Below are positions 1-36,478 of a DNA stretch of 36,478 nt, piece after piece. This stretch comes from Clostridiaceae bacterium (lineage in GTDB: Bacteria > Bacillota > Clostridia > Saccharofermentanales > DTU023). The DNA is taken from the NCBI GenBank assembly GCA_012519085.1, contig JAAYQX010000004.1:1-36478 (forward strand), written 5' to 3'. Each line of letters opens with the position of its first letter. Position 1 is the first letter of the stretch. Below the pieces are notes generated by a model. The model was not told where the DNA came from. It ran no database searches and was given only the letters and a program-made list of their open reading frames with translations. The position numbers and the translations under genes are program-made.

Positions 1-2605
1 CATCCCCCTCGTGCATCGCTAAATACTGTTCCATAGAGATTAATACCTTTCTAGGTTTGCTCCCCTCAAAAGGTCCGATATAACCGTAGTCGTGCAATCT
101 GTCTACCAGACGAGCAGCACGTGGATAACCAATAGTCAGCCGTCTTTGCAAAAGCGAGATTGAGGCATATCCGGTCTCAACCACCAGCCTTAGAGCCTCA
201 TCGAACAGCTCATCTTGCTCTTCAGTAGCATCTCGTTCCGCACTCTGACCTACTGAGCCGGGATTGGCAATAGCCTCGGCAACTGACGGATCATAATTAT
301 CACCGTATAAACTCCTGATATGATTAAGTACATTTTCAACTTCCGCATCAGTAACAAACGCACCCTGTCCGCGCATCGCCTTCGGAGCACTCTGCGGGAA
401 GTAGAGCAAATCCCCCTTACCTAGTAGTTTTTCCGCTCCACCGGTATCGAGAATAGTTCGGGAATCCACTTGGGAAGCGACACTGAAAGCAATCCGTGAT
501 GGAATATTGGCCTTAATAACACCTGTAATCACATCTACTGAGGGTCTTTGTGTTGCGATAATGACATGGATACCCGCAGCTCTTGCCTTAGCCATTAGCC
601 TTTGAATGGCATCTTCAACCTCACTGGATGTAGTCGCCATCAGATCAGACAGTTCATCGATTACAATCAGAACCAAAGGCAAATACTCCGGCTCTTCATC
701 TGCAAAGTGTTTAATCACTTCATTATATGATCGAATATCTCTGACTTGCCGTTCCGCAAATAAATTATAACGGCGGTCCATTTCCACTACAGCCCAGTTA
801 AGGACACCAAAAGCTTTCTTGGGGTCGGTTACTACCGGCTGCAAAAGATGAGGAATCCCATTATATACACTCAACTCAACCACTTTGGGATCAATTAAAA
901 GCAAACGTAAATCTTGTGGTGAGGAATGGTAGAGCAAACTAATTAATATGGAATTTATACAGACTGACTTACCCGATCCCGTGGCTCCGGCAATTAATAA
1001 ATGAGGCATTTTGGCAATATCACAATAAATTGGCTGTCCGGAAACATCTCTGCCGATGACGGATAAGAGAGGGGCAGATTGACTTTGAATTTTAAAACTC
1101 GGTTCTTCAAGAATGCCTCGTAAGAGCACCGGCTGGGTTTGTCGATTTGGGATTTCAATCCCAATTGCCGATTTGCCTGGGATCGGTGCTTCTATCCTGA
1201 CACCATAGGCGGCCAGATTTAGGGCAATATCATCGCTAAGACTGACAATTCTGCTTACTTTGACACCTAGACCCGGTGTAAGCTCAAAACGAGTCAAGGT
1301 GGGACCACTTGTGTAATTGGTAACTTTTGCTTCCACACCGAAACTCTGTAGGGTTTCTTCAAGCTTTCGGCTCATTTCTTTGATTGTTTTCACATTATCT
1401 CTGGTCGGTTTGCGATGTCTATCAGCATTCAAGAGACTTAAAGGAAAAGGCTTATATTCTGTGAATAAGGAAAGTTGCTCACCTTTAGTACCAGCTTTTT
1501 TGACGTCTTTGGCCACTGTTCCGTTGCTGCGATCCTGCCAATTACTACGGCTATAGTCAGATTCGGAACCTGGCGCAGCGACGTTTTTAGGCTGTTTCTC
1601 TTTAACGGTATCCTTCTGAGCTAATGTATCATGTTCAACGGAGATCTTTTGCTCACTGCCAGGTTCTGTCGATAAGCCATCCGTCCTTAGGGAATTACCT
1701 GGCAATTGCGCCCGATACATAGGGTAGTCTATATTGCCTTGATCATAGTCTCCTGCATTTTCACGCAGATCACCTTGAGGCAGGTAATATTTGACCTGAT
1801 CTGTTGAATCAGGCCCTAGAGCCGGCTTATGACCGGCAGTCCGTCTTAAATTATCCGGATAATCAAGCCCGTCATAACTTGTATTAATACTGTCCACTGA
1901 TCCCGGATCTAACCAATATCTGTCTCCCAATTCATCATACTGTCTGTCTGCAACTCCCCGTTCTCTTCGATCCTGAATCTTAGTGCGAATACTACTGCCA
2001 ACTCTGGCCTGTGTATCTTTTAATACACGTGCCGACTTACGTACGTAAGCTGTATAAGACACATTAAAGATCAGTACTGCGAAAGCAAGCGTCATAGCGA
2101 TTAATATAATCATAGCGCCCGTCTTACCCGCTATAGTCTGCAGACCTAAGCCAATTAGACCGCCAATCAGGCCACCGCTCCAAATCCCAGTGGTTGTGCC
2201 ATCTCCAAGACCTGACCCATGATTCCAGAGTTTGCCTATGAGTTGCGCGGCAGAAAGATTGTTCTCAGCTATCTCGGGAATAGGATATATAGCTAAAACC
2301 AGACTGACAATTCCGCTGAGAGTTAAGAGGATCAGACCAATACAGATGAGACGGATACGAGTCATTTTGAGTTCATCAGATAGGAAATATTCTACCGATA
2401 GATATACCAAAAATGCGGGAATAATATAGGCTGCAGTGCCTAAAATGCCAAGTCCCATACCTCTGGTGAATGAGCCTATAGGTCCGGTCCACTTTTGAGG
2501 GGCATAGAAAGCCAAAGACAACAGCAAAGCGGCGGCAGCAAAAAATACACCGTAAATTTCTTTGCGGATTGCAGATCTATGATTTTCTCCATTTGACCAA
2601 TTCAT
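1..2605 (-). CDS. ftsK: DNA translocase FtsK/SpoIIIE, C-terminal end cut by window edge
   Basis: Hexameric ATP-driven DNA pump that clears chromosomal DNA through the division or sporulation septum. Reading from the ATG at 2605 gives 868 residues before the left edge. About four hydrophobic membrane segments fill residues 15-190, followed by a polar, Gln/Asp-rich linker to about residue 420. The motor then has Walker A GATGSGKS at residues 540-547 and Walker B VIDELSDLM with D650-E651. The winged-helix gamma domain that reads KOPS/SRS-type DNA sites covers roughly residues 790-860 (motifs ISLLQRR and GYPRAARLVD), so only a few C-terminal residues are missing. The GGTGA before the ATG is a modest ribosome site. 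It lies 26 bases after the Nudix gene and is probably co-transcribed with rnhA. Whether it is the division (FtsK) or sporulation (SpoIIIE) paralogue cannot be decided here. Confidence 0.95.
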   Translation of the reverse strand, partial: MNWSNGENHRSAIRKEIYGVFFAAAALLLSLAFYAPQKWTGPIGSFTRGMGLGILGTAAYIIPAFLVYLSVEYFLSDELKMTRIRLICIGLILLTLSGIVSLVLAIYPIPEIAENNLSAAQLIGKLWNHGSGLGDGTTTGIWSGGLIGGLIGLGLQTIAGKTGAMIILIAMTLAFAVLIFNVSYTAYVRKSARVLKDTQARVGSSIRTKIQDRRERGVADRQYDELGDRYWLDPGSVDSINTSYDGLDYPDNLRRTAGHKPALGPDSTDQVKYYLPQGDLRENAGDYDQGNIDYPMYRAQLPGNSLRTDGLSTEPGSEQKISVEHDTLAQKDTVKEKQPKNVAAPGSESDYSRSNWQDRSNGTVAKDVKKAGTKGEQLSLFTEYKPFPLSLLNADRHRKPTRDNVKTIKEMSRKLEETLQSFGVEAKVTNYTSGPTLTRFELTPGLGVKVSRIVSLSDDIALNLAAYGVRIEAPIPGKSAIGIEIPNRQTQPVLLRGILEEPSFKIQSQSAPLLSVIGRDVSGQPIYCDIAKMPHLLIAGATGSGKSVCINSILISLLYHSSPQDLRLLLIDPKVVELSVYNGIPHLLQPVVTDPKKAFGVLNWAVVEMDRRYNLFAERQVRDIRSYNEVIKHFADEEPEYLPLVLIVIDELSDLMATTSSEVEDAIQRLMAKARAAGIHVIIATQRPSVDVITGVIKANIPSRIAFSVASQVDSRTILDTGGAEKLLGKGDLLYFPQSAPKAMRGQGAFVTDAEVENVLNHIRSLYGDNYDPSVAEAIANPGSVGQSAERDATEEQDELFDEALRLVVETGYASISLLQRRLTIGYPRAARLVDRLHDYGYIGPFEGSKPRKVLISMEQYLAMHEGD

Positions 2606-2631
2606 AATCATTCACCACAACAACTTATGGT

Positions 2632-3357
2632 TTAAGCTATACGAGCTGCCAAAAGTATCCCCAAACACGTTTTAGCATCGGAAATACTGCCATTTAAGAC
2701 CATTTTTACTGCTTCATTAAGAGGGATTCTCTTAAGGGCTACAAATTCTCCCTCATCAGGATGAGCCATACCCTTAGACAATCCTTCAGCTAAAAATATA
2801 TGAAGCATTTCATCCGAATAGCCGGGAGAAGTTAGGGGCGAAGCTAAATGTCGCCAATCTTCCGCCATGAGGCCTGTTTCCTCATACAATTCACGTCTGG
2901 CACATTCTTCGGGTGTTTCGTCTGCTTCAAGGATGCCAGCAGGTAATTCCAAGGTAAGGCGGTTAATGGCCAGGCGATATTGTTGCACCAGATAAATATT
3001 GTCATATAAATCCAATGCTACAACACAAGCTCCACCAGGATGACGAACTATTTCCCGACGCGAGTGCCTTCCGTCAGACAGCAGAACCTTATCAACTTCG
3101 ACCGTAAAAACACGACCGACAAATTTTAAATCCGACTCGATCACTGTCTCCAGCATCTCATCCAACGGATCTGCCGCAATGATTTCATCAATTGACTCGC
3201 CCGCCAGATGGACCAGAGGCTCAAGCTCGATTTCAAGCAGATTTTCATCCTGGAATGGCACAGAACCTTCACTTTCCACTGTAGTCTCTGCTTCTGAAGA
3301 GTTGATGCGGACAGGCTTTAAGTCAAAGCGCTTCTCATTGTCATCTTTATTCATCAC
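2632..3357 (-). CDS. Nudix hydrolase, ADP-ribose pyrophosphatase type
   Basis: Likely hydrolyses ADP-ribose or a related nucleoside diphosphate sugar to AMP and a sugar phosphate. A perfect Nudix box, GX5EX7REUXEEXGU, spans residues 141-163 (REL-YEETGL core). The segment around residues 104-140 (RHPGGACVV, QQYRLA, LELPAG) is typical of the ADP-ribose pyrophosphatase (NudF/YqkG) branch. At 241 residues it is longer than the usual 180-200 because of an acidic N-terminal extension of about 75 residues with no recognised domain. The start is a GTG directly abutting the TGA of rnhA, with AGGAG seven bases upstream; an ATG one codon later is equally possible. It sits between rnhA and ftsK, so it is probably translated from the same message. 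Confidence 0.9.
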   Translation of the reverse strand: MMNKDDNEKRFDLKPVRINSSEAETTVESEGSVPFQDENLLEIELEPLVHLAGESIDEIIAADPLDEMLETVIESDLKFVGRVFTVEVDKVLLSDGRHSRREIVRHPGGACVVALDLYDNIYLVQQYRLAINRLTLELPAGILEADETPEECARRELYEETGLMAEDWRHLASPLTSPGYSDEMLHIFLAEGLSKGMAHPDEGEFVALKRIPLNEAVKMVLNGSISDAKTCLGILLAARIA

Positions 3358-3819
3358 TCATTGTCTCCTCTTGATTTCATCAACAGCCATTTTATCACAG
3401 CGGATATTATCCTCATCATCGGCATGACCCCTGACCTTTATCCACTCAATATCATGTCTGTCATTCTCCTGTAGCAGAGCCCGCCACAAGTCGGGATTGA
3501 TAACAGGGTTCCCGGCTGCATTTTTCCAGTTGTTCTTAATCCATTTGTCCAGCCATTTATGCTCAAAGGCATTAATCAGATATGAGCTGTCACTGTGAAG
3601 CTTGACTCGACACGGCTGATTCAATTCCTGCAAGGCCTTTAGTGCTGCTGTCAGCTCCATACGGTTATTAGTTGTACTGGGATCAAAGCCGCTGATTGTT
3701 TTCTCATGCTCGCCGAACCGCAAAATAGCAGCCCAGCCGCCGGGTCCCGGGTTGCCTGAACAGGCACCGTCAGTATATATTTCCACCAATGGCTTAGTTT
3801 TAGCTTTCGTGCGCACCAT
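3358..3819 (-). CDS. rnhA: Ribonuclease HI
   Basis: Cleaves the RNA strand of RNA-DNA hybrids (R-loops, primers). The catalytic carboxylates are visible in the expected order and spacing: D17 in YTDGACSGNPG, E55 in NRMELTA, D77 in HSDSSYL and D142 in RCDKMA, with H132 in the flexible GHADDEDN loop. Length (153 residues) matches E. coli RNase HI (155). The basic-protrusion region KWLDKWIKNNWKN is present, which supports the RNase HI class over the protrusion-less type. Start ATG at 3819 has GAGGT about ten bases upstream. It is the first gene of an apparent rnhA-Nudix-ftsK unit. Confidence 0.96.
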   Translation of the reverse strand: MVRTKAKTKPLVEIYTDGACSGNPGPGGWAAILRFGEHEKTISGFDPSTTNNRMELTAALKALQELNQPCRVKLHSDSSYLINAFEHKWLDKWIKNNWKNAAGNPVINPDLWRALLQENDRHDIEWIKVRGHADDEDNIRCDKMAVDEIKRRQ

Positions 3820-3860
3820 GTAGTCAATTACCTCAAAATACTAATTGTATTCTAACAAAA

Positions 3861-3889
3861 CTATTCTCTTTACGATACTTAGAGAATAG
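3861..3889. repeat. 9-bp inverted repeat in the rnhA leader
   Basis: CTATTCTCT (3861-3869) and AGAGAATAG (3881-3889) form a perfect 9-bp inverted repeat with an 11-base loop. Read on the minus strand the second arm is followed by TTTTGTT, so it resembles a weak intrinsic terminator or attenuator about 40 bases before rnhA. It could equally be an operator. The rest of 3820-3980 shows no gene. Confidence 0.45.
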
Positions 3890-3980
3890 CCATCAAACAT
3901 TAGGAAACTATCATATAATTCCTGCACTGATAGCGATTAACAATAAAGAGTGATAATATTGTCTGTTATAGCAGGTTAAC

Positions 3981-4009
3981 TTGACACTTTCTGCCTTTAA
4001 CAGTAGAAT
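3981..4009 (+). promoter_or_regulatory. Sigma-A promoter of tRNA-Pro
   Basis: A consensus -35 TTGACA (3981-3986), a 17-base spacer and a -10 TAGAAT (4004-4009) end 11 bases before the first base of tRNA-Pro. The spacing is ideal for vegetative sigma factor. The same -35 and -10 hexamers serve the other tRNA unit. Confidence 0.85.
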
Positions 4010-4020
4010 CGTCAATGCTT

Positions 4021-4097
4021 CGGGGTGTAGCTCAGGTGGCTAGAGTGCGTGCTTGGGGTGCACGAGGTCGCAAGTTCAAGTCTTGTCACTCCGACCA
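4021..4097 (+). tRNA. tRNA-Pro (anticodon GGG)
   Basis: A full cloverleaf can be folded by eye: acceptor CGGGGTG/CACTCCG with one G-T pair, D stem GCTC/GAGT, anticodon stem CGTGC/GCACG around loop TTGGGGT giving anticodon GGG, T stem GCAAG/CTTGT with loop TTCAAGT, and an encoded CCA end. C1-G72 is the typical proline identity pair. It would read CCC and CCU codons. It is transcribed alone, opposite to its neighbours. Confidence 0.96.
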
Positions 4098-4125
4098 GCA
4101 GAAGCCGATTTAATGGCTTTGTACT

Positions 4126-4157
4126 AAAAGGTTATCTCCTTAGGGGGATAACCTTTT
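4126..4157. terminator. Bidirectional hairpin terminator between tRNA-Pro and the 4-hydroxybutyrate dehydrogenase gene
   Basis: AAAAGGTTATC (4126-4136) pairs perfectly with GATAACCTTTT (4147-4157), and TCC/GGG extend the stem around a TTAG loop. A T-run is present on each strand, so it can end tRNA-Pro transcription on plus and the minus-strand dehydrogenase message. Confidence 0.85.
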
Positions 4158-4218
4158 ATGATATTCCCACTCTGTCAGTCAGATCTGTCAAGCGGATCCG
4201 TATCTGCTAAAGAAAAAT

Positions 4219-5334
4219 CTATAAAAGCGAGTGATAGATGCTAATTATCGTTTCACGACTTAATCTAATATAACTCTGACTTAATAAGCGTTCCTGTAAG
4301 GCCAAAACATTGTCGGCAAAAGATTCAATATCATCTTCATCCATACCATAACAATGCAACGGTTGTCTCGGTATTACCTGATCAAGCAAGGACTCGAGAG
4401 TAATAAACACATCCCCTATACTGCAGTGCAAAATAGCAGACAGTATTTCCTTAAGACGCATGATCTTGCCTTGCGGGTTTTGATGTTGGTATTCTAGGAG
4501 CACCGTAGTAAAAAACTGATAGCATGCTTCACCGTGCGTTACATGATATTGCGTACTAAGAGGATAACTCAGAGCGTGAACTGCACCGGTACCGGCATTA
4601 GCGAAAGCTATGCCGGCCATATTGCTGGCAATGAGGAAATCCTTTAACAAATTAATTTTTTCGCCTTCTCCGTTCCGGCTCAAAGCACAAAAACCAGTTA
4701 CAATTGTCTTGATTGCCTGCTCACTGAATAAGTCAGTATAAGTATTTGCCTTTGGGCATAAAAAAGACTCAACAGCATGTATTAAGGCATCAATAGCACT
4801 GGTGGCAAAAACCTTATAGGGCATATCCTCCAGTAATTGCGGAATCAAAGCAGCATGATCGGGAATAATCTCTTCTGCAGACAAACCAACTTTCGTTCCC
4901 TTTTGCGTTAACGATACTATTGACACAGGTGAAACTTCACTGCCGGCACCACAAGTCGTAGGTACAGCTATCAGTTTATGCCCCTTAATAATGGGAACCT
5001 CTCGCAAAAATATGCTTTCCGTCTTTCGTGCATCTTTTATCATCAGCACTTTGGCCATATCAATTACAGAACCACCGCCTATTGCGACGATACGGTCGCA
5101 ACCGCTCTGATTGAAATCGGCAATCAGAGCATCAGTCATCAGGTCAGTAGGCTCGGATTTACCATAATTGGACCTGAAAACAACCTGTGCAGTCAGATTA
5201 AAAGGCGCAAAATATTTTTCGAAGACGGCACGGGCAGCGAGAATGAAATCGTGCTCATTAATTTGCATTTCCTCTACAAAGGAAGCAACATTTTCAAATA
5301 AACTAATGCGAGTCAGCTGTTTGAATAAATGCAT
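4219..5334 (-). CDS. 4-hydroxybutyrate dehydrogenase, iron-containing alcohol dehydrogenase family
   Basis: NAD-dependent interconversion of succinate semialdehyde and 4-hydroxybutyrate is the likely reaction, as in fermentation of succinate or 4-aminobutyrate. The protein has the group III Fe-ADH fold: nucleotide-binding IGGGSVIDMAK near residues 85-95, PTTCGAGSEV at 125-134, and metal ligands by position D182, H186, H253 and H267 (motifs IDALIHAVES, AVHALSYP, HGEA). Length (371) and the C-terminal stretch YGMDEDDIESFAD resemble what I remember of the Clostridium kluyveri enzyme (4hbD); this is recall, not a search. A good AGGTGA site precedes ATG 5334. It is monocistronic, isolated between two tRNA units and closed off by terminators on both sides; no 4-hydroxybutyrate CoA-transferase or dehydratase is nearby. 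Another butanol-type Fe-ADH specificity is possible. Confidence 0.85.
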   Translation of the reverse strand: MHLFKQLTRISLFENVASFVEEMQINEHDFILAARAVFEKYFAPFNLTAQVVFRSNYGKSEPTDLMTDALIADFNQSGCDRIVAIGGGSVIDMAKVLMIKDARKTESIFLREVPIIKGHKLIAVPTTCGAGSEVSPVSIVSLTQKGTKVGLSAEEIIPDHAALIPQLLEDMPYKVFATSAIDALIHAVESFLCPKANTYTDLFSEQAIKTIVTGFCALSRNGEGEKINLLKDFLIASNMAGIAFANAGTGAVHALSYPLSTQYHVTHGEACYQFFTTVLLEYQHQNPQGKIMRLKEILSAILHCSIGDVFITLESLLDQVIPRQPLHCYGMDEDDIESFADNVLALQERLLSQSYIRLSRETIISIYHSLL

Positions 5335-5360
5335 AATAAATCACCTGTAAGAATGTCAAC

Positions 5361-5382
5361 AAAGGGGCGTTACTACGCCCCC
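5361..5382 (-). terminator. Terminator of the His-Gln-Lys tRNA operon
   Basis: On the minus strand GGGGCG and CGCCCC form a six-pair GC-rich stem (5364-5369 with 5376-5381) with loop TAGTAA, followed by TTTGTT. It starts seven bases after the CCA of tRNA-Lys. Confidence 0.75.
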
Positions 5383-5388
5383 TTGCTT

Positions 5389-5464
5389 TGGTGACCCACT
5401 GGAGATTCGAACTCCAGACCCCCTGATTAAAAGTCAGATGCTCTACCGGCTGAGCTAGTGGGTC
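5389..5464 (-). tRNA. tRNA-Lys (anticodon TTT)
   Basis: Cloverleaf on minus: acceptor GACCCAC/GTGGGTC, D stem GCTC/GAGC, anticodon loop CTTTTAA giving TTT, T stem TGGAG/CTCCA with TTCGAAT, discriminator A and encoded CCA. It is the last of three tRNAs in one transcript. Confidence 0.97.
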
Positions 5465-5468
5465 ACAA

Positions 5469-5543
5469 TGGCTGGGATGGAAGGATTTGAACCTTCGCAT
5501 GCGGGAGTCAAAGTCCCGTGCCTTACCGCTTGGCTACATCCCA
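5469..5543 (-). tRNA. tRNA-Gln (anticodon TTG)
   Basis: Cloverleaf on minus: acceptor TGGGATG/CATCCCA beginning with the U1-A72 pair typical of glutamine tRNA, anticodon stem CGGGA/TCCCG around CTTTGAC giving TTG, T loop TTCAAAT, discriminator G and encoded CCA. It is separated from tRNA-Lys by four bases. Confidence 0.97.
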
Positions 5544-5552
5544 ATATTTAAA

Positions 5553-5630
5553 TGGGGTGGAATATGGGATTTGAACCCACGACCTCCAGGGCCACAACCT
5601 GGCACTCTAACCAGCTGAGCTAATTCCACC
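5553..5630 (-). tRNA. tRNA-His (anticodon GTG)
   Basis: Cloverleaf on minus: acceptor GTGGAAT/ATTCCAC preceded by the extra G-1 (complement of C5630) that pairs with discriminator C73, the hallmark of histidine tRNA. The anticodon stem CCAGG/CCTGG encloses TTGTGGC, giving GTG. CCA is encoded. It is the first gene of the tRNA operon. Confidence 0.97.
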
Positions 5631-5652
5631 GTATCAGGCCACATGCCAGAAT

Positions 5653-5681
5653 ATTCTAGCTGTCGTACTTAAATCTGTCAA
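5653..5681 (-). promoter_or_regulatory. Sigma-A promoter of the His-Gln-Lys tRNA operon
   Basis: Read on minus: TTGACA (complement of 5676-5681), a 17-base spacer and TAGAAT (complement of 5653-5658), placed 22 bases before tRNA-His. Both hexamers and the spacing are identical to those of the tRNA-Pro promoter. Confidence 0.85.
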
Positions 5682-5794
5682 CATAAGTTGGATAGCATTC
5701 ACAGGTAGTACAACAGTCTCAGAAACGTTCGCTAGCAATAGATATTATATGGAATTCTAAAAATTGTAACTTGCTTGTAACTAAAATAATCAAA

Positions 5795-5820
5795 GAGCTA
5801 ATTCTATGAGCTAATTCTAT
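5795..5820. repeat. 13-bp perfect tandem duplication downstream of comEA
   Basis: GAGCTAATTCTAT occurs twice head to tail (5795-5807 and 5808-5820). On minus each copy contains GAATTAGCTC, which is also the acceptor/D-arm start of the nearby tRNA-His. The surrounding 5682-5828 interval holds no gene; a second short direct repeat, TTGTAACT, lies at about 5764-5782. Confidence 0.7.
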
Positions 5821-5828
5821 ACTGGTAT

Positions 5829-6494
5829 TCAGTTTACTGTAATCAAGTCTTCCAAGCTGCGGAACCTGGCCTCCTTGATTCCCGGAATCAACATAATATC
5901 CTCGATTATCTCGAATGGTCCATGCTGTTCGCGATATTTTATAATTGCCAGTGCAGTCGCAGGTCCAACGCCCGGCAATGTTTCCAATTCTAACTGATCA
6001 GCTAAATTGATATTTACCTTCTGCTCCTTGAACTGCTCCGCTGTAGCAGAACCCTCAAAGTATAGATCAGGATTCTCAGCTAGCTCGTTTAGTGATGGTA
6101 TCCGATATAATTGATTAGATTTTAACTCACAAGCCAGATTTACCGCATCCGGTGCGGCATCGGCTGTAAAGCCACCGGCCATAGTGACCAAATCATTTAA
6201 AATTTGTCCGGCCGCAACCCGGTAGACACCCGGAATCTTAACTTCACCTGTGATATATACCGGCAATAGTTCGGAGCTAACAAACTCATCCTGATCATAA
6301 TAGGTGCCGGTCTGATCTGTTATGACATCCTTTCTTGTACCGGCAGCAATAGTAAGCACAGTTGTCTCATCAGACTTAGCTGCCTTTACAAGATTATGTA
6401 TAAGCGGGGAGATTAGAGAGGCAAACGAAAATATAAGAACTACCAGTATCAGAATAATCAACCAGCGTTTGGGCTGCTTTTGTTCTCTCCTCAT
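5829..6494 (-). CDS. comEA: ComEA-family helix-hairpin-helix DNA-binding protein
   Basis: Membrane-anchored DNA receptor of the competence/DNA-uptake system, binding double-stranded DNA on the outer face. The chosen ATG 6494 (MRREQKQPKRW) has AAGGGG ten bases upstream. The longer frame back to a TTG at 6563 has no ribosome site. The 221-residue product has one N-terminal transmembrane segment after a basic stretch, an SLBB-like domain (VYITGEVKIPGVY, LVTMAGGF), and a C-terminal HhH pair (LPGVGPATALAII, LIPGIKEARF). The usual partner comEC is not in the window, so function in transformation is inferred. It follows rsfS with a 145-base gap. Confidence 0.88.
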   Translation of the reverse strand: MRREQKQPKRWLIILILVVLIFSFASLISPLIHNLVKAAKSDETTVLTIAAGTRKDVITDQTGTYYDQDEFVSSELLPVYITGEVKIPGVYRVAAGQILNDLVTMAGGFTADAAPDAVNLACELKSNQLYRIPSLNELAENPDLYFEGSATAEQFKEQKVNINLADQLELETLPGVGPATALAIIKYREQHGPFEIIEDIMLIPGIKEARFRSLEDLITVN

Positions 6495-6639
6495 GTCTTT
6501 ATATCCCCTTTTTGTAATATACTTACACGCTGGGATTGCTAACAGGGAGTTTTGAGCGTTCAATTGCCGTCATTAGCAGCTAATGAGCGTCCAAGTCTAT
6601 AGCCAATTAGAGATTTATCGAAGGCTGTATATCCGGTTA

Positions 6640-7029
6640 TTACTGTTTTTCCGAATTCTGATTACGATAATTTCCGGTCTTAGCCCATAGTCGCTCGAGA
6701 CTATAATAGTCTCTTTCTTCCGGATGAAAAATATGCACGACAATATCACCGTAATCCAACAATATCCAGCGTCTGCCATCGGCCCCCTCTACATGATGGG
6801 GCGAAAGTTCAAGACGTTCTCTCAGCTGAAAAATAACTTCATCTGCCAAGGTCTTAATATGAGTTGTTGAGGTGCCAGTGACTAGAATAAAATAGTCGGC
6901 TAAAGTAGTTTTATCGTCAACAGTTAAAAGCTCAAGATCCTGGCCGTTTTTGCTTTCCAGAATAGCCTTGATTTCCTCAGCTATTCTAAGCGATTTAGCT
7001 GTCATCTCCAGATTGTCTTCCAGATACAA
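6640..7029 (-). CDS. rsfS: Ribosomal silencing factor RsfS (Iojap family)
   Basis: Binds ribosomal protein uL14 and blocks subunit joining when nutrients run low. Family motifs are present: DLELLTVDD, LADYFILVTGTS, GADGRRWILLDYGDIVVHIFHPEERDYY-type signature and YSLERLW. The frame is open back to a TTG at 7050, but that TTG overlaps the AAGGAGG ribosome site, so it cannot be the start. A TTG at 7029, nine bases after GGAGG, is preferred; an ATG at 7005 (MTAKSL) is the alternative. It follows the nadD-yqeK fusion by 28 bases, the order conserved across Bacillota. Confidence 0.92.
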   Translation of the reverse strand: MYLEDNLEMTAKSLRIAEEIKAILESKNGQDLELLTVDDKTTLADYFILVTGTSTTHIKTLADEVIFQLRERLELSPHHVEGADGRRWILLDYGDIVVHIFHPEERDYYSLERLWAKTGNYRNQNSEKQ

Positions 7030-7057
7030 TTCGTTTTTCCTCCTTATCAATTAACGG

Positions 7058-8278
7058 TTAAGCCTGTTTACCGGAATTTCTTCTCATTATAGTTTCGTAT
7101 GCCGCTAGTGTATAGGGGTGAGCCGGTAGACCCTGTCGTCGCAAAGCACAAAAGACCTCGGACATACAAAGCAACATTGCGCCATCCAGATCATGTTCAG
7201 CTCTCTCCCTGATGGGAGGCAATGACTTGAATTCTCTACCGTATTCAATCTTGTCCGCCAGATAGATGATCTTTCCCAGATCACTTAATTGGGGATGAGC
7301 AGTTGTATGCCAACGGATGGCAGAACAAATGTCCTGATCTGAAATGCCTAATTCAGAGCTGACAAAGGTAGCGCTGGCAGGGGCATGTACAATCTTATCA
7401 TGCAGTTCCTCAAAGCCGTCCCGGCTCAAATCATATTGTTCGGACAGTGGCAGATTTTTCGCTATATCATGGAGCAATCCTGCAACCGCAGCCTGTCTGG
7501 GATCGACATTATGCTTAAGTGCCAGATGAACTGCATATTGCATCACATTCAAAACATGAACCCGTCGTTCCTGATCTAAGAGCGGCCATTGCAGCTGCTC
7601 CAGTCTTTGCAGATATGACCAGTCCTGCTCGTTGAATACGGACATTTCATCAGCAAAAGAAAATACTTGCTGCTCCGACAAAAAATCACTCACGGCTGCC
7701 GGCAGCAGGTGATCCGCACTTTCCCCGGCAATTAGCCTGGCCCTGATCTCTGTACTGGAAATAGTTACAGGCTCCCACTCCAAGAAGTCAATTCTGACCT
7801 GATATTTTTGTCGCAGGCAGTCCGCTGCAGCCCGGATTCTTTCGTCCTGGCCGTTTCCCCTCACTGCCACCAACAAGTCAACCTCTTTTAGCAGCTGATT
7901 AGACTTATACCAATGTCCAATCGCTAACAGCGAGTCCGATCCAATAAGCAAATCAATCCTCGCCTCAACTCCGGATTCTTCAAAATACTTATTTTTTAAA
8001 TACTGTACAGTCCTAATTGTGTAGCTGGCACCGGTTTCAACTATTTCGGCATCAGAAACTGAGGCTCTTTCCTCAGAGGAACTTAATGCTAACCTCACTG
8101 TCTCAAAGCGATAGCCCGCAAAAGAAATGCGCCGTTCCTTGTGTGGCGATGGTCCTGTCGGCATAACAATAATCTCATCATATTTACCCAGAGCCGACAC
8201 TTTATTAACCAGTCTGAGATGAGCTAGATGAAAGGGATCAAAAGTACCGCCAAATAGTGCAATCCGGACCATCTTCAC
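7058..8278 (-). CDS. nadD: Fused nicotinate-mononucleotide adenylyltransferase (NadD) and YqeK HD-domain hydrolase
   Basis: Two enzymes in one 406-residue chain. Residues 1-205 are NadD, which adenylates nicotinate mononucleotide in NAD synthesis: GGTFDPFHLAH at 10-20 and ISSTEIR at 173-179 bind ATP. Residues 225-406 are a YqeK-type HD domain with H241, H270-D271, H298, H324 and D342 as likely metal ligands; YqeK proteins split diadenosine tetraphosphate symmetrically. In most Bacillota these are separate neighbouring genes. The first codon is GTG, and GTGA overlaps the purD stop by four bases, suggesting translational coupling; an ATG two codons on is possible. The next gene is rsfS. No indel is needed to join the halves, so the fusion appears real in this sequence. 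Confidence 0.93.
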   Translation of the reverse strand: MKMVRIALFGGTFDPFHLAHLRLVNKVSALGKYDEIIVMPTGPSPHKERRISFAGYRFETVRLALSSSEERASVSDAEIVETGASYTIRTVQYLKNKYFEESGVEARIDLLIGSDSLLAIGHWYKSNQLLKEVDLLVAVRGNGQDERIRAAADCLRQKYQVRIDFLEWEPVTISSTEIRARLIAGESADHLLPAAVSDFLSEQQVFSFADEMSVFNEQDWSYLQRLEQLQWPLLDQERRVHVLNVMQYAVHLALKHNVDPRQAAVAGLLHDIAKNLPLSEQYDLSRDGFEELHDKIVHAPASATFVSSELGISDQDICSAIRWHTTAHPQLSDLGKIIYLADKIEYGREFKSLPPIRERAEHDLDGAMLLCMSEVFCALRRQGLPAHPYTLAAYETIMRRNSGKQA

Positions 8279-9549
8279 CTCAGACCTCCGCCAATATCAT
8301 GACGATAGACATTATTTTTAAAACTGATTTTAGCTAGTTCGGCATAGGCCTTAGCAATCGCAGAATACAAATTATCGGCCTGGGCTGAAACTCCAAGTAC
8401 TCGGCCGCCGGCGGTAGCAAACTGTCCATTAGTTTTCTCAGTCCCGGAATGATAGACAAAGGCGTCTCGCACATTATCCAACCCCGAGATAGTATAGCCA
8501 GTCTGATATTGGCCCGGATAGCCCTGTGAAGCCATCATCACAACGCAACTGAAATCGCCACTGTATTTTAGCCGGTGTTTGTCAAGCTCTCCCGCCATAG
8601 TGGCTTTGAATAGCGTGTAAAGATCGTTTTTAACCAGAGGCAATACGGCTTGAGCTTCAGGATCGCCAAAGCGTGCGTTAAATTCAATTACATAGGGTCC
8701 GTTATCAGTTAACATCAAACCGCCGTAAAGTACGCCCTTGAAAGGAGTGCCGAGTCGATCCATCTCAGCAATTACCGGTTTGAAGATAGTATTAAGGATA
8801 CACTCCTGTAATTCAGCATCAACTTCAGCTATAGGAGCAATTGCACCCATGCCGCCGGTATTGGGCCCGGTATCGCCATCGCCAATCCGTTTGTGATCTC
8901 TGGAGCTTGGCAAAGGCAGCAGATTCTTCCCATCACTAAAGCAGAGTATTGTCACTTCCGGACCGGTAAGAAACTCCTCAATTAAAATATTATTTCCAGC
9001 TTGACCGAAAATCTGATTTTCCATCAGATCTGTCACAGCCTGTGCAGCTTCTGTAGAATCCTGGCAGATCAGAACGCCTTTCCCTTGGGCCAGTCCGTCA
9101 GCCTTAATTACAATTGGATAAATACAATCAGCCAAAAAGGTTACGGCCTCTTGGGGCGAGCTGCAAATTTTTGCTGCCGCAGTAGGAATAGACAGACGGT
9201 TCATAATTTCTTTGGCAAAGACCTTGCTGGATTCAAGCTTAGCCGCTGCCGCAGAGGGGCCGAAAGCCTTAACTCCCGCCGCCTCTAACCTGTCCACCAG
9301 CCCCAGAGCCAGTGGATCATCAGGGGTTACAACTACCAGATCACACTGCAATCTAACAGCCAAACTCACTTGCGCATCAATATCAGTCGCCTTGACAGCA
9401 GGATGGCAGATTGCCAGCTCAGAGATGCCGCCATTGCCCGGAGCACAATGCAATTCTGCAATTTCCGGACTTTTCGACAGAGCATGAATTACAGCATGTT
9501 CACGTCCGCCGCCGCCAACCACCAGAACAATATCACCGTTTTTCGGCAT
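8275..9549 (-). CDS. purD: Phosphoribosylamine-glycine ligase
   Basis: ATP-grasp enzyme of purine synthesis step 2: joins glycine to phosphoribosylamine to give GAR. Its 424 residues match the family. Seen motifs: N-terminal VVGGGGREHA, APGN, ATP-grasp lysine IKADGLAQGKGV, SRDHKRIGDGDTGPNTGGMGA, and metal-binding VIEFNARFGDPEAQ. The start ATG 9549 has AGGAGGAGGG just upstream. It lies 12 bases after purH and overlaps the nadD start, so it ends the purE-N-H-D group. Confidence 0.97.
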   Translation of the reverse strand: MPKNGDIVLVVGGGGREHAVIHALSKSPEIAELHCAPGNGGISELAICHPAVKATDIDAQVSLAVRLQCDLVVVTPDDPLALGLVDRLEAAGVKAFGPSAAAAKLESSKVFAKEIMNRLSIPTAAAKICSSPQEAVTFLADCIYPIVIKADGLAQGKGVLICQDSTEAAQAVTDLMENQIFGQAGNNILIEEFLTGPEVTILCFSDGKNLLPLPSSRDHKRIGDGDTGPNTGGMGAIAPIAEVDAELQECILNTIFKPVIAEMDRLGTPFKGVLYGGLMLTDNGPYVIEFNARFGDPEAQAVLPLVKNDLYTLFKATMAGELDKHRLKYSGDFSCVVMMASQGYPGQYQTGYTISGLDNVRDAFVYHSGTEKTNGQFATAGGRVLGVSAQADNLYSAIAKAYAELAKISFKNNVYRHDIGGGLR

Positions 9550-9561
9550 CAGACCCTCCTC

Positions 9562-11103
9562 CTAGTGACGGAAATGCCGCACTCCTGTCAGAACCATGGG
9601 TAAATTATTAGCATCGCAGTATTCTATGCTTTCAGCATCTCTCAATGAGCCGCCGGGCTGGATAATTGCCGCTACACCGGCCCGATGTGCCTCTGTCACA
9701 GTATCCGCAAAAGGGAAAAAAGCATCGGAAGCCAAGATCGCCCCTTGAGCCTTAGCGCCCGCTTGCTCAATAGCAATTCGAGCAGACTGCACTCTATTCA
9801 TCTGACCGGCACCAATGCCAACGGTAGCACCGTCCTTGACCAGGACAATCGCATTGGACTTAACATGCTTGACGACTTTCATGCCAAAAAGCAGATCGGA
9901 AGTCTGCGTCTGCAACGGCTTGACCTGAGTCGGCACTGACCAGTTCTGATCATCGGCTTCATTATCTTCATCTTGTACGAGCAAACCGCCTAAGATATCC
10001 TTTTGCTTCTTGCGGCAAAAACCCTCTGCCAGATCAGGCAATTTCAGTAGGCGCAGATTAGGTTTTTGCTTCAATATCTCTAAAGCTTCTGCTGTAAAAT
10101 CCGGAGCGACAACTACTTCCAAAAATATTTCGTTCATCTTGGCCGCTACATCAGCTTCTACAATCCTATTGGCAGCAACAATACCCCCGAAGATAGAAAC
10201 CGGGTCGCATTCATAGGCCTTGGTCCAAGCACCAATTAACTCTTCACAGATTCCGACTCCGCAGGGATTGGCGTGCTTGACCGCAACAATACAAGGCTGA
10301 TCGAATTCACGGACCAACGCCAGCGCAGCATCCGTATCCGCAAGATTGTTATAGGACAACTCTTTACCGGATAACTGCTCAGCACCGGTTAGTGAGCCTG
10401 GAACAGGAATGGCCGCCTGATAATAATCAGCTCCCTGCTGCGGATTCTCACCATAGCGAAGTTTGGCTAAATGGATATAGCTAGGAGTATATGTCGCGCC
10501 CGTCTCCAAATTGAGCCCGGCATTTTTCGCCTCAGAGCGCAACCATTCAGCAATGACAGCGTCATAGGCAGCTGTTTGCTCGAAAACCTTAAGTGCTAAT
10601 TCAAAGCGTAAATCCATACCCGCCTCACCTGCACTCAAGTTCTCGATCACACGATCATAATCCAGAGGATCACAGACCACCAGCACATCCTGATAATTCT
10701 TAGCAGCTGCCCTTAGCATTGAAGGTCCGCCTATATCAATTTGCTCAACACATTCCTGTCTGGATTTGCCGGTCTGCAAAACAGTCTGCCGGAACGGATA
10801 GAGATTAACCGCAATCAGATCAATTGGCTGCATGCCATGCAAATTCATCTGCTCACGATGAGCCGGCAGATCACGCCGGCCTAACAGCGGACCGAAAATC
10901 ATCGGATGCAAAGTCTTAACTCGGCCATCCAAACATTCCGGAAAATTTGTCACCTCATCGACGTGAATAACCGGGATACCAGCTGTCTCAAGATGCGCTG
11001 CCGTCCCACCGGTTGAGATTATTTCATAGCCCAGCTCATGTAGCTTCCGGGCAAATTCTGCAACTCCTGTCTTATCCGATACACTAATCAATGCTCTTTT
11101 CAT
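9562..11103 (-). CDS. purH: Bifunctional AICAR transformylase / IMP cyclohydrolase
   Basis: Performs the last two steps of IMP synthesis: formyl transfer from 10-formyl-THF to AICAR and ring closure. The N-terminal cyclohydrolase (MGS-like) domain begins RALISVSDKTG and has STGGTA and KTLHP; the C-terminal transformylase carries the KHANPCG motif and SDAFFPF. ATG 11103 is chosen because GAGGT precedes it by six bases and it gives the usual 513 residues; the frame stays open to 11199 but that extension has no homologous look. It is separated by 55 bases from purN. Confidence 0.97.
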   Translation of the reverse strand: MKRALISVSDKTGVAEFARKLHELGYEIISTGGTAAHLETAGIPVIHVDEVTNFPECLDGRVKTLHPMIFGPLLGRRDLPAHREQMNLHGMQPIDLIAVNLYPFRQTVLQTGKSRQECVEQIDIGGPSMLRAAAKNYQDVLVVCDPLDYDRVIENLSAGEAGMDLRFELALKVFEQTAAYDAVIAEWLRSEAKNAGLNLETGATYTPSYIHLAKLRYGENPQQGADYYQAAIPVPGSLTGAEQLSGKELSYNNLADTDAALALVREFDQPCIVAVKHANPCGVGICEELIGAWTKAYECDPVSIFGGIVAANRIVEADVAAKMNEIFLEVVVAPDFTAEALEILKQKPNLRLLKLPDLAEGFCRKKQKDILGGLLVQDEDNEADDQNWSVPTQVKPLQTQTSDLLFGMKVVKHVKSNAIVLVKDGATVGIGAGQMNRVQSARIAIEQAGAKAQGAILASDAFFPFADTVTEAHRAGVAAIIQPGGSLRDAESIEYCDANNLPMVLTGVRHFRH

Positions 11104-11158
11104 ATTTACCTCTTTTATATACAGCCGGTCTACGCACAAGTCCCGGCCCCTCATTAAA

Positions 11159-11773
11159 TTATTTAAATGGTTGTCTGCCCCTCTCCTTCGCCTCAGCAAA
11201 AGAGCGGATCACCTGCGGCAGTATTATCTTCTCAGCCTCGTCCATTACGCGTTTCTGCAGACTCAGCGGATCATCGCCCGGCAGCACAGGTACTTCCTTT
11301 TGCAATAGGATCCTGCCCCGGTCATACTCTTCATTCACCAGATGAACGGTAGCTCCCGTCACAGACTCACCTGCAGCCAATACAGCCTCATGCGGCCGGA
11401 TGCCATACATCCCCTGCCCCCCGTGTTTCGGCAGCAAAGCCGGATGAATATTAATCACTCGCTCCGGAAACTCCCGAATCAACTTCGGTCCAACCTTCTG
11501 CAGATAGCCGGCCAGTACAATCAGGTCTACATCATCTGCCCGCAACTGCCGCAATATCTCAGAGCTCATCTCCTCCGCAGTTGAATATGACGAAGGCGCA
11601 TAGAGTGAATACGGAATCCTATACTTGAGGGCTCGCCGTTCAGCACCTATTCCCGCCTTAGATGAAATCACTCTTACGATCTTGACATTTTTTAGCTCGC
11701 CGGTTTCAATCGCATCGATAATATTTTGCAAATTCGTGCCGCCTCCGGACACAAAAACAGCTATTCTAAGCAT
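11159..11773 (-). CDS. purN: Phosphoribosylglycinamide formyltransferase
   Basis: Transfers formyl from 10-formyl-THF to GAR. Length (204) is typical. Seen: VSGGGTNLQ phosphate-binding loop near residue 8, LAGYLQKVG, catalytic INIHPALLP (Asn and His) and the aspartate in HLVNEEYDRG. The insert between HPALLP and GATVH reads HGGQGMYG, the normal substrate-binding loop. The start overlaps the purE 3' end by eight bases and lacks a strong ribosome site, so it probably depends on translation of purE. Confidence 0.97.
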   Translation of the reverse strand: MLRIAVFVSGGGTNLQNIIDAIETGELKNVKIVRVISSKAGIGAERRALKYRIPYSLYAPSSYSTAEEMSSEILRQLRADDVDLIVLAGYLQKVGPKLIREFPERVINIHPALLPKHGGQGMYGIRPHEAVLAAGESVTGATVHLVNEEYDRGRILLQKEVPVLPGDDPLSLQKRVMDEAEKIILPQVIRSFAEAKERGRQPFK

Positions 11774-12260
11774 TCAAACTGTCCTGAAGTTTCTGATCCT
11801 TTCTTGCTACAGCATCCGCCATTTCTTGTTTGGCCGCCTTTAGCTTCGCGGCCAGTTCCGGGGATGACAAGGCCAGAATCTGAATCGCCAGCAAAGCAGC
11901 GTTCCTGGCACCATCAATAGCTACTGTAGCAACCGGAATGCCCGGCGGCATCTGTACCATCGCATACAAGGCATCCAGACCATTTAAGGCGCCGCCTGCT
12001 ATCGGCAAACCGATCACCGGTAAAGTCGTATAGGCCGCTAACACACCGGCCAGATGCGCAGCCAGACCTGCGGCGGCAATAATGACGCCATAGCCGGCCT
12101 CCTCTGCTGTTACAGCCAACTGATGGGCAAGCTCGGGCGTTCGATGTGCCGAACAGACACGGGCGGTATATTCAACACCGAAATCATCCAGAGTCTCTAA
12201 ACAAGATCTCAACTTTGGCAAATCAGAATCACTGCCCATAACAACCAATACTTTTAGCAT
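11766..12260 (-). CDS. purE: N5-carboxyaminoimidazole ribonucleotide mutase (PurE class I)
   Basis: Rearranges N5-CAIR to CAIR in purine synthesis. It shows MGSDSDLP at residues 9-16, SAHRTPE with the catalytic histidine at about 39, [12 protein letters not shown] and [17 protein letters not shown]. Class I PurE normally works with PurK, which is not in the window. GAGGAGG precedes ATG 12260. It lies ten bases after prfB, so the purine genes here have no visible operator or riboswitch of their own. Confidence 0.97.
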
Positions 12261-12270
12261 ATCGCCCTCC

Positions 12271-13383
12271 TCATTTTTGTATCTTGTCGCCGGCTAAATA
12301 GGCATAGATAAAATCATCAATGTCGCCGTTCATAACCGCTTCAATATCTGACTTCTCACAACCGGTCCGGTGATCCTTAACCATTGTATATGGACAAAAA
12401 ACATAGGATCTGATCTGACTGCCCCAGCCGATCTCCAGCATATCGCCCTTCAGATCTTCAATCCTGTCCATATGCCGCTGCCTGGCCAGGGTATATAGCT
12501 TAGCTTTCAACATGCGCAAAGCGGTCTCACGGTTTTGAATCTGTGATCGTTCATTTTGACAGGATACCACTATACCGGTTGGCAAATGCGTCATTCTGAC
12601 AGCAGAAGACGTCTTATTTACATGTTGACCGCCAGCCCCGGAGGCGCGGAAGACATCAATCTTGAGATCATCATCTTTGATCTCAATTACAATTGAATCA
12701 TCGAGCTCAGGCAAAACTTCCGTGGAAGCAAATGATGTATGGCGTCTGCCGGAAGAATCAAAAGGAGAAATTCTTACCAGCCGATGAACGCCGTGCTCAG
12801 AACGGAGATAACCATAGGCATTTTCACCGCTCAGCTTAAAAGTAATACTCTTAATTCCGGCCTCGTCACCATCCAGCCAGTCCAGAACCTGTACCTCATA
12901 GTCATTGCTCTCCGCCCAGCGCGAATACATGCGGTAGAGCATCTCACACCAGTCCTGGGCTTCTGTTCCGCCGGCTCCGGCATGGAGGGTGACAATTGCA
13001 TTGGCAGAATCGTGTTCTTCGGTGAGCAATGTTCTCAAACGCATATGTTCGAAGTCACGGCTCCATCTCTTTAACGCAGCAGCTATTTCGGGGATTACCT
13101 CACTATCCCCTTCCTCCGCTCCCAGTTCACACAGCACCGCAAGATCATCCAGGGCATTAAGCAACCTATGATACTCGGCAGATTTACTGGTAATCACACT
13201 GATGCGTTTCTGTGTAATGCGGGCCTGATCAGGATCAGACCAAAAATCAGGGTCAGATGTCAGAAGGGTTAGTTCTTTCAATTCCGCCTGCTCACTATCT
13301 AAATTCAAAGCGCGTTCTAAGTCCAGCAGCTCCTGTCTCCGTTGCTCTATATCAATTTTAAATTGTTCAAATTCCAGTATCAC
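12271..13383 (-). CDS. prfB: Peptide chain release factor 2
   Basis: Recognises UGA and UAA stops and triggers peptide release. It has a full RF2 plan: helical domain 1, stop-codon tripeptide region with the SPF motif (VRISPFDSSGRRHTSFAS), the peptidyl-transferase loop GGQ in RASGAGGQHVNKT, and C-terminal GWGSQIRSYVF. Length (370) is normal. Most prfB genes carry an in-frame UGA near codon 25 bypassed by +1 frameshifting; this one reads straight through. The start is a GTG whose bases GTGA overlap the UGA stop of a nine-codon upstream frame (see separate entry). AAGGAG lies 11 bases upstream. Confidence 0.96.
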   Translation of the reverse strand: MILEFEQFKIDIEQRRQELLDLERALNLDSEQAELKELTLLTSDPDFWSDPDQARITQKRISVITSKSAEYHRLLNALDDLAVLCELGAEEGDSEVIPEIAAALKRWSRDFEHMRLRTLLTEEHDSANAIVTLHAGAGGTEAQDWCEMLYRMYSRWAESNDYEVQVLDWLDGDEAGIKSITFKLSGENAYGYLRSEHGVHRLVRISPFDSSGRRHTSFASTEVLPELDDSIVIEIKDDDLKIDVFRASGAGGQHVNKTSSAVRMTHLPTGIVVSCQNERSQIQNRETALRMLKAKLYTLARQRHMDRIEDLKGDMLEIGWGSQIRSYVFCPYTMVKDHRTGCEKSDIEAVMNGDIDDFIYAYLAGDKIQK

Positions 13384-13409
13384 TTATTTTCTCTCTCCTT
13401 TATGCTCAT
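13380..13409 (-). other. Possible nine-codon upstream reading frame ending on UGA at the prfB start
   Basis: ATG at 13409 opens the frame MSIKERENK and stops at TGA (13380-13382), which overlaps the prfB GTG start as GTGA. The prfB ribosome site AAGGAG lies inside it. Its own ribosome site is weak (GGA). It could be chance, or a way to couple UGA termination to prfB initiation. Confidence 0.25.
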
Positions 13410-13432
13410 GTAGATTCCAGGGCATAAAGTCG

Positions 13433-14176
13433 TCAGAGATCATCCCATTTGTCATCCGTCGACCTAATACTCAATTGAGAGAGATAGATAATGCCGTTGA
13501 GGCGTCCGGAAGCAAGCATCCTAAAAGCGAAAAAGAAACCCATCAGCAAACTTCCCGCCCAGGCTGAACTGGCCAGAATTCCTACTAAAAATTGTGCCAT
13601 AAAGCGCAGAAGAAATGTAACAGCAATAACGCTAGTAAATATCTGCAGCTTATATCCTTTGGTCAAGTGCCAACTTTGTTCCATAGCTTTAGATAATGAC
13701 TGTCGCTCCAAAACCAATTTAAGCGGCACGAAATAGAAGGCAGACATAAAGAAATAATAGGGAATCTCCAGCAAAAGGATTGACAAGAGATGAATCCCGC
13801 CGCAGATGCAGGAAAAGATTATCAAGGGAAATATTTTGCGCAGAACCTGCGGCAGGGCAGATTTTTGCTCTTTACGGATTACATTACCGACCATAGTTGC
13901 CGCATAACTTACAGCTAGTATAAAGCCCATAAGCAGAACCAACGGATAAAGTGACATATAGACATAAAATATAGGATCAATTTCCGGCAACGCCAAGCTG
14001 GGATTGACCAGCCACTCCGTAATTTGCAGCAAAATCCTGGTCTGCAAATCTTTGCCGGACAAACCCATCATCAATGCGGAATATGCCAGGAAGAGTACAA
14101 AAAACCAAGACTGAACATGACGTTCAGGCTCCAGCTCATAAAATTTATAGGCGTTAAATACACTAATCCTTCGCAT
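13433..14176 (-). CDS. Predicted multi-pass membrane protein of unknown function
   Basis: I do not recognise a specific family. The 247-residue product has about five to six hydrophobic segments (near residues 25-40, 75-100, 115-160, 180-205 and 208-225 of the shorter form). A conserved-looking internal piece, LSKAMEQSWHLTKGYK, before a membrane helix resembles the layout of DUF975 or glycerophosphodiesterase-type membrane domains; this is a resemblance only. ATG 14176 is preferred over TTG 14191 because a weak GAGAG precedes it and nothing precedes the TTG. It sits between the ACT regulator and prfB with gaps of about 50 bases each side, so it probably belongs to the same transcription unit. 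Confidence 0.75.
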   Translation of the reverse strand: MRRISVFNAYKFYELEPERHVQSWFFVLFLAYSALMMGLSGKDLQTRILLQITEWLVNPSLALPEIDPIFYVYMSLYPLVLLMGFILAVSYAATMVGNVIRKEQKSALPQVLRKIFPLIIFSCICGGIHLLSILLLEIPYYFFMSAFYFVPLKLVLERQSLSKAMEQSWHLTKGYKLQIFTSVIAVTFLLRFMAQFLVGILASSAWAGSLLMGFFFAFRMLASGRLNGIIYLSQLSIRSTDDKWDDL

Positions 14177-14231
14177 TTTATCTCTCGCCAAAATGATAAA
14201 CTATTTCAGCGCGCTCTGCCATTATCTGTTG

Positions 14232-14669
14232 TTATTTATCCATAATTGTAATTGTTCGTATCCCATGTACTCGACGCAATCTGGTTAGCAGCTCAGCCTT
14301 CGTATCCTTCATTAAGGCATCATCCAATGTGACCAGGACTGTGGACAAACCTTTAATTGCCATATTCTGATGCAGATTGACTATGCGGGCACCGCTATTT
14401 GCAATCGCCTCTATGGTAGCGGATAGAATTCCTGCAAAATTTTCCATCTGAAGCAATAAGGAAAACATCCTGCCACGTTTGGTCTCGGCAAAAGGTCTGA
14501 CAGCATCGCGATATTTATAATAGGCACTACGGCTGATTTTGACTTGCTGCACCGCACTGTTAACGGAATATACTTCGCCCGAATCAAGCAGTTTTTTTAC
14601 TTCAATAACCTTGCGGAACACATCCGGCAGAACATCAGCTCTGACAATAAGATACTCGCCCTTTTTCAT
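14232..14669 (-). CDS. UPF0735/PheB-type ACT domain protein
   Basis: Probable small regulatory protein that senses an amino acid. The N-terminal 60 residues have a helix-turn-helix-like segment (VNSAVQQVKISRSAYYKYRD) and the C-terminal half is an ACT domain (GILSATIEAIANSGARIVNL, then STVLVTLD). This arrangement and 145-residue length match the UPF0735 family, sometimes called PheB because it can lie beside pheA; no phenylalanine gene is nearby here. It overlaps rdgB by four bases (ATGA), implying coupled translation. Ligand and target are unknown. Confidence 0.88.
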   Translation of the reverse strand: MKKGEYLIVRADVLPDVFRKVIEVKKLLDSGEVYSVNSAVQQVKISRSAYYKYRDAVRPFAETKRGRMFSLLLQMENFAGILSATIEAIANSGARIVNLHQNMAIKGLSTVLVTLDDALMKDTKAELLTRLRRVHGIRTITIMDK

Positions 14670-15271
14670 TTATTGTCCATCTCCTCTTCAAAGTCTTGCA
14701 AAAAATTTCTAAATTTTGCAATGGCAATCCCTCTATGACTAATTTTATTTTTATCTTCAGGCAACATTTCTGCTGTCGTTAAACCGATATCAGGAATATA
14801 AAAGACAGGATCGTATCCAAAGCCGTTCGTGCCGCGTTTTTGATCTAAAATGACGCCTTCAACCTGACCCGAGAAATAATAAGCTTCATCGTTATAAATA
14901 AAACACAGGGCACAGTGAAAGCTGGCAGTCCACTGCTGTTTAGGATATGGCTTTAACAAAGACCACAAAGTCTCAATTTTGTCAGCATAACTCGTTTTGA
15001 CGCCGGCAAATCTTGCAGTATACAGACCGGGCGCACCATCCAGCAAATCTACTGATAAACCTGTATCGTCAGCCAGTACCGGGCAGCGGCAAAAATCAAA
15101 AACCGCTTTTGCCTTTAAATAGGCATTTTCACGATAGCTGACCCCTTCCTCAGCAATCTCCTTGGTAAATCCAGCTTCAGCCATGCTCATTAACTCACAA
15201 CCGGTAGGTTCCAGCAATGATCTCAGCTCAGCCAGTTTATCTGAATTATTAGTAGCTATAATTATTTTCAT
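14666..15271 (-). CDS. rdgB: XTP/dITP diphosphatase (RdgB/HAM1 family)
   Basis: Removes non-canonical purine nucleoside triphosphates (XTP, dITP) before they enter DNA or RNA. Hallmarks: N-terminal ATNNSDKLAEL, YRENAYLKAKA, VLADDTGLSVDLLDGAPG, FGYDPVF and KNKISHRG. Length of about 200 is normal. ATG 15271 is preferred over the GTG three bases upstream because GGGAG sits six bases away. It lies 14 bases after the M3-like gene and overlaps the next gene. Confidence 0.96.
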   Translation of the reverse strand: MKIIIATNNSDKLAELRSLLEPTGCELMSMAEAGFTKEIAEEGVSYRENAYLKAKAVFDFCRCPVLADDTGLSVDLLDGAPGLYTARFAGVKTSYADKIETLWSLLKPYPKQQWTASFHCALCFIYNDEAYYFSGQVEGVILDQKRGTNGFGYDPVFYIPDIGLTTAEMLPEDKNKISHRGIAIAKFRNFLQDFEEEMDNK

Positions 15272-15285
15272 CACAAACTCCCGGA

Positions 15286-16965
15286 TTATAATTGCAGTCG
15301 ATCACAGAGATTGAAAGCGGCCAGTTTGAGGTCCAAGTCAGTCAATGGCTGTGAAAAACCGGCCTGACTTAACTGATCAGATCTTGCCGTATCACCCGCC
15401 AGCAAATTTGAGAGGGCAGTGCCGAGTCTGTGCGCTCCCTGCCGGGAGAAAGGCTTGAATGACCAGATCCTGACATAGGCACGAGCTTTCGACAAATGTT
15501 GTAAGGGATAGAGGAACAATGCCGGCTGTAAAAGAAAGCCATAGCCATCCCAAATATTATCACTATCATTCCACGGCGGACCGCTAATACCGGATCCGAG
15601 CTCAAACCTGCTCCAAATTTCGGGCAGATCTCCTTCCTCTGGGTTTGCCAAAGAGAAAACTTCTTGCTCAAATAAGGTTAAGGCAGCTGCTGTCATCAGC
15701 TCCTGAACTACCTCAATCAATCGTATATCATAAGCATTCTCGGCTTGATCGCCCAAGATGGCTGTACAAAAGGCTGAACTTAAAGTTTCAATTGCAACTC
15801 CGCATACTTCGCGTATTTCACGGTCGGGATGCCAAGAAAAAAGATTGACTCGATTTCGGAACGCGGCAGTATCAGCACATAAACAGCCGGCCTCATAAAA
15901 CAATTGATAGGTATGATAACCTTCCGGAGAAAGATAAAAGGCCATAAATGGCAAATCTGAAACAGGAAAATGGAAACTGGGGCGGTTAATTCTCTCATAG
16001 TCTTCCGCTCGTGCTATTTCCTCTGTCATAGTAAGTGCTTCCAGCAGAAAATCAGCCTCGTCATCAAACAAATCATTCAGGCAAAGCTTAATTGTCTCCA
16101 GATTATTATTCTCTTTATCAGGAGCCGGCAGACCCTCAGGAGTTGGAAACCAGCGGTCCCATATAGCCAGGCTATCCATACCCAAACGCAATGCTTGCTG
16201 CCTTCTCAATTCATACTGAATGGGTAGAAAATGACGCCTCAGAGTATGAGCAAAATTGCTCTCCAGAGACCCGCTGACGGTAGTCACAAGCTGACGTTCC
16301 TTATCCAAATAATCAGTTATGCGCGCATAACCGAGCTTATGGCTGATCTGCCGCTGCAGAACAAGGATACGCAAATAAAGCTGTAGCAATTCCTCTTTCC
16401 TAAGTTGAAAAGCTTGGACAAACTTAAGAAAGGAAGCTTTGCGCCGTTCACCATCGAGCTGTGTCAACTGCCGTTTCAACAAATAACCCGGTTGAAAAAA
16501 ACCGCCGGGCAGCAAGCCCAGTTCTTCAATAAGCCTGACATAGTTTAAGCGGCATTGCATCAGTTCCTGCTGTTCTGAACTGACGGAGCTGACAGAGGTC
16601 GCCAAGAGGCTTTTTGTTATTCTAAATACATTATCTCCCGCCAACTCAGCTATGCTTTGACTGGAACGATGATCTACCAGAACGGATAATGTCTCCTGCA
16701 GACTGATCTTAAATAGGGGAAACCAGAGCAAAAAGCTCTCATATTGTCTTTGCCAATATTCGTCCTCCGGTTGCTGTGCGTAGTAAATTTGGCAGATCAG
16801 ATATTTTTCTGATAACTCCCGCAACAACTGGTCGAGATCAGTTAAACTGCTGACAATGCTCTCCGCTGACAGAGACATGCGCATGCGTAAACGTATTTTG
16901 CGCAACTGATCATGAATCTCAGCTGTATCAGGAGGAATATATTTCAATTTAGAAAAATCTGTCAT
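15286..16965 (-). CDS. Degenerate M3-family (oligoendopeptidase F-like) protein, predicted non-catalytic
   Basis: The 559-residue chain follows the M3 peptidase plan: a long helical N-terminal half, HKLGYARITDYL near residue 210, LGMDSLAIWDRW at 261-272, and then the region where the zinc site should be. Oligoendopeptidases have HEXXH there; this protein reads Y357-E-A-G-C361, so both metal-binding histidines are gone while the glutamate is kept. E386 (in EIREVCGV) sits 29 residues after Y357, exactly where the third zinc ligand lies in thimet oligopeptidase. The later substrate-binding His/Tyr region reads GYGFLLQPALFLYPLQHL and also looks altered. The frame is intact over full length, arguing for a retained non-peptidase role. 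It starts as TAATG on the argS stop, so translation is coupled to argS. The family assignment is by eye and should be tested by profile search. Confidence 0.72.
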   Translation of the reverse strand: MTDFSKLKYIPPDTAEIHDQLRKIRLRMRMSLSAESIVSSLTDLDQLLRELSEKYLICQIYYAQQPEDEYWQRQYESFLLWFPLFKISLQETLSVLVDHRSSQSIAELAGDNVFRITKSLLATSVSSVSSEQQELMQCRLNYVRLIEELGLLPGGFFQPGYLLKRQLTQLDGERRKASFLKFVQAFQLRKEELLQLYLRILVLQRQISHKLGYARITDYLDKERQLVTTVSGSLESNFAHTLRRHFLPIQYELRRQQALRLGMDSLAIWDRWFPTPEGLPAPDKENNNLETIKLCLNDLFDDEADFLLEALTMTEEIARAEDYERINRPSFHFPVSDLPFMAFYLSPEGYHTYQLFYEAGCLCADTAAFRNRVNLFSWHPDREIREVCGVAIETLSSAFCTAILGDQAENAYDIRLIEVVQELMTAAALTLFEQEVFSLANPEEGDLPEIWSRFELGSGISGPPWNDSDNIWDGYGFLLQPALFLYPLQHLSKARAYVRIWSFKPFSRQGAHRLGTALSNLLAGDTARSDQLSQAGFSQPLTDLDLKLAAFNLCDRLQL

Positions 16966-18692
16966 TACATTCTTTCTAAGGCATCGATTCCGGCAATTTT
17001 TAGACCGGTATATAGATAAAGTCTGGTAATTTCAGTCAGAATCAAGCGAGCCTTAACCAGCTCTTCTGTTTCAGCATGCAATATGGAATGGCTGTGATAA
17101 AAGCGGTTGAATGCTCTTGCCAGCTGACTGATATTGCGTAACATAATTGAGGGTTCATGAGTCGCTAATGCCTCCAGAACAGTATCCTCAAAATCAGCTG
17201 TCAGCTTCAAAATTGCCTGTTCCTCAGGACCGGTCAGATACTGTCCGGCTTGAACCGGATCAATCTGCCCCGGTGGCCAAATCCCTTTGTCCTCTGCCAA
17301 GCGGATGATACTGGAACATCTGGCATAACAGTACTGCAGATAGGGAGCGGAATCACCCTCAAAGTCAAGCATATCATCCCAGGAAAAGATGATATCCCTT
17401 TCCCTGCCATTGCGCAGAAAAGTATATCTTACGGCACCAACACCAACGCTTTCCGCGATTTGATCTACTTCTTCCCCACTCATATCAGGATTATTGGTCA
17501 GAATAATTTTCCGGGTTTTATTTACACTCTCCGCCAGAAGATCATCTAACAAAATAACATTGCCATAGCGCGTTGAAAAAATCGCGTCAGCACCCCGAAC
17601 AGTACCGAAAGGCACATGGATACACTGATCGGCCTTAGCAAAATCAGCTTTTTTCAACACGGCAAAAACCTGTTCAAAATGATTCTTTTGGGGTAGTCCT
17701 ACCACATAGATATTGCGGTAAAAATCCCATTCGCGATCGCGATAATAAACTGCCGCAATGTCTCTCGACGCATAGATAGTTGCACCATCAGACTTAAGAA
17801 TCAGACAGGGATTGAGATTATACTCGTCCAGATTTACAACCAGAGCACCATCACTCTCAACTAAAAGTCCTTTCCCCTGCAACAGCTCAACTACCTCCGG
17901 TATCTGATCGGAATAAAAACTCTCGCCGTTCATATTGTCAAAGCTGATATTCAACCTGCGATAGATCTTGTCGAAGGCTTCCAAACTCAATTTTCTGAAC
18001 AATTCCCACAGCGCATATTCCTCCGGCGCCCGATCTTCAAGTAGTTTAAAATATGCTCGCCCCTCATCTTCCAACTCAGGATGCTCATCCAGTTCCTGAT
18101 AAAATTTGACGTAGACTCGATTTAGTTCCGTAATCGGATCCGCTGCCAGTGCGGATTCATTACCCCAGCGTTTCCAGGCGGAAATCAGCTTGCCGAATTG
18201 TGTTCCGTAGTCGCCCAAGTGATTGAGCCTGATCACCTCATAACCTCGATGTTGATAGAGATTAGCAATCGTCTCGCCAAGCAATGTGGAGAAGGCGTGA
18301 CCAACATGAAAAGGCTTGGCGATATTCGGTGAGGAATATTCCACCAGAACTGTTTTTTCAGCGCCTTCATCACTTGATCCCGGACAATAATCTGCTGCCA
18401 TACATTGTTGCAGTACTGCAGCGGCATATTGAGCGGGATCAAAGAAAAAGTTCAGATAGCCGCCTACGACATCTACTCGCTCCAGCCAGGGCAGTCTGCC
18501 GGCTATTTTCTCTTTCAGATCAGCGGCAATCTGAGCCGGTGCCTTGCGCAAAACTTTGGCCAGACGGAAGCAAGGCAAGGCCAGATCACCCAATTCCGGC
18601 TGCGGCGGCACTTCCATCAATGAAGCTAAAAGCGATTGTTCCAGGCCGGATTCCGCGGCCAATAACTGTATTATTTCAGTCTTAAATTGCAT
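16965..18692 (-). CDS. argS: Arginyl-tRNA synthetase
   Basis: Class I aminoacyl-tRNA synthetase charging tRNA-Arg. Seen: N-terminal add-1 domain, EYSSPNIAKPFHVGHAFST with the HIGH-like HVGH at residues 129-132, LNHLGDYGTQFGKLI, the DGATIYASRD and YVVGLPQKNHF core motifs, and C-terminal anticodon domain with Y-rich LARAFNRFYHSHSIL. As in many ArgRS there is no clear KMSKS; the corresponding loop is near GTVRGADAIFSTRYGN. Length (575) is normal. No T-box leader is seen before it; the preceding gene ends 33 bases upstream. The gene overlaps the M3-like gene by one base. Confidence 0.97.
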   Translation of the reverse strand: MQFKTEIIQLLAAESGLEQSLLASLMEVPPQPELGDLALPCFRLAKVLRKAPAQIAADLKEKIAGRLPWLERVDVVGGYLNFFFDPAQYAAAVLQQCMAADYCPGSSDEGAEKTVLVEYSSPNIAKPFHVGHAFSTLLGETIANLYQHRGYEVIRLNHLGDYGTQFGKLISAWKRWGNESALAADPITELNRVYVKFYQELDEHPELEDEGRAYFKLLEDRAPEEYALWELFRKLSLEAFDKIYRRLNISFDNMNGESFYSDQIPEVVELLQGKGLLVESDGALVVNLDEYNLNPCLILKSDGATIYASRDIAAVYYRDREWDFYRNIYVVGLPQKNHFEQVFAVLKKADFAKADQCIHVPFGTVRGADAIFSTRYGNVILLDDLLAESVNKTRKIILTNNPDMSGEEVDQIAESVGVGAVRYTFLRNGRERDIIFSWDDMLDFEGDSAPYLQYCYARCSSIIRLAEDKGIWPPGQIDPVQAGQYLTGPEEQAILKLTADFEDTVLEALATHEPSIMLRNISQLARAFNRFYHSHSILHAETEELVKARLILTEITRLYLYTGLKIAGIDALERM

Positions 18693-18725
18693 ATTTGCAC
18701 TCTCTGTTCAGTAGTTAATTTAGAG

Positions 18726-19643
18726 CTAGGGCCATAATTTTGTCGGATACAAGCCGCCGGCTGTCAATTCTGCCAGAGCATGCATTACCTTAGGCCTATC
18801 TTCACGATATGTAATGCCATACCAGCGGTCAGCAACCGGCATCGCCTTAACTTTGATAAGTCCTGCTTTGATGCAGTTGTCAATAACCTCCGGCAGCAGA
18901 AATTCTGCTTTCATGGGATCAGAGGTGACATCAGAGGCCAAGAAGAGCGGAAAGCGCTCCTCAAGCTGCCGCAGAAAATCTTGCGGCAGTCCCCAGAAAT
19001 TCATTGATACCGGGGTGGCAGCAGCCAGCTCCTGCCAATCCCGTTCATCATCAAGGCGGTATTTTCCGCCATCGGCAGTCTGGTAAATCTGCTTAGTTTC
19101 GATAATTTCCTGCAGATAACTATCATCTGAAAGCGCGCATACACCCCGTGAAACATGACCATGTTCACTCAAGGTATTCGCCAGCTGCCAAGTGCAAAGA
19201 GCATAAGTATCTTCCGGTGACCGGGCAGCACTGAGATGGTCATACATGAGACCAAATGCTTGCGGGCCATAATAATCATCAGCATTAATCACGACAAAAG
19301 GCGCGTCGATAAGATCTCCGGCAGCCAGGATAGCCTGACCCGTGCCCCAGGGTTTTTCCCTGCCCTCAGGTATATTAAAACTTTCCGGTATCGCCTCAAG
19401 CTCCTGAAAAGCATAATCGATCTGAATTTTTTTCCTCATTCCGGGATCGATGCAAGCCGAAAAATCTTGCTCAATGCTTTTTTTGATAATGAATATAACT
19501 CGTTCAAAACCGGCTCTAATCGCATCATAGACAGAATAATCGAGAATGATCTCGCCGCCGGGGCCGACTGGTTCAATTTGTTTCAAGCCGCCGTAGCGAG
19601 ATCCCATTCCTGCCGCCATTACAACCAAGATCGGTTTTACCAT
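18726..19643 (-). CDS. Nucleotidyltransferase of the sugar-phosphate NTP-transferase family
   Basis: Probably transfers a nucleotidyl group to a phosphorylated sugar or alcohol. The Rossmann-like GT-A signature is clear: VVMAAGMGSRYGGLKQIEPV near the N terminus, GTGQAILAA, and the metal-binding VINADDYYG. A second half (SMNFWGLPQDFL, DRWYGITYRED) is typical of a broad family annotated only as NTP_transferase. The ATG at 19643 is chosen because GGAGG lies five bases upstream; a TTG further on overlaps the ribosome site. The choline-kinase-like partner often found beside such genes is absent, so substrate is unknown. It lies 33 bases before argS. Confidence 0.85.
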   Translation of the reverse strand: MVKPILVVMAAGMGSRYGGLKQIEPVGPGGEIILDYSVYDAIRAGFERVIFIIKKSIEQDFSACIDPGMRKKIQIDYAFQELEAIPESFNIPEGREKPWGTGQAILAAGDLIDAPFVVINADDYYGPQAFGLMYDHLSAARSPEDTYALCTWQLANTLSEHGHVSRGVCALSDDSYLQEIIETKQIYQTADGGKYRLDDERDWQELAAATPVSMNFWGLPQDFLRQLEERFPLFLASDVTSDPMKAEFLLPEVIDNCIKAGLIKVKAMPVADRWYGITYREDRPKVMHALAELTAGGLYPTKLWP

Positions 19644-19687
19644 TGTCTCCTCCAAGTAAAAAATTATATTTAAACTTAATTATCGGG

Positions 19688-20593
19688 CTATCTTTTAGAT
19701 GTCTTGACCCGGATGTAAACCAATTTAATATTAGGATTGCTGGTTTCCCGGAACTGAACATCGAAGTTATCAATAGACCTGATCATCGTTGTCAACTTAT
19801 CATAACCGTAGTTCCGCGAGTCAAATGATGGCTGTCTCTTAACCAGCATATTGCCAACATCAGCCAAAAAAGCCCAGCCTTCATCGTCTTCAACATCACG
19901 AATTGAGTTAGTAATCAGATTAATTACATTGCGGTTCACTTTCAGAACTGCCTGCTTCTTGACCGGCTCACTCTCATCTTTACCGGCACGGTCACTCCTT
20001 TTAGCGGGACTTCTTTTTGTATCTTGTCTAGTTTTGTCTTCAGCCTGAGTGCTTCTGGTTTTGTTATCAGCAGCAGAAGGATCTTTTTCCTCACTCTCAA
20101 CCCCTGAGTTGTCGGCACTAACTGCATTGCGCTGTTCAATTACCTCTAGGTATATGAAACGATCACAGGCAGCAATAAAAGCATTGGGAGTCTTCATTTC
20201 ACCCAAGCCATAGACGATCTTGCCGGCTTCACGGAGACGTGTAGCCAATTTGGTAAAATCGCTATCCGAGGAAACAAGCACAAAACCATCCACACGGTCT
20301 GCATACAGGATATCCATGGCATCAATAATCATGGCGGAATCAGTCGCATTCTTCCCTGTCGTATAGCCAAATTGTTGCACGGGGGAAATTGCATAATCCA
20401 ACAGTTGATTCTTCCATTTGGTCAGACCGGGCTTGGTCCAGTCCCCGTATATTCTTTTGATTGTAGGATTGCCGTAGCGTGCGATTTCCTCAATCATATT
20501 TTGCGTATGATCGGGAGAGACATTATCAGCATCGATCAAGACGGCTAAACGGACATCTTCTTTTGTAGGTGCCGGATTCATAACTGGTATCAA
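19688..20593 (-). CDS. NYN-domain ribonuclease-like protein with C-terminal OST-HTH/LOTUS domain
   Basis: Predicted RNA-processing protein. Residues 14-150 are a LabA-type NYN (PIN-like) domain with the acidic residues of the active site in LIDADN (D21, D23), NATDSAMIIDAMD (D85, D91) and SSDSDF (D110, D112). Residues 155-215 form a charged, low-complexity linker rich in Lys, Asp and Ser. Residues 220-296 look like an OST-HTH/LOTUS RNA-binding module (EDDEGWAFLADVGNML, SFDSRNYGYDKLT, YIRVK). Start TTG 20593 lies just after AAAGGA; an ATG four codons on has no ribosome site. Target RNA is unknown. It sits 44 bases before the nucleotidyltransferase gene. Confidence 0.88.
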   Translation of the reverse strand: MIPVMNPAPTKEDVRLAVLIDADNVSPDHTQNMIEEIARYGNPTIKRIYGDWTKPGLTKWKNQLLDYAISPVQQFGYTTGKNATDSAMIIDAMDILYADRVDGFVLVSSDSDFTKLATRLREAGKIVYGLGEMKTPNAFIAACDRFIYLEVIEQRNAVSADNSGVESEEKDPSAADNKTRSTQAEDKTRQDTKRSPAKRSDRAGKDESEPVKKQAVLKVNRNVINLITNSIRDVEDDEGWAFLADVGNMLVKRQPSFDSRNYGYDKLTTMIRSIDNFDVQFRETSNPNIKLVYIRVKTSKR

Positions 20594-20670
20594 TCATTCC
20601 TTTCACTATATATAAAACATCATCTAAAATTCTTAATAGCTATTCTAGCAGAAAAACTGCTTACAGACTG

Positions 20671-21438
20671 TTAATAGCCCATTTTGCTGATCACTCGCAT
20701 GCTGATGCGATGAGGCAAGAATTTTCCGACCAAGCGCAATAATTTCCCCGCTATACAGGATACGGAGACATCTTTGCCGCGGGCAGATCTTGCAAGTGCA
20801 ACACGGACGACTTTCTCAGGCTGTTCAATACCCAGTGATTTAATCCAATTGAGCTTGCTCTTGCCTGAACCATTATTGAAAAATTCAGTTTCCATCGGAT
20901 TGGGACAAACTGCTGTTACGGTGATCTTTTCCCGGCGCAGCTCCTCATTAAGAGCTCTCGCAAATGACAGAACAAAGGCTTTGCTGGCAGCATAGACACT
21001 AAAGCCCGGTTGCGGCATGAAAGCTGCTACGGAGCTAATCTGGAGTATTCTGGAGCCCGCTGCGCAATATGGCAGGACAATATTAGTAAGCTGCATAATG
21101 GCAAGCACATTCAGCCTTAACAGCTCTGAATTATATTCGCGTTTTATACTGGCAAATCTGCCCGCTTTGCCCTTGCCGGCATTATTGATCAAGATAGAAA
21201 CTACCGGTTTTTGTTGTTTTAGTTCTGATTCAATGATCGCAAAAGAACTTTCCTGCAACAAATCCAAGGCCAGAATTCTAGTGTCTGTTTTAAGCTCGGC
21301 AGCTAATTCAACAAGGCGCTCCCGTCGTCTAGCTATCAGCCAAATCTCATCTAAGCCTGTCATTATATCTATCTGGCGTGCGAACTCACGACCCAAGCCG
21401 GAGGATGCACCAGTGACAATTGCTATTATTTTGCTCAT
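20671..21438 (-). CDS. Short-chain dehydrogenase/reductase
   Basis: Classical SDR fold of about 255 residues: NAD(P)-binding TGASSGLGREF, INNAGKGKAG, catalytic Ser in LQISSVAAF and the YxxxK of VYAASKAF, then PNPMETEF after the active site. Arginines after the first strand (LIARRRERL) suggest NADP(H) preference, by analogy. A hydrophobic, basic C terminus (KLLRLVGKFLPHRISMRV) resembles the SDR group annotated as putative ketoacyl or acylglycerone reductases (DltE/YqjQ-like). ATG 21438 (MSKIIAI) is chosen over an upstream start at 21477, which would add 13 unrelated residues. Substrate unknown. Confidence 0.9.
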   Translation of the reverse strand: MSKIIAIVTGASSGLGREFARQIDIMTGLDEIWLIARRRERLVELAAELKTDTRILALDLLQESSFAIIESELKQQKPVVSILINNAGKGKAGRFASIKREYNSELLRLNVLAIMQLTNIVLPYCAAGSRILQISSVAAFMPQPGFSVYAASKAFVLSFARALNEELRREKITVTAVCPNPMETEFFNNGSGKSKLNWIKSLGIEQPEKVVRVALARSARGKDVSVSCIAGKLLRLVGKFLPHRISMRVISKMGY

Positions 21439-21550
21439 ATCATCCCATTCACTTTTAGTTTTAGCGCCCCTTAGCACTTAAATTCTTAGTGTCGCCTTGT
21501 AACGCACAAACTTCCAATCCTGAGCCTTTAATTTGCTCTTAATGCAATAC

Positions 21551-23035
21551 TTATTGTTTTTGGTCCAGCATCTGCTGTATCCGTTGTGCACTCTCGGTAA
21601 CGGCCAGTCCCCCGACTGCGGTACAGCGCAAAGCAGCAGGCAGCATTCTGCCCGCTTCATCCATTGCCTTTATTGTTTCATCAAGTGGAATTACAGCATC
21701 AAAACCTGATATAGCCATATTGGCACAACAAAGAGCATTGCTGCCTGCCAATATATTCTTGCCTAGACAAGGTACTTCTACCCTGCCTGCGACAGGATCA
21801 CAAACCATACCGATAATATTTTGCAGTGCTAAAGAGGCAGCGGTTAGAACCGTATCCAGATCCCCGCCCTGCAAATGGGCGATTGCTCCTGCTGTCATAC
21901 CGGAGGCTGAACCGCATTCAGCCTGACAGCCGGCAAGTTCGGCGGAAAATGTCGAATCTGTAGCTATGAATACGCCGATTAACCCGGCCACGAAGAGTGC
22001 TTCAATTAAAGTATCGCGATCGGCATTAACAGCCTTGCCCACTGACAAGATGGTGCCGGGAATCACACCACAAGCTCCTGCCGTCGGCGCCGCCACTGTC
22101 ACGCCGAGTGAACTCTTTACTTCCATCACAGCCGTAATATTGGCGATGATATTCTGTATTACTTCACCACCGACGATTTTATGAGCATTGGCCAAAATCT
22201 TATAAGCCTGGGGTCCGAGCATCCGATCGGAAAAATCAGTGCCCGCCAAACCTGTTGCCACAGCTTTTTCCATAATAGTGAGGATAGAATCCATCATCTC
22301 CAACAGGACAGCAGACGACAGACCACTGCGCTGACTCTCATATAACAAGGCAGCCTGATATGCGTTGAGCCCTTTGTCATGCGCCAGTTCCTTTAGCTCG
22401 GGAACTGATGTAAAAGGCACCTCTGGTTTTAACTGCGAGCCGATGGGCATAACCGGACTAAGATAGACAACCTCAGGAGATTTCAACTCAAGCTCCGCCT
22501 TCTCCTCAGCTGTAAAGGCCTTTTCCGACCTGATGACCAGCCAATCAGAATCATCGGCATTGGCCAGCAAAGCCAGGTGGAAACCGCAATCCTCAGATAA
22601 TTCTAAATCCTGAAACTTCACCAACTCTATCATGCCGCCACCTGTAGAAAGTAAGGTCAGCATATATTGCGATCCGTCCTCATTTAAAAGCCTGGCCTGA
22701 TAAGCATTGGGATGTGTGATCTCACCCGGTACAATATTAAAATTGACCTCAAGACCTGCAGCCGGCAATAGATCGAGTGCTGAGAGCAGGCGCTCATCGT
22801 CTGCCTCCAAGCCAAGCAAGCCGGCTGCCAGCCCGATATCGGATTGTTGCGTATGATATGTCTGGGCGATCGAGCTCCCCTCCGTAAAATAAAAATCGAC
22901 TTTTGTCTTGCCGGGTCTGCGCAACTGAAAAAGCACTCGTCCAATACGTACAGCGGCGGCAGTATGCGAACTCGAGGAACCTCTCATAACAGGTCCCAGA
23001 ACATCATTAAAAATACTTGGATATTGCTTAGTCAT
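21551..23035 (-). CDS. sdaA: L-serine ammonia-lyase, iron-sulfur type, single chain
   Basis: Deaminates L-serine to pyruvate and ammonia with an oxygen-sensitive [4Fe-4S] cluster. The beta (ACT-like regulatory) domain comes first (VLGPVMRGSSSSHTAAAVRIG, residues 12-32) and the alpha catalytic domain follows from about residue 220 (AAPTAGACGVIPG). By spacing, cluster ligands are C370 (AGCQAECG), C412 (VCDPVAGRVEVPC) and C423, the 42- and 11-residue intervals known from single-chain enzymes. Many clostridia have two separate subunits, so this is the fused form. The start ATG 23035 has AAGGA 12 bases upstream, a little far. It diverges from rtcB. Confidence 0.96.
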   Translation of the reverse strand: MTKQYPSIFNDVLGPVMRGSSSSHTAAAVRIGRVLFQLRRPGKTKVDFYFTEGSSIAQTYHTQQSDIGLAAGLLGLEADDERLLSALDLLPAAGLEVNFNIVPGEITHPNAYQARLLNEDGSQYMLTLLSTGGGMIELVKFQDLELSEDCGFHLALLANADDSDWLVIRSEKAFTAEEKAELELKSPEVVYLSPVMPIGSQLKPEVPFTSVPELKELAHDKGLNAYQAALLYESQRSGLSSAVLLEMMDSILTIMEKAVATGLAGTDFSDRMLGPQAYKILANAHKIVGGEVIQNIIANITAVMEVKSSLGVTVAAPTAGACGVIPGTILSVGKAVNADRDTLIEALFVAGLIGVFIATDSTFSAELAGCQAECGSASGMTAGAIAHLQGGDLDTVLTAASLALQNIIGMVCDPVAGRVEVPCLGKNILAGSNALCCANMAISGFDAVIPLDETIKAMDEAGRMLPAALRCTAVGGLAVTESAQRIQQMLDQKQ

Positions 23036-23157
23036 GGGAAAGCACCGTCCTTATCTAAATAATTGCCTGGATCAACTTGGCCTAATTAACGTAATCATAG
23101 CCTAACCCTCAATTTAATAACAATTAAATAATAGCATTGCAGCTTGGCAAAGCAAAT

Positions 23158-23186
23158 TTTTGCATTTCTTGCTCCTTCTATATAAT
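23158..23186 (+). promoter_or_regulatory. Possible promoter of rtcB
   Basis: A perfect TATAAT (23181-23186) lies 24 bases before the rtcB TTG start. A weak -35 (TTTTGC, 23158-23163) is 17 bases upstream and is overlapped by the near-palindrome GCAAATTTTTGC. The 23036-23210 interval separates divergent genes and should hold both promoters; no clear one for sdaA was found. Confidence 0.4.
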
Positions 23187-23210
23187 TACGGATAAGGATG
23201 GTGTTTAGAT

Positions 23211-24335
23211 TTGCATATTATCAAAGGTAAATACAATGAAGCTAAGGTCTTCACCAGTGAACTGGAAGAAACTGCACGGGCACAAATCCAGAATCTGGTC
23301 AATCAACCGTTTGTAGCGGGAAGTAAGATACGGATCATGCCGGATGTACACGCCGGAGCGGGCAGCACGATCGGCACCACAATGACTATTACAGATAAAG
23401 TAGTACCCAATCTGGTCGGTGTCGATATCGGTTGCGGTATGCTGACAACCGAGCTGGTAGATCTCACAGCAGACGACCTCGATCTGCCACGGCTTGACCG
23501 CCTGATCCGCGCTTGCATCCCATCCGGTTACGAGATTCGTCGCCGGCCGCACGAATTCCTGGAACGTACGCGACTCGATGATTTGCGCTGCCGTGATAGC
23601 GGGCGCAATGACAACAGACTGAAAATGGATCGTGCCCGACGTTCACTCGGCACCTTGGGCGGCGGCAATCATTTCATCGAAGTCAACAGAGACCAAAACG
23701 GCGCACTATACCTAGTTATCCACTCCGGTTCACGACATCTGGGACTACAGGTAGCACTACACTACCAAAGGATGGCAGCCAGACTGCAACCCAAAATAGA
23801 ACGAGATCTGGCCTATCTCGAGGGTAAGCTGCTCCAAGACTATCTGAACGATATGAAAATAATGCAAGATTATGCTGTCCAGAACCGAAAAGCAATGGCC
23901 GAGACTATTATCACAGGAATGGACTGGCAGACCGGCGAACGATTCACAACCATCCACAATTATATTGACTTAGATACGATGATTTTACGCAAAGGCGCCA
24001 TCTCAGCACGCGCCGGAGAAAAGGTTCTGATCCCGCTCAATATGCGCGATGGCTCTCTACTCTGCGTCGGAAAAGGAAATCCGGACTGGAACTTCTCCGC
24101 CCCGCATGGTGCCGGCCGCATCATGTCACGCAATGAAGCCAAGCGAGTCCTGACACTACAAGATTTCCGCCATAGTATGGAGGGAGTATTCTCCACTTCA
24201 ATCCGACGGGACACCCTCGACGAAGCGCCGATGGCCTACAAATCTCTAGAGAGTCTGCTGGAATACCTCGATCAGACGGTGGAGATCTTGCACCATCTGA
24301 CCCCGGTCTACAATTTCAAAGCTAGCGGAGATTGA
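23211..24335 (+). CDS. rtcB: RtcB-family RNA 3'-phosphate ligase
   Basis: GTP- and Mn-dependent RNA ligase joining 2',3'-cyclic phosphate or 3'-phosphate ends to 5'-OH ends, used in RNA repair. The metal site is complete: D45 and H47 in MPDVHAGAGSTIG, D72 and C75 in VDIGCGM, the GGGNHFIE and HSGSRHLG histidines, and the guanylated histidine in SAPHGAGRIMSR. At 374 residues it belongs to the shorter RtcB group. The start is TTG at 23211 with AAGGA 11 bases before; no ATG nearby is in frame. It stands alone on plus: no archease, RtcA or PrfH-like gene is next to it. Confidence 0.93.
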   Translation: MHIIKGKYNEAKVFTSELEETARAQIQNLVNQPFVAGSKIRIMPDVHAGAGSTIGTTMTITDKVVPNLVGVDIGCGMLTTELVDLTADDLDLPRLDRLIRACIPSGYEIRRRPHEFLERTRLDDLRCRDSGRNDNRLKMDRARRSLGTLGGGNHFIEVNRDQNGALYLVIHSGSRHLGLQVALHYQRMAARLQPKIERDLAYLEGKLLQDYLNDMKIMQDYAVQNRKAMAETIITGMDWQTGERFTTIHNYIDLDTMILRKGAISARAGEKVLIPLNMRDGSLLCVGKGNPDWNFSAPHGAGRIMSRNEAKRVLTLQDFRHSMEGVFSTSIRRDTLDEAPMAYKSLESLLEYLDQTVEILHHLTPVYNFKASGD

Positions 24336-24336
24336 G

Positions 24337-24366
24337 GGCCGGATGCAACCGGAACACCTGCCGGCC
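24337..24366. repeat. Inverted repeat between convergent rtcB and satP
   Basis: GGCCGG (24337-24342) and CCGGCC (24361-24366) can pair across an 18-base loop just after the rtcB stop. No T-run follows on either strand, so an intrinsic terminator is doubtful. Confidence 0.3.
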
Positions 24367-24416
24367 ACCCTGCCCTCACATGCCAAATCAAAAGATACTA
24401 TATTAGAGCAACGTGC

Positions 24417-24980
24417 TTACACCGGCAACACCGTTTTGCCATACAGCTCATTGATGACCTGAGCCAAACTGCAATACATGGCTGACAGACCGCAGAAAAT
24501 CCCAACCACACCGCCGACTCTGGTAATCTCAACCATTCCGGTAAAGTCACCGGCCGCCAGCAGGAAAAACAATGTTGCCAGGGACAAAAACACCACCTGC
24601 AGTCCACGGTTCAGACGCAAAGTTCCTACAAACATCAATAGTGTAAACACACCCCAGCCCAGCAGATACCAGCCCATACTCGTCAGATCAGCGGCTTCGA
24701 TACCAGGAAACGGATTGAACCAGATCAGGATCAAAGACCACCAGAACAAGCCATAAGCCGTAAAAGCCGTGGCCCCGAAAGTATTATTCTTAAAGAACTC
24801 CATGATACCGGCAACAATCTGGGCCCCGCCTCCCAATGCAAAACCCATCGCCACAATAACAACCGACAACTTAATCAGACCAGCATTGTGCAAATTAAGC
24901 AGGACTGTCGTCATCCCAAATCCCAAAAGCCCCAAAGGCGAGGGATTCGCCAAAGTAAAACGGCCATTCTCAGAAGACAT
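24417..24980 (-). CDS. satP: Acetate/succinate transporter, GPR1/FUN34/YaaH (SatP) family
   Basis: Small membrane channel or symporter for acetate and related monocarboxylates. The signature [14 protein letters not shown] is at residues 12-25, followed by six hydrophobic helices, with [13 protein letters not shown] and a [11 protein letters not shown] helix as in family members. Length (187) is normal. GGAGG lies about seven bases before ATG 24980. It is convergent with rtcB and follows the broken TIGR04076-like gene. Direction and true substrate in this organism are inferred from the family. Confidence 0.93.
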
Positions 24981-25222
24981 TACAACACCTCCAAAATGAT
25001 ATTAGTCCATGACTTGCCCTATTGTGGACTAAGCCGTCATATAAAGCAATCTCAACCGGTCTTTCCTGCCACAACTTATAGTCAATATCTTGTTGCGCAG
25101 GCGCTAAAAAACAGGTCCGGTTTCTCAGACATCAGTAGCGCCACTCAAAGTGCAGGAAATCGCCAAAACGCCGGAATTGAATTCATAGCACCTGCGGAAA
25201 ACGAATCTATTGCCAACGTCAC

Positions 25223-25539
25223 TCATTCTGCAGCGTCTTCGTCTAAAGTCTCTAGCAAGAAGCTAACCGGACGAAAACCATCATTGCAGGAAATCATCGC
25301 TGACCGCTTATTTTTCATCCAGCCGTCGTAGATATCCTCACCACCGTGGGCCAGAGTCATCACAAAAGGCGACATCGTATCCCAGGCGCTATCACATAAC
25401 CCCTCCGGCTGGCACCAGCCTTCCGCTATGAACACCTGTCCTCGAACATATCGCAGGCATTCTCCAGAGGCTCCTCATACTCAGAAATCAAATCCTGATG
25501 CACTACCTTCCGCATTACTGTAATTTTTACTTTTTTCAT
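25223..25539 (-). pseudogene. Frameshifted TIGR04076-family small protein gene
   Basis: Two adjoining minus-strand frames make one recognisable small protein. The first runs from ATG 25539 (MKKVKITVM, then HQDLISEYEEPLENACDMFED), preceded by GGAGG, and hits TAG at 25426. The second, open from about 25435 to TGA at 25223, continues VFIAEGWCQPEGLCDSAW and has SCNDGFRPVSF. Together they match my recollection of the TIGR04076 family (CPxF..GQ.F, PEGFCD.AW, CCTDGLRPV). The break lies after GAGGAC, where the family has a Gly-Gln pair, so a few bases appear lost (a four-base loss would fit). Function of the family is not established. A sequencing error would restore an intact gene of about 105 residues. 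The flanking 24981-25222 and 25540-25677 show no gene. Confidence 0.75.
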
Positions 25540-25677
25540 CCCAGGCCTCCGAGGATATAACAAAACAGTACAAGCAAATACGTATCGTCAAGCAACCGCA
25601 GCCCGAGGTATTCTCTTTCACCATGAAAAAGTATTTCCTGAATATCCCTTTTGCTTATTCATTTTACAAATTAAATA

Positions 25678-26661
25678 TCATCCAATTTCGCCGTTGCTAA
25701 TCATTTCTGCAATTTCTTTGGCAAAATATGTGATATAAATATTTGCACCGGCACGATAGGCGCTAACCGCCATTTCTGCAATAATACGTTCTTCATCTAT
25801 CCAGCCTCTAGCTCCCGCCGCCTTAACCATAGCATATTCGCCGCTGACACTATAGGCGGCGAGGGGGACATCCACCATATCTCTTACATTGGCTATAATA
25901 TCCAGGTAGGACATGGCAGGCTTAACCATAACAATATCTGCTCCCTCCTCAATATCCAGCATAATCTCTCTTATTCCCTCTTTCCCATTATGATAATCCA
26001 TTTGATAACTTCTCCTGTCACCAAAAGTAGGAGCGGAGCCAGCCGCCTCGCGAAATGGCCCGTAAAAGCCTGAAGCGTATTTGGCTGAATATGCCATAAT
26101 GGGCACATCGATAAATCCCTTTTCATCTAGCGCTTTACGGATTGCCAGCACTCTTCCGTCCATCATATCCGAAGGAGCTACCATATCTGCCCCTGCCTGA
26201 GCATGGGATAGAGCTGTTTGAGCAATAAGCTTCACACTCTCGTCGTTTAAAATTCTATCCTCACAAATCACTCCACAATGCCCATGGCTCATATACTCAC
26301 ATAAGCAGACATCGGTAATAAAGTACATCTCGGGACATTCTTGCTTCCCCGCTCTTAGGGAACGCTGGACCACTCCATTTTCAGCATAAGCCTGAGAAGC
26401 CGTTTCATCCTTAGTAGCAGGAATTCCAAAAAGCATAACCGCATTGACCCCCCAGGAAGACACCTCCTTTAACTTGTCAATATAGGTGTCCACTGTATAT
26501 CTGAATTGTCCCGGCATTGCCTCTATTGCTTCGACCTTATTGTCGCCATCCATAACAAACATCGGATATACAAGGGAAGCCTCATCCAGCCTGGTTTCCC
26601 TAACCATTTTTCTGAGATTTTCTCTGCTCCTAAGTCGCCTGGGTCGATAAATAAGTTCCAT
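25678..26661 (-). CDS. hemB: Delta-aminolevulinic acid dehydratase (porphobilinogen synthase)
   Basis: Condenses two 5-aminolevulinate molecules to porphobilinogen. Seen: zinc-binding cysteines in DVCLCEYMSHGHCG, the first active lysine in YSAKYASGFYGPFREAAGS, and the Schiff-base lysine in MVKPAMSYLD. ATG 26661 (MELIYRPRRLR) gives the usual length of 327; the frame stays open nine codons further to 26688. The start overlaps the 3' end of the CobA-HemD gene by 32 bases. Last gene of the tetrapyrrole cluster. The three-cysteine site indicates a zinc-dependent enzyme. Confidence 0.97.
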   Translation of the reverse strand: MELIYRPRRLRSRENLRKMVRETRLDEASLVYPMFVMDGDNKVEAIEAMPGQFRYTVDTYIDKLKEVSSWGVNAVMLFGIPATKDETASQAYAENGVVQRSLRAGKQECPEMYFITDVCLCEYMSHGHCGVICEDRILNDESVKLIAQTALSHAQAGADMVAPSDMMDGRVLAIRKALDEKGFIDVPIMAYSAKYASGFYGPFREAAGSAPTFGDRRSYQMDYHNGKEGIREIMLDIEEGADIVMVKPAMSYLDIIANVRDMVDVPLAAYSVSGEYAMVKAAGARGWIDEERIIAEMAVSAYRAGANIYITYFAKEIAEMISNGEIG

Positions 26662-28180
26662 TTGCTTCTGCCTTTCTATCTTGAACATAATCTAAAATAC
26701 ATTCACACATACTCTCTATGGTTGCACTTTCTGACACGATAGTTTTAAAACCGTAACCTTGGGCTGCCTCATTGGTTTGTCTGCCGATACAAACACCCAT
26801 AACAGAGGAAAAGTCCTTAGTCTTTGTCGCAAGCTTAACAAAATTATGCACAGTCGAAGCACTCGTAAAGGTAACAAAATCCATATCCCTATTTTTTATC
26901 ATTTCATCTAAATCCAACCAGTCGTGACTTTCTAAAACAGTATCATATACGGGCAGATCCAAAAGCTCTGCACCACTTTGTGCTAATGTCTCTGTAAGAA
27001 CCTGACTCCCTAGGCGTGCTCTTGGGATCATCACCCTATCAGTATTTGATAATTTTCCTACTAAGCCCCTGGCCAAATATTCTGTATCGTATATTTCAGG
27101 AACAAAATCAGCAATAATCCCCTGCTTAAACAGCGCCTTGCTTGTGCCTGCCCCAATTACTGCAAATTTTGTATTGTAAAACTTTCTTACATCAAGATTC
27201 ATAGACTTAAATTTGTTAAAAAATATTTCCACCCCTGCGGGAGACGTAAACACAATCCAACTGTACTTCTCTATATAGGAGAGAGCCGTATCAAATTCTT
27301 TATTTTCAGTTGGTATAATCTTGATAGTAGGTATTTCCACAACATCCGCCCCTAGGCTACGCAGCCTGCTGGTCAGCTTACTGCTTCTACTTTTAGGTCT
27401 TGTTACAAAGATTTTCCTGCCAAACAAGGGTAAGTCTTCTATCCAGGACAAGCTGTCAGATAGGCTGCAAACATGCCCCACCACAATAATGGCAGGGGTA
27501 AGCACTCCCTCCTGTTTTACCTTTTCCTCTAAAGTAGATATGCTGGCCACAATTCTTTTCTGATCTCTTGTCGTTCCACGAGATAGTATTGCCGCCGGCA
27601 TATCCGGACTCATTCCCGCTGCTAGCAATCCCACCATAATATCGTGTAGCGCACTAACTCCCATCATAAAGATATAGGTTCCCTTTAATGCCGTGAGAGA
27701 CTTAAAATCTATATCTAATTTCTCTCCCTCCCTTTTGTGGGCAGTAATAAAATGAACTGAGGAAGCAAATTTCCTATGCGTAACAGGAATTCCATTATAG
27801 GCAGATACTGCAATAGGCGAGGTTATCCCCGGCACAATCTCAAATGCGATCCCTTTGTTCCTTAAATATTCCGCCTCTTCTCCCCCACGTCCAAACAAAT
27901 AGGGATCGCCACCCTTTAATCTGACAACCCTTTGTCCCTGTAGGACTTCATCACATATTATTCGATTAATCTCATCCTGAGGGATTAAATGATTTCCTGC
28001 ACGTTTTCCAACATTAATGCATTTGGCTCCCGACGGAATCATTGCCAAAATACCATGTCCCACCAATGCATCATGGATAACAACCTGCGCTCTATCTAAT
28101 ACATCTTTACCTTTGATAGTAATTAAGTGTGGGTCTCCGGGACCTGCACCCACCAGCCATACCTTGCCTTTACACATCAT
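26630..28180 (-). CDS. Fused uroporphyrinogen-III C-methyltransferase (CobA) and uroporphyrinogen-III synthase (HemD)
   Basis: Two consecutive activities in one 516-residue chain. Residues 1-245 are CobA/SUMT, which uses SAM to methylate uroporphyrinogen III to precorrin-2: VGAGPGDPHLITIKG, VRLKGGDPYLFGRGGEE, PGITSPIAV and GTYIFMMGV. Residues 255-500 are HemD, which closes and inverts ring D of hydroxymethylbilane: FVTRP, FTSPAGVEIFF, TFTSASTVHNF. HemD makes the CobA substrate, so the fusion channels flux toward siroheme and cobalamin. Such fusions are known in clostridia. AGGAG precedes two adjacent ATGs. It lies 31 bases after hemC. Confidence 0.96.
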   Translation of the reverse strand: MMCKGKVWLVGAGPGDPHLITIKGKDVLDRAQVVIHDALVGHGILAMIPSGAKCINVGKRAGNHLIPQDEINRIICDEVLQGQRVVRLKGGDPYLFGRGGEEAEYLRNKGIAFEIVPGITSPIAVSAYNGIPVTHRKFASSVHFITAHKREGEKLDIDFKSLTALKGTYIFMMGVSALHDIMVGLLAAGMSPDMPAAILSRGTTRDQKRIVASISTLEEKVKQEGVLTPAIIVVGHVCSLSDSLSWIEDLPLFGRKIFVTRPKSRSSKLTSRLRSLGADVVEIPTIKIIPTENKEFDTALSYIEKYSWIVFTSPAGVEIFFNKFKSMNLDVRKFYNTKFAVIGAGTSKALFKQGIIADFVPEIYDTEYLARGLVGKLSNTDRVMIPRARLGSQVLTETLAQSGAELLDLPVYDTVLESHDWLDLDEMIKNRDMDFVTFTSASTVHNFVKLATKTKDFSSVMGVCIGRQTNEAAQGYGFKTIVSESATIESMCECILDYVQDRKAEANGTYLSTQAT

Positions 28181-28211
28181 TAGCTCCTATTTATTGAAAC
28201 TAAATCAAATT

Positions 28212-29105
28212 TTATGTTTTCATTCTTTCTTCCGTCAGGAAATGCTCAGCCATTTTTACACCCAGCTCCTGAGCATTTTCCCTTTTATCTGTCATAGTAT
28301 GCTTTTCATAATTTTTTGTATTCTCGTGATAATATAGTGCCGTTAAACTAATATTTTCTCCATTAATTTGGGCATGGGCTGCAATAGGGGAAGAACAGCC
28401 ACCATTAACATATCTTATAAAAGTCCTTTCACAAATGGCCTGATAGGTAGCATCTTCATCAAAAAATCCCTCAAGAAAGCTGTAATCCTCTCCCGCACGT
28501 CCTTGCACTGAAAGAATGCCCTGACCCGCCGAGGGCAACATTTCCTCCACCTCAAAATACCTGTTAATTCTATGGGTAAGCCCAATCCTCTTAAGTCCTG
28601 CTGCAGCTAAAACCAGTGCTGAATATTCCCCCCTGTCAAGTTTTAAGAGTCTAGTTTGAAGATTACCCCTAATATTTTCCACCTTTGCCATGGGATAAAT
28701 ATTCTTTAGTTGCAAGGTTCTTCTAAGGGAGGAGCAACCTATTACTGACTTTCCATCGTACTCCTTTACTCCCTTTGGCAATACAAGTACGTCCCTTGGA
28801 TCCTCTCTTTTGGAGAACCCTATAATAGGAATCTCTTTAGGTATATCCATTGGCATATCTTTTAAACTGTGAACAGAAATATCGCTTCTTCTATCCATTA
28901 GGGCATGGTCTAATTCCTTAACAAACAGCCCTTTGCCACCAATTTCATATAGTGGGCCATTAAGGTTTATATCACCTGTGGTTTTCATCGTTAAAAGGCT
29001 AGCCTCTATCTCAGGACAGTGCTCACGTATATAATCAATCACCATACTGCTTTGGGCTACTGCCAGCTTACTGTCACGGCTTCCAATAACTAATTTCCTA
29101 GCCAT
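28212..29105 (-). CDS. hemC: Hydroxymethylbilane synthase (porphobilinogen deaminase)
   Basis: Polymerises four porphobilinogens to hydroxymethylbilane. Seen: N-terminal IGSRDSKLAVAQ, the HSLKDMP catalytic aspartate region, CSSLRRTLQL, RGNLQTRL, LPSAGQG, and the dipyrromethane-cofactor cysteine C237 in NGGCSSPIAAHA. Length 297 is normal. Its start overlaps the end of the precorrin-2 dehydrogenase gene by eight bases, so the two are probably translated together. Confidence 0.97.
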   Translation of the reverse strand: MARKLVIGSRDSKLAVAQSSMVIDYIREHCPEIEASLLTMKTTGDINLNGPLYEIGGKGLFVKELDHALMDRRSDISVHSLKDMPMDIPKEIPIIGFSKREDPRDVLVLPKGVKEYDGKSVIGCSSLRRTLQLKNIYPMAKVENIRGNLQTRLLKLDRGEYSALVLAAAGLKRIGLTHRINRYFEVEEMLPSAGQGILSVQGRAGEDYSFLEGFFDEDATYQAICERTFIRYVNGGCSSPIAAHAQINGENISLTALYYHENTKNYEKHTMTDKRENAQELGVKMAEHFLTEERMKT

Positions 29106-29652
29106 GATTATTCTCTAACAATTTTTGGATTTTAATTCTGGTTTCCTTTGTTTTAGTTGGTTTTTTCCCATTGGAGTTAATGCCTACCACAATATCATCT
29201 GTCACTACCACCGAGGGAAAGAAAAAATCACATAAGCTCTTGTCAGAAGCAACATTTTTCATTATCCCCATATCTTTACACAAACTAGCAATCCTTTCAT
29301 TTTCAGTCGGATAATTGCTGGCAATGATAACCATATCCATACCATTTAAGTCAGAATCCAAGAAGCATCTTTTCTTACAGCTTAGCCGACCATTGTAAAC
29401 GACCTCACTGTCACATACTTCGTCTGAATTATTTGAATTACAATTTGTAATTTTATCTTTATATAGACAGCCTTTACTATAGGTTTGATTTATAATCCCG
29501 TTAAATTCTTCGCAAAAATCAGGAGCGACAACTATAATATCACATCCGAATTTCAATAATATCCTTATTCGTCGTGAGGCAACAGGTCCTGCACCGATAA
29601 CCAGAATCTTCTTCCCTGATAAATCAACAAATAATGGGAAATAGCGCTCCAT
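29098..29652 (-). CDS. Precorrin-2 dehydrogenase (SirC/CysG N-domain type) with a Cys-rich insertion
   Basis: Oxidises precorrin-2 to sirohydrochlorin with NAD. The Rossmann start is clear: FPLFVDLSGKKILVIGAGPVASRRI and DIIVVAPDF; later LCDFFFPSVV and SNGKKPTKT match the family's substrate side. Two oddities: an insertion at about residues 58-100 carrying five cysteines (62, 71, 80, 92, 96), and ASNYPTEN where relatives usually have an Asp-containing ATDD-type motif. The latter could reduce catalysis or chelation, if aligned correctly. AAAGGA lies shortly before ATG 29652. It overlaps hemC by eight bases. Its codons are noticeably AT-rich. Confidence 0.85.
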   Translation of the reverse strand: MERYFPLFVDLSGKKILVIGAGPVASRRIRILLKFGCDIIVVAPDFCEEFNGIINQTYSKGCLYKDKITNCNSNNSDEVCDSEVVYNGRLSCKKRCFLDSDLNGMDMVIIASNYPTENERIASLCKDMGIMKNVASDKSLCDFFFPSVVVTDDIVVGINSNGKKPTKTKETRIKIQKLLENNHG

Positions 29653-29752
29653 AAGCTTCCTTTTGGTAATGCCTATCTACATTTATTCTTTGGTTATATA
29701 CAACCAGCACCATTTACAAAATAGGCTCTTGACGTATTTTAAAGTCAATAGA

Positions 29753-30430
29753 CTATTTAACAATAATAAGGGAATAATAGCTTCCCTTTTCCGGAATTTC
29801 GTCCAGAGAATAATAAATTTTCTCCCCCTCCATTCCACAATTTTCTACCATTACTGCACTGCTGCCATTTTCCATAAGGGTTTTCTTTACATCTGAGAGT
29901 TTACTTGCCGCCTTCATTAACACTTTGGTTCCTGAAAGCTTTAAGGCATCATCAATTTGATAGGATGCCGGGATAACGTGAAGTATTTCCTCCCTCTCCA
30001 CCAGGCTATCATTAAACTTAGCAGCCACTGCACAAAACGAGGGAATTCCGTTTATTATCTCCGCTTCGTAGCCCTTTAGTGTTACAAGTCGTTGGATATA
30101 AATATAGGTTGAATAAACTGTAGGATCCCCCAGAGTAAGCATGGCAACGTCTTCCCCCTGCTTTAAACAAGCTATAATTTTTTCGGCAGCCATGGTATAG
30201 CCGTTTTCTAATACCTTGCTGTCCTTTGTCATGGGAGTCTCAATTAAAAGAAGTTTTTTATTGGAAATCTCCGGACAAGCTTCCTTGGCAATCTTTAATG
30301 CCACAGACTCTGCAGGATTTTTCCCGGGTATTCCAATAACCGGACACTCATTCATTAGTCTTAATGCCTTTAAAGTAACTAATTCCGGGTCTCCCGGACC
30401 CACCCCTATTCCATACAATTTACCCTGCAC
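29753..30430 (-). CDS. cobI: Precorrin-2 / cobalt-factor II C20-methyltransferase
   Basis: SAM-dependent methylase of cobalamin corrin synthesis (CobI/CbiL). Seen: KLYGIGVGPGDPELVTLKA at the N terminus, GDPTVYSTYIYI, IINGIPSFCAVAA and the closing YYSLIIV. The GTG start at 30430 follows AAAGGG at eight bases and gives the usual N terminus. In this oxygen-free-type pathway the substrate is probably cobalt-factor II (CbiL role), but no other cobalamin gene is present to confirm. It is the first gene of the cluster, 100 bases before the dehydrogenase. Confidence 0.94.
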   Translation of the reverse strand: MQGKLYGIGVGPGDPELVTLKALRLMNECPVIGIPGKNPAESVALKIAKEACPEISNKKLLLIETPMTKDSKVLENGYTMAAEKIIACLKQGEDVAMLTLGDPTVYSTYIYIQRLVTLKGYEAEIINGIPSFCAVAAKFNDSLVEREEILHVIPASYQIDDALKLSGTKVLMKAASKLSDVKKTLMENGSSAVMVENCGMEGEKIYYSLDEIPEKGSYYSLIIVK

Positions 30431-30550
30431 GATATTTTCCCTTTGTTCTATTTTATAAGCATCCAGTTTCCGCTTGCCATCTTGATAGATAAAGTTACCA
30501 ATAAGATCACCTTGACCTCTAATTAGTGTATTTCACACCATAATAGTCAA

Positions 30551-31288
30551 TCACACAATATTTCCTAAGAAATAGGGCATCTGGATTCGCCACCAGGGCC
30601 AGTCATGGTGAACATCATAGCCCCAATAATCTATCCAGGCCGGTATATTCTTTTCTTGCAGAACTTCGCCTAGCATCCTGGTATGCTTGATTGAGTCTTC
30701 TTCCCAATTGCCCTGACCTGTGCAAATGATTATTTTCCCCTTTCTATACAAGTCGAGATAGTAAGAATCACGCATCCCTCTTAAATAGTCGACCGGGCTA
30801 TTCAGATACACATCAACGTCAGAGATGTCATTGCCGACAAAATATCTAACATCATAAATACCACTGAGCGCAATGACAGTATCAAAAACATCCGGATGTC
30901 TAAAATAGAAATTTGCACTGTGGTATCCGCCCATGCTGCAACCGGTTGTAACCATTGGATCTGTCCAGCCTGAATGAGATTTTACAAAGGGAATAAATTC
31001 ATCAATGATATAGCGATCGAAAACATTGTGCATTCTCGCTTTATCGCCGGGCCATTTATCCTTGGACAGCCAGCTCTCATTGTCAACACTATCGACTGTA
31101 TAGAAAATAAATTTACCGGCGTTTATGAAATCCTTTACAGCATCTATCATCTGAAAATCTTCATATTCATAAAACCTGCCACCTGAGGAAGGAAATACTA
31201 TTACAGGCTTACCACCATACCCATAAACCTTAAAGGCCATTTCCCGACCTAAATTTGAGCTATAAAATTGACGATATTCTATCTTCAT
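30551..31288 (-). CDS. Esterase-family alpha/beta hydrolase (putative esterase D type)
   Basis: Serine hydrolase of the PF00756 esterase family. The nucleophile elbow GCSMGGYHSANF is at residues 118-129, with HPDVFDTVIALSGIYD following, and a C-terminal histidine in HHDWPWW is the likely triad member; the acid is probably Asp in the intervening region. No signal peptide, so cytoplasmic. It lies 13 bases after the ATP-grasp gene with its own GGAGG, making a two-gene unit. The product could cleave an ester or acyl-peptide, but the substrate is unknown. Confidence 0.85.
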   Translation of the reverse strand: MKIEYRQFYSSNLGREMAFKVYGYGGKPVIVFPSSGGRFYEYEDFQMIDAVKDFINAGKFIFYTVDSVDNESWLSKDKWPGDKARMHNVFDRYIIDEFIPFVKSHSGWTDPMVTTGCSMGGYHSANFYFRHPDVFDTVIALSGIYDVRYFVGNDISDVDVYLNSPVDYLRGMRDSYYLDLYRKGKIIICTGQGNWEEDSIKHTRMLGEVLQEKNIPAWIDYWGYDVHHDWPWWRIQMPYFLGNIV

Positions 31289-31301
31289 TTATGCCTCCAA
31301 A

Positions 31302-32471
31302 TTAGTTACGAATTCTACAAGTAATATATTTTGCAGCTTCCATCAGTTCCTCGAAATCATATGATCTGATTATATAAGAATAGTTGCCCATTACTGCTGA
31401 AAATATATCGGGCATTGCCCCATGTCTAACAATCAGATGGCCATAATTATTTAAGACCTCATCCAGTGAATGTTTTAACTGGTCTTCGAGACCGAATTTC
31501 ACACCGACGAAAGCACAGTGATACTTAATTTCCGGCATTTTAAACTGCTCTTGACCCAAAATCATTTTGGCATATATGTCGAAAACACTTATATCGCTGG
31601 CATAATTGAACATATCCAATGACCATCCACCGGGAGGTCTGACATTTATTTCCAAGGCAATTAATTTGTCATCTTCAGTTCTGAAGAATTCCAAATGGAA
31701 GAATCTGTTTTTAATGCCGAATTCTTTAACAGCTCGCAGCCCTACCTCCATAAGATCATCGGGTATTTCTACCTGATTATGATAAGTATTGTCCAGATCC
31801 TCTTGAACGGTTTCCATAACACCGTCATAGACAAAGGAACTTAAAAACAAGATATTGCCGTCTTTGTCAACCAAGCCATCAAAGGTATGGATATCGCCGA
31901 CAATAAATTCTTCGACGAAGTAGTCAATAGAGGGTTTCAAAGAGAAGAACTTCTCTAATTCTTTATCATTCGAAATTTGATATGTGCCGGCTGCGCCCAC
32001 TCCTATATCAGGCTTGGCACAAATAGGATATCCGACTTTCTTAACAAATCTTTTCACCGATCTAATATCTTTTACAACTTCACCCTTGGCGACAGGGATT
32101 TTCGCTCTTTCAAAGACTTTTTTCATCTCAGATTTCTTTTTGATAGCCGGCATATCGTCGGTTTTCAATCCTTGGACATTAAAATCAGTTCTTAATTGCG
32201 CTTCCTTTTCAAGCCAATACTCATTATGCGATTCAATGAAATCAATTTTTCCGTATTTGAAAGTAAAATATCCGCATGCTCTCAATAGTTGATTGTAATC
32301 TTCCATATCATCAACTCTATAGTACTCAGTCAAAGAATCTATCAATTCTTCATCCAAATTTTCATAAGGTTCTGATGCAATTCCCAATACCTTTACACCA
32401 TGATCATTTAATGAGGTCACAAAATATTTAAAATTATCCGGGAAATGCGGCGAAATAAATACGTAATTCAT
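31302..32471 (-). CDS. ATP-grasp carboxylate-amine ligase-like protein
   Basis: Predicted ATP-dependent ligase joining a carboxylate to an amine or thiol through an acyl-phosphate. The N-terminal preATP-grasp region starts YVFISPHFPDNF; the ATP-grasp core shows PICAKPDIGVGAAGTYQI (ATP-binding Lys and glycine loop), YFVEEFIVGDIHTFDGL, and the metal-binding LEFFRT and ALEINVRPPGG. Length 389 is typical of DdlB/BtrJ-like stand-alone ATP-grasp proteins. GGAG lies eight bases before ATG 32471. It is paired tightly with the esterase downstream, with no other biosynthetic gene. Substrates are unknown. Confidence 0.85.
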   Translation of the reverse strand: MNYVFISPHFPDNFKYFVTSLNDHGVKVLGIASEPYENLDEELIDSLTEYYRVDDMEDYNQLLRACGYFTFKYGKIDFIESHNEYWLEKEAQLRTDFNVQGLKTDDMPAIKKKSEMKKVFERAKIPVAKGEVVKDIRSVKRFVKKVGYPICAKPDIGVGAAGTYQISNDKELEKFFSLKPSIDYFVEEFIVGDIHTFDGLVDKDGNILFLSSFVYDGVMETVQEDLDNTYHNQVEIPDDLMEVGLRAVKEFGIKNRFFHLEFFRTEDDKLIALEINVRPPGGWSLDMFNYASDISVFDIYAKMILGQEQFKMPEIKYHCAFVGVKFGLEDQLKHSLDEVLNNYGHLIVRHGAMPDIFSAVMGNYSYIIRSYDFEELMEAAKYITCRIRN

Positions 32472-32613
32472 AATATTGCTCCGATCTATAAATTCTTACT
32501 CATATTCTATAAATATTCCTTTAAAGCAATAATATAGCACATTTGTAATTTTTTGCACCTCATCTTTTAGTAAAGGATTTATAAAGTCAGCGGTTGCAAA
32601 TAACTAATGTAGA

Positions 32614-33993
32614 TTAAAGCTTAAATATCCATTCGGGGAGTTTCTTTTCCGGCGCTCTGAACGGATGATAGCGTACAGGAAGATCAAAATACCATGATTT
32701 CTTCAAGATGCTCTTAGTATGAGAAAAAGTCTCAAAGCTCGTTCTGCCGTGATAGCTACCCATGCCGCTGTCTCCAACACCGCCAAATGGCAGATGCGGA
32801 CTGCTGAGATGTAAAACCGTGTCGTTTACACATCCGCCGCCGAACGAAATATTTCTGAGGACCGACCTTTCCACGGCAGCATCCTTGGTAAAAAGATAGA
32901 GGGCCAGTGGTTTAGGATACTTCTTTATGAAGCTCTCCGCTTCCGAGAGCGCATCGAATCCAAAAACAGGTAATATAGGCCCGAAAACTTCCTCTTGCAT
33001 TAGGGGGCTAGCCAAATGAGGCTCGTCCACCAGTGTGAAATCTATCTGCAGATTCTTCGGATCAGAGCCACCGCCTATCAGAATATTTTGTCCCTCTAAA
33101 AGACGACGAAGGCGATTAAAATGCTTCTCATTAATGATCCGCGGAAAATTCTCCACTCTATATTCATCGCTTGGAATCATTTCAGTATAAAGATTTTTGA
33201 TTTCCTCTATGAGCTCAGCCTTGATATCGTTTTGAACCAGGAGATAGTCGGGTGCTACACAAGTTTGTCCGGCGTTTAAGAGTTTGCCGAACAGAATCCG
33301 TTTAGCAGCCTTCTTTATATTAGCAGTCTTTTCGACTATAACAGGACTCTTGCCCCCCAGTTCAAGCGTGATGGGAGTAAGATATTCAGCAGCTTTTTGC
33401 ATCACGATCTTTCCGACAACAGGAGAACCGGTAAAGAATATATAGTCGAATTTTTGTTCCAGCAAAGCGCTGTTTTCAGCTCTACCGCCTTCGATAACCG
33501 AAACATATCCCGCGGATAAAGCCTCACTTACAATTGCTGCAATGATATTCGATACTGCCGGCGCATATTCAGACAGTTTTAAAGCTACACAATTTCCGGC
33601 GGCTATTGCACCAATGAGCGGGACCAGCGGCAGAAGGAAAGGATAGTTCCATGGACTCATTATAAGAACAACTCCATATGGTTCCTTCATCACTTTGGCC
33701 CGAGCAGGAGCCTGCGATATGGCAACTCTCCTTCTCTGAGGTTTTACCCAGCGTCGCAGATTCTTTAAAGTATGATCCATCTCGCCCAGAACCAACCCCA
33801 GTTCCGTCAAAAATCCCTCATATGCACTCTTGTTTAAGTCACTCTTCAGAGCGGCCAGAATATCCTTTTCATACCTTCTGATAGATGCCTCAAGACTCTT
33901 TATAGCTTTAATCCTTGCAGCAATGGGCAAAGTATAGCCCTTATCAAAGTGCATGCGCAAATTCTCTACTGTCTTCCCTATATCTTTGTTCAT
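32614..33993 (-). CDS. Aldehyde dehydrogenase, class 3-like (NAD(P)-dependent)
   Basis: Oxidises aldehydes to carboxylic acids. The 459 residues contain SPWNYPFLLPLVPL, the cofactor motif FFTGSPVVGK, catalytic Glu in LELGGKSPV and nucleophile Cys in GQTCVAPDY, then EEVFGPILPV and PFGGVGDSGMGSYHG. The short N terminus and C-terminal basic tail resemble the class 3 (fatty aldehyde, AldH/YwdH-like) branch; a membrane anchor is not evident. AGGAG precedes ATG 33993. It diverges from azlC across 176 bases. It could serve 4-hydroxybutyrate metabolism, but it is 27 kb from that gene and this is speculation. Confidence 0.92.
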   Translation of the reverse strand: MNKDIGKTVENLRMHFDKGYTLPIAARIKAIKSLEASIRRYEKDILAALKSDLNKSAYEGFLTELGLVLGEMDHTLKNLRRWVKPQRRRVAISQAPARAKVMKEPYGVVLIMSPWNYPFLLPLVPLIGAIAAGNCVALKLSEYAPAVSNIIAAIVSEALSAGYVSVIEGGRAENSALLEQKFDYIFFTGSPVVGKIVMQKAAEYLTPITLELGGKSPVIVEKTANIKKAAKRILFGKLLNAGQTCVAPDYLLVQNDIKAELIEEIKNLYTEMIPSDEYRVENFPRIINEKHFNRLRRLLEGQNILIGGGSDPKNLQIDFTLVDEPHLASPLMQEEVFGPILPVFGFDALSEAESFIKKYPKPLALYLFTKDAAVERSVLRNISFGGGCVNDTVLHLSSPHLPFGGVGDSGMGSYHGRTSFETFSHTKSILKKSWYFDLPVRYHPFRAPEKKLPEWIFKL

Positions 33994-34085
33994 TGGAACT
34001 CCTAATTTAGCAGGAACATTAAGTCAGACCTGATATTTTATTATTAATCGCTACTGCAATCCCAAGTATACCTCGATGCTTCAGC

Positions 34086-34114
34086 TTGATTATAAATTAT
34101 CATTCCTATATAAA
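34086..34114 (+). promoter_or_regulatory. Probable sigma-A promoter of azlCD
   Basis: TTGATT (34086-34091), a 17-base AT-rich spacer and TATAAA (34109-34114), about 55 bases before the azlC ATG. It is the best promoter-like match in the divergent 33994-34169 interval. Confidence 0.5.
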
Positions 34115-34169
34115 TATATCACCATAACCGGATATCAAAGACTATAGTGAGAGGAGCATAAAGCGGCAC

Positions 34170-34877
34170 ATGTGGACATCAATCAACGGTAAAGTACTGA
34201 AAACTGCCTTCATTGATACTCTGCCGATTCTCGCCGCCTACCTTATTCTCGGCATGGGTTATGGTGTATTGATGTCAGATGCCGGCTATCCTCCATTTTA
34301 CGTTTTTCTTATGAGTGCATTTGTCTTTGCCGGTTCCATGCAGTTCGTTGCCGTGTCGTTGCTTACAATAAAAGTTATGCCTGTAACGGCATTATTGATG
34401 ACTTTTCTTGTAAATGCCAGACACATCTTTTACGGATTGTCGTTCTTGGAACGCTACAAGGACACAGGCAAGGTCAGACCGTATCTGATTTTCGGTTTAA
34501 CAGATGAAACTTATTCACTTATTTGCAGCCAACCACATGATCCGAACAATAATAAAACTGCTTACTATTTCACAGTCACGCTCTTAAACCATCTCTATTG
34601 GATCGCCGGTGGAGTCATTGGCAGTGTTCTGGGCACGGCACTTCCTTTCAATAGCGAGGGAATTGAATTCTCTATGACTGCACTATTTACAGTAATTTTT
34701 CTCGAACAGTGGAAGCAAACAAAAGATCATGCTCCCGCCCTGATCGGAATCGTGGCCACAGTTTTCTCCAGAATCGTGTTCGGTCTTGACCACTTCCTAA
34801 TCATAGCTATGACCATAATCGCTGTTGCCTTACTATTGCTTTTGCACAGGCGAAAGGAGGAAGAACACCTTGCCTGA
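34170..34877 (+). CDS. azlC: AzlC-type branched-chain amino-acid exporter subunit
   Basis: Large subunit of an AzlCD exporter (branched-chain amino acids or azaleucine). It has the family's N-terminal membrane helices (LPILAAYLILGMGYGVL) and the motif FAGSMQFVAVSLL, then FLVNARHIFYGLS and TDETYSLI, with about six to seven helices over 235 residues. GAGGAG lies 13 bases before ATG 34170, a long spacing. Its last codons overlap the start of azlD, so the two subunits are made together. Confidence 0.93.
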   Translation: MWTSINGKVLKTAFIDTLPILAAYLILGMGYGVLMSDAGYPPFYVFLMSAFVFAGSMQFVAVSLLTIKVMPVTALLMTFLVNARHIFYGLSFLERYKDTGKVRPYLIFGLTDETYSLICSQPHDPNNNKTAYYFTVTLLNHLYWIAGGVIGSVLGTALPFNSEGIEFSMTALFTVIFLEQWKQTKDHAPALIGIVATVFSRIVFGLDHFLIIAMTIIAVALLLLLHRRKEEEHLA

Positions 34878-35199
34878 TACACATGATCTAATTCTCTTTG
34901 TCGTGATAGCCGGAGGAACAGCCATAACACGTTTCCTGCCCTTTCTCCTTTTCCCTGCCGGCAGGAAAAAGCCACGTTGGTTATTACAGTTAAGCAGCGT
35001 ACTCCCTCACGCTGCCATTGCTATGCTCGTTGTTTATTGTCTAAAAGACATTTACATTGCCCAACCTCAGGGTTTTCTACCTGAATTGATTTCACTTGCT
35101 GTCGTCTCTCTCTTGCATCTTTGGAAGCGCCAAACCTTGCTGAGCATTGGCGGCGGCACAATCTGCTACATGGTTTTGCTGCAGCAAGTTTTTTTATAA
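34870..35199 (+). CDS. azlD: AzlD-type branched-chain amino-acid exporter subunit
   Basis: Small integral-membrane partner of AzlC. About 109 residues with four hydrophobic segments, beginning LILFVVIAGGTAITRFLPF, followed by LLQLSSVLPHAAIAMLVVYCL and ending ICYMVLLQQVFL. The chosen TTG 34870 lies nine bases after AAAGGAGG and overlaps the azlC stop; a longer frame from 34825 starts inside azlC with no ribosome site. No terminator hairpin is evident after 35199. Confidence 0.9.
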   Translation: MPDTHDLILFVVIAGGTAITRFLPFLLFPAGRKKPRWLLQLSSVLPHAAIAMLVVYCLKDIYIAQPQGFLPELISLAVVSLLHLWKRQTLLSIGGGTICYMVLLQQVFL

Positions 35200-35237
35200 C
35201 TATCTGCCCAAAATGTCGCAGTTTGACCCCCCGAATC

Positions 35238-36425
35238 CTAAGAACTGACTACACAATTTCTTCCTGATTCTTTGGCTTTATATAGTGCCTGATCCGCATT
35301 ATCAATAAAATATTGTAAGTTCTTATTACTATCCGGATGGCCGGAATAAACACCTACACTGACAGTACATTTAAATCCGGGATTTTCTTCAAATACCAAA
35401 TTCTGTATTTTTTCGCGTATTCTGTTTCCTACTAATACAGCTTGTTCATTATTTGTGTTGTGTAAGAGAATTAAAAATTCCTCTCCCCCAAATCTGCAGC
35501 ATAAATCTAATGGCCTTACACTGTCAGCTATTACCTGCGCAATCATTTTCAATACTTCATCGCCAAACAAATGGCCATAACTGTCATTCACCTTTTTGAA
35601 AAAATCAATATCAATAAAGAGAAAAGATAATGATTCCCGGCCTCTCAAAGCCCTTTGATAATATGCTTCTGCCCTATTCATGAAAAATCTTCTATTATAA
35701 ATTTGAGTCAAGGGATCCAAGTTGGAACTCAACCTCAACAATTCATATGAGCGGTCATACATTATGAGCAGAAAACCCGTTCCGTTTACAAACATAAGTA
35801 AAACTAATAAGAGGAATGTTCCGATTTGAAGTAAATTATTGGTAAATAGACTTATATCGTTATCAAACAGTGAATTTAATGCTCGCAGCAGAAGTAATAA
35901 AAGAAAAAACAGGCTGATTAAGCTAATAAATTTTTCAAACCGACTGCTCAGATTGTTTGTAATACTTAGTAAATTCGGAATCACTAGAATAAAAAAAACA
36001 CCCAAAGAGGCCATTGCAATTCTAAGATTTCCTATACCCAATGAAATTTCAAAAAAGATAAACAAGATAATAGATAATGCCAACAAAACACTTTGCAATC
36101 TAAACCATATCTTTTGTGTTTTTTTATTTATTTTCAGAACAATTAATGAATCCAGATAAAAACTGATAAAGAGCAGTATATTACCGAAGTAAATTGAAAT
36201 GATGTCACTGATATCACCGCGCAAAAATAAAAAGATCCAGGCGATTGCCTGTAATATCTTAGCAATTCCAAATCTCAGTATCAGTTTTTTTTCATGATCT
36301 GATTCATGATATAAATAGTATCTCAATGTCAAAAATGCCAATGCGAAATTTCCGAAGATTAATACTCCCATCATCGTTTTTACATCTAATTTTCCCAAGA
36401 TTTCCAACAGCTTTTGAAAAAACAT
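35238..36425 (-). CDS. Membrane-bound diguanylate cyclase (GGDEF)
   Basis: Makes cyclic di-GMP from GTP. The N-terminal 225 residues contain about seven hydrophobic helices, probably a sensing region of unknown ligand. The GGDEF domain (about residues 230-395) shows DPLTQIYNRRF, FIDIDFFKKVNDSYGH, and the catalytic GGEEF at 313-317. RPLD at 304-307 lies five residues before it and fits the inhibitory I-site, so product feedback is likely. SVGV and the closing ADQALYKAKESGRN are also typical. A purine-rich GGAGGCGGAGGGGAG precedes ATG 36425. It has no EAL domain. Confidence 0.93.
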   Translation of the reverse strand: MFFQKLLEILGKLDVKTMMGVLIFGNFALAFLTLRYYLYHESDHEKKLILRFGIAKILQAIAWIFLFLRGDISDIISIYFGNILLFISFYLDSLIVLKINKKTQKIWFRLQSVLLALSIILFIFFEISLGIGNLRIAMASLGVFFILVIPNLLSITNNLSSRFEKFISLISLFFLLLLLLRALNSLFDNDISLFTNNLLQIGTFLLLVLLMFVNGTGFLLIMYDRSYELLRLSSNLDPLTQIYNRRFFMNRAEAYYQRALRGRESLSFLFIDIDFFKKVNDSYGHLFGDEVLKMIAQVIADSVRPLDLCCRFGGEEFLILLHNTNNEQAVLVGNRIREKIQNLVFEENPGFKCTVSVGVYSGHPDSNKNLQYFIDNADQALYKAKESGRNCVVSS

Positions 36426-36478
36426 CTTCTCCCCTCCGCCTCCTTAACTTTATGCCCTTGGAACAGTCATATGATCCA

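Follow-up and report, generated by a model that had tools for sequence, protein, structure and literature searches.

A probable M3 pseudo-peptidase encoded directly after argS in a clostridial order

Introduction

The closest described relatives of the protein reported here are Pz peptidase A and oligoendopeptidase F of the TIGR02289 type (3ahm, 2h1j and 3sks), which are equal to it in length and can be aligned with it from end to end. Our protein, however, has other residues in place of their HEXXH motif, EIH segment and C-terminal HIFxxPFYYIDY stretch, and its score falls far short of the cut-off for the family. Thimet oligopeptidase and PepF (PF01432) place the third-ligand glutamate 29 residues beyond the start of the zinc motif, a spacing that is retained in the genus considered here, but the protein itself is not matched by PF01432 (Peptidase_M3).

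The alpha subunit of the mitochondrial processing peptidase (M16) is an example of a pseudo-peptidase in another metallopeptidase family. The likeness is that of a full-length homologue kept without its catalytic residues; in contrast to the M16 subunit, our protein is of a different family and fold, is encoded next to argS in Clostridia and has no active partner subunit identified in its genome. Searches of the open-access full-text literature yielded no description of an M3 pseudo-peptidase and no link of such a protein to argS.

The gene and its neighbours

The window, by which we mean the whole stretch of DNA analysed, comprises 36,478 nucleotides of a clostridial genome. The gene of interest lies on the minus strand, which had not been stated when the sequence was first read, starts with ATG and runs without an internal stop codon through 559 residues, in agreement with the intact frame claimed when the sequence was first read. 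The translational coupling proposed at that time was also found, the stop codon of argS overlapping the ATG of the M3-like gene in TAATG. The gene and the block in which it is set are as follows.

18726-19655, minus strand: nucleotidyltransferase-like gene, upstream member of the block (weak NCBIfam matches and synteny)
16965-18692, minus strand: argS, arginyl-tRNA synthetase, directly upstream with a one-base overlap (TIGR00456, E = 1.4e-142)
15286-16965, minus strand: M3-derived probable pseudo-peptidase P0001, 559 residues (intact reading frame; TIGR02289, 3ahm and profile-profile matches)
14666-15274, minus strand: rdgB-type XTP/dITP diphosphatase, downstream (TIGR00042, E = 2.6e-51, and synteny)
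14232-14669, minus strand: ACT-domain protein, downstream (NF003361, E = 1.9e-43, and synteny)
13433-14191, minus strand: putative membrane protein of the conserved block (synteny; no NCBIfam match)
12271-13383, minus strand: prfB, release factor 2, at the end of the conserved block (TIGR00020, E = 1.9e-153, and synteny)

In close relatives the order is nucleotidyltransferase, argS, M3, (rsmF), rdgB, ACT, membrane protein and prfB, with the M3 gene directly after argS. The bracketed gene is a putative rsmF, read from its sequence rather than from a scan.

Elsewhere in the window, a single open reading frame at 7058-8278 (minus strand) encodes a fusion of NadD with a YqeK-type HD phosphatase (NCBIfam PRK07152, TIGR00482 and TIGR00488), and a homologue of RtcB-family RNA ligases at 23211-24335 (plus strand) scores under the curated cut-offs.

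Relationship to M3 peptidases

The sequence-only reading had assigned the protein to family M3 at full length, on the basis of the segments LGYARITDYL, LGMDSLAIWDRW and EVCGVAIETL, all of which are present in the translation. Searches with single profiles give a divided answer: TIGR02289 matches with E = 9.4e-12, at 44.3 bits against a curated cut-off of 442.35, while Pfam PF01432 finds no match. A phmmer search of the PDB with the protein retrieved 3ahm (E = 2.4e-14) and 2h1j (E = 4e-12).

Together with a profile-profile comparison, these matches put the relationship to M3 well beyond chance. We denote the taxonomic family of this genome as f1, the sister family as f2 and further families of the order as f3 and f4. 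An alignment of 16 HEXXH-less argS-linked homologues of f1 (A5) was compared by hhalign with one of eight intact M3 proteins (A3), giving a probability of 100 and E = 3.1e-56 with 564 of the 570 columns aligned. Because the match spans this length, the whole argS-linked protein is taken to be M3-derived, and the full-length assignment stands. Intact argS-linked copies from f2 match Pz peptidase A, 3ahm, one of them with E = 7.6e-135. An AlphaFold2 model of the 559-residue protein, calculated with a six-sequence alignment, had a pLDDT of 45 and a pTM of 0.30, and the assignment of the fold therefore rests on the sequence profiles.

The former active site

Three segments correspond to the catalytic apparatus of intact relatives.

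15883-15897, minus strand: former zinc motif, residues 357-361, YEAGC replacing HEXXH (alignment columns)
15802-15810, minus strand: former third-ligand segment Glu386-Val387-Cys388, E-I-H in intact relatives (alignment columns)
15496-15522, minus strand: former C-terminal catalytic segment, residues 482-490, ALFLYPLQH (column comparison)

Intact relatives carry HEGGH, HESGH, HETGH or HEAGH at the columns of the zinc motif. The absence of both histidines was correctly noted from the sequence, as was the position of Glu386, 29 residues beyond residue 357 where the third ligand is expected; within f1 this glutamate is kept only in the present genus. The loss extends beyond HEXXH to the catalytic residues of the C-terminal segment, His and Tyr-Tyr, a point not made in the sequence-only reading: where intact relatives have H-I-F-x-x-P-F-Y-Y, Ala482, Gln489 and His490 occupy those columns. 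All of the catalytic positions are thus replaced except for Glu358 and Glu386. We regard it as very probable that the protein is M3-derived and is not a zinc peptidase.

Distribution of intact and dead copies

In f1 the M3-derived gene next to argS lacks HEXXH in all 34 genomes with a readable motif, which represent seven genera. One copy, in G043, has no motif region at all. Besides the forms found in the present genus, the f1 motifs include YSIGK, FSTGK, NMTGK, YETGC, SETGS, YMSGA, LDTGY, YACGE and YATGI, and glycine is the one position common to all of them. Of the two features whose conservation in orthologues was to be checked, the argS linkage holds across f1, as does the absence of HEXXH, but YEAGC itself varies even within the genus, whose other records are clostridial metagenome-assembled genomes.

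This is not the situation in f2, where 102 of 102 argS-linked copies keep HEXXH as HEGGH or HESGH. Family f3 holds both states, with intact copies in genera g19 and g30 (five genomes) and dead copies in g9 and g17; in g11 the motif reads HTAGH or HNVGH, so that the glutamate alone has been lost from it. Relatives with an intact motif thus do occur at the argS locus, a finding that had been named as one that would refute the pseudo-peptidase proposal. They belong only to other families, which leaves the dead state in f1 unrefuted and shows that it is a derived loss. In f4 all eight of the M3-like genes linked to argS are dead (L229, L230, L231, L219, L244, L249, L251 and L252). These proteins are very divergent; their position after argS means that the pseudo-peptidase may be order-wide.

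The HNVGH and HTAGH copies (L036, 4074-5747, and L042, 3963-5636, respectively) retain both histidines and the third-ligand glutamate, with the catalytic glutamate gone, and are possible metal-binding intermediates.

The M3 gene is apparently missing after argS in two single genomes, G051 and G062. No M3 match was found for the genes next to argS in f3 genera g27-g29 (L232-L234, L237 and L243) or in G063; in g27-g29 the gene has been either replaced, lost or has diverged beyond detection. Neither viral contigs (one scan) nor plasmids yielded further relatives.

Linkage to argS was also considered as a general trait of Clostridia and was not supported: of 30 TIGR02289 loci taken from the class, none adjoins argS and all carry HEXXH.

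Constraint on the dead copies

Has the gene merely outlived its function? One explanation is that function went with catalysis and that a remnant is slowly disappearing, its frame held open by translational coupling or by chance. Among same-genus pairs the ratio of M3 to argS divergence is 2.44 for dead copies and 1.03 for active copies, from which we conclude that constraint is relaxed in the former. In the nearest species (L076 / L006, G002:C196) the copy is 86% identical and otherwise intact, with an in-frame TAG at about codon 121 that may represent recent decay or an assembly error. Together with the apparent absences in G051 and G062, this stop codon implies that not every lineage needs the gene; the lack of the motif region in G043 also fits decay.

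Against decay stands the persistence of the gene. Frames of about 560 residues are intact in at least 30 genomes, most of them only about 20% identical to our protein, and the dead gene is kept at full length in several lineages. Since dS was saturated and could not be computed for the first congener tried, differences by codon position were used in place of dN/dS. The ratio of second- to third-position differences against the nearest species is 0.15-0.21, compared with 0.12-0.20 for the neighbouring genes, and is thus inside the range of the neighbours or slightly above it.

The distribution of conserved residues has also shifted. In active copies conservation is greatest in the active-site half, residues 331-510, whereas in dead copies the maximum falls in the last 20 residues, followed by 481-540 and 241-270. 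The most conserved region of the dead clade is the following.

15295-15453, minus strand: C-terminal part, residues 505-557 (conservation analysis)

The conserved residues here are Pro505, Leu514, Leu522, Ala549, Phe551, Asp555 and Leu557. Several positions, Pro505, Leu514, Leu522, Glu433 and Phe551 among others, are invariant or almost invariant in dead copies and differ in active ones, so that some of the invariant residues are new. The differences by codon position, the frames that have stayed open and the residues invariant in this clade only show that the M3-like gene is under purifying selection. A decaying remnant is accordingly an improbable account, although it is the best of the alternatives.

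A second possibility is that the protein pairs with an active M3 paralogue and serves as the regulatory subunit of a hetero-oligomer, in the manner of the two-subunit mitochondrial processing peptidase of family M16. Some f1 genomes (in g2, g6 and g7, and one in g4) do encode, at another locus, a close paralogue with HEXXH. In g1, g3 and g5 the surveys turned up no such paralogue, and this is true of the present genome, whose two other M3 enzymes are distant and carry HELGH; M3 enzymes are, moreover, known as monomers or simple homo-oligomers and not as two-subunit assemblies. As a close paralogue was not found in this genome, we consider such a role very unlikely.

The least credible explanation of all is that the protein is still a peptidase and binds metal at another site, formed by Tyr357, Cys361 and Glu386, as the sequence-only reading had allowed, or with Glu358. 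Not all of these putative ligands are constant even inside the genus: Glu358 and Glu386 are, but the motif reads YEAGC, SEAGA, SEIGA or NEIGG (Y/Y/S/S/N at residue 357 and C/C/A/A/G at residue 361 in five species). In other genera the glutamates are often lost, and the C-terminal His/Tyr residues are missing as well. Nor do the columns of the former ligands rank with the best conserved of the dead clade, in which the glycine of the motif alone is invariant.

How often catalysis was lost

On the argS tree the active and dead states require at least three changes, with the position in the operon kept throughout. In the M3 tree, which contains long branches, the dead copies group weakly (support 35/45) and a single f3 clade is not rejected (AU p = 0.16); this tree by itself does not separate one loss from several. 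We lean towards several separate losses, which the argS tree favours, and do not claim these as shown.

A possible role

The retention of the gene across f1 after its catalytic residues were lost suggests that it has been turned to a purpose other than peptide cleavage. We therefore prefer the explanation that it encodes an M3 pseudo-peptidase with a selected non-catalytic role, to which we assign a probability of about 0.75. The loss of catalysis, the family-wide state and linkage, and the signs of selection uphold the pseudo-peptidase that had been proposed from the sequence; the scaffold or regulatory role proposed with it is one that we infer.

We reconstruct the history of the protein as follows. 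In the common ancestor of the clostridial order in question, an active M3 oligopeptidase of the Pz peptidase A / TIGR02289 type came to be encoded immediately downstream of argS. Zinc binding and catalysis were then lost in most lineages, including all of f1, with the dead protein retained at full length in the argS - rdgB - ACT - prfB block. It presumably keeps the helical M3 clamshell and may act by binding a peptide or protein partner without cutting it. For the contact surface the leading candidate is the conserved C-terminal end, and for the partner it would be a translation-related product of the operon, for example ArgRS.

Two observations suggest a protein partner, perhaps ArgRS: the coupling of the genes in the operon and the conservation of the C-terminal end. 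We put forward a role with an operon partner only tentatively, at clearly less than even odds. A broader proposal is more doubtful still: that throughout the order the argS-linked M3 protein serves specifically as a non-catalytic partner, either of ArgRS or of the translation functions of the argS operon, binding having arisen first in the active ancestor. Its appeal is that a binding role already present in the active ancestor would allow catalysis to be lost repeatedly in separate lineages.

For annotation, profile-based labels such as 'M3 peptidase' or 'hypothetical protein' are misleading for the dead copies linked to argS. At one conserved operon position these genomes range from active enzymes, by way of copies that lack only the glutamate, to copies with no active site left, and this natural series makes the locus well suited to studying how an enzyme becomes a non-enzyme. 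Were ArgRS the partner, the protein would be an unsuspected accessory translation factor in Clostridia.
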